Shown here: positions 1 to 64,000 of the stretch, in pieces
How positions within the stretch are numbered: the first letter of the stretch is position 1
Layout of the letters: every line of letters begins with the position of its first letter
The notes under the pieces: model-generated
Told to the model about the DNA's origin: nothing
What the model saw: only the letters and a program-made list of their open reading frames with translations
The model's database searches: none
Origin: Desulfonatronum lacustre DSM 10312
Lineage (GTDB): Bacteria > Desulfobacterota > Desulfovibrionia > Desulfovibrionales > Desulfonatronaceae
Assembly (NCBI RefSeq): GCF_000519265.1
Contig: NZ_KI912608.1
Location: 3,339,421 to 3,403,420, forward strand
Length of the DNA stretch: 64,000 bases
Reading direction: 5' to 3'
Made by a program: the position numbers and the translations under genes

Positions 1-1
1 T

Positions 2-1096
2 GTGGATCGTTCCGTTTTGGATGCGCCCATGACCAGGCGGGTGTTGGGGCGGCTGGCTCATCTGCCCGTGGAGGTCCGCGACCATGATGAAGGGGCGGCA
101 GGTTCGCTTCGGATCGGGCGGCACGGGAGAGGCGCCGGGCACGACGCGGACGAAGCCGAGGCCGGACAGGGTGTGGTGTACCTGAAGCACTACAAAGGCC
201 GATTCCTGCGCTCCTGCCCGGGCACGCGGCACTACCATTGCTGCGGCTACCGGATCGTGCACATTGGCGAGAACTGCCCCTTGTCCTGCTCCTATTGCAT
301 TCTTCAGGCCTACTTTCAGGACCGGGTGCTGAAGGTCTGGGCCAATCAGGCGGATTTGTTCGCCGAGCTGGAGTCGGCCTTTAGGGAGCGAACCGGGCGG
401 CGTTGGCGACTGGGTACCGGGGAATTCACCGACTCTCTGACCCTGGAACCGCTGACCGGCTACAGCCGCGATCTGGTCGGGTTCCTGGGCGCATATCCGC
501 AAGCCTGTCTGGAGCTGAAATCCAAGGTCGTGGATCTGAGCTGGATGGACCGGGTGGCCAGGCCGGACCGGGTCCTTCCGGCCTGGTCCATGAACGCGCC
601 GGAGATTCAGGCCGACCAGGAGGGCGGCAGCGCGTCCCTGGAGGATCGCCTGCGCGCCGCCCGGACCTGCGCCCAGGCAGGCTTCCGCGTTTGCCTGCAC
701 TTCGACCCGGTGATCCCCTTTCCTGGTTGGGAGCGCGGCTACGCGCGAACCGTAGAGATGATCGCGGACCATCTCCGACCCGAAGACGTGGCCTACATCA
801 GCCTGGGATCGCTGCGCTTCATGCCGGAACTCAAGCAGCGCATCGAGCAAAACCACCCCCAGGCCCGCTACATCTACGCCGAATTCATAACCGGTCTGGA
901 CGGCAAGCAACGCCTGCTCCGCCCCCTGCGGGTCCGCCAACTGCGCCATGTGGCCGAGGCGCTGCGCCGCGCCGGATTCCAGGGCCTGTATCTATGCATG
1001 GAGTCCGACGAGGTCTGGAACGCGGTGTTTGGAACCGCGCCGAAGGAACTGGGCGGGCTGGGTCGGTATTTGATGCAACGGGCGTTCGGAGAGTGA
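2..1096 (+). CDS. Spore photoproduct lyase-like radical SAM protein (5' partial)
   Basis: The protein carries the radical-SAM cluster motif CPLSCSYC (CxxxCxxC, about residues 94-101), preceded by the SPL-type stretch CPGTRHYHCCGYR and followed by a TIM-barrel-like region ending in YLCMESDEVWN. This combination is characteristic of the spore photoproduct lyase family, which repairs the thymine photodimer SP with a 5'-deoxyadenosyl radical. The first visible residues (DRSVLDAPMTRRVLGRL) match the inside of the usual SPL N-terminus, so the true start lies upstream of the window and the GTG at position 2 is probably not the initiator. Homologues occur in non-sporulating deltaproteobacteria, where the substrate is not established. 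The family call is firm; the substrate is inferred. Confidence 0.85.
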   Translation: MDRSVLDAPMTRRVLGRLAHLPVEVRDHDEGAAGSLRIGRHGRGAGHDADEAEAGQGVVYLKHYKGRFLRSCPGTRHYHCCGYRIVHIGENCPLSCSYCILQAYFQDRVLKVWANQADLFAELESAFRERTGRRWRLGTGEFTDSLTLEPLTGYSRDLVGFLGAYPQACLELKSKVVDLSWMDRVARPDRVLPAWSMNAPEIQADQEGGSASLEDRLRAARTCAQAGFRVCLHFDPVIPFPGWERGYARTVEMIADHLRPEDVAYISLGSLRFMPELKQRIEQNHPQARYIYAEFITGLDGKQRLLRPLRVRQLRHVAEALRRAGFQGLYLCMESDEVWNAVFGTAPKELGGLGRYLMQRAFGE

Positions 1097-1147
1097 GAGA
1101 AACGCGACGAAAGCGCTCTTTTGATCCCCATGCCTCACGAATCACGA

Positions 1148-1193
1148 CGCCTCGAACAGCTCCCGTCGGCCCTCGCACATGCAACGCAACGTG
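1148..1193 (-). pseudogene. Fossil fragment of a second AAA-ATPase/PD-(D/E)XK gene
   Basis: On the minus strand this stretch reads TLRCMCEGRRELFEAS then stop. It closely resembles TLRCLFEGRRELFEGLW inside the intact neighbour (DNA near 2562-2607). The fragment starts directly after the TAA stop of the intact gene, so it looks like what remains of a tandem or recombined second copy. No other part of a second copy is visible. Confidence 0.6.
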
Positions 1194-2774
1194 TTATCCA
1201 GAACCGTCATTTTCCGCTTTCCATTCGCTCACATTGCGCTTCCGCGTGTCAAAGTTGATCCCCAGCAGGATGATCTGTTTACCCAGGCCTCGATAAGCCT
1301 GGGCGTACCCCTTGTCCTTGATCTGGGCCAGGGCCGCGTCCGCGCTCTGGTTGCACTTGAATTCGATGATGTAGATCCGCCGCCCCACATGCACCACCAG
1401 GTCGATCCGTCCGTCGCAGGTCAGCACCTCGCTGCGGGCGTCCACGCCTGAGGCGCTGACCATCAGGTAGAACACGGTGTGGAAATAGGCCTCGTCACGT
1501 TTGGTTTCAAGGGTGTAGGCGATGTCCTTGAAGATGGCCGTGACCGTGTCCATGAAGGCGGTCAGATTGTCGGCAAGCAGGTGCTCCGCCAGCAGCACGA
1601 ACCTGGACTGGTCGCGGAGGTTCTGGGCGTAGGCGTGGAGCAGTTTCTCTAAAAAAGCGGTTTTCACTTCCTGATTGGGGTAGTCAAAGGTATACAACCG
1701 ACCGGAAACATCCTTGATGGTCACGTACCCTGTCTGGAACATCAGGGCTTCGGGTTGCAGGCGCTCCAGTTCATAACTGCTGAACATGGCCTCCGTGGCT
1801 TGCATGTTCTCGATCTCCGGCAGATACCAGTTCTTTTCCCGAAGCAGGTTGATCAGGAATGTGGGTGTTCCGGTCTCGAACCAATAGTTGCGGAAATTCT
1901 GTTCCTGGAGAGAACTCAAGACGGAAAAGGGGTTGTAGACCCGGACATCCTTTTCGGAAAAGCGGTATCCATTGTACATCAACCGCAGCTTGTCCAACAC
2001 CTCTTGGGCCGTCTGGTCAGTCTCCCGGGCGAAATGGGTCACGTACTCCACGAAGCGGGTTTCCAGTTCCTCCTGGGTGTAACCAAGCATCTCCGAGTAA
2101 TGGCGGCTCATGGTCAGGTCCGTGAGGTTGTTCAATTCCGAAAAGATGGACACCCGGCTGAACTTGGACACCCCGGTGATGAACACGAAACGCAGAACGT
2201 CGGCCACGTTGTTTTCCTTGATCACCCCGAAAAACTGTTTCAGTTTGTCACGGTTGCCCTTGGCAATGTCCAGTTCCACCTCGCCCCTGCCCAGGTGATC
2301 AATGAGCGGCTTGTCGTATTCATCGACAAGGATCGCGACTTTTTGGCCGGTCTTTTGATGCAGGGCGATGATCAACTCCATGAACTGCCCTTTGAGCATC
2401 GTTGTCTGAATCGATATCTCGTTGGCCCCCGCGACCAGGCCGATGTGCTCTTGCAGGCTGGCCATCAATATTTCCGGCGTCTCGTGGCTGATCCCGTTGA
2501 AATCCAGCAGGATCACCGGATGCTCGCGCCACTCCCACTCCCCGTGTTCCGCGATCCACAAGCCCTCGAACAACTCCCGTCGGCCCTCGAACAGACAGCG
2601 CAACGTGGACACGGTCAGGGACTTGCCGAAACGCCGGGGCCGGGACAGGAAGTAGTATTCGCCCCGGCTGGCCATCTGGTGGATCCATCGGGTCTTGTCC
2701 ACGTACAGATCCTTGTTTTCGCGGATGCTTTCAAAGGAAGATTTGCCGACGGGCAGATTGGGCAGTCTGGACAT
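1194..2774 (-). CDS. AAA-ATPase-like / PD-(D/E)XK nuclease-family protein
   Basis: A 526-residue protein with the architecture of the AAA-ATPase_like plus PD-(D/E)XK (DUF1703) family. The N-terminus has the signature LSRPRRFGKSLTVSTL, a P-loop variant, near residues 44-60, and a Walker-B-like VAILVDEYDKPLIDH near residue 165. The C-terminus has a nuclease-like core RIDLVVHVGRRIYIIEFKCN with the E-x-K pair. Start: ATG at 2774 with AGGAG seven bases upstream; the longer frame to 2870 lacks a ribosome site. These proteins are often multicopy and patchily distributed; proposed roles are mobile-element or defence related, but none is proven. A fragment of a second copy abuts the stop codon. Confidence 0.85.
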   Translation of the reverse strand: MSRLPNLPVGKSSFESIRENKDLYVDKTRWIHQMASRGEYYFLSRPRRFGKSLTVSTLRCLFEGRRELFEGLWIAEHGEWEWREHPVILLDFNGISHETPEILMASLQEHIGLVAGANEISIQTTMLKGQFMELIIALHQKTGQKVAILVDEYDKPLIDHLGRGEVELDIAKGNRDKLKQFFGVIKENNVADVLRFVFITGVSKFSRVSIFSELNNLTDLTMSRHYSEMLGYTQEELETRFVEYVTHFARETDQTAQEVLDKLRLMYNGYRFSEKDVRVYNPFSVLSSLQEQNFRNYWFETGTPTFLINLLREKNWYLPEIENMQATEAMFSSYELERLQPEALMFQTGYVTIKDVSGRLYTFDYPNQEVKTAFLEKLLHAYAQNLRDQSRFVLLAEHLLADNLTAFMDTVTAIFKDIAYTLETKRDEAYFHTVFYLMVSASGVDARSEVLTCDGRIDLVVHVGRRIYIIEFKCNQSADAALAQIKDKGYAQAYRGLGKQIILLGINFDTRKRNVSEWKAENDGSG

Positions 2775-2964
2775 GAAGGGCTCCTGTGACGTTTCGGGGC
2801 ACCACGATGGACAGTTCGTTTTTCGAATGGGCCGTGAAGAGGACGATACCATCGTTTTCGAGTCAATCATTGATCTCCGTGCGTGAACATGCCAGATTTG
2901 AGCGTCATTGTGAACGTCGGCATTCCGGTCGAAAATGGCTGATCACGCCAGGAGGGAGGTGTCC

Positions 2965-5289
2965 ATGGAACCGGAACAGACCATCGAATCCTTGCGCGCG
3001 GAGTTGGAGGCGGCGCGGGCGCGGATCGTGGAGTTGGAGGAGAAAATTGGAGGGTGCGCGACCGGTGGGAAATGCCGAGCGTTGCTCCTTGAGAGTCCCG
3101 CGCTGGCCTACCAATCCCTGGACGAGGACGGCAGGGTTGTGGATGTGAATGCGGCTTGGCTCAATTTGTTGGGGCATGAGCGCCGGGATGTCCTCGGGCG
3201 GTTGTTCAGCGATTTTCTGGCCGAGGAACACCGAGCCGTGTTTCAGGAGAATTTTGTCCGGCTCAAGGCTTCCGGCGCAACGCGCAACATCGAATACGAC
3301 CTGGTCCACAAGGACGGATCGTTGCGGCACGTTTTTCTGGACGGCTGCATTTCCAGCGATGAACGGCAGCGATTCCAATGCACGCACTGCCTCCTGCGGG
3401 ACATCACCGGCCAGAAAAGGATCGAAAGCGAATTGCTGTCCGTGGATCAGCAGCGTCGGATTATTCTGGACTCGGTTCCGGCTCTCATCTGGGCCAAAGA
3501 TATGAAGGGGCGCATTCTGATGGCCAACAAGGCCCTCCTGGCGGCCATCGGGCTGGAGGAAGACGAGGTTGTCGGCAGGACAACCCACGACATATTCCCC
3601 CGTGAAATCGCGGATGCGCATGTCCTTGTGGACCGGCGGATCCTGGCCAGCGGAAAGCCTGATCTGGGTGTGGAGGAGCCATTCGTCACCAGTACCGGTG
3701 AAATGGGCTGGTGCATTTCAGACAAAATGCCTCTGCGCGACCTTCAGGGAAAAATCGTTGGAACTCTGGGCTTTTCCAGGGATATTACGAATCTGAAAAT
3801 CTCTCAGCAAGCGCACATCAAAAGCGAGACGATCCGCAGCGGCCTGTTCGAGAACATGTCCAGCGGCGCGGTTATCTATTCTGTGTGGGGCGACGGGACC
3901 AGGGCCGCGGACTACGTCATCATCGACTACAATGCCGCCGGGCTGCGAATGGAGAACAAACCCAAGGAAAAGGTGATCGGTAAATCCCTCGAAGAGCTGT
4001 ATCCGGGCATAGACGCCTCCCCCCTGGTGGGTAGGTTGCACCATGTCTGGAGCACGGGGGAGACCGCTTTTGTCCCCGCCTTCCTGTACCGGCGTGAACA
4101 GGAACCCAGCGGCTTCTGGTACGAAATCCGGATTTTCAGGCTGCCTTCCGGTGAAATCGTGGCCATCTACGACAACGTGACCGCCAGGGTCGAGGCGGAG
4201 CAGGCCTTACGGGAACGGGAAAAGCTGCTGCGCATGGTCGTGGAGAATGTCCGGGACGGCATCAACGTGTTGGACCTGAAAACCCGACGGTATATCCTGA
4301 TGAGTCCCTCCCAGATAGCGCTAACCGGATACACCAGCGAGGAATTCCTAAATATTTCCGCTAATGAAGGCTATGCGAGGGTGCACCCCGAGGACCGGTA
4401 TATTGCGATCAACCTGCATCGGCTGATTGCCGCCGGCGAGAACGACCTTGGCCTTGTGGAGTACCGCTGGAAGGTCAAGAGCGGGGAATACCGGTGGTTC
4501 AACGACAGCCGCAGGCTGATTCGGGACGAGCACGGCCGCCCCGTGGCCCTGGTCGGAGTCAGCCGGGACATTACCGATCGCAAGCAGATGGAGCTGGAAC
4601 TGGAACGGACACGGCAGGAGTTGCGGAAGCTCTCCGAGCAGTTGATCCTGGCCCAGGAGGAGGAACGCAAACGGATCAGCCAGGAACTGCACGACGGCGT
4701 CCTGACCGACATCCTGGCCTTGAAGGTAAACCTGGAGACTGCCCGGATCGCCCTGAAGCGCCGGGGCGACGTCCCTGACGTGCCCGGGCTCAATGCCGCG
4801 GTACATTCCCTAGCCGCAATCGCGGAGGAGGTCCGACGGATCGTGCAGGGCATGCGGCCCATGGCCCTGGATGAACTGGGGCTGAAGGATGCCCTGGAGG
4901 GACTGACCAGCTTTTTTCAGAAGCGTCTGCCTGATGTGGGTGTGGAGTTCCGGTTTGAAAAATGGGCAACTCTGACTGTGCCTGAGGCCCAGTCCGTGGT
5001 CGCCTTTCGATTGATCCAGCAAGCCCTGGACAATATCGCTTCCCATGCCCAGGGGGCGCGGAGGGTCGGCGTTATAGTCCTGGCTGACGCCGATGGACTG
5101 AGGGTTGAGGTGTCCGATGACGGGTGTGGGTTTGACGTGGGCCGACTCCGGTTCTCGCCGGACCATGACGGGGGGCTCGGACTGCGGGGAATGCGCAAGC
5201 GGGTGGAAATGGTCGGCGGGAAACTGGGCATCGAGTCCGCGGCCGGGCAGGGCACGACAATCAGGGCATGGCTGCCGCTGTCGGATTAA
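2965..5289 (+). CDS. Multi-PAS sensor histidine kinase (NarL/HisKA_3 type)
   Basis: A 774-residue cytoplasmic kinase. A short coiled coil (about residues 5-30) is followed by four PAS-like domains near 38-160, 165-290, 300-415 and 425-560, then a HisKA_3 dimerisation helix with phospho-acceptor ELHDG (His near 575), and an HATPase_c domain with DDGCGFD and GGLGLRGMRKR. No membrane segment is visible, so the signal is probably intracellular (redox, gas or small ligand). Start chosen at ATG 2965 because GGAGGGAGG lies just upstream. The convergent LuxR-type regulator that ends 30 bp away is the likely partner, as HisKA_3 kinases usually pair with NarL-type regulators. Confidence 0.9.
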   Translation: MEPEQTIESLRAELEAARARIVELEEKIGGCATGGKCRALLLESPALAYQSLDEDGRVVDVNAAWLNLLGHERRDVLGRLFSDFLAEEHRAVFQENFVRLKASGATRNIEYDLVHKDGSLRHVFLDGCISSDERQRFQCTHCLLRDITGQKRIESELLSVDQQRRIILDSVPALIWAKDMKGRILMANKALLAAIGLEEDEVVGRTTHDIFPREIADAHVLVDRRILASGKPDLGVEEPFVTSTGEMGWCISDKMPLRDLQGKIVGTLGFSRDITNLKISQQAHIKSETIRSGLFENMSSGAVIYSVWGDGTRAADYVIIDYNAAGLRMENKPKEKVIGKSLEELYPGIDASPLVGRLHHVWSTGETAFVPAFLYRREQEPSGFWYEIRIFRLPSGEIVAIYDNVTARVEAEQALREREKLLRMVVENVRDGINVLDLKTRRYILMSPSQIALTGYTSEEFLNISANEGYARVHPEDRYIAINLHRLIAAGENDLGLVEYRWKVKSGEYRWFNDSRRLIRDEHGRPVALVGVSRDITDRKQMELELERTRQELRKLSEQLILAQEEERKRISQELHDGVLTDILALKVNLETARIALKRRGDVPDVPGLNAAVHSLAAIAEEVRRIVQGMRPMALDELGLKDALEGLTSFFQKRLPDVGVEFRFEKWATLTVPEAQSVVAFRLIQQALDNIASHAQGARRVGVIVLADADGLRVEVSDDGCGFDVGRLRFSPDHDGGLGLRGMRKRVEMVGGKLGIESAAGQGTTIRAWLPLSD

Positions 5290-5318
5290 GGGACAAAATT
5301 GGAAGCGAGATCAACCTC

Positions 5319-6026
5319 CTAAAGCACCAACTCCGAAGCCATCTCCGCCTTGATCACCTGCAACATGGCCCGCATTTTGGCCCGATCATCCGCGCCGAGC
5401 TTTCTCATGGCGTTGTGGCGATGCTTTTCCACGGTTTTGATGTGTAGGTCCATTTTTTTGGCGATTTCCGAATTCTTCAACCCATTGACGGCAAACCCAA
5501 GCACCTCCTGCTCCCGATCCGACAGTGCATCTCGCCATGAAGGGACGCTCCGCACCGACGAGTTGCTCAGAATCATGCGTTTGACCAGCACGTGGAGCAT
5601 GGACGTGCTGAGGTAAAACTTGCCGTCCAGCACGTTGCGCAAGGCAAAAAGCATTTCCTCGGCCGGGTCCGCCTTGACCACATAGCCATTGGCCCCGAAA
5701 CGAATAGCCTTGAGCACGTATTCCTCCACGCGATGCACGGTCAGGACCATGATCCTGGCCTGCTCGTCCTTCCTCAGAAGTTTCTGGATCAAAACAAAGC
5801 CATTCACTTCCTGCAAGGACAGGTCCACAATCACCGCACCGAACTTCCGGCGCTGATAGACGTCCAGGGCATCCTGGACCCCGCGGGTCTGGACCACGGA
5901 AAAGCCGTCCTGCTCCAAAAGCCCCGTCATTCCTATCCGAAAAACGTCGTGGTCGTCGACAATGAGGATGGGCTTGGTGGGCGTGTTCACTGACTGGAAT
6001 TGTCCGTCCGAAAAGAGAGGTTCCAT
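5319..6026 (-). CDS. NarL/FixJ-family response regulator
   Basis: A 235-residue protein with an N-terminal receiver (LIVDDHD acidic pocket, phospho-acceptor Asp 68 in VIVDLS, Thr in MVLTVHR, Lys in VVKADP) and a C-terminal LuxR helix-turn-helix (LSDREQEVL ... NSEIAKKMDLHIKTVEKHRHNAMRKL split over residues 168-215). It should bind DNA as a dimer after phosphorylation. It is convergent with the NarL-type kinase at 2965-5289, its likely partner, and divergent from the NIT-domain kinase downstream; it might control either. The ribosome site before ATG 6026 is weak (AGAAG). Confidence 0.9.
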   Translation of the reverse strand: MEPLFSDGQFQSVNTPTKPILIVDDHDVFRIGMTGLLEQDGFSVVQTRGVQDALDVYQRRKFGAVIVDLSLQEVNGFVLIQKLLRKDEQARIMVLTVHRVEEYVLKAIRFGANGYVVKADPAEEMLFALRNVLDGKFYLSTSMLHVLVKRMILSNSSVRSVPSWRDALSDREQEVLGFAVNGLKNSEIAKKMDLHIKTVEKHRHNAMRKLGADDRAKMRAMLQVIKAEMASELVL

Positions 6027-6371
6027 TTGGTACTTCTAACCCAAATACTTGCACCTCGTAAATCTTATCTTCATCATCACAAAAACCCTACACAGGTGAA
6101 AAACAAGGTGCCGTGAAGTCAATGTTTTCAGGGTCGATCCGCACTGCAAACCCTACCACAACCCCTATTGCGATTCTGATTTTGCGGGTTTTTCCGTCTC
6201 TTTTTGCGACGGCCAAGGGTTGAAATATGCCGCTCATGTGGGAATACCATAGATATAGAGGTGCCGCGTGTTCGTCGTCTTTCCGGTGTCCGGATGGACC
6301 GACGATGCCCGGGACAACACTCCTTGCCGATACGATCTGGAATGAATCGACAAAGCAACGGCTCGGATATC
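6027..6371. other. Divergent intergenic region between response regulator and NIT kinase
   Basis: About 345 bp of lower GC than the flanking genes, holding the regulatory region for both divergent genes. A T-rich stretch follows TTTTGCGGGTTTTT near 6178-6200. I found no convincing sigma-70 hexamer pair, hairpin terminator or RNA gene. The open frame that continues upstream of the kinase start (from 6204) shows no family similarity and is probably not translated, although ATG 6342 in the same frame remains a possible start. Confidence 0.4.
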
Positions 6372-8678
6372 ATGCGCAATATTACCATTCGACACAAGCT
6401 GTTGATCCTGATCACCCTGCTGACCATTGTGCTGGTGTATTTCGGGACCAGGGAACTGCAAACAAAGACGGCCCTGAACCGGGAAGTGGCCACGTTGCGG
6501 GTCTTGATCGAGCTGCAATCCCTGGCCGGGCTGGTGATTCACGAGTTGCAGCGTGAGCGAGGCATGAGTTCCGGGTATTTGGGGGCCAGGGGAGTGCTGT
6601 TCACCGAGCAATTGGCGCTTCAACACGCAAGAACGGACAGACAGCGGGCCCAACTGGCTCACTGGTTCATGGAGGTCTATCCAGGAGCGATTCCGTCTGA
6701 AATTGACGAGCACCTGGAACAGATTCGAGAGAAGATCATTGGGTTGGAGGATATTCGAGCCAAAGTTTTGGCATTGGAAACGAATGTTGACACCGTTGTC
6801 CAGTACTACTCCCAGTTGATCGAGATCCTCATCCAGGCTTCCTATTCCTTCAACGGATTCAGTTCCGACGCCCGATTGGCCTTGCTGGGGCGAGCCTACT
6901 CGGTGTTTCTGAGCACCAAAGAGCTGGCCGGTCTGGAGCGGGCTTTGGGATCCAACGCCCTGGCCGAAGGGCGATTTCTTCCAGGCAGGAAGACGCATTT
7001 CACCACGTTGATCGAACAGCAGAAATACGGCTTTGCGCTTTTTCTGAGCATGGTTCCGGAGGACGCCCGCCGGCTGTACCTGGAAACGGAACAGTCTCCC
7101 GCCGCCCTGGCTGTAGACGCCCTGCGGGCGCAACTGCTCAACCCTTCGGTGCATGGCATGGGGTTTTCACCGCTGCGCTGGTTCGACATCATCACCGACA
7201 AAATTGACCACTTGCAACGGGTGGAACTGGAGCTGTCCGTCAAAATGGACGAACGGGTCTGCAAGCTCCAAGAAGAAACCCAGGCAGCGCTGAAACAGTT
7301 ATGGACCCTGTTGGCCGCGGCTTTGTTCGCCTACCTGTTGCTGACCCTGACCATCTTCCGGAGCATAGTCCGTCCGCTCTCCCTCCTGGTCGACTATGCC
7401 CGTGATATTTCCGCCGGTCGACTGGATCGAAAGCTCAATCTCCAAGGCCAGGACGAGATCGGTCAATTGGGGGAGGCCATGCAGCAACTGGTCGCGGATC
7501 TGCAAACGAACATCCAGAAGGCTGAAAGCCGCGGGCAAGAGGCGCACAGGCTTTCCGAAGCCCGCCTGGAAGCCGCCCGGCAGCTTGAAACAGCCCTGGC
7601 CCTGGCCGAAGACGCACGGGACAACCTTTCGGCCATCCTCGCTTCGGTCAACGACGGCATCGTGGTCACGGACAGGGAAAACCGGATTCTGTTGATGAAC
7701 AGGGCTGCGGAAGAGGTTCTGGGCGTCGAATACGAAAAAGTCAGGAATCAGCCCATCCATTACGCCATCCAGGACGGAACCCTGCGCGACAGCTTCAAGA
7801 ACTGCCTGGTCAAGGCTCAAAGGCTGGCCTCCTATACGTTCGACTTTTCGTGCGCCCAATCTGAACACTCGACCTGCGAACAAGTTTTCCAGGCTCGGAC
7901 CTCCGTAAACCACGACACCCAGGGCAATCAGACCGGAATCGTGACCATTATCCAGGACGTGACCAGAGAACGAGCCTTGGATCAGATAAAGAACGACTTC
8001 ATCTCAACCGCGGCCCACGAGCTGCGGACCCCGCTGACCTCCATTCAAGGTTTTTCGGAAATTCTGCTTGCCCGCAAGCACTTGTCCGAGGCGGAGCGTA
8101 AGGAGTTTCTCATCTATATCAACGACCAGGCCGTATTACTGGGCCGATTGATCAGCGACCTGATGGACATTTCCCGCATCGAGTCCGGTCTGAGTTTTTC
8201 CCTGAACAAGAAGGAACAAGACCTTCGTCAGCTTTTGCGGCAAAAGCTGAAGGCATTTCGCGCCGGCCTGTCCAGACATGAACTTTCCGCCGCTATTCCG
8301 GATGAACCCTGCATCACGTCGGTGGATGGGGACAAATTTCTTCAAGTATTGGAAAATATTCTGAGCAATGCCTCAAAATACTCTCCGGATGGCGGAACCA
8401 TCCACGTTGCCATGCAGTGCTCGGAAACCGAAGTGGCCATCACCGTCACGGACCAGGGTCTAGGCATGACTCCGGAACAAGTCTCCCGAATTTTCGAAAA
8501 ATTCTATCGGGCCGACACTTCGGATTCCGGCATTCCCGGGACCGGCTTGGGCATGGGCATTGCCAAGCACATCATGGACGCCCATGACGGTGAAATCCAT
8601 ATCCAAAGCGAAATCGGACAGGGCACCACGGTGCGGCTGACTCTGCCCCGCCCGAAGCAGCGCAAGAAAGGCTCGTGA
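6372..8678 (+). CDS. Membrane NIT-domain sensor histidine kinase
   Basis: A roughly 768-residue membrane kinase. An N-terminal transmembrane segment (LLILITLLTIVLVYFG) precedes a large periplasmic all-helical domain with the NIT signature (ELQRERGMSSGYLGARG), the nitrate/nitrite-sensing domain family. A second membrane helix (LWTLLAAALFAYLLLTLTIF) leads to HAMP, one PAS domain, HisKA (STAAHELRTPLTS) and HATPase_c (ILSNASKYS, DQGLGM, GTGLGMGIAK). The ligand is not certain: many NIT proteins lack demonstrated nitrate binding. The start is ambiguous between ATG 6372 and ATG 6342, neither with a good ribosome site. It is the first gene of an eight-gene signalling run and a likely membrane input for it. 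Confidence 0.88.
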   Translation: MRNITIRHKLLILITLLTIVLVYFGTRELQTKTALNREVATLRVLIELQSLAGLVIHELQRERGMSSGYLGARGVLFTEQLALQHARTDRQRAQLAHWFMEVYPGAIPSEIDEHLEQIREKIIGLEDIRAKVLALETNVDTVVQYYSQLIEILIQASYSFNGFSSDARLALLGRAYSVFLSTKELAGLERALGSNALAEGRFLPGRKTHFTTLIEQQKYGFALFLSMVPEDARRLYLETEQSPAALAVDALRAQLLNPSVHGMGFSPLRWFDIITDKIDHLQRVELELSVKMDERVCKLQEETQAALKQLWTLLAAALFAYLLLTLTIFRSIVRPLSLLVDYARDISAGRLDRKLNLQGQDEIGQLGEAMQQLVADLQTNIQKAESRGQEAHRLSEARLEAARQLETALALAEDARDNLSAILASVNDGIVVTDRENRILLMNRAAEEVLGVEYEKVRNQPIHYAIQDGTLRDSFKNCLVKAQRLASYTFDFSCAQSEHSTCEQVFQARTSVNHDTQGNQTGIVTIIQDVTRERALDQIKNDFISTAAHELRTPLTSIQGFSEILLARKHLSEAERKEFLIYINDQAVLLGRLISDLMDISRIESGLSFSLNKKEQDLRQLLRQKLKAFRAGLSRHELSAAIPDEPCITSVDGDKFLQVLENILSNASKYSPDGGTIHVAMQCSETEVAITVTDQGLGMTPEQVSRIFEKFYRADTSDSGIPGTGLGMGIAKHIMDAHDGEIHIQSEIGQGTTVRLTLPRPKQRKKGS

Positions 8679-8729
8679 ACTGTGACGCGCTTGTCGTGTT
8701 CACCAGGAAGGATAGGCAAGGAGATGGAA

Positions 8730-10082
8730 ATGTTGCAAAAATCCTCCGACGACCGTGAGCAGCTCTTGCGATATGCCCAGGATCTGGCCGTAATCGTCAG
8801 ACGGGAGAAGGAAAAGAACGCGGCGTTGCTGAAGATTGTTGGTGATCTGGAGGAAGCCAGGCAAAAACTGCTTCTGGAAATCGAACAGCGCACGGCCTTG
8901 CAGCGAGAGTTGGAGCAGGCCAAGGAGGCGGCAGAAGAGGCCAGTCAGTTCAAGACGGACTTTATGAACAACATGAGCCATGAGCTGCGCACACCTTTGA
9001 ACGGGATCATGGGCATGTGCTCGCTTCTGGAAATGACCTCGTTGGACGCTGAACAGCGCGATTTTCTGGCCTTGCTGAAAAAGTCGGCCCGGCGACAGCT
9101 CCGGCTGGTGGACGCTCTGCTCAACGTCGATCTCCTTAACAGCGACGCCCTACAACTTGAGCTGGAAGAGTTCGACCTGGCCCAGGCCGTCAGGACGACG
9201 CTGGCTCCCTTGCGGGACATTGCCGATTCCAAGGGCTTGAACTTCAAAATAGACCTGGACAAGGCCCTTCCGAAAATCGTGAGTCAGGACAGGACCTATC
9301 TGATGCAGGCCGTGTTCAATCTGGTGGACAACGCGGTCAAGTTCACGGCCCAAGGCGAAATCCGCGTGGCTGTAGAGGTTGAAAGTCGTTCCAATGGCCA
9401 CTGCTTGATACGGTTCACGGTGCGGGATACGGGGATCGGGATATCTGAAGCGTCCGTAGGTAAAATATTTCGAAGTTTCGTCCAAGCGGAGCGCTCCTAT
9501 ACGAGATCCTTTGAAGGGGCCGGACTGGGCCTGTCCATTGCTCGGAAAATTTTGGAGAAAATGGGCTCGGAAATCCAGGTCGATTCCGAGCCCGGACGGG
9601 GAAGCACCTTCTCTTTCTCCCTGAACGTTCCGCTTGGAAAGGCGGACCGAAGTGATCGCCCCCCATGTGACGCCCAACTCCTCCCGTCTCTGCGTATCCT
9701 CGTGGTTGAGGACGAAGCCGTGAACCGATTCCTGGCCTCCCACTTTTTGACCAATAAAGGACATGCGGTCACCCAGGCGATCAATGGCCGGGAAGCTGTA
9801 ACCTTCTGCCAGGAGCAGGGCTTCGACCTGATCCTGATGGACATCTCCATGCCGGTCATGGACGGGCTGCAAGCCACCCAGGCCATCCGCGAATCCCGTG
9901 ACTTCATGGTCCGTCCGGACATTCCGATCATCGCCCTGACCGGGCATGTCTTGCCCGGGGATCGCGAACGCTTCCTGGCCTCGGGCATGGACGGTTACCT
10001 GGGAAAGCCCATCGACGTGCCGCTCCTGTTTGAGGAAATCAATGCCGTGATGCGCAAATGCTTTTCCATGGCGCGAGCTTGA
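8730..10082 (+). CDS. Soluble hybrid histidine kinase (HisKA-HATPase-REC)
   Basis: A 450-residue protein: N-terminal tag RYAQDLAVIVRREK (residues 14-27), coiled coil to about 75, HisKA with MNNMSHELRTPLNG, HATPase_c (LVDNAVKFT, RDTGIGI, GAGLGLSIARK) and a C-terminal receiver (VVEDEAVNR, LILMDISMPVMDG, LTGH). There is no sensor domain or membrane helix, so it probably acts as an intermediate kinase docked to another protein. Start: ATG 8730, with AAGGAG six bases upstream; GTG 8682 and ATG 8724 are poorly spaced. It lies 51 bp after the NIT kinase. The receiver may pass phosphate to the Hpt protein at 13322. Confidence 0.9.
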   Translation: MLQKSSDDREQLLRYAQDLAVIVRREKEKNAALLKIVGDLEEARQKLLLEIEQRTALQRELEQAKEAAEEASQFKTDFMNNMSHELRTPLNGIMGMCSLLEMTSLDAEQRDFLALLKKSARRQLRLVDALLNVDLLNSDALQLELEEFDLAQAVRTTLAPLRDIADSKGLNFKIDLDKALPKIVSQDRTYLMQAVFNLVDNAVKFTAQGEIRVAVEVESRSNGHCLIRFTVRDTGIGISEASVGKIFRSFVQAERSYTRSFEGAGLGLSIARKILEKMGSEIQVDSEPGRGSTFSFSLNVPLGKADRSDRPPCDAQLLPSLRILVVEDEAVNRFLASHFLTNKGHAVTQAINGREAVTFCQEQGFDLILMDISMPVMDGLQATQAIRESRDFMVRPDIPIIALTGHVLPGDRERFLASGMDGYLGKPIDVPLLFEEINAVMRKCFSMARA

Positions 10083-10129
10083 CCCGCGGATGTCGTCTCA
10101 ACACTCGAAACCAGTCTTTATCGTACCAA

Positions 10130-10285
10130 ATGCCGCCATGCTCATCTTCTGAAACCATCTTTTTCGCCACCGGGCTGAGCATGAGCATTGATCGCCACAC
10201 CATGGAAATCCACTGCGGGCGGATTGCCGTGCAAAGCCAACCGGACCTGGGGATATCGGCCATCCCGCAGCTGCAGAAGATGTAA
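10130..10285 (+). pseudogene. Remnant of a histidine kinase C-terminus
   Basis: The reading frame ending at 10285 contains ATGLSMSIDRHTMEIHCGRI and then VQSQPDLG. This follows the order of the G2 box and following strand of HATPase_c domains (GTGLGLSI..HI.E.HGG.I.V.S.PG.G) but with damaged glycines. It resembles the end of the NIT kinase at 8550-8640 (GTGLGMGIAKHIMDAH). No HisKA or N-box remains, so this is probably the decayed tail of a deleted kinase, which now forms the leader of the downstream receiver gene. Confidence 0.55.
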
Positions 10286-10317
10286 CCGAGAGCAATAGCA
10301 AACCAAACGGAGCAACC

Positions 10318-10683
10318 ATGAAAAAAATCCTCATCGTGGACGACCAGCCCGAGGTCCGTCGACTCGTGGACGTCACCTTGCGGTTTGACGAATACCAGAT
10401 TTTGCAAGCCGCAAATGGCGAAGCGGGCGTGGCCATGGCCCAGGAACACAAGCCGAATTTGATCATCATGGACGTGATGATGCCCGGCGAAATCGATGGA
10501 CTGGAAGCTACCCGCCGGATCAAGACCAATCCGAAAACAAGTGGGTGCACCGTGATAATGCTCACGGCCAAGGGACAACAGGCGGACCAAGATGCCGGAC
10601 GTAAGGCCGGGGCGGACGACTACTTCATCAAGCCATTCAGTCCGTTGGACTTGATCCGCAAGGTGGAGGACGCCTTGTCATGA
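10318..10683 (+). CDS. Single-domain CheY-like response regulator
   Basis: A 121-residue stand-alone receiver with all key residues: acidic pair in LIVDDQ, phospho-acceptor Asp 52 in IIMDVMMPG, Thr in MLTAKG and Lys in YFIKPFSP. No output domain is present. GGAG lies upstream of the ATG. Its stop overlaps the start of the HD-GYP gene (ATGA, 10680-10683), so the two are translationally coupled. As the only free receiver in the block, it is a candidate phosphate sink or target of the NIT, hybrid or CheA-like kinases, and may control the HD-GYP protein directly. Confidence 0.92.
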   Translation: MKKILIVDDQPEVRRLVDVTLRFDEYQILQAANGEAGVAMAQEHKPNLIIMDVMMPGEIDGLEATRRIKTNPKTSGCTVIMLTAKGQQADQDAGRKAGADDYFIKPFSPLDLIRKVEDALS

Positions 10684-11543
10684 GAACGTTCGGGGTTGAG
10701 TGCGCTGATGGGCAACAGGGAGAATCCGTTGACTGCGCTGACCCGCAACTTTTCCGCTACGCCGAAGACCTAGCCCAAATGGCCCGGGTCGAGCGCTTCA
10801 CCACCGGTGAACTGCGGCTGGCCATGGACCAACTGGCCACCTACGCCCAGGAGCTGAACGTCACGGTGCGTGAACTGAAGGATTCCAAGCGCGAACTGGA
10901 GGAATCCTATCTGGAGACCATGCACATGCTGGCCACGGCCGCGGAGTTCAAGGACGAGAACACCGGGAACCACATTTTGCGAATCGGCCGATACAGCGCT
11001 TTTCTGGCCGATAAATACGGGCTGAGCGACCATGACACGCACATTCTGCTCAACGCCGCACCCATGCATGACGTGGGCAAAATCGGCATCCCGGACCAGA
11101 TACTGAACAAACCGGCCCGACTGACCGCGGAAGAGTTCGCCGTGATCACGACCCATACCCGGATCGGGGCGCGCATCCTGGGCGGCTCCAAGGCCAGGAT
11201 TCTTCAGGAAGCCTCGACCATCGCCCTGCGGCATCATGAAAATTGGGACGGCAGCGGATACCCCGACGGACTGCAAGGCGAGGCCATTCCCTTATCCGGG
11301 CGGATCGTCAAGCTGGTGGACGTGTTCGACGCCCTGACCACGGACCGTCCATATAAGAACGCCTATCCGGTGGACGCAGCCCTGGAGATCATCCGCAAGG
11401 GCACGGGCACGGAGTTCGACCCGTCCCTCGTGGAACTGTTCCTGGCCCATCTGCCGGACATCCTGGCCATCAAAACCGACATGCTCCGCGACGAGACGCA
11501 AACGGATCGGCCTTATGTACCGAGCCAGAGGGACGGAGGGTGA
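10680..11543 (+). CDS. HD-GYP domain phosphodiesterase (c-di-GMP candidate)
   Basis: A 287-residue protein. Residues 26-39 carry the tag RYAEDLAQMARVER, shared with the hybrid kinase and the phosphatase next door; a coiled coil follows (about 45-85). The HD-GYP domain then spans about 90-270, with HDVGKIGIPD, HH in LRHHENWDGSGYPDGL, and VFDALTTDRPYK. All the expected metal-binding and GYP residues are visible, so c-di-GMP hydrolysis is likely. It overlaps the CheY-like gene by ATGA, so together they act like a split receiver-HD-GYP regulator. It also meets the phosphatase gene downstream with almost no gap. Confidence 0.92.
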   Translation: MRTFGVECADGQQGESVDCADPQLFRYAEDLAQMARVERFTTGELRLAMDQLATYAQELNVTVRELKDSKRELEESYLETMHMLATAAEFKDENTGNHILRIGRYSAFLADKYGLSDHDTHILLNAAPMHDVGKIGIPDQILNKPARLTAEEFAVITTHTRIGARILGGSKARILQEASTIALRHHENWDGSGYPDGLQGEAIPLSGRIVKLVDVFDALTTDRPYKNAYPVDAALEIIRKGTGTEFDPSLVELFLAHLPDILAIKTDMLRDETQTDRPYVPSQRDGG

Positions 11544-11548
11544 CCAGA

Positions 11549-12448
11549 ATGGAGACATCATCCACCGCCCACCAGCAATCCATGAAATACGCCGAGGATA
11601 TCTCCCGGCTCTATCACCTGGAACGCCAACGGGCCGAGGATCTGCGTCTGGGCGCACTGATGCAGAAACGTTTCCTGACTCCCGTGGAACAGGTTCCCGG
11701 TTTTTTTGCCCCTACGGCCTACGAGGCCCTGGTCTACAATGCCGCGCCCATGTCGGTTTCCGGGGATTTTTTCTGCCTCAAGCCCATGGGCGGGCAGTTG
11801 CCGGAAGATGAGGGGCCTCGGACAGAGACTGAAGCTGCCACAGGGCTGAAATCCGAAGCGGACTTGGGACATAACTTCCGGCCAGCGGGTTTTTTGCTGG
11901 CCGACAGTTGCGGACACGGTCTTTCCGCCGCGCTCATTTCCATGCGCATTTCCAGCCTGGTCCAAACCTGCCCCGCGCCCCTGTCCGCGCCGGAAGAACT
12001 GATCCGGAGCATCGACCAGGATATCTGCGGCCTGATGCCCCCGGGTCGCTTCGTGGCCGCCAGCTACGCCATCCTGCACCCGGATCGCTGCCTGCTTTCC
12101 AATGCCGGATTGCCGTTCCCCATCCATGTTCAAAACGATCGTGTCGAGGAAATCGCCGTGTCCGGGCCACCCATGGGCATGGCCTGCGGAAATGTGTTTC
12201 GATCCGTGGAGCGGGAAATCCGGCCCGGCGACCTGCTGGTGATGTTCACGGACGGCCTGACCGAAGCCGGCAACGGGGAGGATGCCCCCTACGGCGTTGA
12301 CCGCCTGAAAATCTGCCTCGCCCAGCACGGACGACATCCCCTGCACGAACTCATGGCCGCCATCCTGACCGATCTGCGGGCCTATATCGGCAATCTGCCC
12401 CTGGACGACGACGTGACCGTGGCCCTCTTCCGGGCAAAAACAGATTAG
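11549..12448 (+). CDS. SpoIIE/RsbU-type PP2C serine phosphatase
   Basis: About 299 residues. The tag KYAEDISRLYHLER occupies residues 13-26, followed by a PPM-type phosphatase core with metal-binding motifs SVSGDF, LLADSCGHGLSAAL, VMFTDGLTEAG and DDDVTVALF. It is expected to dephosphorylate a phospho-Ser on a STAS-domain antagonist. Two such STAS-like domains are encoded in the next two genes. Start: ATG 11549 with GGAGG nine bases upstream; GTG 11540 overlaps the previous stop and is the alternative. No REC or PAS domain is present, so control presumably comes through the tag or partner binding. Confidence 0.88.
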   Translation: METSSTAHQQSMKYAEDISRLYHLERQRAEDLRLGALMQKRFLTPVEQVPGFFAPTAYEALVYNAAPMSVSGDFFCLKPMGGQLPEDEGPRTETEAATGLKSEADLGHNFRPAGFLLADSCGHGLSAALISMRISSLVQTCPAPLSAPEELIRSIDQDICGLMPPGRFVAASYAILHPDRCLLSNAGLPFPIHVQNDRVEEIAVSGPPMGMACGNVFRSVEREIRPGDLLVMFTDGLTEAGNGEDAPYGVDRLKICLAQHGRHPLHELMAAILTDLRAYIGNLPLDDDVTVALFRAKTD

Positions 12449-12477
12449 CCGAACCGGTGGACAACGATGGGGGATGC

Positions 12478-13269
12478 ATGACGATCATCTTTCGAGACAA
12501 ACGGATAACCGGGGGCGATGCGGAACGCGACGTGCTGTTTGAGGACTTTGCCCGGGACATGGAAACCGGCCAATACCGAAATGAATTCCAGGACCTGTTG
12601 CTTCTGGCGCTGGTGGAGGCCGTGAACAATGCCGTGGAGCACGGCAACGGCAATGACCCGCGCAAACAGGTCCATATCCGGTATCTGGTGCGACCGGAGT
12701 TGGTTTTGGCCTCGGTCGGGGACCAGGGGGCCGGCTTTGAGCCGCGTTTTCCTGATTTACGGCGTGTGACTGGAGCACGCGGCAGGGGACTGGGCCTGAT
12801 CAGGGCCAACGTTGATCACGTTTTTTTCAATCTTTCAGGAAATCACATCTTTTTTTGCAAGGGAGATCAATCAATGACCGAACACCTCGTTCAAGAGCAA
12901 TGGCGAATCAGCACCTACCCCAACGGAGTCGTCCTGGTCACGGACCTGGACTTCGGCCCGGCCAAACTCTCCATCGTCAAAGGCATCGCCGAAATCCTGG
13001 ACAAGGTCGGAGCTGTTCCGGACCGAACCGTCTTTCTGGATCTGAAAGGAGTCCGCATCCTGAGCAGCCTGACCTGGGGCAGCATCTTTGCCGAGGTCCA
13101 GAAGGACGCCGTTCGCCAAGTAATTCTGTTCAACGCCGGCGAGGCCATCCTCCAGACCGCGAACCAGATGGGGCTGACCACGCGCGAAGAAGAAACCTAT
13201 AAAAAGATCGTCCTGCTGCCGGATGCTTCCCAGGCCATGCACCTTTTGGCGGAAAAACTGACGGAATAG
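12478..13269 (+). CDS. RsbW-like anti-sigma kinase fused to a STAS-like domain
   Basis: Residues 1-125 form an intact GHKL serine kinase of the RsbW/SpoIIAB type: N-box LVEAVNNAVEHGNG, GDQGAGFE and GARGRGLGLIRAN. Residues about 133-263 form a STAS-like domain around FLDLKGVRILSSLTWGSIFAEV, with a candidate regulatory Ser in the SSLTWG turn. Fusing a partner-switch kinase and its usual antagonist in one chain is unusual. An internal in-frame ATG at 12874 preceded by AAGGGAG suggests the STAS part could also be made alone. Start: ATG 12478 after GGGGGATGC. No sigma-factor gene is nearby, so the final target is unknown. Confidence 0.8.
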   Translation: MTIIFRDKRITGGDAERDVLFEDFARDMETGQYRNEFQDLLLLALVEAVNNAVEHGNGNDPRKQVHIRYLVRPELVLASVGDQGAGFEPRFPDLRRVTGARGRGLGLIRANVDHVFFNLSGNHIFFCKGDQSMTEHLVQEQWRISTYPNGVVLVTDLDFGPAKLSIVKGIAEILDKVGAVPDRTVFLDLKGVRILSSLTWGSIFAEVQKDAVRQVILFNAGEAILQTANQMGLTTREEETYKKIVLLPDASQAMHLLAEKLTE

Positions 13270-13321
13270 TTTTCATCCGAAACGATCCGCGACATGAACC
13301 GAATCCACACAAGAGACGCAG

Positions 13322-14059
13322 ATGCACAACAATTTCGATGACGACGAGGAACTGTTTCAGGGGTTTTTCCTGGATGTGGAGGAGAGCTTTTCGCCCCAGG
13401 TGGCCGAGGCCTTGAGTCTGGTGCGCTCCGGTCAGGTTGAGGCGGGCATCGATATGATGTTCCGGCCGCTGCACACCATCAAAGGCACCTCGACCTTCAT
13501 CAATTTGAGCGACATCTCCACCTACACCCACAAGGTGGAAGACTACATGAAAGCCATCCAGTCCGGGCGTATCCCGCGTACAGACCAGGCGGTTGACTTG
13601 CTGATCCAGGCAGTGGACATGGTCTTTTCACTGTTGGACAAGGCCAAAGTCCGGGCGTCGTTGGACCAGGACGAAATCCGCCGCATGGAGGCCAGGCTGG
13701 CCGGAAACGCCTCATCTCCCGTAGAGTCAAGCGGGCCCGTCGGCTCCGAACACCTGATGGTCGAGCATGGGGAAGACAACGTTCTGATCCGGCTGCTTCT
13801 ACCCCGCATCCATCTTCCCGGACATTCCGAACCGCTTTTGGCCGCTCTTCGCCAGTTGCCCAAGGGCCAGCGGGTAGTCCTGGACCTGTCAAAGGTGCGC
13901 ACCATGAACTCCACCACCTGGGGCGCGATTTTCGCGGCCTCCCAGATCCTGGACATTTCGGTCACGGGCTTGACCGGGGCCTGCCGGACCACGTTCTACG
14001 CCTGGGGCTTTGAACAGCGAATCAGAGAAATTCCGCCATCCCCCCCAACCACCGGGTAA
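13322..14059 (+). CDS. Hpt domain protein with C-terminal STAS-like domain
   Basis: A 245-residue protein. The N-terminal Hpt domain (about 8-125) holds the phospho-acceptor motif LHTIKGTSTF with His 51. The C-terminal part (about 148-235) is STAS-like, with VVLDLSKVRTMNSTTWGAIFAA closely matching the STAS part of the preceding fusion protein. It thus links a His-Asp phosphorelay (Hpt) to a Ser/Thr partner switch (STAS). It sits 5 bp before a CheA-like gene whose own Hpt lacks the His, so it is a good candidate for the trans-acting P1 domain of that kinase. The ribosome site is weak. Confidence 0.82.
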   Translation: MHNNFDDDEELFQGFFLDVEESFSPQVAEALSLVRSGQVEAGIDMMFRPLHTIKGTSTFINLSDISTYTHKVEDYMKAIQSGRIPRTDQAVDLLIQAVDMVFSLLDKAKVRASLDQDEIRRMEARLAGNASSPVESSGPVGSEHLMVEHGEDNVLIRLLLPRIHLPGHSEPLLAALRQLPKGQRVVLDLSKVRTMNSTTWGAIFAASQILDISVTGLTGACRTTFYAWGFEQRIREIPPSPPTTG

Positions 14060-14064
14060 AGTGC

Positions 14065-15744
14065 ATGCCAGCCATTGATCCGTTCACGCAAATCAATCGA
14101 TGCATGGAAGAGGTCGAGGCCTCCATCCTCGAACTGGAAAAGTCCACGGGAAACAGCGCCCTGATCGAGCGCATCTGGAACGCCCTGGGCCTGAACGCGC
14201 TGCGGCTTTCCTCCCCCATGCCCGCTTCCCTGCTGGATCTGCTCAAGGACGGGGTCGTGCAGCCGGACCAGAAAACCGTGGATGTCCTTCTGGAACTCAG
14301 CGACGTGGTTCAGAGGCTGCTGCACCATGTAGCCGAGACCGTGCACGGCCCGCGTAGCCCCGAACCCTCGGCCTCCACTCGATCCGCCACGGAGGAACCG
14401 CTTGAGGAACGGTTTGAGAGTTCTCGGGAGGAAGAGGTATCCCCGGACATCCATCCAACACCGGATTCATCCCAGGCAGAAGCGACCGAAAACTCTATCG
14501 TCTCCGTCCCGGCCACGGCACCCGCCAGGCAGGAAACCGCGGTCCAGACCATGAAAGTCAGCACCGGCAAGCTGGACCGGGTAATGCAGCTCGTTTCGGA
14601 ACTGGCGGTCTCCCGCACCGTTTTGTCCCAGCACCCGCATATCCACTGCGCCGGAGGGAAGGACGTGGAAGTCGGCCTGTTGGAGATGGCCGGTTTTTTG
14701 GACAATCTGCTGGTGGAACTGACGGATATCCGCAGGGTCCCGCTGCACTCCACGTTCGTGCGCATGACGCGACTGGTCAGGGAGCTGGCCGGGCAGACCG
14801 GCAAGCAGGTTGAACTGACCTGCTTGGGCGGGGAGGTGGAACTGGATAAGACCATTGTGGACGAACTTAACGATCCTTTGCTCCACCTGCTTCGCAACGC
14901 CGTGGATCACGGCATTGACCCTCCGGAACAGCGTCGAGCCCTGAACAAGCCCGAACAGGGACGCATTGTGCTGCGAGCCACCTATCAGGACGACGCGGCG
15001 ATCATCGAGATCCAAGATGACGGCAAAGGCATTGATGCGGACAAGGTGCTCCAGAAAGCCAGGGAAAATGGGCTCATCGACGAGCGCAAAAACTACTCCT
15101 CCAGAGATATTTTTAGCCTGATCCTTCTGCCTGGCTTCTCCACCGCCGGCACGGTCAGCAACATCTCCGGCCGCGGCGTGGGCATGGACGTGGTGGCCCA
15201 GGGACTCAAGGCCATGGACGGGGAACTGGAAATTTCCAGCGAAAAGAACCAGGGAACCACCTTTAAAATCCGGATTCCCAAACGGCGCAACCTGACCGGC
15301 ATTTTCAAGGGCATGGAGGTCAAGGTCGGCGGACACCTTCTGCTCATCCCCTCCCAGGTGGTCTCCGAAATCCAACATATCGACGCTGGCAAGGTGTCGA
15401 CCATGGCCGGGGGGCGGGAAGTGGCTACGATCCGGGGCCATGTCTATTCCCTGGTGCGCCTGGATGTTGTCCTCGGCTGTGACGCAATATGCGGTGATGC
15501 TCAGGATGTGTACGTGGTTCTCGTGGAGGTCGGCGGGGAACGGGTAGCCTTCGTGGTGGACGAAGTCCTCGGCGAAGGCCAGGCCGTGGTCCGATCACTG
15601 GTCGGCTATCGGCGGATTTTCGACATTCCTTTGTTTTCCGGAGTGGCCCTGATGGGGGACAGAATGGGGCTGGTGCTGGACGTGGACCACTTGATGGCCG
15701 AGGCTTTCAAGAGACCTCCGGTGCGGTGCCGCATGACATGCTGA
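14065..15744 (+). CDS. CheA-like kinase with degenerate Hpt domain
   Basis: A 559-residue protein with CheA order: Hpt-like helices (1-95), acidic linker (95-155), dimerisation domain from MKVSTGKLDRVMQLVSEL, HATPase_c (LLHLLRNAVDHGID, QDDGKGID, GRGVGMDVV) and a C-terminal CheW-like domain (GIFKGMEVKVGGHLLLIP onward). In the first helical bundle the usual HxxKG acceptor is replaced by WNALGLNAL, and no His occurs there, so self-phosphorylation at P1 should fail. The Hpt protein encoded 5 bp upstream could supply it in trans. No chemoreceptor, CheB or CheR gene is nearby, which points to a role other than standard chemotaxis. Confidence 0.88.
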   Translation: MPAIDPFTQINRCMEEVEASILELEKSTGNSALIERIWNALGLNALRLSSPMPASLLDLLKDGVVQPDQKTVDVLLELSDVVQRLLHHVAETVHGPRSPEPSASTRSATEEPLEERFESSREEEVSPDIHPTPDSSQAEATENSIVSVPATAPARQETAVQTMKVSTGKLDRVMQLVSELAVSRTVLSQHPHIHCAGGKDVEVGLLEMAGFLDNLLVELTDIRRVPLHSTFVRMTRLVRELAGQTGKQVELTCLGGEVELDKTIVDELNDPLLHLLRNAVDHGIDPPEQRRALNKPEQGRIVLRATYQDDAAIIEIQDDGKGIDADKVLQKARENGLIDERKNYSSRDIFSLILLPGFSTAGTVSNISGRGVGMDVVAQGLKAMDGELEISSEKNQGTTFKIRIPKRRNLTGIFKGMEVKVGGHLLLIPSQVVSEIQHIDAGKVSTMAGGREVATIRGHVYSLVRLDVVLGCDAICGDAQDVYVVLVEVGGERVAFVVDEVLGEGQAVVRSLVGYRRIFDIPLFSGVALMGDRMGLVLDVDHLMAEAFKRPPVRCRMTC

Positions 15745-16125
15745 TGAGCCTGGTCCGTGTCGGATCGGCGTTCTCTTGGTGAATCCGCTAACCCTGGAGG
15801 GACATTTCGACGGTCCCATCAAGGCGAGCTGAGTGAAAAGATCGGGTCGTTGGCCTGCCTGCGGTTACGGGATATTCCTGGCTGGCGTGTTGTTGTTGGT
15901 GATGGAGGCCAAGGGCGTAGAAGGTCAGATGTAGCTTCGCAAGAAGATCGGGCCAAACAAGCGCCATTGTGCTTTGAATGCCGATATTGCCGCTGGATGT
16001 GCTTCGCTTGTTCAGCCTACATCAAATGTGTGGCCAGTAATCGCTATGTAGGCCGGATAAGGCGACAGTCTCATCCGGCACTGTGAATCGACATAGTGAA
16101 TCGGCACGTCAACTCAGTTTTTTTG
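15745..16125. other. Intergenic region after the signalling block
   Basis: About 380 bp between two convergently transcribed genes. No frame here shows recognisable protein similarity, and no U-tailed terminator is evident. Its right half holds a REP-like palindromic element (16015-16080), annotated separately. The remainder shows nothing I can identify. Confidence 0.5.
16015..16080. repeat. REP/BIME-like palindromic element
   Basis: GTAGGCCGGATAAGGCG at 16048-16064 followed by CATCCGGCA at 16072-16080 forms an imperfect hairpin that closely resembles enterobacterial REP units. An inverted outer pair, GCCTACAT at 16015-16022 and ATGTAGGC at 16046-16053, resembles the paired layout of BIMEs. 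It lies between convergent genes, a common REP location. Function could be transcript end stabilisation. Finding this sequence type in a sulfate reducer is unexpected. Confidence 0.55.
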
Positions 16126-16854
16126 TCACCGGCTATGATCCCGAAACCACTGTTCCAGTGTGGTGCAGTGGCGGCAAACGCCGCGTTTTTGGAAAACCCG
16201 GACCAAGGCCATGCCCATGATGAACCCCCCGATGTGCGCCCACCAGGCGATGCCGCCGCCGATGCCTTGGAATACCAGGGAGAAGAGGCCGGAGACGATC
16301 TGGATCAGGAACCAGATGCCCAGGAAGATCACCGCCGGGATTTCGAAAAAGAAGGGCAGAAAGAAGATGGGGACGAAGGCCACCACCCGGGCGTGGGGGT
16401 AGAGCAGGAGGTACGCGCCCATGACCCCGGCGATGGCCCCGGATGCGCCGACAACGGGAACCGTGGAGTCCAGGTTGAAGAGTAAATGGGCCAGGATCGC
16501 CCCCAGTCCGCAGAGCAGGTAGAACAGGATGAACCGGACCGTGCCCATCACGTCTTCCACGTTGTCCCCGAAAATCCAGAGCATCCACATGTTCAGCAGA
16601 TAGTGCAGCCATCCGCCGTGCAGGAACATGTGCGTGACCAGGGTCATGGTCCAGTCCGGAGAATAGCCGACCCACTGGGCCCAGGCCGGGTCCGTGGCCC
16701 GTGCCGGGACCATGCCGAAGATGTGGGTGAAGCGGAGCAGCTCCCGGTCGGTCATGGTCAACTGGAGGATGAAGACCAGAGTGTTGGCGATGATGATCAG
16801 CCACATGCCGTAGGATGGGCTTCGGCTGGGGATGTTGTCGCGAAGTGGGAACAT
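16126..16854 (-). CDS. Rhomboid-family intramembrane serine protease
   Basis: A 242-residue polytopic membrane protein with six or seven hydrophobic segments. The catalytic Ser lies in VVGASGAIAGVMGAY, the catalytic His in WWAHIGGFIMGM, and the conserved HMFLHGGWLHYLLNMWMLWIFG loop in the second helix region is intact. Rhomboids cleave within or near transmembrane segments of client proteins in the inner membrane; the client is unknown. Start: ATG 16854 with GAGGAG upstream. It stands alone, between two repeat-containing intergenic regions. Confidence 0.92.
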   Translation of the reverse strand: MFPLRDNIPSRSPSYGMWLIIIANTLVFILQLTMTDRELLRFTHIFGMVPARATDPAWAQWVGYSPDWTMTLVTHMFLHGGWLHYLLNMWMLWIFGDNVEDVMGTVRFILFYLLCGLGAILAHLLFNLDSTVPVVGASGAIAGVMGAYLLLYPHARVVAFVPIFFLPFFFEIPAVIFLGIWFLIQIVSGLFSLVFQGIGGGIAWWAHIGGFIMGMALVRVFQKRGVCRHCTTLEQWFRDHSR

Positions 16855-16899
16855 GCTCTCCTCTTAGTATCTACTCAGCACATTTTGTATCCGCCCTTG

Positions 16900-17015
16900 C
16901 TCCGACAATCGGAGTCGGGGTCGCTATCGGAATCGGAATCGGAATCTGAACAGGAAAAATTTGAACGCTTCCCAGCGTTTTCGATCCCGATCCCGATCCC
17001 CACTCCGACCCCGAC
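16900..17015. repeat. GATCGG-type hexamer inverted repeat, copy A
   Basis: The left part repeats CGGAATCGGAATCGGAATC and, after a spacer, the right part repeats CGATCCCGATCCCGATCCC, so the two arms pair imperfectly into a long hairpin. A small hairpin, CTCCGA-CAA-TCGGAG, starts the element. The six-base period is clear. It is non-coding and lies upstream of the rhomboid gene. A related copy follows 65 bp away and a third is at 49975. Confidence 0.75.
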
Positions 17016-17080
17016 AACGGCATTACTCTATGCTGAATAGTTACTCCCCTTATTCCATTATCTATTTCAAAGCATCTCTT

Positions 17081-17167
17081 TCGGTGTCGGAATCGGTATC
17101 GGGATCGAATTAGGGTTACAGGCGATCAAACATAATCGATCCCGATACTGATTCCGACGCCGACCGA
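17081..17167. repeat. GATCGG-type hexamer inverted repeat, copy B
   Basis: The arm at 17081-17108 (beginning TCGGTGTCGGAATCGG) and the arm at 17136-17167 (ending TTCCGACGCCGACCGA) are near-perfect reverse complements over about 28 bases, with a 27-base spacer. Each arm is built from six-base units ending in ATCGG or TCGGG. It lies just downstream of the RluD-CoaE stop codon, so it could act as a 3' hairpin, although no U-run follows. Confidence 0.8.
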
Positions 17168-17214
17168 TACCTGCATGTTTTGGCGAATAATGTGTTGCCG
17201 AGGGAGAGTCGACG

Positions 17215-18990
17215 TTATGCGGGGTTGCTGTCAGAAGCCTGTTCCGGAGTGACCAAGGCGGTGATCCGGGCCAGAACGCGGCGGACGGCTTGGCGGCGCA
17301 GCCATTGCAGGACATCGACCAGGCCGCGTGCTCTCCTGGCGAGTTCGTCTCGCGTGCCCGGGTTGGCCACGACGAGGTGGCAGGCCCGGATTTTTTTTGC
17401 TTCGGGCCACTGCCAGGACTCCACATCCGCCAACAGATTCGCGTCCCATCCCCGGTTGGTCAGCAGCCAGTTTCGGCGGCGGTCCGGGTCGCAGGCCAAG
17501 CCGACGATCAAGTCGAAGTCCGAAGGCCAGCCGGTTTCCAGCAGCAGGGGCACTTCGGCCGCGGCGACCCTGTGTGTGCGGTGGGTTTGCCAGAAGCTTT
17601 CCAGATGGTGCCTGGCCAAAGGATGGATCAGGGCTTCCAGCTCCCGGCGCAGGCGTGGCGTCTCCCGCAAAGCGTTCAGCAGGGCGTGCTTGTCCACCGG
17701 GCCTTCGGGATCCGGAATAAAGCGGTCCCCGAAGTTTCTTCGCAAGAGTTCCCAACCATCCCTCCTCGGCTGATACAATTCCGCCACGGCCTTGTCCGCG
17801 CTCCAGGTCTGTAAGCCCAGGGCCGCCAATTCGGCCAGGAACAGGCTTTTGCCGCAACCGGGCATCCCGGTCAGGCCGACGCGCTGGGTGGTTCGGGAGC
17901 CGGCCAGGATCACCCGGAGCATGTCCTTGGGCGGAGGGAGCACGAAGGATAGAGGCTGGTGGGTGCGCGGATGGGGCAGGCCGAGTTTCCAGGCGTGCAG
18001 CATGGGGCGACGGAGCAGGGCGCTCAAACCGGGAACTTCGTCCTGCCAGCCCGTGAACGACGCCGGGCAGTAGGTCGGGTCGCCGAGCAGCGGGTGGCCC
18101 ACATGGCGCATATGCACCCGGATCTGGTGCGTCCGACCGCTGGCAATGCGCACCTGGACCAGGCTGAAACGGTCTTCGGGCGCGGTCCAGAGCACCCTGT
18201 ACGCGCTGTGCGCCGGTTTGCCGCCCTTTTCGGTCACGGCCATGCGGGTCTTGGAGGTCGGGTGCCGACCGATGGGAGCGTCCACGACGCCTTCGGCACG
18301 AGGGCGGCCATGAACCAGTGCCAGATAGACCTTTTCCACCTCCCGCGCCGCAAAGGCCGAGGCCAGGCGCAGCCGGGCCGGTTCGTTCAGGGCCACGGCC
18401 AAGAGGCCCGTGGTGTCCTTGTCCAGACGATGCACGATGCCGGGCCGGGCCGTGTCCATTCCCCCGGCTTGTTTTCCGGCGAGTTCCGGAAAATGATGCA
18501 GCAGACGGTGGACCAGGGTGCCTCGGTTTAGCCCGGGCGCGGGATGGACTACCAGATCAGCGGGCTTGTTCAGGATTGCCAGGTCGTCGTCGTGGTAGAG
18601 AACGCGCAGTTCGCGATTTTCGGGGGTCAGGCCGGGGCTCGGGACGGCGGCCCGCAGCTCCAACCGGTCCCCGGGGGCCAAGCGGCGACCGGGTCGCAGG
18701 CAAGGACTGCCGTTGATTAGGGCCAGGCCGTTCTTGATCCAGGATTGAATGCGGGAGCGGGCCACGCCCAGATCCTCTGCTTGGCCCATCCAGAACTGGT
18801 CCAGCCTGACGCCGCCCTGATCCTGAGCGACTATGGCGGTCAGAGGGGCGGCCTGAGCGGCGACCAGAGGAGACGTGCTCGTGGTTGGGTCGGCGGACGA
18901 GGACACAAGTGGGGGGAGGGCGAAAGGATCAGCGAGGGGAAAGTCCGCTGGATGTCTCACATGAGACGTCCAGCGAACCTGAAAACTCAC
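17215..18990 (-). CDS. Fusion: RluD-family pseudouridine synthase and dephospho-CoA kinase
   Basis: One frame encodes two enzymes. An S4-like region (about 58-115) and RluA/RluD catalytic domain (about 125-365) carry the catalytic-Asp motif GIVHRLDKDTTGL, the LNKPADLVVHPAPG strand and SGRTHQIRVHM. From about residue 370 a CoaE domain follows: P-loop VGLTGMPGCGKSLFLAEL, then WSADKAVAELY and a helical lid with HPLARHH. It should both isomerise uridine in rRNA or tRNA and phosphorylate dephospho-CoA. It starts seven bases after the SIMPL gene. The GTG start at 18990 is uncertain: no good ribosome site exists and a strong hairpin covers the first codons, so a later GTG is possible. Confidence 0.9.
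   Translation of the reverse strand: MSFQVRWTSHVRHPADFPLADPFALPPLVSSSADPTTSTSPLVAAQAAPLTAIVAQDQGGVRLDQFWMGQAEDLGVARSRIQSWIKNGLALINGSPCLRPGRRLAPGDRLELRAAVPSPGLTPENRELRVLYHDDDLAILNKPADLVVHPAPGLNRGTLVHRLLHHFPELAGKQAGGMDTARPGIVHRLDKDTTGLLAVALNEPARLRLASAFAAREVEKVYLALVHGRPRAEGVVDAPIGRHPTSKTRMAVTEKGGKPAHSAYRVLWTAPEDRFSLVQVRIASGRTHQIRVHMRHVGHPLLGDPTYCPASFTGWQDEVPGLSALLRRPMLHAWKLGLPHPRTHQPLSFVLPPPKDMLRVILAGSRTTQRVGLTGMPGCGKSLFLAELAALGLQTWSADKAVAELYQPRRDGWELLRRNFGDRFIPDPEGPVDKHALLNALRETPRLRRELEALIHPLARHHLESFWQTHRTHRVAAAEVPLLLETGWPSDFDLIVGLACDPDRRRNWLLTNRGWDANLLADVESWQWPEAKKIRACHLVVANPGTRDELARRARGLVDVLQWLRRQAVRRVLARITALVTPEQASDSNPA
18943..18978. repeat. Perfectly abutting hairpin over the 5' end of the RluD-CoaE frame
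   Basis: GTCCGCTGGATGTCTCAC is followed immediately by ATGAGACGTCCAGCGAAC; the arms pair at 15 of 18 positions, the rest allowing G-U pairs on one strand. It overlaps the first codons of the annotated frame. It could limit translation, act as an operator, or mean that the true start codon is further downstream. Confidence 0.6.
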
Positions 18991-18997
18991 CTGTTCG

Positions 18998-19729
18998 CTA
19001 CTGGTCCAGGTAGTATTCCACCGTGGTCACCACACGCAGGGTCTTGTTGATCTGCTTGTGTTCCTGCATGTCCGGCGCATTGTCCCGGGGCAGGATCTGG
19101 AACAAGCCCTGGTTGGCCCGGCGGATGCCGCCGAGCCGGCTGCCGGAGTCCGCGGCGAACTGTTCCGCGGCCAAGCGAGCGTTCACCGTGGCCTCGGCGA
19201 TCATTTCCGGTTTGACGTTGTTGAGCCCGGTGAACAGGTAGACCGGACCGCTGGCACCGTATTCCGCGCTGAGCACCACCCCGGCGTCCACCAGTTCGCT
19301 GACTCTCTGGCTGGCCGAGGCGATGAGGTCCACGTTTTCGGTGCGGGCCACAAGGATCTGGGTCAGGATGAATCTGGAGTCCACAGGGCCGGAGCGATAG
19401 GCCTGGGCCAGCAGGTCGGTGACCTCCAGGGATTGCATTTCCACGGCCTCCCTGGGCAGGCCGTTGCGGACCAGGAATTGGACGACTTTTTCCGCGTCAG
19501 CGGCCAGTTGGGCGTGGACCCTGGTCAGGTCGTCGCCCGTGGCCACGAAGCGCATCGGCCAGATGGCCAGATCAGCCTTGACCTCGGTTTCGGCCAGGCC
19601 CCGGACCGTCACGAATCGGTCGCCAAGCCGCCCTTCCACGAATCCCTTCCCGATGAAAAAGCCTCCCAAGGTCAATCCAACGGCGACAAGCAGCGCGGCG
19701 ACGAACAACTTGAGCGGGGAATCGGACAT
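18998..19729 (-). CDS. SIMPL-domain (DUF541) membrane-anchored periplasmic protein
   Basis: A 243-residue protein with an N-terminal membrane anchor (LFVAALLVAVGLTLGGFFIG), then a SIMPL/DUF541 domain marked by TVRGLAETEVKADLAIW and the C-terminal EATVNARLAAEQFAADSG. The family forms oligomers in the periplasm or outer membrane; its biochemical role is poorly known and is often linked to envelope or oxidative stress. Start: ATG 19729 with AAGGAGG six bases upstream; the TTG two codons earlier is unlikely. It lies between a periplasmic foldase gene and the RluD-CoaE fusion, probably in one operon. Confidence 0.88.
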   Translation of the reverse strand: MSDSPLKLFVAALLVAVGLTLGGFFIGKGFVEGRLGDRFVTVRGLAETEVKADLAIWPMRFVATGDDLTRVHAQLAADAEKVVQFLVRNGLPREAVEMQSLEVTDLLAQAYRSGPVDSRFILTQILVARTENVDLIASASQRVSELVDAGVVLSAEYGASGPVYLFTGLNNVKPEMIAEATVNARLAAEQFAADSGSRLGGIRRANQGLFQILPRDNAPDMQEHKQINKTLRVVTTVEYYLDQ

Positions 19730-19788
19730 GGTCAACCTCCTTGGGATGACGGGACGAGGGAATTGGTCGCGGCGACGGTGAAAGAGCG

Positions 19789-21678
19789 TCAGCGCGGCGC
19801 GGGCCGCAGGACGTCCTGGCGCAGGATTCGAATTTCAGCCTTGCTTTGCAACTCGGCCACAAAGGCCTGCGTGAACTCGCGTTGCCGGGATTGGAGCAGG
19901 GCTTCGCGCCACTCGTCCTGCTCGTCGAGCCACTGCTCTTCCGGGGGGGCGATGCGTTCCTGGACTCGGGCGACGATGAACGCGTCCTGCATCTCGTAGA
20001 CCTGGGGGAGCCAGTCGCCCACCGGTGCGGCAAAGGCGTCCGCACCCAGGTTCGGATGAAAGCCCAGGCCGGGAATGAAGCCCTGGCGACCGAAGGGAGC
20101 GCTGGTTCGCAGCTCTTCGGAGATCTCCGCGGCTTCGGCGGTGATCGACTCCAGGGCCTGTTCGGCCTTGGTCCGGGCGGCTTCCTTGGCCTTTTCCAGG
20201 CGCAGTTGGGCCACGACGCGGTCCCGGACCTCTTCCAGAGGACGAACGCGCTGGGGTTCGAAGTCGATGCGCTGAGCCAGCAGATATCCTTCGGCCATGA
20301 GGATCGGGGTCTGGGTGATGGCCCCGTCCTGGAGTCCGAAGAGCACGGCCACGGCTTCCGGGGACAAGTCCAATCCGGAGGGGGATTGACCCATGGGAAA
20401 GAATTCCGAGGTCCGGAGTTCAAGGTCGAGCTTTTCAGCGGCCTGTTCCAGGGATTCCCCGACAATAATCTGTTCCATGGCCAGGTCCAGGGTTTCGGGC
20501 AGTTGCTCCAGAGCGTGCTCCTCAGCCAATCTGATCCGGATGGTCGCGGCCACTTCTTCCAGGGGCACGACGCCGTTATCCCGGCGATCCTCGACCTGAA
20601 TCAGATGCCACCCGAACGGGCTGCGCACCGGCTCACTGAGCTGACCGGGTTCCAGGGCAAAGGCCGCGTCCTCGAACTCGGCGACCATCTCTCCGCGCCC
20701 GAACCAACCCAGGCTTCCGCCCTGAGCCGCCGTGGCGTCCTGGGAGTACTCCCGTGCCATGTCGGCGAAGGACTCCCCGGCCTGAATCCGGACCAGTATT
20801 TCCAACAATTCCTCTCGAGCCCTCGCCTGGGCCTCCTCCGTATCGTCCTCGGGCGTGACCAGGATATGCCGGGCGTTGACCTGCTCCGGCAGGGCGTATT
20901 CATGGGCCATGGCGGTGTAGTAGGCCACGATCTCTTCCTGGGTGACGCGGGTGGGGTCGGCCAGTTCGGACGGGCTGATGTTCAGGTAGGCGATGCGAAT
21001 CCGGGCCGGCACCTGAAAGGTGTTCAGTTGCGACTGGTAACTGGCTTCCACGGTTTCCTCGTCGACATCGAAGCCGTCAAGCTCCGTGGTCCAGGGGAAC
21101 GAAAGATATTCCAGCACGGTTTCTTCTTGCGCGAAGGTGAAAATATCCCGGACCTCCTGGTCGGAAACCGCGGCCGGCAGGGCGATGAAGTCCTGAAGAC
21201 GCTGGATGATTAGGTCGCCCCGGAAGTCGCGCTCGAACTGGGAAGGAGTCAGGTTGTGGGCCCGCAGAACCGCCTGGTACTGGGCCGGGTCGAAGCGATC
21301 CTCCAGGTCGAGGAATACCTGCATGCCGGTAATGGCCTGACGCAGTTCCTGGGCGGAAATATTCAGGCCCAACCGGGCGGCCTCTTGCTCCATGAGCTTG
21401 GCATTGACCATCTGGCCGAAAATTTGTCCCCGAAAATCCATCCGCTCCAGTTCGTCCACGCTGACATTGGGGTTTTCCTGGCGTAGGTTGTCCAGCGTCT
21501 GCCGGTAAACCCGTTGAAAATCCTCCAGAAACAGAGGACTCCCGTTGATTTCGGCCAGGACGTCGCCCCGCTCGCTACGGAAGCTGCCGACCCCCCAGAA
21601 GACGAACACCAGGATGATGATCCCGAATATGACCTTTACGCCCCAGGACTGGGCGTTGCGACGAATGGCGTCAAGCAT
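19789..21678 (-). CDS. PpiD-like membrane-anchored peptidyl-prolyl isomerase/chaperone
   Basis: A 629-residue protein with a single N-terminal membrane helix (VIFGIIILVFVFWGVGSF), a SurA_N-like chaperone region (about 35-200), a parvulin rotamase domain near 265-365 (NARHILVTPEDD, GGSLGWFGRGEMV, FGWHLIQVEDRR) and a second degenerate rotamase region. This is the PpiD architecture, acting at the periplasmic face of the translocon on outer-membrane and secreted proteins. Start: ATG 21678 with AAGGAG five bases upstream. It lies 53 bp after the aconitase gene. The isomerase activity of PpiD homologues is often weak, so chaperoning may be its main task. Confidence 0.9.
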   Translation of the reverse strand: MLDAIRRNAQSWGVKVIFGIIILVFVFWGVGSFRSERGDVLAEINGSPLFLEDFQRVYRQTLDNLRQENPNVSVDELERMDFRGQIFGQMVNAKLMEQEAARLGLNISAQELRQAITGMQVFLDLEDRFDPAQYQAVLRAHNLTPSQFERDFRGDLIIQRLQDFIALPAAVSDQEVRDIFTFAQEETVLEYLSFPWTTELDGFDVDEETVEASYQSQLNTFQVPARIRIAYLNISPSELADPTRVTQEEIVAYYTAMAHEYALPEQVNARHILVTPEDDTEEAQARAREELLEILVRIQAGESFADMAREYSQDATAAQGGSLGWFGRGEMVAEFEDAAFALEPGQLSEPVRSPFGWHLIQVEDRRDNGVVPLEEVAATIRIRLAEEHALEQLPETLDLAMEQIIVGESLEQAAEKLDLELRTSEFFPMGQSPSGLDLSPEAVAVLFGLQDGAITQTPILMAEGYLLAQRIDFEPQRVRPLEEVRDRVVAQLRLEKAKEAARTKAEQALESITAEAAEISEELRTSAPFGRQGFIPGLGFHPNLGADAFAAPVGDWLPQVYEMQDAFIVARVQERIAPPEEQWLDEQDEWREALLQSRQREFTQAFVAELQSKAEIRILRQDVLRPAPR

Positions 21679-21731
21679 TGCTGCTCCTTGCGTGATGCCC
21701 CGCGGCGAGAGCGCGGGAATAAAGTTTGATT

Positions 21732-23663
21732 CTATTTCTTGCGGGCTTTGATCAGGTTCAAGAGACCGCCGAATTTGATAATCTCAAGTTCCTTGGGGGT
21801 CAAATCATGCCGGACCGGGATGCCCGTGCCGTCTTGCGTTTGCAAGGTTGTTTCCGGGCCCGCGATCAAGGAAGCGCCGGTCAACTCGATCTCCTGCCCC
21901 AGGAGCATCCGTCCGTGGTCCTCCGGGTTGGAGAAAACCAAAGGTAAGATGCCGAAGTTGATCAGGTTGGCTTTGTGAATCCGGGCAAAGGATTTGGCCA
22001 GGACGACCCGGACCCCCAGGTGGCGGGGGCCGAGGGCCGCGTGTTCACGGCTGGAGCCCTGCCCGTAATTCTCGCCGCCGACAATGATCCCGACCTGGGT
22101 CTTTTTGGCCCGGGCCACGAATTCCGGGTCCACGCGGTTGAAGATGTACGCGCTGATGGCCGGGAGGTTGGAGCGCAGGGCCGTGACCGCCGCGCCGCCG
22201 GGCAGGATGTGGTCCGTGGTGATGTTGTCCCCGAGAACGATCAGCACCTGGGCCCGGATCGTTTCCGGCAGAGGCGGGAATTCCTCCAGAGGGACGATGT
22301 TCGGGCCGCGGAGGATCTCCACGGACGCCGCCTTCTCGGGAGAATCCGGCGGCATGATGAACTGGCGGCGGATGGAGGGCACGTCCGGAGGGAGAAGCGG
22401 CTTGTCCGGAGCCGGGCCCCAGGTGGAAGGGGCGGTGATTCGACCGTGCAGGGCGGCCTGAGCCGCGGTTGCCGGTCCGACGAGATAGACTTGGCCGTCC
22501 TGGGTGCCGCTGCGACCTTCGAAGTTACGGTTGAAGGTCCGCAGGCTGACCCCTTCGGACGTGGGCGAGCCGCCCATGCCGATGCACGGGCCGCAGGCGC
22601 ACTCCAGGAGACGGGCCCCACTGTCCAGCAGGGCATCCAGTAGGCCTTCGCGGTTCAACAGTTTGAGAACCTGCTTGGAGCCGGGCGCGATGAGCAGGTC
22701 GGTGGTCCGTGCGGCATGCTTGTCTTGCAGCACCAAGGCCGCGGTCTTGAGATCCGTATAGGATGAGTTGGTGCAAGAGCCGATGGCCACCTGATCCACG
22801 ACCAGTCCATCCAACTCCCGGATAGGAACGACCAAGTCGGGCATGTGCGGCCTGGCGGCCATGGGTTCGATGGCGTCCAGATCAATTTCAACGACATGAT
22901 CATAGGCGGCGTTCGGGTCTGCTTCCAACGGGGCGAAATCCGTGCTCCGTCCCATGCGTTCCAGAAAGTCGCGGGTCTGGTCGTCGCTGGGGAAGACCGA
23001 GGAGGTCGCGCCCAGTTCCGCGCCCATGTTGGTGATGGTGGCCCGCTCCGGTACGGTCAATCCGGCGACTCCGGGCCCGGAGTACTCCAGGACCGCGCCG
23101 ACGCCGCCCTTGACCGAGAGCATCTGGAGCACGCGAAGAATGACGTCCTTGGCTCCGGCCCAGCCTTGCAGCCGACCGGTCAGGTGAATCCGGAAGACCT
23201 TGGGCATGGGAATGACATAGGGTTCGCCGGCCATGGCCAAGGCCACGGACAACCCTCCCGCGCCCATGGCCAGGGAGCCGACTCCCCCGGCGGTGGGGGT
23301 GTGGCTGTCCGAGCCGATCAGCGTCTTGCCGGGTTTGGCGAAGTTTTCCAGATGCAGTTGGTGGCAGATTCCGGTGCCGGGAGGGGAGAAGATGATCCCG
23401 TAGCGGGCGGCAACGGTGCGCAGAAAACGATGGTCGTCAGGGTTTTGAAAGCCCATCTGCAGCGTGTTGTGGTCCACGTAGCTTACGGAAAGCTCGGTCC
23501 GGACCCGATCCAAACCCATGGCCATCCACTGGAGGTAGGCCATGGTACCGGTGGCGTCCTGGGTCAAGGTCTGGTCGATGCGCAGGGCGATCTCAGCTCC
23601 GGGCGTCATTTCGCCGGAAACAAGATGTTCGCCGATGATTTTCTGGGTCAGATTGCGTCCCAT
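21732..23663 (-). CDS. Aconitate hydratase (643-residue type)
   Basis: The 4Fe-4S ligands appear as VAIGSCTNSSYTDL and CACGPCIGMGGSP, and substrate-binding stretches DSHTPTAGGVGSLAMG and GGENYGQGSSREHAAL are present. The order, large catalytic domain then swivel domain in one chain of about 640 residues, fits the shorter aconitase/homoaconitase type found in deltaproteobacteria and archaea rather than the 890-residue AcnA or AcnB. It converts citrate to isocitrate, probably feeding 2-oxoglutarate synthesis. Start: ATG 23663, with GAGGA five bases upstream; the ATG at 23675 lacks a ribosome site. Confidence 0.92.
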   Translation of the reverse strand: MGRNLTQKIIGEHLVSGEMTPGAEIALRIDQTLTQDATGTMAYLQWMAMGLDRVRTELSVSYVDHNTLQMGFQNPDDHRFLRTVAARYGIIFSPPGTGICHQLHLENFAKPGKTLIGSDSHTPTAGGVGSLAMGAGGLSVALAMAGEPYVIPMPKVFRIHLTGRLQGWAGAKDVILRVLQMLSVKGGVGAVLEYSGPGVAGLTVPERATITNMGAELGATSSVFPSDDQTRDFLERMGRSTDFAPLEADPNAAYDHVVEIDLDAIEPMAARPHMPDLVVPIRELDGLVVDQVAIGSCTNSSYTDLKTAALVLQDKHAARTTDLLIAPGSKQVLKLLNREGLLDALLDSGARLLECACGPCIGMGGSPTSEGVSLRTFNRNFEGRSGTQDGQVYLVGPATAAQAALHGRITAPSTWGPAPDKPLLPPDVPSIRRQFIMPPDSPEKAASVEILRGPNIVPLEEFPPLPETIRAQVLIVLGDNITTDHILPGGAAVTALRSNLPAISAYIFNRVDPEFVARAKKTQVGIIVGGENYGQGSSREHAALGPRHLGVRVVLAKSFARIHKANLINFGILPLVFSNPEDHGRMLLGQEIELTGASLIAGPETTLQTQDGTGIPVRHDLTPKELEIIKFGGLLNLIKARKK

Positions 23664-23695
23664 GGGGGTCCTCATGTCAGGGTTGAAGAGCGGCG

Positions 23696-23983
23696 TCAGG
23701 ACGGATGGCTTTGCCTTTCGGCGTCAAGTCCGAACAGACGAATGCGGTTGATCTTGTTGCGTCGGCAGTCGATTTCCACTTGCAGGCGCAGTTTGTTCTG
23801 CTGCAACCGGAAAATTTCCTGGGCATGGACGATACCCTCTGAAGGTTTTTCACTGAACAGCAATTCCTTGATCCTGGCGGCGCAGGCGATTTGCTGGGCC
23901 TTGAAGTCGTCCAGCTCGACCTCCAGGGCGGCGATGGCCTCGGCCTCAGAGCTTGACGCGGCGTTTGGTGCGTTGGACGTCAT
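23696..23983 (-). CDS. Small coiled-coil protein of unknown function
   Basis: A 95-residue, mostly helical, charged protein (AIAALEVELDDFKAQQIACAARIKELL, continuing as QEIFRLQQNKLRLQVEIDCRRNKI) with no family I recognise. It overlaps the end of the EPSP-synthase-like gene by 38 bases in another frame and lies 32 bases before the aconitase start, so it belongs to that operon. AGGAG is present but about 12 bases before the ATG, which is long. A longer frame reaching 24142 is less likely because it would lie in the repetitive tail of the upstream gene. Confidence 0.55.
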   Translation of the reverse strand: MTSNAPNAASSSEAEAIAALEVELDDFKAQQIACAARIKELLFSEKPSEGIVHAQEIFRLQQNKLRLQVEIDCRRNKINRIRLFGLDAERQSHPS

Positions 23984-25901
23984 TGACTGGAATATCTCCT
24001 CTCGCGTCCGACCCGGCCGGACGGCTTTGTCCAGTGGGGCGGCTTGAATTGGTTGCGGCGTGTTTTGGTCGTTGCGCCAGCTGCTGTTCTGGTCGCTGTT
24101 CCGGTCGCTGCCCTGGTCGTTTGGCGGATGCCGTGAGAACATGATTGTAGAGCGTCCAGAATCCGGGCCACGACTCGGTCAGTTCTCCAGGGCTTGTCAG
24201 ATGGATGCCGGGGTGTCTGAAGGCAAGCATGGCCGCGGCCATGGCCCATGCGGCATCCGGGGGAGCGAAGCGCGGGTCGTTGCGCTCGGGTCCTTGCGGC
24301 ATTGGCTGAAAAAACAGGGATGAGCCCTCCTGACGCCAGGTTCGTCCGGACCAGTTCGCCAAGGCGTTGATCGCGTCTCGGTCGTACTCCAAGGGCAAGC
24401 CTTTAAGCATAGCTGCTGCGGGAGCTCCCAAGGCCAGGGCCACGGCCAGGGGCATGGACTGGCAGTGGCCTTGGATGTCGAGGATCGGTTCAGCGGGCCA
24501 TGGTCCGGCTTGGGTTTGGATTCCTTGCGGGTCGATGGTCACGACGAGTCCGCAGGACCGGAGCAGGGCAAGAAGCGGATCAGTGGTCGGATCGCCCTTG
24601 GGCCACCGACCCTCGAGGCGCATGGCCCACCCCGTGATGCGCGACCAGATCAGCAGCATGGCGCACAGGGTGCGGTCCAAGGGGACTTGGAAGAGAGAGG
24701 GGGGGGCAGATAAATCACCTGGCGAGGCATCAGGTAGTCCATCGCGTGAGAAATCTGGTGAATGGTTCTGGGGATGGCCGCCGGGCAGGCGAGGCAGGGC
24801 GTGGGAAACCGTGATCGCGTCGGGCTGAACGCTGTAGGGAACTCCGTACAGGTCGTACATCTCGGTGATGGCTTCCATTTTGTGCCTGAGTCCGGAGAGT
24901 CCGTCAGGTCTGTCCCAGGTTAGGCGCAGTCCTTGTGAATAAAAGGGAGCGGCGACCAACAGAGCGATAGTCAACTCTACGGGCGTTTCGCCGTCAATCT
25001 GCGCGTGTTCGGGGTTCCCGTTGCATTCCAAGCGGACCGGAAGCCCGGGAGCGTGCGGGTTGAGCTGGTGCAACCGGGCTCCAAGACGGGGAAGGAACTG
25101 CTGCCACGGTTTGAGGGCGAGCATCTTCAGTGAGCCGGAGCCGCTGAATTTGGCGATCCCTGGGCGGGCCAGGGCCGAAGCGAGCAGCAGAGCCAAGGTG
25201 AAGGGGCTTTGCCCGACATGAACGGTTTTTTGGTCGAAGTCCAATTCGGATACCCGTCTCGGGGTATGGGTCACGAGGTCGCGTTCCCAGGCCAGAGCGG
25301 CTCCTACCTGGTTCAGAGCCTTGATCAATTCGATCACGTCGTCGTTGGTCCGCACCGGGCGTGTCCGAGCGGCGGCATTGGCCGCCGTTGCCCAGTATAT
25401 CGCGATTTCGGCCCGGAGAAGGTCCGTCGGTCCGGGAAGCGCCACGGGAGCTTTGGGAGAGCCGGGGCGAAGAATCCAGGGCTTGGCGCTTCGAACGTCT
25501 TTTTGTTCGCCCAGGATGTAACCGAGATTGTTGCACTGAGAGAGCAATTGATGCCAGTGTTTGGATCGACCGCCCTCCTCCGGCTGGAGCACGTTCTCCC
25601 AGGCGGCCCACAAGGCTTTTTCCAGGTTTTGGAGGGCGGAACGATTCGAAGCGGCGCGTGAAGAATCCCCCTTTCGCCGGGCGGCAATTTCAGCAAGGAG
25701 CCTGGATCGGCGCAGCAGCGCGGCGGCAACGTTGCGTTCTTCTCGCAGCAATCGCTCCTCAAGGCGGTAAAGAGGTTCCCGCCTCTCCGCGCCGCCGTCA
25801 GGCGCAGTGGGGCTGGGTATGGCCCCGGAAGTGTTTTCGTGCGGGCTTCCGATTTCTCTATCAGGGTCGCTTTGTTGGGAGTAAGAAGGGCGGTTGTTCA
25901 T
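23946..25901 (-). CDS. Divergent EPSP-synthase-like protein with helical N-terminus
   Basis: A 651-residue protein. Residues about 45-115 form a helical region (RLEERLLREERNVAAALLRR) that resembles an AroQ chorismate-mutase helix. From about residue 165 the order of strands and helices resembles EPSP synthase (AroA): TNDDVIELIKALNQVGA, then FSGSGSLKMLALKPWQQFL, then ELTIALLVAAPFYSQGLRL. The usual N-terminal GSKSxSNR active-site motif is not visible, so activity is doubtful. The C-terminal tail is low complexity (RPEQRPEQ), from a 12-base tandem repeat. Start: ATG 25901 with AAGGA upstream. The AroA relationship is moderately supported; the chorismate-mutase part is weak. Confidence 0.6.
   Translation of the reverse strand: MNNRPSYSQQSDPDREIGSPHENTSGAIPSPTAPDGGAERREPLYRLEERLLREERNVAAALLRRSRLLAEIAARRKGDSSRAASNRSALQNLEKALWAAWENVLQPEEGGRSKHWHQLLSQCNNLGYILGEQKDVRSAKPWILRPGSPKAPVALPGPTDLLRAEIAIYWATAANAAARTRPVRTNDDVIELIKALNQVGAALAWERDLVTHTPRRVSELDFDQKTVHVGQSPFTLALLLASALARPGIAKFSGSGSLKMLALKPWQQFLPRLGARLHQLNPHAPGLPVRLECNGNPEHAQIDGETPVELTIALLVAAPFYSQGLRLTWDRPDGLSGLRHKMEAITEMYDLYGVPYSVQPDAITVSHALPRLPGGHPQNHSPDFSRDGLPDASPGDLSAPPSLFQVPLDRTLCAMLLIWSRITGWAMRLEGRWPKGDPTTDPLLALLRSCGLVVTIDPQGIQTQAGPWPAEPILDIQGHCQSMPLAVALALGAPAAAMLKGLPLEYDRDAINALANWSGRTWRQEGSSLFFQPMPQGPERNDPRFAPPDAAWAMAAAMLAFRHPGIHLTSPGELTESWPGFWTLYNHVLTASAKRPGQRPEQRPEQQLAQRPKHAATNSSRPTGQSRPAGSDARGDIPVNDVQRTKRRVKL
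24084..24119. repeat. Three 12-bp tandem repeats in a coding tail
   Basis: CTGTTCTGGTCG, CTGTTCCGGTCG and CTGCCCTGGTCG stand in tandem and encode the RPEQ-type repeats in the C-terminal tail of the EPSP-synthase-like protein. The unit is a multiple of three, so copy-number changes would keep the frame. Confidence 0.8.
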
Positions 25902-26100
25902 GGTTGTCCTTTCGTGAAACGCTCGTATTTATCCAGATTTGCATCGGGATACAAGTCTTGGAATCAATATGAAATGCCGAAGCATTTCGGCGAGACCGAG
26001 AAAAACAAAAAAAGGGTTGAAAAAGGATTTCGCATGGGGTAGACAGTCCGCAATCATTAAGAAGAAGCTGGCAAAATGCAAGGTTTGGCAAACGGCCCAA

Positions 26101-26126
26101 CCAGCAAGCCCAGCCAGCAAGCCCAA
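26101..26126. repeat. 13-bp direct tandem repeat
   Basis: CCAGCAAGCCCAG is followed directly by CCAGCAAGCCCAA. It lies in non-coding DNA upstream of sat, about 270 bp before the promoter. No function is suggested. Confidence 0.7.
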
Positions 26127-26231
26127 ATTCTTCTTGCTCGGAACGCGAATCGTTTGCAGTGGATGCTGATTGATTGGTTCGGCGAGCTGGTGGTTACAGC
26201 AAAGTCAGTGGCCATCCCCCTCGAGTGACCG

Positions 26232-26265
26232 ACTCCGAGTTTAAATTTTCGAAACTCACTGGAGT
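26232..26265. repeat. Inverted repeat upstream of sat
   Basis: ACTCCGAGTTT on the left and AAACTC plus GGAGT on the right can pair with a 9-base AT-rich loop and a small bulge. It lies 130 bases before the -35 box. It could be an operator or the end of an unannotated transcript. Confidence 0.4.
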
Positions 26266-26392
26266 TTCCCGCATGGACAGTTTGCCTAAATGATTCGCCT
26301 TGCTTTCTTTTCGTTTTTTTCATTAGCCTCCGCTATACGGCCCGCTCCACGTTGCCCGTCAGCGTCCGCGTGGTTGTTTTGGACTTTGTCGG

Positions 26393-26420
26393 TTGACACT
26401 TTTAGAACCGCTTGTTAAAT
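26393..26420 (+). promoter_or_regulatory. sat promoter (sigma-70 type)
   Basis: A perfect -35 TTGACA (26393-26398) is followed after 16 bases by TTAAAT (26415-26420), a 4/6 match to the -10 box. The predicted start of transcription is near 26427, leaving a leader of about 140 bases before the sat ATG. The -10 element lies inside the Rex-like operator. Confidence 0.6.
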
Positions 26421-26429
26421 ATTGCACAA
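26412..26429. promoter_or_regulatory. Rex-like operator upstream of sat
   Basis: TTGTTAAATATTGCACAA is an 18-bp imperfect inverted repeat (TTGTTAAAT against TTGTGCAAT) that fits the Rex consensus TTGTGAAnnnnTTCACAA at the outer TTGT and ACAA and the AT-rich centre. Rex is a redox repressor released by NADH, and in Desulfovibrio vulgaris it is known to repress sat. The site overlaps the -10 box, a typical repressor position. The rex gene itself is not in this window. Confidence 0.65.
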
Positions 26430-26566
26430 GCGCTTCGGTATTATAGCGAGTACCCCGTTTTCGGCACGCGACGGAGCACGTCTGCAATTGTTTTGTTGTG
26501 GCGCACCGACGCCTACCGGGGATGTCTTAAACCATAACCCAAACAACTGGAAAAGGAGACAAAACT

Positions 26567-27853
26567 ATGTCTGGATTGGTTCCGCCGCATGGAGGCAAGG
26601 GATTGACGGAATGTCTGCTTCAGGGCGCTGAGCTGGAAGCGGAGAAGAAAAAGGCTCAGGGCTTGAAGAAGATCGAGCTCGCTCCTCGTGAGAAGGGCGA
26701 CGTTTTGATGATGGGCATTGGTGCCTTCAGCCCGTTGACCGGGTTCATGTCCAAGGCCGATTGGAAGGGCGTCTGCGAAAAAATGTTGCTGACCGACGGG
26801 ACATTCTGGCCCATCCCGGTGACCCTTTCCGTTTCCCAGGAAGATGCCGCCGCCATCAAGGAAGGCGACGAGATCGCTCTGTACGATTCCAAGTATGATG
26901 AAATTCTGGCCACCATGAAGGTCGACGAAAAGTACGAGTTGACCGAGGCCGAGAAGAAGTTCGAGTGCGAAAAGGTCTTCATGGGCGAGGGCACCAAGAC
27001 TCCCGAAGACTTCTGGAAGGTGCACGCCGAGGATCCGCATCCGGGCGTGGACATGGTTCTGGGCCAGAAGCCGGTCAGCCTGGCTGGAAAGATCAAGGTT
27101 CTCTCCGAGAGCCACTATCCCAAGACCTATCCCGGCGTGTACATGCGCCCCTCCGAGTCCAGGAAGATCTTTGAAGAAAGGGGATGGAACACGGTTGCCG
27201 CCCTGCAGTTGCGCAACCCCATGCACCGCTCCCATGAATTCCTGGCCAAGATCGCCATTGAAGTCTGCGACGGCGTGTTCATTCACTCCCTTGTGGGCAA
27301 CCTGAAGCCCGGCGACATCCCCGCTGAATGGCGCGTGAAGTGCATCGACACCCTGATCAAGGGCTATTTCGTGGAAAAGAACGTAGTTCACGGCGGCTAT
27401 CCCATGGACATGCGCTACGCCGGTCCTCGTGAAGCTCTGCTGCACGCCACGTTCCGCCAGAACTTCGGCATCTCCCACATGATCATCGGTCGCGACCACG
27501 CCGGCGTGGGCGACTATTACGGCATGTTCGAAGCCCAAACCATCTTCGACAAGATCCCCTATGCCAAGGAAGCTTGCCCCACTCCCGGTCAGGCCCTGGT
27601 CTGCAAGCCGCTGAAGATCGACTGGACCTTCTACTGCTTCAAGTGCGACGGCATGGCCTCTCTGCGCACCTGCCCGCACACCAAGGAAGACCGGGTCATC
27701 CTGAGCGGCACCAAGCTGCGCAAGTTGCTCTCCGAGGGCGGCGACGTGCCGGATCACTTCGGTCGCGATGAAGTCTTGGTCATCCTGCGCGAGTACTACG
27801 CCAGCCTGACCGAGAAGGTCGAGATCAAAATGCACAAGGCCGCCGCTGGTTGA
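26567..27853 (+). CDS. sat: Sulfate adenylyltransferase (ATP sulfurylase)
   Basis: A 428-residue ATP sulfurylase of the dissimilatory type. It activates sulfate with ATP to APS and pyrophosphate in the cytoplasm, the first step of sulfate respiration. Catalytic motifs are visible: [12 protein letters not shown] (QxRN with HxxH) and [11 protein letters not shown], plus a Cys-containing [16 protein letters not shown] stretch seen in dissimilatory enzymes. Codon use is strongly biased, as expected of an abundant protein. AAGGAG lies eight bases before the ATG. It is followed by aprBA on the same strand, with a hairpin between them, and its promoter carries a Rex-like operator. Confidence 0.98.
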
Positions 27854-27876
27854 TCGATTTTGATTCATTAGCCGTA

Positions 27877-27904
27877 CAGCCGGGAGACCGACGTCTCCCG
27901 GCTG
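27877..27904 (+). terminator. Strong hairpin between sat and aprB
   Basis: CAGCCGGGAGAC, loop CGAC, GTCTCCCGGCTG: twelve perfect base pairs starting 24 bases after the sat stop. No U-run follows directly (TTCATATAGG), so it may protect the sat 3' end or give partial termination rather than full termination. Confidence 0.65.
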
Positions 27905-27957
27905 TTCATATAGGCTTGGTTGTTTTTCAACACTACAACACCTGAGGAGGACGAATT

Positions 27958-28452
27958 ATGCCTACTTTTGTCAATCCGGAGAAATGTGACGGTTGCAAGG
28001 GTGGTGAAAAGACAGCATGTATGTACATCTGTCCGAACGACCTGATGATCCTGGATGCCCAGGAAATGAAGGCGTTCAACCAGGAACCCGATGCTTGCTG
28101 GGAGTGCTACTCCTGCGTGAAGATTTGCCCCCAGGGCGCCATTGAAGCCCGTCCCTACGCCGACTTCGCCCCCATGGGCGGCACCAGCATCCCGCTGCGT
28201 TCCGGCGACGCCATCATGTGGACCATCAAGTTCCGCAACGGGAACATCAAGCGCTTCAAGTTCCCCATCCGGACCACCGCTGAAGGCTCCATCAAGCCCT
28301 ATGAAGGTAAGCCCGAGCCCGGCGATTTGGAAAATGAACTGCTCTTCACCGAGACCGAGCTGAAGAAGCCCGCCGAAGTGGTGAACAAGAAGTTCGAGTT
28401 TACCAACGCCGACTACACCCAGTGCTGGACCGAGCCGACCTGCGGCGCCTAG
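27958..28452 (+). CDS. aprB: Adenylylsulfate reductase, beta subunit
   Basis: A 164-residue iron-sulfur subunit of dissimilatory APS reductase. Cysteines for two 4Fe-4S clusters appear in CDGCKGGEKTACMYICP and CWECYSCVKICP, followed by the typical C-terminal tail that wraps the alpha subunit (ending YTQCWTEPTCGA). It passes electrons to the FAD of AprA. GAGGAGG lies before the ATG. Gene order aprB-aprA is the usual one, and the next complex encoded, Qmo, is its physiological electron donor. Confidence 0.98.
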   Translation: MPTFVNPEKCDGCKGGEKTACMYICPNDLMILDAQEMKAFNQEPDACWECYSCVKICPQGAIEARPYADFAPMGGTSIPLRSGDAIMWTIKFRNGNIKRFKFPIRTTAEGSIKPYEGKPEPGDLENELLFTETELKKPAEVVNKKFEFTNADYTQCWTEPTCGA

Positions 28453-28514
28453 CGCGTGCAAGTCTTCACTGACTCATTTTAGCAACCCCCAAAAATCTCT
28501 CAGGAGGATTTCGC

Positions 28515-30497
28515 ATGACCACAATTCCTTCAAAAATCGCCCCCCAAGGGGTGCCGATCGCTGAACCGGAAGTTGTTACGATCGAAAAAGACGTGCTGAT
28601 CATCGGCGGCGGCATGGCCGCTTGCGGCACCGCCGTTGAAATCAAGCCCTGGGCCGACAAGCACGGCGTGAGCTACATCATGGTCGACAAGGCCGCTCTG
28701 GAGCGCTCCGGCGCGGTTGCCCAGGGTCTGTCCGCCATCAACACCTACCTTGGCGACAACACCCCGGACGACTATGTCCGCATGGTCCGCACCGACCTGA
28801 TGGGCGTTGTCCGCGAAGACCTGATCTTCGACCTGGGCCGCCACGTGGACGATTCCGTGCACCTGTTCGAAGAGTGGGGCCTGCCCTGCTGGGTCAAGGA
28901 AGGCGATCACAACCTGGACGGCGCTCAGGCCAAGGCCAAGGGCCTGTCCCTGCGCACCGGCGCCAAGCCGGTTCGTTCCGGTAAGTGGCAGATCATGATC
29001 AACGGCGAATCCTACAAGGTCCTCGTGGCCGAGGCCGCCAAGAACGCCATCGGTCAGGACAACTACCTGGAGCGCATCTTCGTGGTGAAGCTGCTTCTGG
29101 ACGCCAACACCCCGAACCGGGTCGCCGGCGCCGTGGGCTTCTCCCTGCGCGACAACAAAGTATACGTCTTCAAGTGCAACGCCTGTCTTGTTGCCAGCGG
29201 CGGCGCTGTGAACGTGTACCGTCCCCGCTCCGTCGGCGAAGGCAAAGGCCGCGCCTGGTATCCGGTCTGGAACGCTGGTTCCGGCTACACCCTGGTCGCT
29301 CAGGCCGGCGGTGAAATGACCATGATGGAAAACCGGTTCTGCCCGGCCCGCTTCAAGGATGGTTACGGTCCGGTCGGCGCGTGGTTCCTGCTGTTCAAGG
29401 CCAAGGCCGTCAACGCCCTGGGCCAAGACTACTGCGTGACCAACGACGACATGATCAAGGGATACCGTGAGAAGGGCTATGCCAAGGGTCACATCATCCC
29501 GACCTGTCTGCGTAACCACATGATGCTGGAAGAAATGCAGGCCGGACGCGGTCCGATCTACATGGACACCGCCACCGCCCTGCAGACCACCTTCGCCACT
29601 TTGGACAAGAAGCAGCAGAAGCACCTTGAGTCCGAAGCCTGGGAAGACTTTCTCGACATGTGCGTCGGCCAGGCCAACCTGTGGGCCTGCATGAACATCG
29701 AGCCCGAAAAGGTCGGCTCCGAGATCATGCCCACCGAGCCCTATCTGCTGGGTTCGCACTCCGGTTGCTGCGGCATCTGGTGCTCCGGTCCGGACGAAGA
29801 ATGGGTTCCGGACAGCTACAAGATCAAGGCCGACAACGGCAAGGTGTACAACCGGATGACCTCGGTCAACGGCTTGTTCATCGCCGGTGACTGCGTCGGC
29901 GCTTCCGGCCACAAGTTCTCCTCCGGCTCCCACGCCGAGGGCCGCATTGCCGCCAAGCAGCTGGTGCGCTGGGTCGTGGACCACAAGGACTACAAGCCCG
30001 CGATCAAGGAAACGGACGATGACCTGAAGAAGATGATCTACGCTCCGTTCTACAACTACGAAGCCGGCAAGTCCGCCTCCACCGACCCGGTGGTCAACCC
30101 GATGTACATCACTCCCCGCAACTTCATGGATCGTCTGATGAAGGCCACGGACGAGTACGGCGCGGGAACCTCCACGTACTACCGGACCTCCGCGAAGCTG
30201 CTTGAGACCGGTATGACCCTGCTGGACATGCTGGACGAGGACTCCAAGAAACTGGCCGCCCGCGACCTGCACGAACTGCTGCGTTGCTGGGAGCAGTACC
30301 ACCGCCTGTGGACCGTTCGTCTGCACATGCAGCACATTCAGTTCCGCACGGAAACCCGGTACCCCGGCTTCTACTATCGCACCGACTTCCCCGAGTTGAA
30401 CGACGACGAGTGGAAGTGCTTCACCAACTCCAAGTACGATCCGATCAAAAAGGAAACCACCTTCTATAAGGTGCCTTTGGTTCAGATCATTCCGTAA
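28515..30497 (+). CDS. aprA: Adenylylsulfate reductase, alpha subunit
   Basis: A 660-residue flavoprotein that reduces APS to sulfite and AMP. The FAD-binding motif DVLIIGGGMAACGTAVE lies near residue 28, and a second dinucleotide-fold segment, NGLFIAGDCVGASGHKFSSGSHAEGR, split over the FAD pocket, lies near 455. Length and sequence match dissimilatory AprA throughout. AGGAGG lies upstream. A strong rho-independent terminator follows 13 bases after the stop. The opposite strand carries a 659-codon open frame that is a composition artefact. Confidence 0.98.
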   Translation: MTTIPSKIAPQGVPIAEPEVVTIEKDVLIIGGGMAACGTAVEIKPWADKHGVSYIMVDKAALERSGAVAQGLSAINTYLGDNTPDDYVRMVRTDLMGVVREDLIFDLGRHVDDSVHLFEEWGLPCWVKEGDHNLDGAQAKAKGLSLRTGAKPVRSGKWQIMINGESYKVLVAEAAKNAIGQDNYLERIFVVKLLLDANTPNRVAGAVGFSLRDNKVYVFKCNACLVASGGAVNVYRPRSVGEGKGRAWYPVWNAGSGYTLVAQAGGEMTMMENRFCPARFKDGYGPVGAWFLLFKAKAVNALGQDYCVTNDDMIKGYREKGYAKGHIIPTCLRNHMMLEEMQAGRGPIYMDTATALQTTFATLDKKQQKHLESEAWEDFLDMCVGQANLWACMNIEPEKVGSEIMPTEPYLLGSHSGCCGIWCSGPDEEWVPDSYKIKADNGKVYNRMTSVNGLFIAGDCVGASGHKFSSGSHAEGRIAAKQLVRWVVDHKDYKPAIKETDDDLKKMIYAPFYNYEAGKSASTDPVVNPMYITPRNFMDRLMKATDEYGAGTSTYYRTSAKLLETGMTLLDMLDEDSKKLAARDLHELLRCWEQYHRLWTVRLHMQHIQFRTETRYPGFYYRTDFPELNDDEWKCFTNSKYDPIKKETTFYKVPLVQIIP

Positions 30498-30510
30498 ATC
30501 ACGGAACATC

Positions 30511-30544
30511 AGCTGCGGGCCGCGAGGCCCGCAGCTTTTTCTTT
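30511..30544 (+). terminator. Rho-independent terminator after aprA
   Basis: AGCTGCGGGCC, loop GCGA, GGCCCGCAGCT, then TTTTCTTT. An 11-bp GC-rich stem followed by a U-rich tail separates aprBA from the qmo transcript. Confidence 0.9.
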
Positions 30545-30552
30545 CCCTCCAC

Positions 30553-30581
30553 TGGACAAAAGAGGGTATCCCTGGTTTAAT
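30553..30581 (+). promoter_or_regulatory. qmoABC promoter
   Basis: TGGACA (30553-30558) and TTTAAT (30576-30581) are separated by exactly 17 bases; each matches the sigma-70 consensus at five of six positions. It lies directly after the aprA terminator, with a predicted transcription start near 30588 and a leader of about 100 bases. Confidence 0.65.
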
Positions 30582-30594
30582 TCTCTGTTGCAGG

Positions 30595-30616
30595 CGTGAA
30601 TTCGGGTGAATTCACG
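30595..30616. promoter_or_regulatory. Palindrome downstream of the qmo promoter
   Basis: CGTGAATTC, spacer GGGT, GAATTCACG: a perfect 9-bp inverted repeat that also reads as a direct repeat of GTGAATTC. It falls at about +7 to +29 of the predicted transcript, where a bound repressor would block elongation. The regulator is unknown; the half-site spacing does not match Rex. Confidence 0.5.
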
Positions 30617-30686
30617 ATTTCAGCCGAGGTTTAGGCCAATTCAGGACCTGGGGCCCAGTGTCAGGCAAACTGTACGGAGGAAACTT

Positions 30687-31934
30687 ATGGAACATTCAGG
30701 AATACTTGTCGTAGGAGGCGGCTTCAGCGGAATCACTGCCGCATTGGAAGCAGCCGAAGTCGGACATTATGTGTATATCATCGAGAAAAATTCGTGTCTT
30801 GGGGGACGCGTTTCCCAGTTGAATCAATACTTCCCCAAGCTTTGTCCTCCTTCCTGCGGATTGGAAATCAACTACCAGCGAATCAAGAACAATCCCAGGG
30901 TTAAATTTTTTACTCTTGCCGAAGTCGTCTCCGTTACGGGTTCTCCTGGTAATTATACGGCCAAGATCAAGCTCAGCCCGCGGTACGTGAACACCAACTG
31001 CACCGCCTGCGACAAGTGTTCTCAGGTCTGTCCCGTGGAAACGGATTCCGAGTTCGAACTCGGTCTGCAAAAACGCAAGGCCGCGTATCGTCCGCACTTG
31101 AATTCATTTCCGTTGCGCTACGTGATCGATCCCGAGGTCTGTCTCGGAAAGAGCTGTTCCAAGTGCGTCGAGGCCTGCGCCTACGATGCCATCGACCTGG
31201 ACGACCGGGAAAAGGAAATCACCCTGAACGTGGGCGCCGTGGTCTGGGCCACGGGCTGGAAGCCGTACGATGTGTCCAAGCTGGAAATTCTTGGCGCGGG
31301 CAAGGTCAAGAACGCCATCTCCAATATGCAGATGGAACGGTTGGCCAGCCCCAGCGGGCCCACCAACGGCAAAATCGTCCGCCTTTCCGACGGCAAGGCT
31401 CCGGAACGGATCGCCTTCGTGCAGTGTGCCGGATCGCGCGATGAGAGCCATCTCTCCTACTGTTCCTACATTTGCTGCATGGCTTCCTTGAAGCAGGTCA
31501 CCTACTTGCGGGCCCAATATCCGGATGCGCAGATCGTGATCTACTACATCGATATCCGAACCCCCGGACGGTACGATAAATTTTTGCAAAAGATCCGTGA
31601 GGATGAAAAAGTCCTGATGGTCAAGGGCAAAGTCGCCCAGGTCGTGGAAGACGGCGCCACCGGCGACGTTCTGGTGACCGCCGAAGACATCATCAAGGGC
31701 CTGAAGAAAGAGGAGCGGTTCGACATGGTGGTCTTGGCCACTGGAATGGAACCGAGCGTTGCTGGACAGACCCTTCCGGCGGGCTTGCAGCAGGACGACG
31801 ATGGATTCTGTATTTCGCAGGAAGCCGGAGTGATCGCGGCGGGGTGCGCCAAAATGCCCCTGGACGTCATGCGCTCGGCCCAGACCGCGACTGGTGCGGC
31901 GCTGAAAGCAATTCAAACCGTGGTAGGGAGGTAA
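30687..31934 (+). CDS. qmoA: QmoA, quinone-interacting membrane-bound oxidoreductase subunit A
   Basis: A 415-residue HdrA-like flavoprotein. The FAD fold GILVVGGGFSGITAALEA is at the N-terminus, followed by LPGG-type GGRVSQLNQYFPKLCPPSCG, and two cysteine groups, CTACDKCSQVCP and CLGKSCSKCVEAC, bind 4Fe-4S clusters. In the Qmo complex it takes electrons from QmoBC toward AprBA. Start: ATG 30687 with GGAGG seven bases upstream; the longer frame from 30606 runs into the promoter leader. It is three bases from qmoB. Confidence 0.96.
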   Translation: MEHSGILVVGGGFSGITAALEAAEVGHYVYIIEKNSCLGGRVSQLNQYFPKLCPPSCGLEINYQRIKNNPRVKFFTLAEVVSVTGSPGNYTAKIKLSPRYVNTNCTACDKCSQVCPVETDSEFELGLQKRKAAYRPHLNSFPLRYVIDPEVCLGKSCSKCVEACAYDAIDLDDREKEITLNVGAVVWATGWKPYDVSKLEILGAGKVKNAISNMQMERLASPSGPTNGKIVRLSDGKAPERIAFVQCAGSRDESHLSYCSYICCMASLKQVTYLRAQYPDAQIVIYYIDIRTPGRYDKFLQKIREDEKVLMVKGKVAQVVEDGATGDVLVTAEDIIKGLKKEERFDMVVLATGMEPSVAGQTLPAGLQQDDDGFCISQEAGVIAAGCAKMPLDVMRSAQTATGAALKAIQTVVGR

Positions 31935-31937
31935 GCA

Positions 31938-34229
31938 ATGTCCAGCAAAATTGGTGTATATATTTGCGAAGGTTGCGACATTGGCCCTCAACTGAATGCA
32001 GGGCAACTCGCGGAATTCGTGCAAAGTGAATACGGCGGCAGCTGCCCGGTGATCAAGACCGCTCCGGTGCTATGCAGCCAGGAAGGCAAGTCCATGATCC
32101 AGGCGGATATTGACGCTGAAACCATTGATGGCGTCGCTGTCTGTGCATGCTCTCCCCGAGTGAAGTGGGACATTTTTCAGTTCGGTGAAAAGGCAGTTGT
32201 GGAGCGCGTCAATTTGCGCGAGCAGTGCGCCTGGACGTATGCCCGTCCTGAAGCCGACACGACGGCCGAAGGTGAAGTGCCGGAAACCCTGCGGATGATG
32301 GCTCAGGACTATATTCGGATGGGCATTATCAAGTTGCAGAAGTACGTTGTTCCGCAACCTGAGATTCCGGAAGTTACCAAGACCATTCTGGTGGTCGGTG
32401 GTGGGAACACCGGTCTGACCGCCGCCCTGGGCGGCGCCAAGCTGGGCTACGATGTGGTCCTTTTGGAGAAGCAGGGACAATTGGGCGGTTTCGCGGCTCA
32501 GATGTACAAGCAGGTGCCGTACACCTACCCCTACACCCAGGCTATTCCGACAGGCGTGGACAAGAAGATCAACGACGTTTCCGCCAACGACAAGATTCGT
32601 GTATTCACCGGGTCTACGTTGAGCAAGCTTGAGGGCGCTCCCGGTCAGTACACCGCCGTGATCGCCACCGGCAACGGCGAGGAACGCATTCCCGTCGGTT
32701 CCGTTGTCCTGGCCACCGGATGGAAGCCCTTTGATCCCGAGGCTCGAGTCGTGGAGACCGAAGCCCCGAAGGAGGAGAGCAAGGAAGGCGAGGAGATCGC
32801 CGTCGTAGATACTCCGGAAATTCAGAAGGGCGAAAATGTTTTGGCCCCGCTCGGGCACGGCAAGTTCACCAACGTGATCACCAACGTGGACATGGAGTTG
32901 ATGGCCAAAAAAGGTGAACTGCTCCGGCCTTCCGACGGCCGTCCCGTTCAGTCCGTGGCCTTCATCCAGTGCGCCGGGCAGCGTTCCACCGAGGAAGGGC
33001 ACCTGCCGTACTGTTCCTCGGTCTGCTGCATGGTTTCGCTGAAGCAGGCCGGCTATCTGCGGGAAAAGAACCCCAACGGCAAGGCCTTCATCATCTATAA
33101 GGACATGATCGTCCCCGGTGTTCAGGAGCTGTACTACAAGGCCGCTCAGGACGATCCCGGCATTTTCCTGACCAAGGGCGACGTGATCGAGGTCAAGGAA
33201 GATTCGGACGGGGGGATCATCGTCCAGGCTGAAAATACTTTGCTTGGCGAACCCTTGGAGATCAAGGTCGACGTCCTGGTGCTGGCCACGGGCATGGTGC
33301 CCACGACCCTGGCCGAGCCGATCATGAACTTCGCCTATCGCCAGGGACCGGCATTCCCGGATTTGAATCTGTTCAACGGTTTTGCCGATTCCAACTACAT
33401 CTGCTTTCCTTACGAGACTCGACGGACCGGCGTTTATTCCGCCGGCTGCGTCCATCAGCCCATGCTCATGGGTGCCGCGGAGGACGACGCTTCGGGGGCC
33501 GTGCTCAAGGCCATCCAGTGCCTTGAGTCCATCAATCGCGGCATGGCCGTCCATCCGCGGTCCGGTGACATTTCCTTCCCCAAGTTCAACATGGTCCGGT
33601 GCACTCAGTGTAAGCGCTGCACCGAGGAGTGCCCCTTCGGCGCCCTGGACGACGATGAAAAGGGTACGCCGCAACCCAACCCGACCCGCTGCCGCCGTTG
33701 CGGCACCTGCATGGGCGCGTGTCCGGAGCGCGTGATCTCCTTCGAGGAGTACAACGTGGACATGATCGCCTCGATGATCAAGGAAAACGAAGTTCCGGAC
33801 GACATTGACGAAGGCGGTCCCCGGGTCATCGTGTTCGTCTGCGAGAACGACGCCTATCCGGCTCTGGATATGGCCGCGTTCCAAGGCAAGAAATGGTCTC
33901 CGTACGTCAGGTTCATCTCCGTCCGTTGCCTGGGCTCCATCAACAGCATCTGGGTTGCCGACTCCATGTCCAAGGGCATTGACGGCGTCCTGCTGCTGGG
34001 CTGCAAATACGGCGACGACTACCAGTGTCACTTTGCCAAGGGCAGCGAGCTCTGCAACAAGCGGATGGAGAACATCGCCGAGACCCTCGGACGCTTGCAA
34101 TTGGAACCGGAGCGGGTCCAGCAGAAGCAGGTGGCCATTGACGAATACGACAAGGTCCCGCAGATGATCGACGACTTCATGAATCACATCATCGACGACA
34201 TCGGCGCCAACCCATACAAAGGCTTCTAG
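31938..34229 (+). CDS. qmoB: QmoB, quinone-interacting membrane-bound oxidoreductase subunit B
   Basis: A 763-residue HdrA/MvhD-type flavo-iron-sulfur protein. The FAD motif ILVVGGGNTGLTAALGG lies near residue 150. Two ferredoxin-like cysteine groups, CTQCKRCTEECP and CRRCGTCMGACP, lie near 555-595. The C-terminal 130 residues match the MvhD delta-subunit family (RFISVRCLGSINSIW, LLGCKYGDDYQCHF). The family context suggests electron transfer and possibly bifurcation with AprBA. GGGAGG lies just before the ATG. It joins qmoA and qmoC in one operon. Confidence 0.96.
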   Translation: MSSKIGVYICEGCDIGPQLNAGQLAEFVQSEYGGSCPVIKTAPVLCSQEGKSMIQADIDAETIDGVAVCACSPRVKWDIFQFGEKAVVERVNLREQCAWTYARPEADTTAEGEVPETLRMMAQDYIRMGIIKLQKYVVPQPEIPEVTKTILVVGGGNTGLTAALGGAKLGYDVVLLEKQGQLGGFAAQMYKQVPYTYPYTQAIPTGVDKKINDVSANDKIRVFTGSTLSKLEGAPGQYTAVIATGNGEERIPVGSVVLATGWKPFDPEARVVETEAPKEESKEGEEIAVVDTPEIQKGENVLAPLGHGKFTNVITNVDMELMAKKGELLRPSDGRPVQSVAFIQCAGQRSTEEGHLPYCSSVCCMVSLKQAGYLREKNPNGKAFIIYKDMIVPGVQELYYKAAQDDPGIFLTKGDVIEVKEDSDGGIIVQAENTLLGEPLEIKVDVLVLATGMVPTTLAEPIMNFAYRQGPAFPDLNLFNGFADSNYICFPYETRRTGVYSAGCVHQPMLMGAAEDDASGAVLKAIQCLESINRGMAVHPRSGDISFPKFNMVRCTQCKRCTEECPFGALDDDEKGTPQPNPTRCRRCGTCMGACPERVISFEEYNVDMIASMIKENEVPDDIDEGGPRVIVFVCENDAYPALDMAAFQGKKWSPYVRFISVRCLGSINSIWVADSMSKGIDGVLLLGCKYGDDYQCHFAKGSELCNKRMENIAETLGRLQLEPERVQQKQVAIDEYDKVPQMIDDFMNHIIDDIGANPYKGF

Positions 34230-34242
34230 GAGGTGACGGAAT

Positions 34243-35415
34243 ATGGCACAAGTTAAACGCATTGAGCCCGATCTGCAGTTCATTCAGGAGATGCAGGCCG
34301 CGGGCGGAGAATCACTCAAGAAATGCTATCAATGCGCCACGTGTTCCGTGGTCTGCCCCCTGTCGCCGGAGGAAAATCCCTACCCGCGCAAGGAAATGAT
34401 CTGGGCACAGTGGGGATTGAAAGACAAGCTGGTGGGCGATCTGGACATGTGGCTCTGCCACAATTGCGGTACCTGTTCGGACCAGTGTCCGCGCGGCGCG
34501 AAACCCGCTGACCTGATGGCGGCCATGCGCAACATGGCCTACCAGAACATCGCGCAACCGACGATCATGGGCAAATTCATGAGTTCGGCCAAGTACCTGC
34601 CGATCCTGGCCGGTATCCCCGCTCTGATCTTCCTGGTCGCTTGGTTCGTGACCTCCGGCTTTTTTGGTACGCCGGTGGATGAAAATGGTCAGGTGCTGTA
34701 CCGCTTGGTCTTCCCCCAAACGGCCTTTATTGACCCGCTATTCGGCTTGATCGCCGTGGCAGTGCTCGTGATTTTCGCCAGGGGCGTGCTTTCCCTGATC
34801 AAAATCTTCAATGATTCACCACAAGCGCCCATGGGCGGGGTACCCGTATTGACCGTGCTCAAATCCACATGGCAGGTGATCATCGACGAGATTCTCTCCC
34901 ACACAAAGTGGAAGGAGTGCGGTGGAGACAATACTGACCGCTACTACGGGCATATGGGAATATTCTTTGGCTTTGTCGGTCTGTTCATCGTGACGGCCTA
35001 TGTGGGTGTTGCTTACTGGCTGGGCGTGTTCACCGGCTGGGACTTGATGACCCCGTTGAGCCTGTGGAACCCTTTTAAGATTCTGGCGAACATTGCTTCC
35101 ATCGCCTTGCTCGTCGGCTTGGTGCTGGTGACCAAACGGCGCTTGAACCTGGACGACGCGAAATTCAAGTCGTCCTACTACGACTGGTACCTGTTGGGCG
35201 TGATCTGGGTCGTGGCCCTCTCCGGCATGTTCAGTCAGCTGTTGCGCTTGGCCAATGTCCCCGGCGCAGCCTACCCGATGTACTATATTCACTTGGTGAG
35301 CATCTTCATGCTGTTCGCTTATCTGCCGTGGTCCAAATTGGCTCACCTGGTCTACCGAACAGTGGCCTTGGGCTATGCGCGGCACATCGGCAGGTCGCCC
35401 AAACCGCAAGCTTAG
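34243..35415 (+). CDS. qmoC: QmoC, quinone-interacting membrane-bound oxidoreductase subunit C
   Basis: A 390-residue fusion of an HdrC-like iron-sulfur part and a membrane cytochrome b part. CYQCATCSVVCP and CHNCGTCSDQCP in the first 90 residues bind two 4Fe-4S clusters. From about residue 120 there are six hydrophobic segments with His residues suited to heme b, as in the NarI/HdrE-like family. It oxidises menaquinol in the membrane and feeds electrons to QmoAB and then AprBA. AGGAGG precedes the ATG; a terminator follows the stop. Confidence 0.96.
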   Translation: MAQVKRIEPDLQFIQEMQAAGGESLKKCYQCATCSVVCPLSPEENPYPRKEMIWAQWGLKDKLVGDLDMWLCHNCGTCSDQCPRGAKPADLMAAMRNMAYQNIAQPTIMGKFMSSAKYLPILAGIPALIFLVAWFVTSGFFGTPVDENGQVLYRLVFPQTAFIDPLFGLIAVAVLVIFARGVLSLIKIFNDSPQAPMGGVPVLTVLKSTWQVIIDEILSHTKWKECGGDNTDRYYGHMGIFFGFVGLFIVTAYVGVAYWLGVFTGWDLMTPLSLWNPFKILANIASIALLVGLVLVTKRRLNLDDAKFKSSYYDWYLLGVIWVVALSGMFSQLLRLANVPGAAYPMYYIHLVSIFMLFAYLPWSKLAHLVYRTVALGYARHIGRSPKPQA

Positions 35416-35440
35416 AGCCTCGTCTCTTCGCGTGATGATC

Positions 35441-35472
35441 AAAACCAGGGTCGTGAGACCCTGGTTTTTTTT
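35441..35472 (+). terminator. Rho-independent terminator after qmoC
   Basis: AAAACCAGGGTC, loop GTGA, GACCCTGGTTTT with continued T-run. A 12-bp stem and eight Ts end the qmo transcript. Confidence 0.92.
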
Positions 35473-35488
35473 AGGTCGAGCGTAGCCC

Positions 35489-35517
35489 TTGTCAGAACGA
35501 GTCGTTCAAGCTATATT
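35489..35517 (+). promoter_or_regulatory. rpmE promoter
   Basis: TTGTCA (35489-35494), 17-base spacer, TATATT (35512-35517). Both hexamers match the sigma-70 consensus at five of six positions. It lies between the qmoC terminator and the rpmE ATG. Confidence 0.7.
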
Positions 35518-35553
35518 TTCTGTTTCCGCAAATACACCAAGGAGTCATTTCCA

Positions 35554-35772
35554 ATGAAGAAAGAGATTCATCCTGAAATAAGCAAGCGCAAGATCCACTG
35601 CGCCTGCGGACATGAAATTGAGGCTTTGACCACCCAGCGCAACGACGTCCAGATGGAAATCTGCGCCAACTGCCATCCCTTCTACACCGGCAAGCAACGT
35701 TTCGTGGACACGGCCGGGCGGATCGACCGCTTCAAAAAGAAGTATGCTTCCGTCGCCGGCGGCAAGGCCTGA
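35554..35772 (+). CDS. rpmE: 50S ribosomal protein L31
   Basis: A 72-residue L31 of the zinc-binding (C+) type: CAC near residues 16-18 and CANC near 37-40 supply the four Cys ligands, and [20 protein letters not shown] is the family signature. It is part of the large ribosomal subunit at the subunit bridge. AAGGAG precedes the ATG. It is followed 200 bp later by prfA and prmC, a common translation-gene neighbourhood in the group. Confidence 0.97.
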
Positions 35773-35972
35773 TTTGGAGAGCCTCCCCAACTGCGTCCAT
35801 CCTCCCAAGCTTAAGGAATACGCCTGCGCGTTCACGGGCATGACCCAACGACGATGTAGGCGTTGTTCTTCTGCCGAGGCTTCACCCGGTGCCTCTTTTG
35901 GGCCGATGCCCTTAGGACTTGTTTGAACTTCCCGGTCACGTAATTTGCATTTCCAAGATGGACTGACTCGCC

Positions 35973-37049
35973 ATGTTCGCCAAGCTCGAAAGCTTGCAGG
36001 AAAAATACCAGGAATTGGAACGTGAACTCAGTTCCGCCGAGGTCTTCACCGATCAGGAGCGCTATCGGCAACTGACCAAACGGCATGCCGAGCTGGGCGA
36101 GATCGTTTCCGTCTATCGGGAATTCACTCGTCTTTCGGCCGATGCACATTCCAACAAGGAACTGTTCAGCGATTCAGACCCGGAAATCCGGGAAATGGCT
36201 CGGGCCGAGGCGACGCAGTTGGAGGAGCAGTTGGAGACGCTGCGGCTCCGGTTGCAGATTCTTCTGCTTCCCAAAGATCCTTTGGACGACCGGAACGTGA
36301 TTCTGGAAATCCGAGCCGGAACCGGCGGCGAAGAGGCGGCTCTTTTTGCCTCGGATCTCTTCCGAATGTACATGCGGTATGCGGAGCGAGTCGGCCTGCG
36401 CACGGAATTGATTCAGGCCAGCGAGAGCGGTACCGGCGGGTTCAAGGAAGTCATCGCCGCCATATCTGGAGACAAGGTTTACAGCCGGCTCAAGCACGAG
36501 TCCGGGGTGCACCGGGTCCAACGCGTCCCGGCCACGGAATCCCAGGGCCGGATCCACACTTCCGCCGTGACCGTGGCCATTTTGCCCGAAGCCGAGGAAG
36601 TGGACGTGCACATCGATCCAAGCGACGTGCGCGTGGACGTGTATCGCTCTTCAGGTCCCGGGGGGCAAAGCGTAAACACCACGGACTCCGCCGTGCGCGT
36701 GACCCACATCCCCACGGGGCTGGTGGTCATTTGTCAGGACGAAAAGTCGCAGCACAAGAACCGGGCCAAGGCCATGAAAGTCCTCCGCTCCCGACTGCTC
36801 AAGGCCAAGCAGGACGAACAAAAAGCCTCCTACGATCAGAACAGAAAGAATCAGGTCGGCAGCGGAGACCGTTCCGAGCGGATTCGAACCTACAATTTCC
36901 CACAGGGGCGAATCACGGACCATCGCATCAACCTCACCCTATATCGTTTGGAATCCGTGCTGGAAGGGGAGATGGACGAGTTGGTGAACGCCCTGGTCCA
37001 GCACTATCAGACTGAAGCCTTGAAAGCCGAATCCGACGACGGATATTGA
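35973..37049 (+). CDS. prfA: Peptide chain release factor 1
   Basis: A 358-residue class-I release factor. The GGQ motif is in [18 protein letters not shown] near residue 230, and the stop-codon-reading PAT tripeptide is in RVPATESQG near 187, which marks RF1 (UAA/UAG) rather than RF2. Length is normal. The next gene, prmC, methylates the GGQ glutamine, and the two are nearly adjacent. The ribosome site is weak. Confidence 0.97.
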
Positions 37050-37051
37050 AC

Positions 37052-37921
37052 ATGTCGCCGTCGCGACCCACATTGCGTGAAATCCTCGCCAAAAGCACCC
37101 AGTTTCTTACCACGAAGCAAGTAGACTCGCCTCGCCTGAGTGCGGAACTCGTCACCGCGCATGCATTGGGGCTGAATCGACTCGATCTTTTTCTGGATCT
37201 GGACAAGCCTCTGAGCGAACCGGAGCTGGCCCGAATTCGTCCGCTCCTGGCGAGGCGGGGAACCGGCGAACCCATGGCCTATATCCTGGGGCGTCGCGAA
37301 TTCTACGGGCTGGACTTCCATGTCTCTCCCGAAGTGCTGATTCCTCGTCCGGATACCGAGTTGGGTGTCGAGCTTGCACTGAAGCTGTTTGACCGGGAGC
37401 AATCCTTTTGTTTTGTCGACGTCGGTACCGGCAGTGGGGCGCTTTGCGTCACTCTGCTTAAACTTTTTCCCCAGGCTCGGGCCGTGGCGACGGATATTTC
37501 TTCTGGCGCACTGAACGTCGCGACCGGAAATTTGCGGCGACACGGCGTGGATCACCGCTGCTTACGGATCAGGGGGGACTTGTTGCGGCACGTGAAAGGA
37601 CGCAGCCTGGATTTGATCGTGGCCAACCTGCCGTATATCGGGGAGAAAGAGGCAAAGAGCCTGAGCCGGGAAGTCGTCGCCTTCGAGCCCAGCCTCGCCC
37701 TTTTCGGAGGATTGGAAGGCGATGAACTGTTTCCTCCCCTGTTACGTGACGCTCAGGAAGTCCTGGTCAACGGCGGGGTTGTGCTTCTGGAAGTCGGAAC
37801 GGGTCAGGCGCCGGGCCTTTGTGAGCGAATTCGGGATATGTCGCCCCGATGGGCGGACATCGCGATTCATAACGATCTCGCGGGTCATGAGCGATATGTC
37901 CAGGCCCGGTTGCGATGGTGA
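37052..37921 (+). CDS. prmC: Release factor glutamine N5-methyltransferase
   Basis: A 289-residue class-I methyltransferase with the N-terminal PrmC helical domain, the GEPMAYILGRREFYGL and VSPEVLIPRPDTE signatures, and the SAM-binding VDVGTGSGALCVTLL. The catalytic motif is NLPYI instead of the usual NPPYI. It methylates the Gln of the GGQ motif in RF1/RF2. Start: ATG 37052, two bases after the prfA stop; a TTG at 37046 would overlap but is unlikely. Confidence 0.93.
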   Translation: MSPSRPTLREILAKSTQFLTTKQVDSPRLSAELVTAHALGLNRLDLFLDLDKPLSEPELARIRPLLARRGTGEPMAYILGRREFYGLDFHVSPEVLIPRPDTELGVELALKLFDREQSFCFVDVGTGSGALCVTLLKLFPQARAVATDISSGALNVATGNLRRHGVDHRCLRIRGDLLRHVKGRSLDLIVANLPYIGEKEAKSLSREVVAFEPSLALFGGLEGDELFPPLLRDAQEVLVNGGVVLLEVGTGQAPGLCERIRDMSPRWADIAIHNDLAGHERYVQARLRW

Positions 37922-38079
37922 CGTTCGTGGTTTCAGTGTTGTGAAAAGAAAACGCCATTAGTTGCGAAAGCAACGAATTCTGAAAGGCGGTCGAGAATGA
38001 AAGCTAGGTATTTCAGGGTGTAACTGAATGTCATGGAGCGGTACGTTCATTGCATGGTCGTGACGCAGAAGGAGTGCGC

Positions 38080-39012
38080 ATGATCTGTCAAAAAACAATT
38101 AAAAAATCCATCCAGTGTTCAGGCATCGGCTTGCACAAGGGCCGCAAGGTCCGTCTTGTATTGCGTCCGGCTGCCGAGGATACCGGGATCGTCTTTGCCT
38201 TGCACGGCGAGGACGGTGTTCGCTTCCACAGGCCGTCCGCGGATGCCGTGGTGGAGACGACCATGGCCACGACTCTCGGGTTCGGCGGCCAGCGACTCGC
38301 TACCGTGGAGCATCTCCTGGCCGCCGTCCGTGGCTTGGAAATCGACAATTTGTTCGTGGAAGTGGAGGGAGACGAAGTGCCGATCATGGACGGCAGTTCG
38401 GCCTCCTTTATTTTTTTGCTTCGTGCAGCCGGTTTTCGACGTCAGAACAAGCCTCGAAAGCTGCTGACCCTGAAGAAGCCCATTGAGTTTCAACAGGACG
38501 GCAAGTGGATCAAGGCGCGCCCCTCGAAGCGGCTGACCGTGGATTATACCATCAACTTCAATCACCCCATGGTCGGAACGCAGAAGTTTTTCGTGGAGTG
38601 CAATCCCGAAACCTTCACCCGGCATGTGGCCAAGGCCAGGACCTTCGGCTTCATGCGCGAGGTCGAATATTTGCGGCGTAACGGGTTGGCCCTGGGCGGC
38701 TCCTTGGACAACGCGGTGGTGCTGGATGAATACGGCGTGATCAATCCGGAAGGGCTGCGCTATCCCGACGAGTTCGTTCGGCACAAGGTGTTGGATTTCA
38801 TCGGGGATCTTTTCGTTCTCGGAATGCCCATGACCGGCGACTTCGAGGTATATTGCTCCGGCCATGCCCTGAACAACGCCTTTGCCAGATACATCGTGGA
38901 GCATCAGGCAGATTATCTGGAAGTCGACGTTTGCGGCGAGCAACCCGTGCCTGCCGAGATCGTTCTGCCCTCGCTGTCCGAGGTCCCTGTGACCTCCCAA
39001 GTGTGGAATTAA
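38080..39012 (+). CDS. lpxC: UDP-3-O-acyl-N-acetylglucosamine deacetylase
   Basis: A 310-residue zinc deacetylase, the committed step of lipid A synthesis. Zinc ligands are visible in TVEHLLAAVRGLEIDN (His near 77), HKVLDFIGDL (His and Asp near 237-241), and GHALNN supplies the catalytic His. Start: ATG 38080 with AAGGAG six bases upstream; the frame from 38050 lacks one. Its presence confirms an outer membrane with lipid A. It is followed by a strong terminator. Confidence 0.97.
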   Translation: MICQKTIKKSIQCSGIGLHKGRKVRLVLRPAAEDTGIVFALHGEDGVRFHRPSADAVVETTMATTLGFGGQRLATVEHLLAAVRGLEIDNLFVEVEGDEVPIMDGSSASFIFLLRAAGFRRQNKPRKLLTLKKPIEFQQDGKWIKARPSKRLTVDYTINFNHPMVGTQKFFVECNPETFTRHVAKARTFGFMREVEYLRRNGLALGGSLDNAVVLDEYGVINPEGLRYPDEFVRHKVLDFIGDLFVLGMPMTGDFEVYCSGHALNNAFARYIVEHQADYLEVDVCGEQPVPAEIVLPSLSEVPVTSQVWN

Positions 39013-39047
39013 ACCCGTCCCTCCTTTCGTCGTATCAGCGGCGTTTT

Positions 39048-39078
39048 GCCCCGTTCGATTTCGAACGGGGCTTTTTTT
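39048..39078 (+). terminator. Rho-independent terminator after lpxC
   Basis: GCCCCGTTCGA, a short TT loop, TCGAACGGGGC, then seven Ts. Confidence 0.92.
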
Positions 39079-39096
39079 ATGGATTTCGGGCGACTA

Positions 39097-39126
39097 TTGA
39101 CACTTCTGATCCGTGCTTGGCATTAT
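39097..39126 (+). promoter_or_regulatory. Promoter of the 39224 gene
   Basis: TTGACA (39097-39102), 18-base spacer, CATTAT (39121-39126; 4/6 match). It lies right after the lpxC terminator and about 100 bases before the ATG of the small unknown gene. Confidence 0.5.
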
Positions 39127-39223
39127 CCCCCGCTGGTCAGCACCGACGCCGGGCGTATGGCGGGGCCGGCGGATTCCATGCCGGGTCTTCGGCGAAAAAT
39201 GTAACCGTAGAGATAGCAGTTTT

Positions 39224-39622
39224 ATGGACTCCCATCACCTCCAAAGCATTTTTACACCGCAACGGCTGGAGCGGATTTTTCCTGCGCAACGAAGCACGGA
39301 TTTTTTCGAGGCCCTGTACGGCGACGCCGACGAAGCGGCTTTTGACGTCAAGTTGGCCTTTAACGGCGATGCGGCGGGTCGGTTGAACTTTCAGTTTCAG
39401 TTGGTCCAGCGGCCGGGCAAATGTCTGGCTTGCAACCTGACCTACGGCCTGCCCAAGGTCTTCATTCGTCATCCGGTGATCAACATGACCGGTCTCGTCG
39501 CGGACATCGCGGCGGCCTTGGACCTGCCCGCTTCCCGCCTGCAATGGAACCTGGACCAGACCGAACCCCACCGTCAGGATCTGCACGTTATTCCCCTGCC
39601 TATTACGATCCTGCCGGAATAA
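39224..39622 (+). CDS. Conserved small protein of unknown function
   Basis: A 132-residue protein with no domain I can name. It starts MDSHHLQSIFTPQRLERIFP and has a beta-rich middle with a C-x-L-A-C-N segment (GKCLACNLTYGLPKVF) and a C-terminal IPLPITILPE. The arrangement after lpxC is one I associate with Desulfovibrionales, where such genes are annotated as hypothetical or misnamed. It probably has its own promoter. The ribosome site is weak, so an earlier start is possible. It converges with mtaB. Confidence 0.6.
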   Translation: MDSHHLQSIFTPQRLERIFPAQRSTDFFEALYGDADEAAFDVKLAFNGDAAGRLNFQFQLVQRPGKCLACNLTYGLPKVFIRHPVINMTGLVADIAAALDLPASRLQWNLDQTEPHRQDLHVIPLPITILPE

Positions 39623-39641
39623 CCGCCTCGTTCGCGTTTGC

Positions 39642-41015
39642 TCATTGAGCTGCTTCATCACCCAGAACGCACTTCAGGCCCCAATCTCGGCCCTTGAGCG
39701 TCGCACCCACGGGACGAACGCGGACTAATTGCCGTGTGGCGAGTACGCGTGTTTTGCCGTCCGTCCCGCCTGCGTTCTCCTCCGGTCCTTCCGACTGCTG
39801 GACCAGTCGGCACGGCACGTAGTACTCGCATTTGCCCCGAAACGGGGCGGTTCCTTCCACAACCATGGTCACCGCGGCGCACTCGGCCAGAGCGCGAAGA
39901 AAGCCTCGACGCTTGGTCCCGGTCAGGGCACGCAGTTGTCGGGCGCGATCCCGGCGAGCCTCCTCCGGCACCTGGTCCAGGCGATCCGCCGCCGGAGTTC
40001 CGGGCCGGGGAGAAAAGGGGAAGACGTGGGCGTAGGTCAGGGGTAAGGCGGAGCAGAACTCCAGGGTTTCCCGAAAATGGACATCCTGCTCGCCGGGGAA
40101 GCCGGTGAGCAGGTCCGCACCCAGAGCGTAGAGGCCCAGCCGATGCTCCAGTCGGTGGCAGAAGTCCAGGATGGTCTCGGGCTGGTAATGGCCCCGGCCC
40201 ATGGCCTTCAAGACCGCCGGACTGGCGCTCTGCAGGGAGAGGTGCAGGTGCGGACAAAGCAGCCGCGACCCGGAGATTACGTCCAGGGCCTTGCTTCCCA
40301 GCATGGCCGGATCCAGGGAGCTGAGCCGCAGCCTGGCCCGTTGGCCCCACATCGGCGCGAAAGTCCGGTCCAACGTCAGAACAAGGTCCCAGAAGTCGCA
40401 TCGGGGCTGAAGATCCTGGCCGTAGAGCCGGAGATTGACGCCGATCAAGCTGATCTCCCGGAATCCCGCCGCAAGCAGACGCCGGACCTCTTCGATCACC
40501 TCCCCCGGCTCCCGGCTTCGTCCCGGCCCTCTGGCCAGGGGCACGATGCAATAGGTGCAGCCATGCGAACAGCCGTCCTGGACCTTGACCTGGGCCCGGG
40601 CACGCCGAAAGTCCGAGACGCCTGCCAACATGTTCACTATGGGCTTTGAGCCGGAGGACAGTTCCTCTGCGGACTGTTGCAGCAACGGCTCCGGTCCTTC
40701 CAGAAGTCTTCCTCGATCCTGCGTTCCGATAACCCCGACCACCCCGGGAAGGCCGCGCAACTCCGGACCAAAGGTCTGGGCCGCGCATCCGGTGATTACG
40801 ATCCGGGCCTTGGGCGCGCTCCGATACAGAGCCGCCGTGGTCTTGCGCAGCTCGGCCACGGCCTTGGCGGTTACGGCGCAGGAATGGATCAGAATCACGT
40901 CAGCCTGAACAGCTTCCGCAACCTGTACATGTCCTTGACCAGTCCAGTGCTCCAGAATGACCTGGGATTCGTATTGGTTAACCTTGCAGCCGAACGTGGT
41001 CAGGTGGAAGCGCAT
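39642..41015 (-). CDS. mtaB: MiaB/MtaB-like tRNA methylthiotransferase
   Basis: A 457-residue radical SAM methylthiotransferase. The N-terminal UPF0004 part supplies three Cys (FGCKVNQYES, HSCAV, TGCAAQ) and the radical SAM part has CSHGCTYC within VQDGCSHGCTYCIVPLARG; a C-terminal TRAM-like region follows. The FGCKVNQYE form and length point to MtaB, which makes ms2t6A37 in tRNA, rather than MiaB. Start: ATG 41015; the open frame continues into mnmA and was not used. It lies 29 bases after mnmA, the end of a gatC-gatA-mnmA-mtaB run. Confidence 0.88.
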   Translation of the reverse strand: MRFHLTTFGCKVNQYESQVILEHWTGQGHVQVAEAVQADVILIHSCAVTAKAVAELRKTTAALYRSAPKARIVITGCAAQTFGPELRGLPGVVGVIGTQDRGRLLEGPEPLLQQSAEELSSGSKPIVNMLAGVSDFRRARAQVKVQDGCSHGCTYCIVPLARGPGRSREPGEVIEEVRRLLAAGFREISLIGVNLRLYGQDLQPRCDFWDLVLTLDRTFAPMWGQRARLRLSSLDPAMLGSKALDVISGSRLLCPHLHLSLQSASPAVLKAMGRGHYQPETILDFCHRLEHRLGLYALGADLLTGFPGEQDVHFRETLEFCSALPLTYAHVFPFSPRPGTPAADRLDQVPEEARRDRARQLRALTGTKRRGFLRALAECAAVTMVVEGTAPFRGKCEYYVPCRLVQQSEGPEENAGGTDGKTRVLATRQLVRVRPVGATLKGRDWGLKCVLGDEAAQ

Positions 41016-41044
41016 GATTCGAATGTTCTTCAAAAGGCGAAAGT

Positions 41045-42091
41045 TCAGGAACTGATCACCCCGCCGGCCAGGACTTGCCCTTCGGCGGAGTAGATCACTC
41101 CGATCTGGCCGGGGGCGGCGGGTTCTCGGGGTTCGGGATAGGTCAGGACGAGCGTGTCGGGGCTGGATGATTGCCTTGCTTCCGGGGCCGAACCCAGGCG
41201 GGCCGATTCGGGGCGTTGGCGGTAGCGGGTTTGCAGGCGGAGGTCCCGGGGCCAGGCGGTGGTGGGGACGAGGAAATTGATGGATTCCAGGCGGCATGTG
41301 TCGCTGTACAACCGGGCCCGCTCGCCCACCACCAGGATGTTGGCGGCCAGATCCTTGCGCAGTACGTAGAGCGGCTCGCTCCAGGCTACGTCCAGGCCTT
41401 TGCGTTGGCCGATGGTGTACTGCCAGAGGCCCTTGTGCTCGCCCACGGTCTCTCCGCCTTCGAGAACCATGAGGCCGACCGGCGGCAGTTTTGAAAGCCG
41501 GGAGGCCAGGAAATCCCGATAGTCGCCTGAAATGAAGCAAACCTCCTGGCTTTCGCCGGGCAGGGGCGGAGCGAGGCCCAGGCGCTCCAGTTCCGGCAGC
41601 ACGTCCTGCTTGCGGCGGTCGGCCAGAGGGAAGGCGGCCTGGGCAAGCTGGTTCGGGGTGAGCAGGGCCAGGAAATAGCTCTGGTCCTTGGCCGGGTCCG
41701 CGCCTCGCCAGAGGGCGGGGCCGTGATCCGTGAGGGTCAGGCGGGCGTAGTGACCAGTGGCCAGGGTTCGAGCACCCTGTTCGCGCACTGCGTCCAGGAG
41801 CAGGCCGAATTTGATCCGGGCGTTGCACCAGGCGCAGGGATTGGGCGTGCGGCCTTCCAAATAGCTTTGGATATAGGGCGCGACCACCAGCTCTTCGAAC
41901 CGGGAGCGCAGATCCAGGACTTGGAACGGAACATCCAGAACACGGCAGTTTTCCCGCAGTCCGTCCAGGACTTCGGGCGGGGTCGTGTCGGCCAGCTGGG
42001 CATGGATCGCGACAAGGTTGCGCTCCCGCCGGAGTAGGGCCAGAGCCATCAGGCTGTCTCGGCCTCCGCTGACGGCAACGGCAACGGTCAC
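41045..42091 (-). CDS. mnmA: tRNA-specific 2-thiouridylase
   Basis: A 348-residue enzyme that thiolates U34 of Lys, Glu and Gln tRNAs. The PP-loop is [13 protein letters not shown], with Arg where most MnmA proteins have Val. The catalytic cysteines are in [12 protein letters not shown] and [12 protein letters not shown], and the ATGHYARL and DQSYFLALL motifs are present. It overlaps gatA by ATGA (42088-42091), so the two are coupled; both act on glutamine or glutamate tRNAs. Confidence 0.93.
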
Positions 42092-43584
42092 GGGGCCTGT
42101 TGGGCTATCCCGGTGGGCAGGGGCAGCCGGGGCAGGCGCTGTTCCAGAACATGGCCGACCTGGAGGAGTACATCTTCCCGGAAGGCCGGTCCCAGGATCT
42201 GCAACCCCACCGGCAGGCCGCTGCGCTCACCCAAACCAACAGGCAGGCTCAGGCCGGGGAGGCCGGCCAAATTCAGGGAGATGGTGAAGATGTCGCTCAG
42301 GTACATCTGCAGCGGATCGGCTGTTTTCTCGCCCATGCCGAAGGCCGTGGTGGGCGTGACCGGGCCGCAGATCACGTCGCAGCGTGCAAAGGCCTCCAGG
42401 AAGTCCCGCTGGATCAGGCGGCGGATCTGGGCGGCCTTTTTGTAGTAGGCGTCGTAGTACCCCGAGGAGAGCACGTAGGTGCCGAGCATGATGCGGCGCT
42501 GGACTTCTTCGCCGAAGCCCTTGCTGCGGGAGTTGCGGTACATCTCGATCAGGTCGCGGGCATCCTTGTCCCGATACCCGTAGCGCACCCCGTCGAACCG
42601 GGCCAGGTTGGAGCTGGCTTCGGCGGAGGCCACGATGTAGTAGGCGGCCACGGCATAGGACGTGTGGGGCAGGGTGATCGGGACGCAGGTCGCGCCCAGT
42701 TCCTCGGCCAGGGTCATGGCCTGCTTGCAGCGCTGGGCCACGTCCGGCTCCAGGCCGTCCTCGCCCCAGAACTCTTCGGGCATGCCGATGCGCAGGCCGG
42801 AAAGGTCGGGCCGCTCGGCCAGCAGGGCCGGGTAGTCCGGCACGGGCAGATCCGCGCAGGTGGAATCCTTGGGATCATGACCGGCGATGACCCGCAGGAG
42901 CAGGGCCGCGTCCTCCACGGTCAGGGTCATGGGGCCGATCTGGTCCAGGGAGGAGGCGTAGGCCACAAGGCCGTAGCGAGAGACCCGACCGTAGCTGGGC
43001 TTGAGCCCGACTACACCGCAAAAGGCAGCAGGCTGACGGATGGAGCCTCCGGTGTCCGTACCCAGGGCCGCGAAGCCCATCCGCGCGGCCACGGCCGCGG
43101 CTGAACCGCCGCTGGAACCACCGGGAACGACGTTGAGGTCCCAGGGGTTGGCCGTGGGGTGAAAGGCGGAGTTTTCCGTGGACGAGCCCATGGCGAACTC
43201 GTCCATGTTCACCTTGCCCAGGATCATGGCCCCGGCTTCACGCAGCCGGGTTACGACCTCGGCGTCGAAGCAGGGTGTGAAGTCGGCCAGCATCCGCGAA
43301 CCACAGGTGGTCCGCATGCCGCGAGTGGTCAGCACGTCCTTGAGGGCCAGGGGGACGCCCCACAAGGGTTTGGTTGCCAGGATGTCCGGCGTGGGGCCGA
43401 CGCGGTCCATTTCCCGGGCTTGGCCAAGGACTTCCTCGTCGGCCCGGGTAAGAAAGGCGCGGATGGAGGGCTCCAGGGCGTCCATCCGGTCCAGGCAGGA
43501 CCGGACCACGTCCTCGACCCGGACCTCGCCGACGGCCAATCGTCGGCGAATCTCGGCCATGGTGTGGAAAGAAAGTTCAGACAT
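42088..43584 (-). CDS. gatA: Glutamyl-tRNA(Gln) amidotransferase subunit A
   Basis: A 498-residue amidase-family protein. The Ser-cisSer-Lys triad is visible as the Lys in VPLALKDVL, and [16 protein letters not shown] with [13 protein letters not shown]. It hydrolyses glutamine to provide ammonia for conversion of Glu-tRNA(Gln) and Asp-tRNA(Asn), with GatB and GatC. GAAGGA precedes the ATG. gatC is 69 bp upstream; gatB is not in the window. Confidence 0.97.
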
Positions 43585-43653
43585 GCTCTGTCCTTCAGTG
43601 GGTATTTTGATTTGTCGAGAACGTGAAGCGGTGATGCGTTTGGGCTGCGAAAA

Positions 43654-43941
43654 TCAACCGACGATCCGGGGGACGATGAAGTAGCTGCCGTCGGTTTCCG
43701 GAGCGTTGCCCAGGAGTTCCTCCCGGCTATATTCCATGCGGACCTCGTCGTTCCGGAACACCGTTTCGTGGGTCACCGGAGAATACAGCGGCTCCACCCC
43801 GGAAGTGTCCAGTTCGTTCAGCTTCTGCATATAGCCGAGGATATCGTTGAATTGAGCCGCGAACTGCTCCACTTTCTCCGGCTCCAGGTTCAACCTGGCC
43901 AACCCGGCTACTTTTTCTACTTCATCAGTACTGATGCTCAT
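43654..43941 (-). CDS. gatC: Glutamyl-tRNA(Gln) amidotransferase subunit C
   Basis: A 95-residue protein with the GatC signature: [29 protein letters not shown] at the N-terminus (split helices) and the C-terminal [14 protein letters not shown]. It stabilises GatA and connects it to GatB. AAGGAG lies before the ATG. First gene of the gatC-gatA-mnmA-mtaB run. Confidence 0.95.
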
Positions 43942-44034
43942 GCGTTCTCCTTGTTCATGCTGCTCACGTTCCGAGTGATTATTCTGATTCGCATCTGGAT
44001 CAATCTAACACGATGACGGATCTCCGTCCGGCCA

Positions 44035-46005
44035 TCACCTTGCGAACCGCTCCCTGACTCGGTCCAACTGATTCCGTAGCGCCATCGGATCGATGAGGTT
44101 TAATCCTTGGCTCGTGGGTTGGAACAGGAAGAGGTCTTGGCGGGCTTGGCCTTGGTCGTTCCAGGAGAGGGGGGCCATGCTCCAGTCGAAATCCGAGAAC
44201 GCGGCCAGGTGGGCGTTCAGGTGGTCCGGGGAGCTGGTCTGGGCGGTTTGGCTGATCCGGGCGGCAAAGCGGATGAAGTCATAGCCCAGGGCCATCCAGA
44301 AATCCGGGGTTTGATCAGAAGCGTGCGCGACTTCAGTCAGGGCGCGAGTCGCGGGCGAGGGGTTGTCCGGCCACCAGGCACCGGGCATCGCGGCCAGGCG
44401 GAAGTACTGCAATTCCGTGTGCCGAGGGCGTTGCAGCCAGGCTTGGCTCCAGAGTTCCGGGCCCAGGATCAGCAGGCGCGGCTCGTCGTAGTAGAAGAAT
44501 TGAGGCAGGAGCACCTCGGCGTCGCTCAGGCTGTCCGGGATGAATACGGCCTGGAACGGGGGCCTGGGGAGGACGGCTTCTTCCTGGCGGCCTCGGCGTT
44601 GTTGGGCCGGAACACCCAGCAGCGAGGCCACGGCCTCGCCCCACTCTTCATGTTGGCCGGGCTGATAGCTTTGGTGGCCGGTAATTTGACCGCCCATGCG
44701 GATAACTTCCCGTGTGAACATCTCTCCCATGTGCTCGCCGAAGCGGTCTTGGGGAAAGAGCACGGCCAAGCTGGAGATGCCCATTTGGCTCAGGGCCAGG
44801 TTGGCCAGAGTGCGGACCTGGTCTTGCGGGCCGGCGAAGAACCGCCATGCCTGTTGGCCCTCCGTGGCTTGGCCCATGGTGGGCATGAAAGTGAAAAAAC
44901 GGCGCTGGGACGAGAGGTTCGTTCCATGCAGCCGGTCCCAGGCGTCACGCTGGATCGGACCGCCGATCATCCGGCATTCCGGGGCCATGGTCGACAAGGT
45001 CTCCAGAATGTCCGCGGCTTGGGAATTGGCGATCTCCAAGCGCACCGGATAGCCGTTCTTTTCAAGCGCGGCGCGTCCGGCTTCTGCTCCCCGGACCACC
45101 TTCCAACCGGTTTCGGCCAGTGGGCCGTCCAAGGGAAGAAGAAGGCCGACGCAGATACCGGGCGTCCCGAAGTGCTCCTGCAATTCGTCGAGGTCCTCGA
45201 CGAAAGGCCGGGGATCAGTCCACACACCTTGCTGCAGGAGGCGCTGCATGGCCGCCCAGGTCTCAGGCCATTCTCCCGGACGTTGCCGGGCTTCGCGACG
45301 GCGCTGTTCCCAGGCGAACACGGAGTTGGGAAAGGCGGTCGACTCCGCGGATGGGACTCGCTCTACAAGCCGTTGGAGCGACGCATCCGGGATTTCCCTG
45401 ACGATTTGGACCACGACCCGTTCCAGTTCGGCCTTGGCCTGGGCGTCCGGGGCAGCGGCGTGCAGGTCGGCGAAGAGAAGGGGCAAGGGGGCGTAGTCCC
45501 TGTGCTGGCGGTATATTTCCGAGAGTCGGATCCCGGCGGAGGACCGCAAGGACCACGGGGATTCCGGTTGCCGCAGGATCTGAAGCAGATAGTCCTCGGC
45601 CTGATCCTCCTTGCCCTGCCCCAGCAGGGCAAGGACCCGGTAATCGTGCCAGAACCACTCCAGGCGCAGTTTCGGGTCCAGCAGGGCCCAGCGGATCAGG
45701 GCGTCCTGGGCGCGGACGTAGTCCTGGGTCTGCAGGGAACTGATGGCCAACCGCTCCCAGGCCAGGTCCAGTTGGCGATGATCCAGCGGCTCGGACACCA
45801 GGACATCGTAGAGTTGTCGACTGCGTTGGTAGTCCCTGGCCTGCCACGCTGCGTCGGCTTGCAGGAGCAGCCCCTGAACGGTCTCTTCCGCGGGCGGCGG
45901 GGCAATGGGGGGCAGGCGTTTTTTCTCAATGCAGCCGCCGGCGAAAAAGACCGGGATGATCAGGAGAAGGATCAGGATTCCGCGTAGAGCAAGTTGGTGA
46001 ACCAT
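44035..46005 (-). CDS. LpoA/LppC-like lipoprotein (penicillin-binding protein activator family)
   Basis: A 656-residue lipoprotein. The signal peptide ends in a lipobox, PVFFAGGC, near residue 23. A TPR-like helical region (about 45-270) is followed by a periplasmic-binding-protein-like domain (CVGLLLPLDGPLAETGWKVVRGAEAG onward), the LpoA/LppC layout. In enterobacteria LpoA activates PBP1A from the outer membrane; this role is inferred here. Start: ATG 46005, with AAGGCGG upstream; the longer frame lacks the signal peptide position. It lies between the dnaK terminator and gatC. Confidence 0.82.
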   Translation of the reverse strand: MVHQLALRGILILLLIIPVFFAGGCIEKKRLPPIAPPPAEETVQGLLLQADAAWQARDYQRSRQLYDVLVSEPLDHRQLDLAWERLAISSLQTQDYVRAQDALIRWALLDPKLRLEWFWHDYRVLALLGQGKEDQAEDYLLQILRQPESPWSLRSSAGIRLSEIYRQHRDYAPLPLLFADLHAAAPDAQAKAELERVVVQIVREIPDASLQRLVERVPSAESTAFPNSVFAWEQRRREARQRPGEWPETWAAMQRLLQQGVWTDPRPFVEDLDELQEHFGTPGICVGLLLPLDGPLAETGWKVVRGAEAGRAALEKNGYPVRLEIANSQAADILETLSTMAPECRMIGGPIQRDAWDRLHGTNLSSQRRFFTFMPTMGQATEGQQAWRFFAGPQDQVRTLANLALSQMGISSLAVLFPQDRFGEHMGEMFTREVIRMGGQITGHQSYQPGQHEEWGEAVASLLGVPAQQRRGRQEEAVLPRPPFQAVFIPDSLSDAEVLLPQFFYYDEPRLLILGPELWSQAWLQRPRHTELQYFRLAAMPGAWWPDNPSPATRALTEVAHASDQTPDFWMALGYDFIRFAARISQTAQTSSPDHLNAHLAAFSDFDWSMAPLSWNDQGQARQDLFLFQPTSQGLNLIDPMALRNQLDRVRERFAR

Positions 46006-46078
46006 GCAACCGCCTTGAAAAGGAGACTCTGGGGCATCTTGGATATTGGACGAGATAAAGGCAGCGGGCGTCGCGTAC

Positions 46079-46115
46079 AAAAAAAGCCTGACCCGCGTTA
46101 ACGCGGGTCAGGCTT
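46079..46115 (-). terminator. Rho-independent terminator after dnaK
   Basis: On the minus strand AAGCCTGACCCGCG, loop TTAA, CGCGGGTCAGGCTT and then a T-run. It lies 53 bases after the dnaK stop and isolates the lipoprotein gene from the heat-shock operon. Confidence 0.93.
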
Positions 46116-46167
46116 GAGGTATAGGGATACGGCAAACAGCCTGTCAAGGCGACGGCATCCCGGAGTG

Positions 46168-48087
46168 CTACTTGACCTCGGTGTAGTCCGCGTCCACGAC
46201 GTCGTCGTCCTTCTTCGGACCGTCCTGCTGGCCGCCCGGCTGCGCTCCAGGCTGGGGACCGGCTTGGCCGCCCTGTTCTCCACCGCTTTTCTGGGCGTAG
46301 AGTTGTTCGGCCAGCTTGTGCGAAGCCTGGGCCAACTCCTCGGAAGCACGGCGGATTTCAGCTTCGTCGTCGCCTTCCATGAGCTTCTTCAGGCTTTCGA
46401 TCTTGGTTTCGATTTCGCCGCGCAGCACGGAGTCCAACTTGTCGCCCAGGTCGTTGATGGACTTCTCCGTGGCGTAAATCAGAGAGTCAGCGTGGTTGCG
46501 GGCTTCGATGAGCTGCTGTTTCTTCTTGTCCTCGTCCGCGTGGGTCTCGGCGTCCCTGACCAGGTTCTGGATTTCGTCCTCGGACAGGCCGCTGGAAGCG
46601 GTGATCCGGATGGACTGCTCCTTGCCCGTGCCCAGGTCCTTGGCCGAGACGTTGACGATCCCGTTGGCGTCGATGTCAAAGGCCACCTCCACCTGGGGCA
46701 TGCCCCGGGGAGCGGGCGGGATGCCGGTCAACTCGAAGCGGCCCAGGGTTTTGTTGTCCCCGGCCATGGGCCGTTCGCCCTGGAGCACGTGAATGGAAAC
46801 CGAAGGCTGGTTGTCCGCGGCCGTGGTGAAGACCTGGCTCTTGCGGGTCGGGATGGTGGTGTTGCGCTCGATGAGCTTGGTGCAAACTCCTCCCAGGGTT
46901 TCGATGCCCAAAGACAGCGGGGTGACGTCCAACAGCAGCACGTCCTTGACGTCCCCGGCCAGAATTCCGCCCTGAATGGCCGCGCCCATGGCCACGACCT
47001 CGTCCGGATTCACGCCCTTGTGCGGTTCGCGTCCAAAAAAGTCCTGGACTTTTTTCTGCACCAGGGGCATCCGGGTCATCCCGCCGACCAGGATCACCTC
47101 GTCGATGTCCGAGGTCTTCAGTCCGGCGTCGGCCAGGGCCTTTTTGCAGGGCTCAATGGTTCGGTCCACCAGGTCTTCCACCAACTTGTCCAGCTTGGCC
47201 CGGGAGAGCTTGATCAGCAGGTGTTTGGGGCCGTTCTGGTCCGCAGTGATGAAGGGCAGGTTGATTTCCGTCTCCATGGAGGTGGAGAGTTCCTTCTTGG
47301 CCTTTTCTCCGGCTTCCTTGAGCCGCTGCAGAGCCATGCGGTCCTTGGACAGATCAATTCCGTTGTCCCGCTTGAATTCGCTGACGAGGTAATCGATAAC
47401 CCGGTGGTCGAAGTCCTCGCCGCCAAGAAAGGTGTCGCCGTTGGTGGCCCGGACTTCAACGACGTTGTCGCCGACTTCCAGAATGGAAATGTCGAAGGTC
47501 CCGCCGCCCAGGTCGAACACGGCGACCTTTTCGTTCTTTTTCTTGTCAAAGCCGTAGGCCAGGGAGGCCGCGGTGGGCTCGTTGATGATCCGCTTGACTT
47601 CCAGTCCGGCGATCCGTCCGGCGTCCTTGGTGGCCTGGCGCTGGCTGTCGTTGAAGTAGGCCGGAACGGTGATTACGGCCTCGGTCACGGTTTCGCCCAG
47701 ATAGGCTTCGGCGTCGGACTTCAGCTTCTGCAGGATCATCGCCGAAATTTCCGGAGCGCTGTACTTCTTGCCGTTGATGTCCACGTAGGAATCGCCGTTG
47801 CTCCCTTCGACGATCTTGTACGGGCAACTATCCTTCCAGGACGTGATTTCCTTGGCGTCGAAACGACGGCCCATCAGTCGCTTGATGGCGAATACGGTCT
47901 TTTCCGGGTTGGTGACGGCTTGGCGCTTGGCAATCTCACCGACCAGCCGTTCCTTGTCGGTGAAGGCCACGATGGACGGAGTGGTTCGTCCGCCTTCGGG
48001 GTTGGTGATGCATTTGGGCTCCTTGCCCTCCATCACATAGACGCAACTATTCGTCGTTCCCAGATCGATACCGATGATTTTTCCCAT
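46168..48087 (-). CDS. dnaK: Chaperone DnaK (Hsp70)
   Basis: A 639-residue Hsp70. The ATPase signature [15 protein letters not shown] is at the N-terminus, with [12 protein letters not shown] and the linker-adjacent [17 protein letters not shown], and a Gly/Gln-rich C-terminal tail ending DADYTEVK. Start: ATG 48087 with AGGAGG nine bases upstream; the open frame continues 14 codons further without a ribosome site. It works with GrpE, encoded upstream; dnaJ is not nearby. Confidence 0.98.
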
Positions 48088-48171
48088 GTTTTTGATTCCT
48101 CCTGAACGCAATGGATATTTTTCGATCAAGTTAAGGTTGATTGTCCGCTTGTAAAGGGGCGGATGAAAAAA

Positions 48172-48795
48172 TTATACGGCGCACTCCATACTGACCAGCA
48201 CTTTGGCCGGACGGAGCAGCCGTCCTTTGAGGCGATAGCCTTTTTGAACCACGTGGCAGACCTTGCCGGGCTCAAAGTCCGGATGCGGCTGCTGGGCCAA
48301 GGCTTCGTGCCAATTGGGGTCGAAGTCCTCGCCGGATTGGCCCAGAGGCTCCAATTCGTGGCGGGCGAGAATGTCCAGAAACAGTTTGCGGGTCATTTCC
48401 ACCCCGCTGAGCAGCTCCTTGCTCGTGCCGGTCTTTCCGCCGTGCTCCAGGGCCAGGTCCAGGTTGTCCAGGATCGGCAACAGGTCTTCCAGCACGGATT
48501 CCGTGGCGAATTTGCAAAAGTCGTCCTTTTCCCGTTGCAAGCGCTTCTTCAGGTTTTCAGTGTCCGCGGCCATGCGCAGTTTTTCATCCTGGACCTGGGC
48601 CAAAAGTCGACAGTTGGGACAGACTTTTTCCTCGCACAGCCGGGTCAGCTGCTCCTCATCGATCATATCGGCAGTCATTTTCGGCGTTCCGGTCTCCTCC
48701 GATCCGTTCGCGACATCCTCGACATCGATGTTCTCGCCCACGGTATGGTCCGCCCGATGTGCCGCCTCGGCATAGGGATTATTCTTTTGAGACAT
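48172..48795 (-). CDS. grpE: GrpE nucleotide exchange factor
   Basis: A 207-residue GrpE with the long N-terminal coiled coil and C-terminal beta domain (LEPLGQSGEDFDPNWHEAL, VVQKGYRLKGRLLRPAKV). It releases ADP from DnaK. Unusual: a CxxC pair (EEKVCPNCRLL) just before the coiled coil, absent from E. coli GrpE. GGAGGA precedes the ATG. It lies between hrcA and dnaK in the CIRCE-controlled operon. Confidence 0.95.
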   Translation of the reverse strand: MSQKNNPYAEAAHRADHTVGENIDVEDVANGSEETGTPKMTADMIDEEQLTRLCEEKVCPNCRLLAQVQDEKLRMAADTENLKKRLQREKDDFCKFATESVLEDLLPILDNLDLALEHGGKTGTSKELLSGVEMTRKLFLDILARHELEPLGQSGEDFDPNWHEALAQQPHPDFEPGKVCHVVQKGYRLKGRLLRPAKVLVSMECAV

Positions 48796-48811
48796 GTTCT
48801 CCTCCTTGCGT

Positions 48812-48843
48812 ATCTAGGACCCTTTATATCTAGGGCCCTTTAA
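48812..48843. repeat. 16-bp tandem duplication at the hrcA stop codon
   Basis: ATCTAGGACCCTTTAT is followed directly by ATCTAGGGCCCTTTAA (plus strand). The second copy contains the hrcA stop codon; the first lies in the hrcA-grpE gap. Confidence 0.75.
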
Positions 48844-49871
48844 AAACGATTTCTCAAGAGCTGGCTGATCACCTGGGCCGTGAATTCGACCAGAGGGACA
48901 ACCTTGGCGTAGTCCATGCGGATCGGGCCGATGATGCCCACCACTCCCAGGGGGTCGTCCTGTCCCAGGTAGGGAGAGGAAATCAGCGTGAATTCCTGCA
49001 AGCCTTCCTGATCGTCTTCGCGCCCGAAGATGATGGAAATACCATCGGGCTTGGCCACCTTGTCCAACAGTTCCAGCAGTTGGGTGCGTTCCTCCAGCAT
49101 GCGCAGTAGTTCCTGAAGCTTGGCCGGGTTGGCGAACTCCGGGTGGGTAAAGAAGTTCACCGTGCCCTCGACATAGACTTCCCGCTCGTTTCCGCCGGAG
49201 AACACCTGCTGGGCCAGGACCAGGGCCTGTTGACTGACGGCCTGATACTCACGCTGGACCGCGTCCATTTCCTGGAGCAGCTTGGTCCGGACCTGGGCCA
49301 GGGTCCGGCCTTGGAACAACTGATTCAGATAATTGCTGTACGTGACCAGATCGTCCGTGCCCAACTCGGGCTCCACGGAGACGATCTTGTTGCGGACGAT
49401 GCCGCCCTCCACCACCAGAATGGCCATGGCCAGGCCGGGCTTGAGCAGGATGAAGTCGATGTGCTTGAAGCCGATGTTCGTGGCCTTGGGCGCCAGGACC
49501 ATGCTCACCTGCCGGGTGTAGGCCGACAGGAGCCGGGAGGCGTTGCGCAGCAGTTCGGAGACATCCCGCCTGTCGTCGCCCATGTGCTCGGTGAGCTGGG
49601 TCCGTTCCTCCGGGGTGAGCGGGTGATATTTCAATAGGGTGTCCACGTAAAAGCGGAAGCCATGCGCCGAGGGTATCCGTCCGGCCGAGGTGTGAGGCTG
49701 TTCCAGATAGCCCTTGTCCGTCAGGTCGGCCATGATGTTGCGGATGCTGGCCGGGCTGAGGTTCAGATTGGATTTTTTGGCGATGGTCCGGGACCCCACG
49801 GGCGCGGCCGTCTGGATGTAATCCTCGATGAGCGTCGTCAAAACGCCGATTTCGCGTGGCTGAAGTTCCAT
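48840..49871 (-). CDS. hrcA: Heat-inducible transcription repressor HrcA
   Basis: A 343-residue HrcA. A winged-helix N-terminus (VLTTLIEDYIQTAAPVGSRTIAKK, with LSPASIRNIMADLTDKGYL) precedes the GAF-like and insertion domains; the C-terminus has GPIRMDYAKVVPLVEFTAQ. It represses its own operon by binding CIRCE, and GroEL activity normally keeps it folded. A CIRCE element lies 14 bases before the ATG, so autoregulation is well supported. The operon continues into grpE and dnaK. Confidence 0.97.
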   Translation of the reverse strand: MELQPREIGVLTTLIEDYIQTAAPVGSRTIAKKSNLNLSPASIRNIMADLTDKGYLEQPHTSAGRIPSAHGFRFYVDTLLKYHPLTPEERTQLTEHMGDDRRDVSELLRNASRLLSAYTRQVSMVLAPKATNIGFKHIDFILLKPGLAMAILVVEGGIVRNKIVSVEPELGTDDLVTYSNYLNQLFQGRTLAQVRTKLLQEMDAVQREYQAVSQQALVLAQQVFSGGNEREVYVEGTVNFFTHPEFANPAKLQELLRMLEERTQLLELLDKVAKPDGISIIFGREDDQEGLQEFTLISSPYLGQDDPLGVVGIIGPIRMDYAKVVPLVEFTAQVISQLLRNRF

Positions 49872-49884
49872 GGTGGTATCCTGT

Positions 49885-49911
49885 CTAGCACTCGATAAGA
49901 GAGAGTGCTAG
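49885..49911 (-). promoter_or_regulatory. CIRCE operator
   Basis: CTAGCACTC, nine-base spacer, GAGTGCTAG: a perfect inverted repeat that fits the CIRCE consensus TTAGCACTC-N9-GAGTGCTAA except at the outermost bases. It is the HrcA-binding site, between the promoter and the hrcA start. Confidence 0.95.
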
Positions 49912-49913
49912 AC

Positions 49914-49942
49914 CCCATAAATATGCCGGAAGGTTCTGTCAA
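49914..49942 (-). promoter_or_regulatory. hrcA-grpE-dnaK promoter
   Basis: On the minus strand a perfect TTGACA (49937-49942) is followed after 17 bases by TATGGG (49914-49919), a partial -10 box. The CIRCE operator starts directly downstream. Confidence 0.6.
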
Positions 49943-49974
49943 GGAAGGAGGGGGCGATACTCACCCGCTATCTG

Positions 49975-50106
49975 AATCGGTATCGAAAACGAAATCGTGA
50001 TCGAAATCGAACCTTATGTCCAAGAAGATTTCGTAATCACGGAGTGATGCACAGCATTCTTAATTCCAGGTTCAATTCCGATTTCGGTAGCGATTTCGAT
50101 TTCGAG
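49975..50106. repeat. GATTTCG-type hexamer inverted repeat, copy C
   Basis: The arm at 49975-50013 (ending GATCGAAATCGAACC) and the arm at 50069-50106 (beginning GGTTCAATTCCGATTTCG) are near reverse complements, each with six-base periodicity. The 55-base centre has no gene. It is the same kind of element as copies A and B near 17 kb, but richer in AT (GAAATC units instead of GGAATC). It lies between rfbD and hrcA. Confidence 0.75.
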
Positions 50107-50150
50107 GGCATGGCCCGATGCAGGCGTGAAACACCGCTCCATTACCTGCA

Positions 50151-51041
50151 TCAGCAGACGTGGCAGAACACATATTCCCGCAGCCCGTGCAGCCAGGGGC
50201 GGGGCTTGACACCGGTAAGCGCGGTGAAGGATTCGCTGTTCAGTACGGAATAGGCCGGGCGGTGGGCTTTTTGCGGATATTGGTCCGAGGTGATGGGGTG
50301 GACGTCGCATTGCAGGCCCATGGCTTGCACGGCGGAAGCGGCCAGTTCGCACCAGGAGGCGCAACCGCCGTTCACGAGATGAAATATCCCGGTCCCCCCG
50401 GCTTTGAGCAATTCCACGGAATATTCGGCCAGGTCCGGGGTGTAGGTCGGAGAGCCGATCTGATCGTGGACCACGTTCAAGGAGGCGCGCTGGGAGGCAA
50501 GGGTGAGAATCTTGCTCACGAAGTTGGTCCGTCCCGGTCCGAAGAGCCAAGCCGTGCGGACGATGCTCAATCGGTCCAGAGCCAGTTCCCGCAGCGCGTT
50601 CTCTCCGGCCAGTTTGGTCTTGCCGTAGATGCACAGCGGATTGACGGCGTCGTCGGGCCGGTAAGGCTCGCAGCCCTGGCCGTCGAAGACAAAGTCCGTG
50701 CTGTAATGTACCAACTGGATGCCGCGCTGCTTGGCCAAGCGACCGAGCTTGACGGGCAGGAGTTTGTTCACCTGCATGGCCAGTTCCGGCTCGTCCTCGG
50801 CCAAGTCCACCTGGGTGTAGGCCACGGTGTTGCAGATCACGTCCGGCTCGTGGCGGTCCAAAAAAGCGGCGAGTTGATCCGTGTCGAAGAGATCTACGTC
50901 TTCCCGGCCCACGGGCAGCGCGGTCCAGCCCGCCTTGGTCAGGGCGGCGCAGAGGGACTGGCCCAAGAGGCCGGTCTTGCCGCCCAGGACCATGACGTTT
51001 TGGGGTGTCCGCCGCGTCGTGGAATCGGTTTGCCCGCTCAT
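50151..51041 (-). CDS. rfbD: dTDP-4-dehydrorhamnose reductase
   Basis: A 296-residue short-chain-dehydrogenase-type protein. The NADPH motif VLGGKTGLLGQSL is at the N-terminus, with NTVAYTQVDLAEDE, the catalytic STDFVFDG and Tyr-Lys pair in YGKTKLAGE, and RTAWLFG. It makes dTDP-L-rhamnose, the last step of the pathway. Start: ATG 51041, which overlaps the stop of rfbB (51038-51041). rfbA and rfbC are not here, so the pathway is split. Confidence 0.92.
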   Translation of the reverse strand: MSGQTDSTTRRTPQNVMVLGGKTGLLGQSLCAALTKAGWTALPVGREDVDLFDTDQLAAFLDRHEPDVICNTVAYTQVDLAEDEPELAMQVNKLLPVKLGRLAKQRGIQLVHYSTDFVFDGQGCEPYRPDDAVNPLCIYGKTKLAGENALRELALDRLSIVRTAWLFGPGRTNFVSKILTLASQRASLNVVHDQIGSPTYTPDLAEYSVELLKAGGTGIFHLVNGGCASWCELAASAVQAMGLQCDVHPITSDQYPQKAHRPAYSVLNSESFTALTGVKPRPWLHGLREYVFCHVC

Positions 51042-52072
51042 CGCCGCTCTCCGTACCAGGCGTCCATGAAGTCGCGGTAGCTGCCGTCCTGGACCCGGCG
51101 CAGCCATTCCCGGTTGTCCTCATACCATTGGATGGTTTCCCGAAGCCCTTGGTCAAAGGTGACGGATGGGGCAAATCCCAGCTCCCGGCCGGCCAGGGCG
51201 AAGTCCATGGCGTAGCGTCGGTCGTGGCCGGGGCGGTCCTGAACAGAGCGAATCAAGGAGTGGGGCTTGCCCAGCAGGTCCAGGATGGCCGTGACCACTT
51301 GAATGTTGGTGCGTTCGGCGTCGCCGCCGAAGTTGTAGACCTCCCCGGGGCGGCCCCGGTCCATGGCCAGTTCCACGCCGCGGCAATGGTCCAGGACGTG
51401 AATCCAATCCCGGACGTTGGTTCCGTCGCCGTAGACCGGCAAGGGCTTGTCTTCCCAGGCCAGGGTGATCATCAGGGGGATCAGTTTTTCCGGAAACTGG
51501 AACGGTCCGTAGTTGTTGGAGCAGCGGGTGATCACCGTGGGCAGACCGTAGGTCTCGTGATAGGCCCGGACCAACAGGTCCGCCGAAGCCTTGGAGGCGG
51601 AGTAGGGGCTGTTGGGAGCCAGGGGGGTCTGCTCGGTGAACAGGCCCTCCGGGCCGAGGGTTCCGTAGACCTCGTCCGTGGAGACCTGCAAGAAGAGTGT
51701 GATTTTTGCTTTGCGGGAGGCCTCCAGCAGGTTGTGCGTGCCCTGAATGTTCGTGGTGATGAACGGCGAGGAATCGTGGATGGAACGGTCCACATGGGAC
51801 TCCGCCGCGAAATTGAGCACGGCCTGGATCCGGTGTTCGGCCAAAAGTCGGGGAACCAACTCCGGATCGGCGATGTCTCCATGGACGAAAACATACCGGG
51901 AGTCCTGACCTTGTTCCAGGGGCAGCAGGTTCATCCGGTTTCCGGCGTAGGTCAACTTGTCCAGGTTGACGACGAGCAGATCCTTGCGGCGCTCCATCAG
52001 GGACAGGATGAAGTTGGAGGCGATGAATCCACATCCTCCGGTGACCAGAATGCGGCTGAGACGGCGTTGCAT
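51038..52072 (-). CDS. rfbB: dTDP-glucose 4,6-dehydratase
   Basis: A 344-residue extended SDR. The NAD motif ILVTGGCGFIASNF is at the N-terminus, with HVDRSIHDSSPF, STDEVYGTLG and the catalytic Tyr-Lys in SPYSASKASADLLV. It converts dTDP-glucose to the 4-keto-6-deoxy sugar for rhamnose in LPS or exopolysaccharide. AGAGGAT precedes the ATG. It is coupled to rfbD. Confidence 0.95.
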   Translation of the reverse strand: MQRRLSRILVTGGCGFIASNFILSLMERRKDLLVVNLDKLTYAGNRMNLLPLEQGQDSRYVFVHGDIADPELVPRLLAEHRIQAVLNFAAESHVDRSIHDSSPFITTNIQGTHNLLEASRKAKITLFLQVSTDEVYGTLGPEGLFTEQTPLAPNSPYSASKASADLLVRAYHETYGLPTVITRCSNNYGPFQFPEKLIPLMITLAWEDKPLPVYGDGTNVRDWIHVLDHCRGVELAMDRGRPGEVYNFGGDAERTNIQVVTAILDLLGKPHSLIRSVQDRPGHDRRYAMDFALAGRELGFAPSVTFDQGLRETIQWYEDNREWLRRVQDGSYRDFMDAWYGERR

Positions 52073-52216
52073 GCGTGATCCTCTTGAATATGTGCGGGCA
52101 CCGAGGTTCCCAAAGCCCTCGGATGTCCTTTAAGCGGAAATGGAGAGCGACAGGCGAAAGAAAATATTGGGTCGCGGGCAAAAGCGTGAACTTGTAGCCC
52201 CGGCCCGCGGCAAAGG

Positions 52217-52981
52217 TCAAATATCGGTTCGGGAGCCGGTCAACCCCGTCAGGGTCTGGAGCACTTCGACCATCAGGTGTTTGTCCCGGGGCAGGACCTT
52301 GTCGATGGCCACGTTTCGCGGGACGGTTTCCGGGTTGCTGGTCAGGAGGATGAAGGGGATTTTGGCGTTGCGGCCCTGGGAGGCGCGGATGGCCGCGACC
52401 ACGGCCACGCCGTTGAGCCGGACGAGTTCACGGGCCAGGACGGCGACCTGGAATTTGTGACGCATCAGCAGTTCGATGGCCGCGATTCCGTCGTCCACCA
52501 TGGTGATCTGGACGGGCTGGTCCGCCAGGGCCTTGCGCAGGACCTGCTGCATGATGTTCGAGGGTTCGGCCATCAGCACTTCAATACGCCGTTGTTTCTC
52601 CGGTTCCCGCAAGCGTTCCAACTCGGCTTCCAGGGACGCATAGTCCGGATCGTCCGCGCCGGCCACCTGTTGCACTTTGCGCAGCAGATCAATGTAGGCC
52701 AGGGACTTGGAAATGCAGTTGTCGCTGAAATCGCACGCCCCGGAGGCTTCGGTAAGAAGGTTTTCGAATTGGTGGCAAATAGCGGTGATGATGTGCAGGC
52801 CATGGGTTCCGCCAGAGCCTTTGAGGCTGTGCACGCCGCGATACAGTTCCTCGAAAACGTCGCGGTCGGCGGGGGTCCGTTCCAGTTGGATGATTTTTTG
52901 CTCCAGGCGATCGCAACGCTCTCCCATTTCGTTTAAAAATGCCCGCCGCATCTGCCGCAGCAGGGCTTCAATCTTGTCCAT
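52217..52981 (-). CDS. Hpt domain fused to a pseudoreceiver
   Basis: A 254-residue protein. The Hpt domain (about 5-115) has GVHSLKGSGGTHGL with the phospho-acceptor His near 51. The second domain (about 132-245) has a receiver fold (IEVLMAEPSNIMQQVL, FILLTSNPE) but the phospho-acceptor region reads VAVLARELVRLNG, without the Asp, and the N-terminal acidic pair is missing too, so it should not be phosphorylated. It lies two bases after the GGDEF gene with AAGGA as ribosome site. It may hold phosphate for, or scaffold, the neighbouring receiver proteins. Confidence 0.8.
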   Translation of the reverse strand: MDKIEALLRQMRRAFLNEMGERCDRLEQKIIQLERTPADRDVFEELYRGVHSLKGSGGTHGLHIITAICHQFENLLTEASGACDFSDNCISKSLAYIDLLRKVQQVAGADDPDYASLEAELERLREPEKQRRIEVLMAEPSNIMQQVLRKALADQPVQITMVDDGIAAIELLMRHKFQVAVLARELVRLNGVAVVAAIRASQGRNAKIPFILLTSNPETVPRNVAIDKVLPRDKHLMVEVLQTLTGLTGSRTDI

Positions 52982-52983
52982 GT

Positions 52984-54663
52984 TTATGCGTCCTTTTGCA
53001 TAGCGCCGCCGAGATGAATACGGTCCCGGCCGCTGCGTTTAGCGTCATACAAGGCCTCGTCCGCGGCCACGAGCATGGCTGAAGCGTCCGGATACTCCTC
53101 GGCCATGACCGCTCCAGCACTCAGGGTCACGGTAAAATCTTCGTTTTCGGCGGTAAACCGGATTTCCTTGAAGCGTTTACGAATGTCGTCCAGCAGCTCT
53201 CGAGCCGCTTCGGGTTCACACCGGGGCAGGACCACGGCAAATTCCTCCCCTCCGTACCGTCCGATGCCGTCGGTCTTGCGCAAGCGTTGTTTCAGGAGAT
53301 GGGCAAGGGCCTTGATCACTTGGTCGCCCACAACGTGTCCGTAGGTGTCGTTGACTTTTTTGAAGTGATCGATGTCCAACATGGCCACGCACAGGGACGT
53401 CCGTTCGCGCTTGGTTCGGGCAAATTCCAGGGCGATCTGTTCCTTGATGCGAGAGTGCTTGAGCAGGCCGGTCAGGCTGTCCTTGACCATCAGTTCCGTG
53501 AGCTGGCGCATTCGGGCGGCCCGGACCGAGATCGCTGCGGCTAGGTGGTGGTCGGAGATGGGTTTGGTCAGAAAGTCGTCCCCTCCGCTGCTCAAGGCCG
53601 AAAGTTGTCGGTCCTTGTCCGTCTCCGCGGAGAGGTAGATGATGGGCATGCTCACCCATTCTTCATGCATCCGGATCACTCGGGCCAGGTCCATCCCGGT
53701 ATAACCGGGCATGGCCACGTCCATGAGGATCAATTCCGGCTGGAATTCCCGCAAAACGTGCAGAATGCCCTGGGGTTCGCTCAGGGTCTTGGCTTCCATT
53801 CCGTCCGCTTTCAGCACCAGTGCGTAGTGCTTTGCCAACTCCTCGTCGTCGTCCACGATCAGCAGGCGATAGGGAATGTCTTGCTTGCGACGAATGGACT
53901 GCTCGACTCGGTCGATGAGTTTGGGGACATCCACCGGCTTGGGAAAGAACCCTTCAGCCCCGATGCGGGCGGCTTGGACCCGGATATCAAAGGTGTCCCG
54001 GTCGGAGAGAAAAATGATCGGCCGCCCCAGGTCCGTGAATTCCGGGGAAAGGACTACCTGTTCGATGGTGTTCAGGCCGTTTGATTCAAAGGCCACGTCC
54101 AGGATTATAACATCCGGCTTCCGGTGGTGGAGGGATTGGGCCGCCTCAGCCAGCAAGGTATAGCGATGAATCACGTAACCGAAGTGCCCGAAGATTCGCT
54201 TCAATTCCTGGGCCAACGGTTCTTCGTCCTCCACCAAGCATACCACGACTTCGCCGTTTATTTTCGAAGGACGGTCCGTCGTTTGCGCGGCGTCGTCGGA
54301 AGGTTCATCAACGGGCTGATGTTCCGTCAGGTATCCGCGCAGAGCATGCACGTCGCGACGGAGATCATGTAGGTCTTGCGCCGGGGGCATTGTCGGCCGG
54401 GAATTTTGCACCCAACCTTGAAGACGGACTTCAAGGCTTCTGGCTGCCGAGCCCAATTCCGGGAAGCCAAAGGTACCGGCGGAACCGGCCATTTTGTGCA
54501 GGGCGCGTAGCATTTCCTCCAGGCGAGGAGCCGTGTCGGAATCCGAGGCCAGAGCGTCGGCCAGTCGCTCTAGTTGTGGAATCTCGCTGTCCAGGCGCTG
54601 GCGGAACATGTCTCGCAAGGCTTGCAACTGGTCTGCTATGGCCGACGATTTATCCTCACTCAT
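52984..54663 (-). CDS. Hpt-REC-REC-GGDEF diguanylate cyclase
   Basis: A 559-residue protein. Hpt domain with LHKMAGSAGTFGFPEL (His near 60); first receiver (VCLVEDEEPLAQEL, VIILDVAFESNG); second receiver (LLIVDDDEELAKHY, LILMDVAMPGYTG, YLSAET, LTKPIS); and a C-terminal GGDEF domain (DSLTGLLKHSRI, LDIDHFKKVNDTYGH, RYGGEEFAVVLPR) with an intact active site, so it should make c-di-GMP. No clear RxxD inhibitory site is visible. Start: ATG 54663, overlapping the CheY-like gene by eight bases. It is the probable output of this signalling run. Confidence 0.9.
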   Translation of the reverse strand: MSEDKSSAIADQLQALRDMFRQRLDSEIPQLERLADALASDSDTAPRLEEMLRALHKMAGSAGTFGFPELGSAARSLEVRLQGWVQNSRPTMPPAQDLHDLRRDVHALRGYLTEHQPVDEPSDDAAQTTDRPSKINGEVVVCLVEDEEPLAQELKRIFGHFGYVIHRYTLLAEAAQSLHHRKPDVIILDVAFESNGLNTIEQVVLSPEFTDLGRPIIFLSDRDTFDIRVQAARIGAEGFFPKPVDVPKLIDRVEQSIRRKQDIPYRLLIVDDDEELAKHYALVLKADGMEAKTLSEPQGILHVLREFQPELILMDVAMPGYTGMDLARVIRMHEEWVSMPIIYLSAETDKDRQLSALSSGGDDFLTKPISDHHLAAAISVRAARMRQLTELMVKDSLTGLLKHSRIKEQIALEFARTKRERTSLCVAMLDIDHFKKVNDTYGHVVGDQVIKALAHLLKQRLRKTDGIGRYGGEEFAVVLPRCEPEAARELLDDIRKRFKEIRFTAENEDFTVTLSAGAVMAEEYPDASAMLVAADEALYDAKRSGRDRIHLGGAMQKDA

Positions 54664-55042
54664 TTTTCCGTTCCCAGATCGCACGCACCTCGTCGGCCAG
54701 TTTCATGGGGTCAAAGGGCTTGGCGATTACTCCCCGAGCCCCGAGGGCCAAGTACTCGGAAACTTCTCCCGGCTGGACCTTAGCGGTCATGAAGACCACG
54801 GGAGTGTGCTCCAGGTCTGGCAGTTTTCTCAATTCACCCATGGTTGTCGGACCGTCCATGCCCGGCATCATCACGTCCAACAAGATCAGGTCCGGAACGA
54901 ACGTCCGCACGGTCTCCAGCGCATCCCGGCCGGAGGAACAAACCTTCAAGGTAAAGCCACCGACCATCTCCAGGGCGATCTGAGCCACGGCCTGGATGTC
55001 CGGTTCGTCTTCCACGTAGAGAATATTTTGGAGGGTGCTCAT
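54656..55042 (-). CDS. Single-domain response regulator (CheY-like)
   Basis: A 128-residue receiver with YVEDEPD, phospho-acceptor Asp 56 in LILLDVMMPGMDG, FMTAK and AKPFDP. There is no output domain. It lies 18 bases after the PAS kinase gene and overlaps the GGDEF gene. It probably takes phosphate from the kinase and relays it to the Hpt domains of the two next proteins. Confidence 0.92.
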   Translation of the reverse strand: MSTLQNILYVEDEPDIQAVAQIALEMVGGFTLKVCSSGRDALETVRTFVPDLILLDVMMPGMDGPTTMGELRKLPDLEHTPVVFMTAKVQPGEVSEYLALGARGVIAKPFDPMKLADEVRAIWERKNE

Positions 55043-55060
55043 TTGTTGTGTGGGGAGGGG

Positions 55061-56602
55061 TCAAGATTCAGAATGACGGAAGTCGTCTACCACCCGTTCA
55101 GCCTTGGTCGCAACTAGCGGCAAATCCACGTAAAATATTGATCCCTGTCCATGCTCTGATTCAAAGTCGACGCGTCCGCCCATCTTTTCGGCCAGTTCCT
55201 TGGCAATAGCCAGTCCAAGGCCGGTGCCACCTTTTTGCCGGGTGTCCGAGGAATCCGCTTGGGAGAATTTTTGGAAAATTCGACTCCGGAATTCCGTGGG
55301 GATGCCAGGACCGTCGTCGCTGACCCGGATGCGGACCTGTCCGTCCAGTTTTTTTACTCCGACTTGGACAGAGCCGTCCTTGGGAGAAAATTTGGCTGCG
55401 TTGGAAAGAAAGTTTGTCAGAATTTGTTGCAGACGCTGACCGTCCACCCGGACTTGAACTCCATCGGCACGTTCAACCAAGCTCAGCTTGACCTGGTATT
55501 GGGCGGCGTGGGGCTGGCTGAGGTGCACGGCCTGCTCCACCATGGGCATTACCTCTTGGGTGCTCAACTCAAAGGGCATCTTTCCAGCGGCGATTTTTTC
55601 CATGTCCAACAGGTCGTTGATCAGGTTGGCCAAGCGAAGGCTGTTTTTGTGGGCTACTTCCAGCATCTTGCGGGCCGACTCCGGCAGTTCGCCCAGCGCC
55701 CCGCCCAGGAGCAGGCTGATGGGGCCGCTGATGGACGTCAGGGGGGTGCGCAGTTCATGGCTGACAGTGGCCACAAATTCGTTTTTCATCCGCTCCATGC
55801 GCTTGCGCTCGGTGATGTCCCGAACCATGCCGATGAAGACCCTTTTCCCATTGTGGGATATTTCCGAAACGGACAGTTCCATGGGAAAGGTCCGTCCGCT
55901 TTTTCGACGGGCTTCGACCTCGCGCCCGATACCGATGATCTTCGTCACGCCGGTCTGCAGGTAATTGTTGACGTAGCCTTCATGCTCGCTGTGATACGGC
56001 TCGGGCATGAGCATGTTCACGTTTCGTCCCAGCACTTCTTGCGCGCTGTATTCAAATATGCGCTCCGCAGCGCGGTTGAAGGAGGTCACGACGCGATTTT
56101 CGTCAATGGTGATGATCCCGTCGATGACGTTGTCCAAAATGGCCTGAGTCTGGCGGGCGTTCTCGGCCAGGGCCAGCTCGGCCTGTTTGCGCGGGGTTTG
56201 ATCCAAGAGATAGCCTTGAATCCGAACGATCTGTCCGGAATGATTGTATACCGGCCGGGTGTAGTCATGAATCCAGCGGTACGGTCCGTCCTTGTGCCGC
56301 AGTCGATAAAACTGTTCGAATTGGCTTGCATTGTTCTTGAGGTGGTTGTGGATGTCGTTCGCGGTTCGCTGGAGGTCGTCCGGATGGAGCAGGTCGATGA
56401 AGTAGAAAGCTGGTGAGAGAATTTCGGTGGGACTATAGCCGATCAGGCCGGCGACATTTCGGGAAACATATTCCACGGGCCAGCCGGGTTTCGGCTTCCA
56501 GACAAAGAGGACCACCGGTCCGTCGGAGAAAAGTTCTTCGACGTTGGGGCCGGGCGGGCCGGCAACCTCGGAAGCCACGGAAGGCTTCTCATTGACGGGC
56601 AT
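55061..56602 (-). CDS. PAS-PAS sensor histidine kinase
   Basis: A 513-residue cytoplasmic kinase. Two PAS domains (about 30-140, with PAC motif RHKDGPYRWIHDYTRPV, and 150-265, FixL-like with IITIDENRVVTSFNRAAERIF), then HisKA (VATVSHELRTPLTS, His near 280) and HATPase_c (LTNFLSNAAKFSP, SDDGPGIP, GTGLGLAIAKEL). The second PAS resembles FixL heme PAS domains, but heme binding cannot be judged here. The ATG lies three bases after the livF stop, with no ribosome site, so translation probably depends on livF. Confidence 0.9.
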   Translation of the reverse strand: MPVNEKPSVASEVAGPPGPNVEELFSDGPVVLFVWKPKPGWPVEYVSRNVAGLIGYSPTEILSPAFYFIDLLHPDDLQRTANDIHNHLKNNASQFEQFYRLRHKDGPYRWIHDYTRPVYNHSGQIVRIQGYLLDQTPRKQAELALAENARQTQAILDNVIDGIITIDENRVVTSFNRAAERIFEYSAQEVLGRNVNMLMPEPYHSEHEGYVNNYLQTGVTKIIGIGREVEARRKSGRTFPMELSVSEISHNGKRVFIGMVRDITERKRMERMKNEFVATVSHELRTPLTSISGPISLLLGGALGELPESARKMLEVAHKNSLRLANLINDLLDMEKIAAGKMPFELSTQEVMPMVEQAVHLSQPHAAQYQVKLSLVERADGVQVRVDGQRLQQILTNFLSNAAKFSPKDGSVQVGVKKLDGQVRIRVSDDGPGIPTEFRSRIFQKFSQADSSDTRQKGGTGLGLAIAKELAEKMGGRVDFESEHGQGSIFYVDLPLVATKAERVVDDFRHSES

Positions 56603-56605
56603 GAA

Positions 56606-57403
56606 CTAACCGAGCCAACGCTTGCGTCGGCGGTAGTGCTTGACGTCGCGGTAGCTGCGTTTTTCTCCGCCGTGGCCCAGGCCGAGGTAGAATTCCTGAA
56701 CGTCAGGGTTGTTGAGCAGGGATTCCGAAGTGCCGTCCATGACGATCCGTCCGTTTTCAAGAATGTAGCCGTGCTGGGCAATGCTTAAGGCGGCGCGGGC
56801 GTTCTGTTCCACCAGGAGGATAGTTACGCCTTCTTCCTGGTTGACCCGCTGGACGATGGTGAAGATTTCCTCCACCAGCAACGGGGCCAGCCCCAGAGAG
56901 GGTTCGTCCAGCAAGAGCAGTTTCGGTTTGGCCATCAAGGCTCGGCCAATGGCCAGCATCTGCTGCTCCCCGCCTGAAAGGTATCCGGCCAACTGTTTAC
57001 GGCGCTCCTGGAGTCGGGGAAAGTATTCATAAACCCGTCGTAAGGACTCCGGATACTCTGAGGCCGGGCGGGTGAAGCCGCCGCAACGCAGGTTTTCCTC
57101 AACGCTGAGGTCCTCGAAGACGCGCCGACCTTCCATGACCTGGAAGATGCCCTCGCGGACGATCTTTTCAGGCAGGGTCTTGTGGATGGGGCGGTCCTGA
57201 TACATGACCGCGCCCTCGGTGATCTCGCCGTCCTCGGTGCGGATCAGTCCGGATACGGCCTTGAGGGTGGTGGATTTGCCCGCGCCGTTGGGCCCCAGCA
57301 GGGCCGTGATTTGGCCCTGGCGGACCTTCAGGGAAAGGCCTTTGAGCACCAGAATGACGTCGTTGTACACGACTTCGAGGTTTTCGATTTTAAGCAGGTC
57401 CAT
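56606..57403 (-). CDS. livF: Branched-chain amino-acid type ABC transporter ATP-binding protein LivF
   Basis: A 265-residue ATPase: Walker A LLGPNGAGKSTTLKAV, signature YLSGGEQQML, Walker B LLLLDEPSLGLAP and the switch His in VEQN-containing LLVEQNARAAL. Hydrophobic-amino-acid uptake family. The C-terminal tail (HGGEKRSYRDVKHYRRRKRW) is longer than E. coli LivF. Start: ATG 57403; no ribosome site is obvious. Together with LivG, LivH, LivM and the binding protein it forms the importer of this operon. The substrate may be an aromatic or branched acid, as an acyl-CoA synthetase is in the same run. Confidence 0.93.
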   Translation of the reverse strand: MDLLKIENLEVVYNDVILVLKGLSLKVRQGQITALLGPNGAGKSTTLKAVSGLIRTEDGEITEGAVMYQDRPIHKTLPEKIVREGIFQVMEGRRVFEDLSVEENLRCGGFTRPASEYPESLRRVYEYFPRLQERRKQLAGYLSGGEQQMLAIGRALMAKPKLLLLDEPSLGLAPLLVEEIFTIVQRVNQEEGVTILLVEQNARAALSIAQHGYILENGRIVMDGTSESLLNNPDVQEFYLGLGHGGEKRSYRDVKHYRRRKRWLG

Positions 57404-57459
57404 GGTGGGGAGGTTCAGGGGGTTACGGTTCACGGTTCAGGAGACCAGGGGGGAAAGGA

Positions 57460-57481
57460 GGGGCGGTTTGCGAACCGCCCC
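57460..57481 (-). terminator. Hairpin between the binding-protein gene and livF
   Basis: GGGGCGGTT, loop TGCG or CGCA, AACCGCCCC: a perfect nine-bp stem just after the binding-protein stop, without a strong T-run. Such hairpins commonly stabilise the abundant binding-protein mRNA or lower expression of the downstream ATPase gene. Confidence 0.6.
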
Positions 57482-57488
57482 TGTACTC

Positions 57489-58649
57489 CTAATGTCCAAA
57501 CCACTCCGGACGTCGCTCCAACTCCTGCTCAGCCACCAGTTCCATGCGATCTTCGAAAAGCTGGTAGAGATAGACCACCATGTTCGGTCGGTGATCATCT
57601 TCGAAAAAGCTGATCGGCGGCGTCAGACCCATGGGATCGAAGTCGCGCAGGGTCCGGGAGGCGTCCCGAATGGCCGGCCCGGTGACCTTGCCCTGCTCCG
57701 CGGCGACGCGGATGGCCTCGGCCATGGTGTACATGGAGGCGAAGCCGCGGATGTAGTGGATATTCTGGTGGCGGCCACCGGTGAGTTCTTCGATGACCTT
57801 CATGCCCGGCACCTCCGCGCCGTACACCGCGGAGGTGTGCAGGCCGTAATGGCCGTTGACCGCGGAACCGGCCAGTTGCAGGAGTTGCTCGTCGCTGCCC
57901 CAGATGTTGGTGATGAATTTGGCCTGCATGCCGATCTTCTGAGCGTCCTTGAGGATCACCGCGGTGGAAGAGATGGTCCCGCCCACCCAGACGTAGTCCG
58001 GGGCCAGGCGCTGCATGCGTAGCAACTGGCTGGTGGCGTCCATGTCTCCCAGGCCGACGTTGTCTTCGCCTACCAGCTCGAAGCCCAGCTCCTGGGCAAA
58101 GGCCTTGATGGCCGGAATGGGCGCCAGGCCGTAGGGGTGGTTGGGGTAGAGCAGGCCGAGCTTGATGGGGCGGTCTTCGGTCCAGTTGTCATGGAAGTAC
58201 TGCAGGGCGGCCCGGGCCTGGGTGGAATAGTCCGCGGCGATGAAGAAGTTGTAGGGCGCTGTTTTCGGGTCGGTCAGGTGCGCGGAATAGGAGGCCGAGT
58301 AGGTCGGGATCTCGTCCCGGGCCACGAACCGGACCAAGGCCTCCGTGTCGGCCGTGCCCCAGCCTTGCAGCGCAACCATGCCCTGGCCCTTGAAGCGGTT
58401 GTAGGCCGCGATGGCCTGCTGAACGTTGTAGGCGTAGTCCACCTGGAGCAATTCGATGCGCTGCCCGGCAATGCCGCCCTGCTTGTTCAGATACTCGACG
58501 CAATGCCGGATTCCGTCGGCATACGGCCGACCAACATCGGACGTGGGGCCGCTCAGATCGGACAACACGCCGATCTTGATCTGGGCCGATCCCGGAGATG
58601 CCGCGAACAGCATCAAGGCCGCCGCCACTAAGAAAAGTCCTCGTCTCAT
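57489..58649 (-). CDS. ABC transporter substrate-binding protein (Peripla_BP_6, LivK-like)
   Basis: A 386-residue periplasmic binding protein with a signal peptide (FLVAAALMLFAASPGSA, cleavage after about 22). The mature part starts IKIGVLSDLSGPTSDVGRPYADG, the family's ligand-binding beginning, and has the two-lobe order of LivK-like proteins. Start: the second ATG (58649) gives an ideal distance to AAGGAGG; the first ATG directly touches it. The ligand is unknown; amide-type and aromatic-acid-type members look similar. It belongs to the liv operon. Confidence 0.92.
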   Translation of the reverse strand: MRRGLFLVAAALMLFAASPGSAQIKIGVLSDLSGPTSDVGRPYADGIRHCVEYLNKQGGIAGQRIELLQVDYAYNVQQAIAAYNRFKGQGMVALQGWGTADTEALVRFVARDEIPTYSASYSAHLTDPKTAPYNFFIAADYSTQARAALQYFHDNWTEDRPIKLGLLYPNHPYGLAPIPAIKAFAQELGFELVGEDNVGLGDMDATSQLLRMQRLAPDYVWVGGTISSTAVILKDAQKIGMQAKFITNIWGSDEQLLQLAGSAVNGHYGLHTSAVYGAEVPGMKVIEELTGGRHQNIHYIRGFASMYTMAEAIRVAAEQGKVTGPAIRDASRTLRDFDPMGLTPPISFFEDDHRPNMVVYLYQLFEDRMELVAEQELERRPEWFGH

Positions 58650-58679
58650 CTTCATCCCTCCTTGGAATATGTGGGGAAA

Positions 58680-58985
58680 TCATCCGGAAACAGCAAATGC
58701 TGGGGCTGAAGACGTGTTGGACGGTCGCGTGGTGAAATGGTGTTCATCGTCCAACATCTGCGTTTTCCCGAGCAGTCCGTCAATGGAAATGTCTTCATCA
58801 AGAAGCGGCCAGTGGAGCCCATATCCCGAAGGCGTGACTTCAAAAGCCCGCATCTCCAGTTCAGAAGCATTGGCAAAGGCGGACGACACGTCGCGAAGGT
58901 TCACCTCCAAATCGTATCCGTCCACGGTCAGATGGAGGACGCCGTCCACGATGCAACGATTCGTGATTATATGATGTTCGTTCAT
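58680..58985 (-). CDS. DUF2442 family protein
   Basis: A 101-residue protein with the DUF2442 pattern (HLTVDGYDLEVNLRDVSSAFANAS, split; EVTPSGYGLHWPLLDEDISIDGLLG). The family has a small alpha/beta fold of unknown biochemical function and is frequently encoded next to DUF4160, as here. Its ATG overlaps the stop of the DUF4160 gene (58982-58985), so they are translated together. The pair sits inside a transporter operon. Confidence 0.85.
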   Translation of the reverse strand: MNEHHIITNRCIVDGVLHLTVDGYDLEVNLRDVSSAFANASELEMRAFEVTPSGYGLHWPLLDEDISIDGLLGKTQMLDDEHHFTTRPSNTSSAPAFAVSG

Positions 58986-59239
58986 TGCCGCCGCCTTTTT
59001 TGAAAATTGTTCCATTCACTCGTTATAAGATCGAAGTGGTCGAATATGATCTTGCGAATTTCCCGCTCATCCTTCGGACTCATGCCGTAGGCATGTGCAA
59101 GCCGAATGTCGTACCCTACCTCATCGATCCAAAATTTGCACTCCATTTGCCCTTTTCTGCAGTGGACGTGCATCGGTTCGTTGCTTTCATTGGAATAGAA
59201 AAAAAGACGCCATCCAAGAAGCTGTAAAATTGTCGGCAT
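58982..59239 (-). CDS. DUF4160 family protein
   Basis: An 85-residue protein with the DUF4160 signature: MPTILQLLGWRLFFYSNESN, then EPMHVHCRKGQMECKFW, and a C-terminal helix. DUF4160-DUF2442 pairs are widespread and patchy, have been suspected to be toxin-antitoxin-like, and remain uncharacterised as far as I know. It starts four bases after livM, so it is expressed with the transporter genes. It looks like an insertion into the liv operon between livM and the binding-protein gene. Confidence 0.88.
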   Translation of the reverse strand: MPTILQLLGWRLFFYSNESNEPMHVHCRKGQMECKFWIDEVGYDIRLAHAYGMSPKDEREIRKIIFDHFDLITSEWNNFQKRRRQ

Positions 59240-59243
59240 GTTG

Positions 59244-60290
59244 TCAATGCGCGAACGGATACAGCTTCCAGTATGCCTTGATCAGTCGCCAGCGATGAGC
59301 CAGGCCTTCGGGCTCGAAGATCAGGAACAGGACGAGGATCAGGCCGAAGATGCCCTCGCGCAGGGCCAGGAAATACATGCTGATGTTCGGGAAGAACGTA
59401 CCGGCCAACTGGGCCAAAGCGCCTAGAAATTCCGGGAGCAAGGTTACGAAGACCGCGCCGAAGATGCTGCCCAGCACGCTGCCCAGGCCGCCGATGATGA
59501 TCATGGCCAGGTACTGGATGGAGAGCATGATGTCGAACTGCTCCGGGGTGATGTACATGGTGTAGTGGGCCCAGAGTCCGCCGGCGATCCCGGCCAGGAA
59601 GGAGCTGACGGCGAAGGCTTGCAGCTTGTAGGCGAAGAGGTTCACCCCTACGGACTCGGCGGACTGGTGAAAGTCCCGGATGGCCACGAAGGCCCGCCCG
59701 TGGCGGGTGCGCAGGATATTGGCCACCAGCAGGACGCTGACCGCGGCCACGCCGAAGGTCAGGTAGAACATCTTGGCGTCGTTATCCAGGGATATGCCCA
59801 GGATAACCGGCGCGTCCAGCCCCATGCCGATGGAGCCACCGGTGACCGACTCCCAGTGCAGGAAGACGTAGCTCAGGATCAACTGGGCGGCCAGGGTGGC
59901 GATGGCCAGATAGATGCCCTTCAGGCGCAGCGATGGGATGCCGAAGAGCATGCCCACCACGGCCGTAACCAGCCCGCCGAAGAGCAGGGCCGCGAAAAAC
60001 GGCCATCCGGCCAGGGTGCAGATGCCCGTTGTATACGCTCCCACGCCGATGAACGCGCCGTGGCCCAGGGATATCTGGCCGCAGCACCCGGTGAGCAGGT
60101 TCAAGGCCACGGCCCCGATCACCGCGATGTTGATCATGTTCAGCATCGAGACCTGATAGTTGCTCAGGAAAAACGGGGAACAGAGCAGCAGGGCCAGGAA
60201 GACGCCCAGGCTCAGTTTCTGAAATCCGGTCTGGAAGAACCGGGTTTCCGAGGCATAGGAGGTGTGAAACAGTCCGCATTTACCGCGCAT
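59244..60290 (-). CDS. livM: Branched-chain amino-acid type ABC transporter permease LivM
   Basis: A 348-residue permease with about eight to ten hydrophobic segments. The family signature ALNLLTGCCGQISLGHGAF lies near residue 65, and the EAA-like loop RTRHGRAFVAIRDFHQSAESVGVN near 200. It is the second inner-membrane pore subunit with LivH. AGCAGG lies before the ATG. It lies 41 bases after livH and four bases before the DUF4160 gene. Confidence 0.95.
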   Translation of the reverse strand: MRGKCGLFHTSYASETRFFQTGFQKLSLGVFLALLLCSPFFLSNYQVSMLNMINIAVIGAVALNLLTGCCGQISLGHGAFIGVGAYTTGICTLAGWPFFAALLFGGLVTAVVGMLFGIPSLRLKGIYLAIATLAAQLILSYVFLHWESVTGGSIGMGLDAPVILGISLDNDAKMFYLTFGVAAVSVLLVANILRTRHGRAFVAIRDFHQSAESVGVNLFAYKLQAFAVSSFLAGIAGGLWAHYTMYITPEQFDIMLSIQYLAMIIIGGLGSVLGSIFGAVFVTLLPEFLGALAQLAGTFFPNISMYFLALREGIFGLILVLFLIFEPEGLAHRWRLIKAYWKLYPFAH

Positions 60291-60331
60291 GGCCGACCTG
60301 CTTGAATGATATATTCTTAAAATTCATGTGT

Positions 60332-61219
60332 CTAAACTCTTTCGATCTCATGGGTGCCGAACAACCCATAGGGCCGCAGCATCAGGATGATCACCAGGAC
60401 CACGTAAGCGGCGACTTCCTTGAAGCCGGGCAGGCTGAAGACCTGCTGCATGAAGCCGTCGGCCACGTTTTCCAGGACGCCGATGATCAGTCCGCCTAAG
60501 GCCGCGCCCAATAAACTGTCCAGGCCGCCGAGGATGACCGCGGGAAAGACCTTCAGGCCCAGGTGCCCCAACTGGGCGTTGATTCCGTTGATGTTGCCCA
60601 GGATGATCCCGCCGATGCTGGAGACCACCGCGGCGATGCACCAGGACAGGGCGAAGATGTTCTTGACCCCGATGCCCATGGACTGGGCGGCCTGCTGGTC
60701 CATGGCCGTGGCCCGCATGGCAATGCCGGTCCGGGAATATTTGAAGAACAGTGAGAACACGGCGAACAGCAGGGCGGAGAGGACAAAGGCCGCGATGTAC
60801 ACCGGGGCCACCGGCACGCCGGCGATCCAGATCGGGTCCGTGGGCAGGATGGGCGGATAGACCCGGATCTGGGTGCCCCAGAACAACTGGACCAGGGATT
60901 TGAGCACCGTGGACAGCCCCACGGTGACCATGATCACGCTGATGATCGGCTCGCCGATCAGCGGGCGCAAAATCACCCGCTCGATGCACAGGCCGAGGAT
61001 CACGGAAAACACCAGGGTCATCAGAAAGGAAACCAGAAACGGCAGCCCCATCTGCACGGTCAAGGCGAAACAGATGTACGCCCCGACCATGACCATCTCG
61101 CCCTGGGCGAAATTGACCACCTTGGTCGCCTTGTAAATGATCACGAAGCCCAGAGCCACCAAACTGTAAATGCTTCCGACCACTAAGCCGTTCACGAAGA
61201 GTTGAAGATAGTATTCCAT
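60332..61219 (-). CDS. livH: Branched-chain amino-acid type ABC transporter permease LivH
   Basis: A 295-residue permease with eight hydrophobic segments. It starts LQLFVNGLVVGSIYSLVALG, typical for LivH, with TKVVNFAQGEMVMVGAY and the EAA-like loop RTGIAMRATAMDQQAAQSMGI. It pairs with LivM in the inner membrane. No ribosome site is evident before ATG 61219. It follows the acyl-CoA synthetase gene by 43 bases. Confidence 0.95.
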   Translation of the reverse strand: MEYYLQLFVNGLVVGSIYSLVALGFVIIYKATKVVNFAQGEMVMVGAYICFALTVQMGLPFLVSFLMTLVFSVILGLCIERVILRPLIGEPIISVIMVTVGLSTVLKSLVQLFWGTQIRVYPPILPTDPIWIAGVPVAPVYIAAFVLSALLFAVFSLFFKYSRTGIAMRATAMDQQAAQSMGIGVKNIFALSWCIAAVVSSIGGIILGNINGINAQLGHLGLKVFPAVILGGLDSLLGAALGGLIIGVLENVADGFMQQVFSLPGFKEVAAYVVLVIILMLRPYGLFGTHEIERV

Positions 61220-61262
61220 GGTTGATTCAGGCTGAAGGGTTCACGGATGGGGCAAGGACCGT

Positions 61263-63170
61263 TTAGTCCACGGTAGCAATCTGAATACTCCCGCACATTT
61301 CCCGCGTCCGCCCGTCCTGGTACTGGATGGAAGCGGTCAGGTTCATGCAGACGTCCGGGCCGTAGAGGGATTCGATGAGCGGCAGGTAGCGCTCCTCCAC
61401 CACCTTGCGGCGCAGCTTGCGGGTCCGGGTCAGTTCGCCGTCGTCCGCGTCCAGTTCCTTGAACAGCAGGGCGAAGCGCTTGATCCGAGTGGTTTCCGGG
61501 AGGCCGGCGTTGATTTCGGCGATTTCGGTCCGGATCAGGTCGTAGATTTCGTTCTTGGCGGCCAGATCCTGGTACGTGGTGTAGGTGAGCAGCCGGCTTT
61601 CGGCCCATCGCCCCGCGATTTCCGGGTCGATGCTGATGATCGCGGCCAGATGGGGACGCTCCTTGCCCAGAATTACGGCTTCTCGGACATAAGGCGAGAA
61701 CTTGAGCTTGTTCTCCATGAACTGCGGCGAAAACTGGGTTCCGTCGGCCAGGTGCATGACGTCCTTGAGCCGGTCGATGACCACGATCTGCCCGTTGCCC
61801 TTGAAGAATCCGGCGTCTCCGGAGCGCAGCCAGCCGTCCTGGATGGTCTCGGCCGTGGCCTCGGGGTTGGCGTAGTAGCCTTGGAACACGGCCGGAGAAC
61901 GGGAGAGAATTTCGCCTTCCTCGGAAATGATGATCTCGGTTTCCGGGATGGGCTCGCCCACGGAGTCGAAATCCACCCGGCCGTCCGCGTGGATGCAGGA
62001 GATCCCGGCGATTTCCGTCTGGCCGTAGATCTGCTTCAGGTTTACGCCCAGAGCGTGAAAAAAGCGAAAGGTGTCCGGCCCCAAGGCCGCGCCGCCGGTA
62101 GTGGCGGAGCGAATCCGGGAAAAGCCCAGCCGGTCGCGCAGGGCCCGGAACAGACCGGCGTCGGCCAGGACCTTGCCCAGACGCAAGGCCGGACCGGGCT
62201 TGGTTCCGGCAAGCAGGCATTCGGCGTAGCGCGTGCCCATGGGCAGGAAGAGGTTATATAGAAAGCGCTTCAGCGGGCTGGTCTCCATGATCTTGACTCG
62301 TACCCGGGCGGCCAGATTCTCCCAGACCCGGGGAGGGGAGAAGATCAGGTGCGGCCCGATCTCCCGGATGTTTTCCTGCACCGTGTCCGGCTCCTCCGGA
62401 AAGTTGACGCAAAAGCCGAACAGCAGGGCCGAGGCCACGGCCATCATCTGCTCGCCCATCCAGGCCAGGGGCAGGAAAGAGACGAACTCGTCGGTGTCGT
62501 GCTTGGGGTCCACCCGGCCCAGGTTGGTGGCCATGGACAGCAGGTTGCGGTGGGAGAGCATGGCCAGCTTGGGCCGTCCGGTGGTTCCGGAGGTGGTGGC
62601 GATCAAACAGGTGTCGTCGGGCTGAAGCCGGTCCACCCACTGGGCGAACTGGCCCGCATCGGGGCGACCCTGTTCGCAAATCCGTTCAAAGGGGTGCAGG
62701 CCGTCTTCCTTGTACCCGGACAAGCCCTTGGCGTCATGGTAGACCACGTATTGGAGATGGGGCACGCGCTGTTTCAGGTCCAGCATCTTGTCCACCTGCT
62801 CCTGGTCTTCGGCCACGACCATCCGGCAGTTGGTGAGCGAAAAGATGTACTCGATCTCCTCCACCGGTGCGTCCTGGTACAGCCCCAGGGCCATGCCGCC
62901 CAGGGACTGGATGGCCAGCTCGGCCCAGAGCCATTCCGGACGGTTGTCGCCGATGAGCACCAGCACGTCGCCCTTGCCCAGGCCGAGCTTCTTCATCCCC
63001 GCGGCGAATTCCGAGGTTTTGCGCAAGTAGTCGGTCCAGGAATACGGCTGCCAAACGCCCCATTCCTTTTCCCGCAGAGCCGTCTTGGCCCCGAATTGCG
63101 CGGCGTTGTCCAGCAACAACCGGGGCAGTGTTGTATCATAAGGGCGTTGGGAACGTTGTTCTTCCTGCAT
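61263..63170 (-). CDS. AMP-forming acyl-CoA synthetase
   Basis: A 635-residue ANL-superfamily ligase. The AMP motif LIATTSGTTGRPKLAMLSH lies near residue 195, with KQIYGQTEIAG, the adenylate-binding GWLRSGDAGFFKG, and the hinge VIDRLKDVMHL. Length and order fit long-chain or aromatic acyl-CoA ligases (FadD15-like). Placed between livG and livH, it probably activates the acid imported by the transporter, so the Liv system may carry a carboxylic acid and not an amino acid. Substrate is not deducible. Confidence 0.93.
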   Translation of the reverse strand: MQEEQRSQRPYDTTLPRLLLDNAAQFGAKTALREKEWGVWQPYSWTDYLRKTSEFAAGMKKLGLGKGDVLVLIGDNRPEWLWAELAIQSLGGMALGLYQDAPVEEIEYIFSLTNCRMVVAEDQEQVDKMLDLKQRVPHLQYVVYHDAKGLSGYKEDGLHPFERICEQGRPDAGQFAQWVDRLQPDDTCLIATTSGTTGRPKLAMLSHRNLLSMATNLGRVDPKHDTDEFVSFLPLAWMGEQMMAVASALLFGFCVNFPEEPDTVQENIREIGPHLIFSPPRVWENLAARVRVKIMETSPLKRFLYNLFLPMGTRYAECLLAGTKPGPALRLGKVLADAGLFRALRDRLGFSRIRSATTGGAALGPDTFRFFHALGVNLKQIYGQTEIAGISCIHADGRVDFDSVGEPIPETEIIISEEGEILSRSPAVFQGYYANPEATAETIQDGWLRSGDAGFFKGNGQIVVIDRLKDVMHLADGTQFSPQFMENKLKFSPYVREAVILGKERPHLAAIISIDPEIAGRWAESRLLTYTTYQDLAAKNEIYDLIRTEIAEINAGLPETTRIKRFALLFKELDADDGELTRTRKLRRKVVEERYLPLIESLYGPDVCMNLTASIQYQDGRTREMCGSIQIATVD

Positions 63171-63231
63171 TGCGTCTTCCGTGTCGTTCTAAGGCGATTC
63201 TTTCTTCGTAAAGTTCAAGGGGGGCGCGTGG

Positions 63232-64000
63232 CTATCTTCCGACAAACGACGCGTTGTCGCTGCCCAGGTAGGCGGCGATGACGTTCGGGTCTGCCTGGAC
63301 CTGGACCGGGGTGCCGGTGGCCAGGACTTGGCCGAAATCCAGGACGATCACCTGGTCGGAGATGTCCATGACCACGCCCATGTCGTGCTCCACAAGAAGG
63401 ACGGTGATGCCCCATTCCTCGTTGATGTCCAGGATGTAGCGGGCCATGTCCTCGGTTTCTTCCAGGTTCATCCCGGCCATGGGTTCGTCCAGGAGCAGCA
63501 GTTCCGGTTCTCCGGCCAATGCCCGGCCCAGTTCGACCCGTTTTTGCACCCCGTAGGGCAGCTTGCCCGCCACCTGATGGCGGTAGGGGGACAGGCCGAG
63601 AAAGTCGATGATTTCCTCAATGCGCTTGCGGTGCAGATCCTCGCTGCGCCGAGCCTTGCCCCAGTAGAACAGGGACGAGAGCAAACCGTAATTCAGGCGG
63701 ATATGGCGGCCGACCATCAGGTTGTCCAGCACGCTCAAGCCCTTGAACAGGGCGATGTTCTGAAAGGTCCGCGAAAGTCCGGCCATGACCCGGTCATGGG
63801 CTGCCATGGGGAGCAGGTCTCGTCCGTTCAGGGCGATTTTGCCCTCGTCCGGATGGTACCGCCCACTGATGCAGTTGAGCATGCTCGTCTTGCCTGCGCC
63901 GTTGGGGCCGATGAGCGAGGCGATCTGGCCCTGCTCCACGCTGAAGCCGACATTCAGCAAGGCGGCCAGGCCGCGAAAGGTCAGCGTGACGTCGCGGACT
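63232..64000 (-). CDS. livG: ABC transporter ATP-binding protein LivG (5' partial)
   Basis: The visible 256 residues are the bulk of a LivG-type ATPase: Walker A LIGPNGAGKTSMLN, signature LPYGVQKRVELGRAL, Walker B LLLLDEPMAGMN and HDMGVV, with the C-terminal VQADPNVIAAYLG. The frame is open to the window end and upstream codons read VRDVTLTFRGLAAL, which is the usual LivG beginning, so the start lies just outside; the TTG at 63960 is not the initiator. First visible gene of the liv operon. Confidence 0.95.
   Translation of the reverse strand, partial: VRDVTLTFRGLAALLNVGFSVEQGQIASLIGPNGAGKTSMLNCISGRYHPDEGKIALNGRDLLPMAAHDRVMAGLSRTFQNIALFKGLSVLDNLMVGRHIRLNYGLLSSLFYWGKARRSEDLHRKRIEEIIDFLGLSPYRHQVAGKLPYGVQKRVELGRALAGEPELLLLDEPMAGMNLEETEDMARYILDINEEWGITVLLVEHDMGVVMDISDQVIVLDFGQVLATGTPVQVQADPNVIAAYLGSDNASFVGR

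Follow-up and report, generated by a model that had tools for sequence, protein, structure and literature searches.

How does a CheA-like kinase operate when it lacks the phospho-acceptor His in its own chain that is a hallmark of CheA? This question is raised by a pair of adjacent genes in the genome of Desulfonatronum lacustre DSM 10312, within the 64,000-nucleotide stretch of contig NZ_KI912608.1 (positions 3,339,421 to 3,403,420) that was analysed here and is referred to as the window; unless stated otherwise, coordinates are those of the window. A preliminary description of this DNA had suggested that the phosphotransfer (P1) domain of the kinase was split off into the neighbouring Hpt-STAS protein. 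Our analysis leads us to consider it likely that the pair is a bipartite CheA, in which the P4 domain of the 559-aa half phosphorylates His51 of the Hpt-STAS protein in trans.

A CheA-like kinase lacking the phospho-acceptor segment

The two genes stand on the + strand in a row of signalling genes. The upstream part of this row comprises a hybrid kinase with a receiver (8682-10082) and a stand-alone CheY-like receiver (10318..10683; Pfam Response_reg), a possible phosphate acceptor, followed by an HD_5 (HD-GYP-type) domain protein (10680..11543; Pfam), a SpoIIE-type PP2C phosphatase (11540..12448; Pfam, 3e-37) and an RsbW-like HATPase_c_2 kinase with a C-terminal STAS-like region (12457..13269), where the Pfam match to STAS was weak. 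The Hpt-STAS gene (13322..14059) and the gene for the CheA-like kinase (14065..15744) come directly downstream, with 5 bases between their ORFs. Directly after the pair lies a gene on the - strand (16126-16854) which, judged by eye, encodes a rhomboid-like membrane protein.

The CheA-like protein was analysed as an ORF of 559 aa by Pfam, phmmer and a family alignment. Pfam matched CheW, HATPase_c and part of H-kinase_dim, with no match to Hpt. The P3-P4-P5 core with its N, G1 and G2 boxes is present: P3 dimerisation helices (aa 161-222, 14545..14730) are indicated by the partial H-kinase_dim match and by model helices 167-188 and 199-223, the P4 ATP-binding kinase domain (aa 223-407, 14731..15285) carries the motifs LLHLLRNAVDHG, DDGKGID and SGRGVGMD, and the P5 CheW-like coupling domain (aa 412-546, 15298..15702) was recognised by Pfam CheW at 2e-17. 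Moreover, His274, Arg277, Asn278, Asp281 and His282 were invariant in the family alignment, as were the glycine boxes. The P4 of the kinase model superposed on T. maritima CheA P4 in VIA-align with a Z of 26.9 (1.3 A, 172 residues, 47% identity). This run used the whole kinase model, whose confidence was middling (pTM 0.44), and probed P4 and P5 but barely the N-terminal bundle; weighted in this way, it was therefore uninformative on the latter.

The N-terminal region (aa 1-95, 14065..14349) was modelled by AlphaFold2 as a short bundle of four helices (6-26, 31-41, 51-61 and 69-94), in which helix B has 11 residues (31-41) as against 21 (39-59) in Hpt-STAS. There is no His anywhere before residue 87, with His87, His88 and His94 coming at the end of the final helix. 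The likeness of this bundle to P1 emerged only from comparison with CheA P1s: direct profile comparison with the Hpt domain of the neighbour using hhalign gave no match (probability 1%), whereas the P1s of the genome's own CheAs were matched with a probability of 92%, the alignment leaving a gap of 10 columns at HxxKG. In the latter alignment LGLNALRL was paired with 'MFGFDDIAM', a P1 stretch downstream of HxxKG, and phmmer gave the same register against E. coli CheA (6s1k), aligning residues 41-88 of the query with 57-104 of the chain, 9 residues past His48. The gap and the register therefore indicate that the acceptor was deleted rather than substituted, and as judged from sequence about 10 residues including HxxKG have been cut out of helix B and not replaced. 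The preliminary description had placed WNALGLNAL at the HxxKG site; its conclusion that the bundle has no acceptor His is upheld, but its register needs correction, as WNALGLNAL corresponds to the stretch after the motif. The HxxKG turns are absent across the kinase family, which retains the kinase motifs, and HxxKG is kept in all five other CheAs of the genome. Because HxxKG has been deleted and Pfam detects no Hpt domain, we refer to the CheA-like protein as a kinase half and not as a complete CheA.

Two other readings of the bundle were considered and rejected. The relatives mostly carry a nearby His in the motif LGLSHxKL, at the column of Ala45 of the window's protein, which could be envisaged as a displaced acceptor. 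Of 57 distinct sequences, 39 have this His and the other 18 have N, C, K, R, S, Q or A instead, and the His is placed after the HxxKG site; being both variable and off the position of His48, it is therefore not the acceptor. A sequencing error or a wrongly assigned start that hides a P1 was likewise rejected, the deletion being identical in the other family loci that were read (the start of L063 excluded).

A P1-type Hpt domain in the Hpt-STAS protein

The preliminary description had noted an intact Hpt domain (HTIKG, His51) encoded 5 bases upstream of the CheA-like gene, and this was confirmed by both ORFs and by a Pfam Hpt match over the cut-off; the Pfam matches to STAS were weak. In the AlphaFold2 model of this 245-aa protein (mean pLDDT 91, pTM 0.56), a bundle of four helices is accompanied by a fifth helix and by the STAS domain (aa about 142-230, 13745..14011). 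In a Foldseek search with the model, the P1 of R. sphaeroides CheA3 (3kyi) came first, followed by SpoIIAA (1tid), and CheA3 P1 was likewise the top match of phmmer, so that the nearest solved relative of this Hpt is the P1 of a split kinase. The STAS fold was matched to 1tid/1til with prob 1.00 and TMt 0.66-0.68, and no CheW domain was found by Pfam or Foldseek. The kinase bundle, aligned with CheA P1s by phmmer (against 6s1k) and hhalign, had no His at the P1 site.

His51 (codon 13472..13474), the predicted phospho-acceptor, was invariant in 19 aligned orthologues together with Lys54, His70 and Glu73. These residues reproduce the pattern of CheA P1, with equivalents of His48, Lys51, His67 and Glu70 at +0, +3, +19 and +22. 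In the CheAs of E. coli and T. maritima, the His/Lys/His/Glu set forms the active-site network of P1. A second His at +19 was found in 5/7 CheA-attached P1s as against 0/10 other Hpts of this genome, the latter belonging to GGDEF proteins or to large proteins of sensor-kinase size; all Hpts of this control had the Glu at +22. On account of the second His 19 residues past the acceptor, the Hpt domain of Hpt-STAS is classed by its sequence as of the CheA-P1 type. The +19 His also occurs in the Hpt-P2-STAS protein of the parallel operon described below and in a P1-type Hpt-REC protein of 254 aa encoded elsewhere in the window (52217-52981, - strand). The same strand encodes, at 52984-54684, a further Hpt protein, which has the Hpt motif HKMAG and regions resembling a receiver and GGDEF.

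Co-occurrence and distribution of the pair

The distribution of both genes was analysed in a sample of about 295 genomes from the order, in which full-length Hpt-STAS matches stood clearly apart from plain Hpt matches; the kinase side was counted with a separate profile built only from the His-less bundle. The genomes with full-length Hpt-STAS and those with this bundle were the identical 77, and no genome had one without the other. In all 77 a separate gene for an acceptor Hpt accompanies a CheA without one, as expected of a bipartite CheA, with both genes on one contig and one strand, Hpt-STAS preceding the kinase, and the matched parts separated by 14-127 bases. Where loci were read over their full length, the Hpt protein had HTIKG and the kinase bundle did not. 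Given this strict co-occurrence, we are almost certainly dealing with one kinase split in two.

Nearly all of these genomes fall within one family, and those that are named are of the Desulfovibrionaceae type (for example Pseudodesulfovibrio, Humidesulfovibrio, Halodesulfovibrio and Desulfocurvus). Hpt-STAS proteins of the relatives are 28-41% identical to that of the window. Both genes are open in 76 of the 77 genomes; in G194 (L107, G194:C1 about 3254387-3255066), Hpt-STAS is broken by stops or a frameshift and the adjoining kinase gene is open. The pair was absent from all seven other members of the genus that were sampled. A tree of the kinase core, with small outgroup sampling, set 19 family members apart from seven canonical CheAs (100/99), and the window and G230 formed long branches. 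In a phylum-wide search with an Hpt-STAS profile, the matches listed below three known family members were for the most part limited to the Hpt portion and fell mostly in proteins with a length like that of CheA, and a scan of named genomes for Hpt-STAS returned Desulfovibrionales-type records and two weak Hpt matches.

Neighbouring genes in relatives and a parallel operon

In most relatives, the gene directly upstream of Hpt-STAS encodes a CheY-like receiver of about 130 aa, and in two it encodes a large sensor kinase with receivers. Besides the window, G230 was the only one of the compared loci with an RsbW-like kinase in this position; most of the relatives compared showed no relative of RsbW-STAS beside the pair. 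The receiver at 10318-10683 shares only 25-30% identity with the receivers next to the pair in relatives and does not correspond to them. An orphan CheY encoded 66 kb away (G000:C1:3285849-3286238, - strand; L150) is 45-54% identical to them, and by this similarity is a candidate phosphate acceptor.

The sister species G010 (L129, G010:C67) has kept the HD, PP2C and RsbW-STAS neighbours at 80-84% identity, but window positions 13270-16122, including the pair, are replaced there by about 785 bases with a histidine kinase fragment. The rhomboid-like gene forms the far edge of this differing segment. The pair behaves as a unit, and gain in the window and loss in G010 are indistinguishable. In G010, an ORF that by eye resembles an IS transposase also interrupts the PAS kinase upstream.

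The same genome encodes a similar arrangement at 1438-1444 kb (L092:62-4370), where an RsbW-like-STAS protein, an Hpt-STAS protein of 371 aa and a CheA follow in the same order. In contrast to the pair, however, the P1 of this CheA is intact, and the Hpt protein has a long middle region, on our reading a P2-type domain. Family f5 shares with this genus the parallel operon of PP2C, RsbW-like, Hpt-P2-STAS and CheA genes. Other families of the order have this Hpt region fused into one protein as long as a CheA (about 1040-1100 aa), of which it makes up the N-terminus, and in two of the cases examined a separate small STAS-like protein is encoded upstream; such a fusion into one CheA is therefore evidence that Hpt proteins of this kind work with CheA. 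At the same time, an Hpt-STAS beside a CheA with an intact P1 means that an Hpt-STAS neighbour alone is no sign of P1 loss. The earlier suggestion that complementary loss and gain in neighbours imply a split P1 is thus weakened as a general argument. For the pair itself, a split P1 is well supported at the sequence level by the one-to-one adjacency in 77/77 genomes, the P1-type Hpt, its kinship with CheA3 P1 and the retained ATP-binding motifs.

Proposed phosphotransfer and alternative explanations

In the proposed bipartite CheA, the kinase half, consisting of the vestigial P1-like bundle, P3, P4 and P5, would be incapable of self-phosphorylation, the HxxKG turns having been deleted from its P1. 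By analogy with the transfer from CheA4 to CheA3, its P4 would phosphorylate His51 of the 245-aa acceptor half in trans, and phospho-His51 would then donate its phosphate to a CheY-like receiver, the product of the next-door gene in most relatives; in this genome, the role may fall to the receiver at 10318-10683 or to the orphan CheY. The STAS domain would serve as a docking or output module of the acceptor half; the RsbW-like Ser kinase encoded next to it may also phosphorylate it in this genome and in G230. Since most relatives have a CheY-like neighbour and no RsbW-STAS beside the pair, the main output is no less likely to be transfer of the phosphate to a receiver than control of the STAS domain. 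Control of the STAS domain by phosphorylation of His51 is plausible in this genome, because the RsbW-like kinase and the PP2C adjoin, although most relatives are without that kinase. Counting against the bipartite reading are the absence of the relatives' pair-side receiver from the position next to the pair in the window, the hhalign match of bundle to P1, which reached 92% at most, the middling confidence of the kinase model, the other Hpt-STAS beside an intact-P1 CheA, and the possibility that the CheA-like kinase could use the P1s of other CheAs.

Hpt-STAS could alternatively be mainly an output protein, in which the phosphate on His51 alters STAS binding so that the chemosensory kinase steers the upstream SpoIIE/RsbW-like partner switch. 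This fits the RsbW-like and PP2C genes directly upstream, the RsbW-like gene beside the pair in G230 and the parallel operon in this genus and family f5. Ser197 (codon 13910-13912) aligns with the phospho-Ser of SpoIIAA, and this position is Ser in 15 of 19 orthologues; it is variable, however, with Thr in two, Pro in one and Arg in one. Since, in addition, G010 retains HD, PP2C and RsbW-STAS in the absence of Hpt-STAS and the kinase, and most relatives have a CheY-like receiver and not an RsbW-STAS relative beside the pair, we regard this alternative as possible but doubtful. Slightly more tentative still is a split CheA whose phosphorylated P1 is itself the output: phospho-His51 would switch the STAS domain, and the chemosensory kinase would thereby be coupled to a partner switch of Ser kinase and PP2C, one protein being phosphorylatable twice, on His by the CheA half and on Ser by the RsbW-like kinase.

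It is improbable that the CheA-like protein serves the P1s of other CheAs and that Hpt-STAS receives its phosphate from other kinases, for instance the hybrid kinases encoded in this row. The genome does offer such partners, with five other intact-P1 CheAs, many large Hpt-bearing proteins and the hybrid kinase with a receiver upstream, but the co-occurrence and adjacency of exactly this pair in 77/77 genomes, and the CheA-P1 type of its Hpt, argue against such an exchange. Finally, an inactive or decaying kinase, and a pair on its way out, would account for the lost His segment, the absence from seven other sampled genomes of the genus and the stops in Hpt-STAS of G194, but is very improbable with ATP-binding motifs invariant across the family and an open pair in 76/77 genomes despite an Hpt-STAS identity to that of the window of only 28-41%.

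Comparison with known split kinases

The one worked-out split CheA that we found in the literature is that of Rhodobacter (Cereibacter) sphaeroides, with orthologues in Rhodobacteraceae (PMC10782961). CheA4, which is without P1, phosphorylates the P1 of CheA3 in trans at His51 (PMC2817712), and as in our pair a P1-less kinase half (P3-P4-P5) and a P1-type Hpt half are encoded in one operon (PMC2817712, PMC3591291). In contrast to Hpt-STAS, however, CheA3 continues into a 794-aa region with CheY-P phosphatase activity and then a P5, and has no STAS domain. Furthermore, CheA4 is described as P3, P4 and P5 only, whereas the kinase of the pair keeps a conserved vestigial P1-like bundle from which the His segment has been cut. 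Because it is without a CheW domain, Hpt-STAS is considered an analogue and not a member of the CheA3/CheA4 family.

Bipartite CheAs as such are known: the available parts of the survey by Berry, Andrianova and Zhulin (2023, PMC10782961) describe CheAs without Hpt and an Hpt encoded as a separate gene in the same operon, as in the pair. In contrast to the pair, STAS is not mentioned in its main text, and those parts report no comparable module spanning a whole lineage. The HptB-HsbR-HsbA system of P. aeruginosa likewise links an Hpt protein with a partner switch of the PP2C / RsbW-like / anti-anti-sigma kind (PMC6482189). There, however, the Hpt protein hands its phosphate to a REC-PP2C-kinase protein, the Hpt and the anti-anti-sigma factor are separate, and the kinases are hybrid kinases and not CheA. 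Our literature search, which mostly did not extend to subscription journals, found no paper naming the pair; on CheA in connection with STAS, PP2C and partner switching it yielded a single survey. We regard the pair as differing from the documented bipartite CheAs in three new respects: P1 is fused to STAS, a vestigial P1 is kept from which the His segment has been excised, and the arrangement is strictly conserved.

Split kinases have been predicted to respond in a switch-like manner (PMC3591291). The pair offers a separate, compact and conserved instance of a split CheA in 77 genomes of sulfate reducers and their relatives, and with the acceptor placed on a STAS protein, a link between a chemosensory kinase and a partner switch is therefore directly testable.
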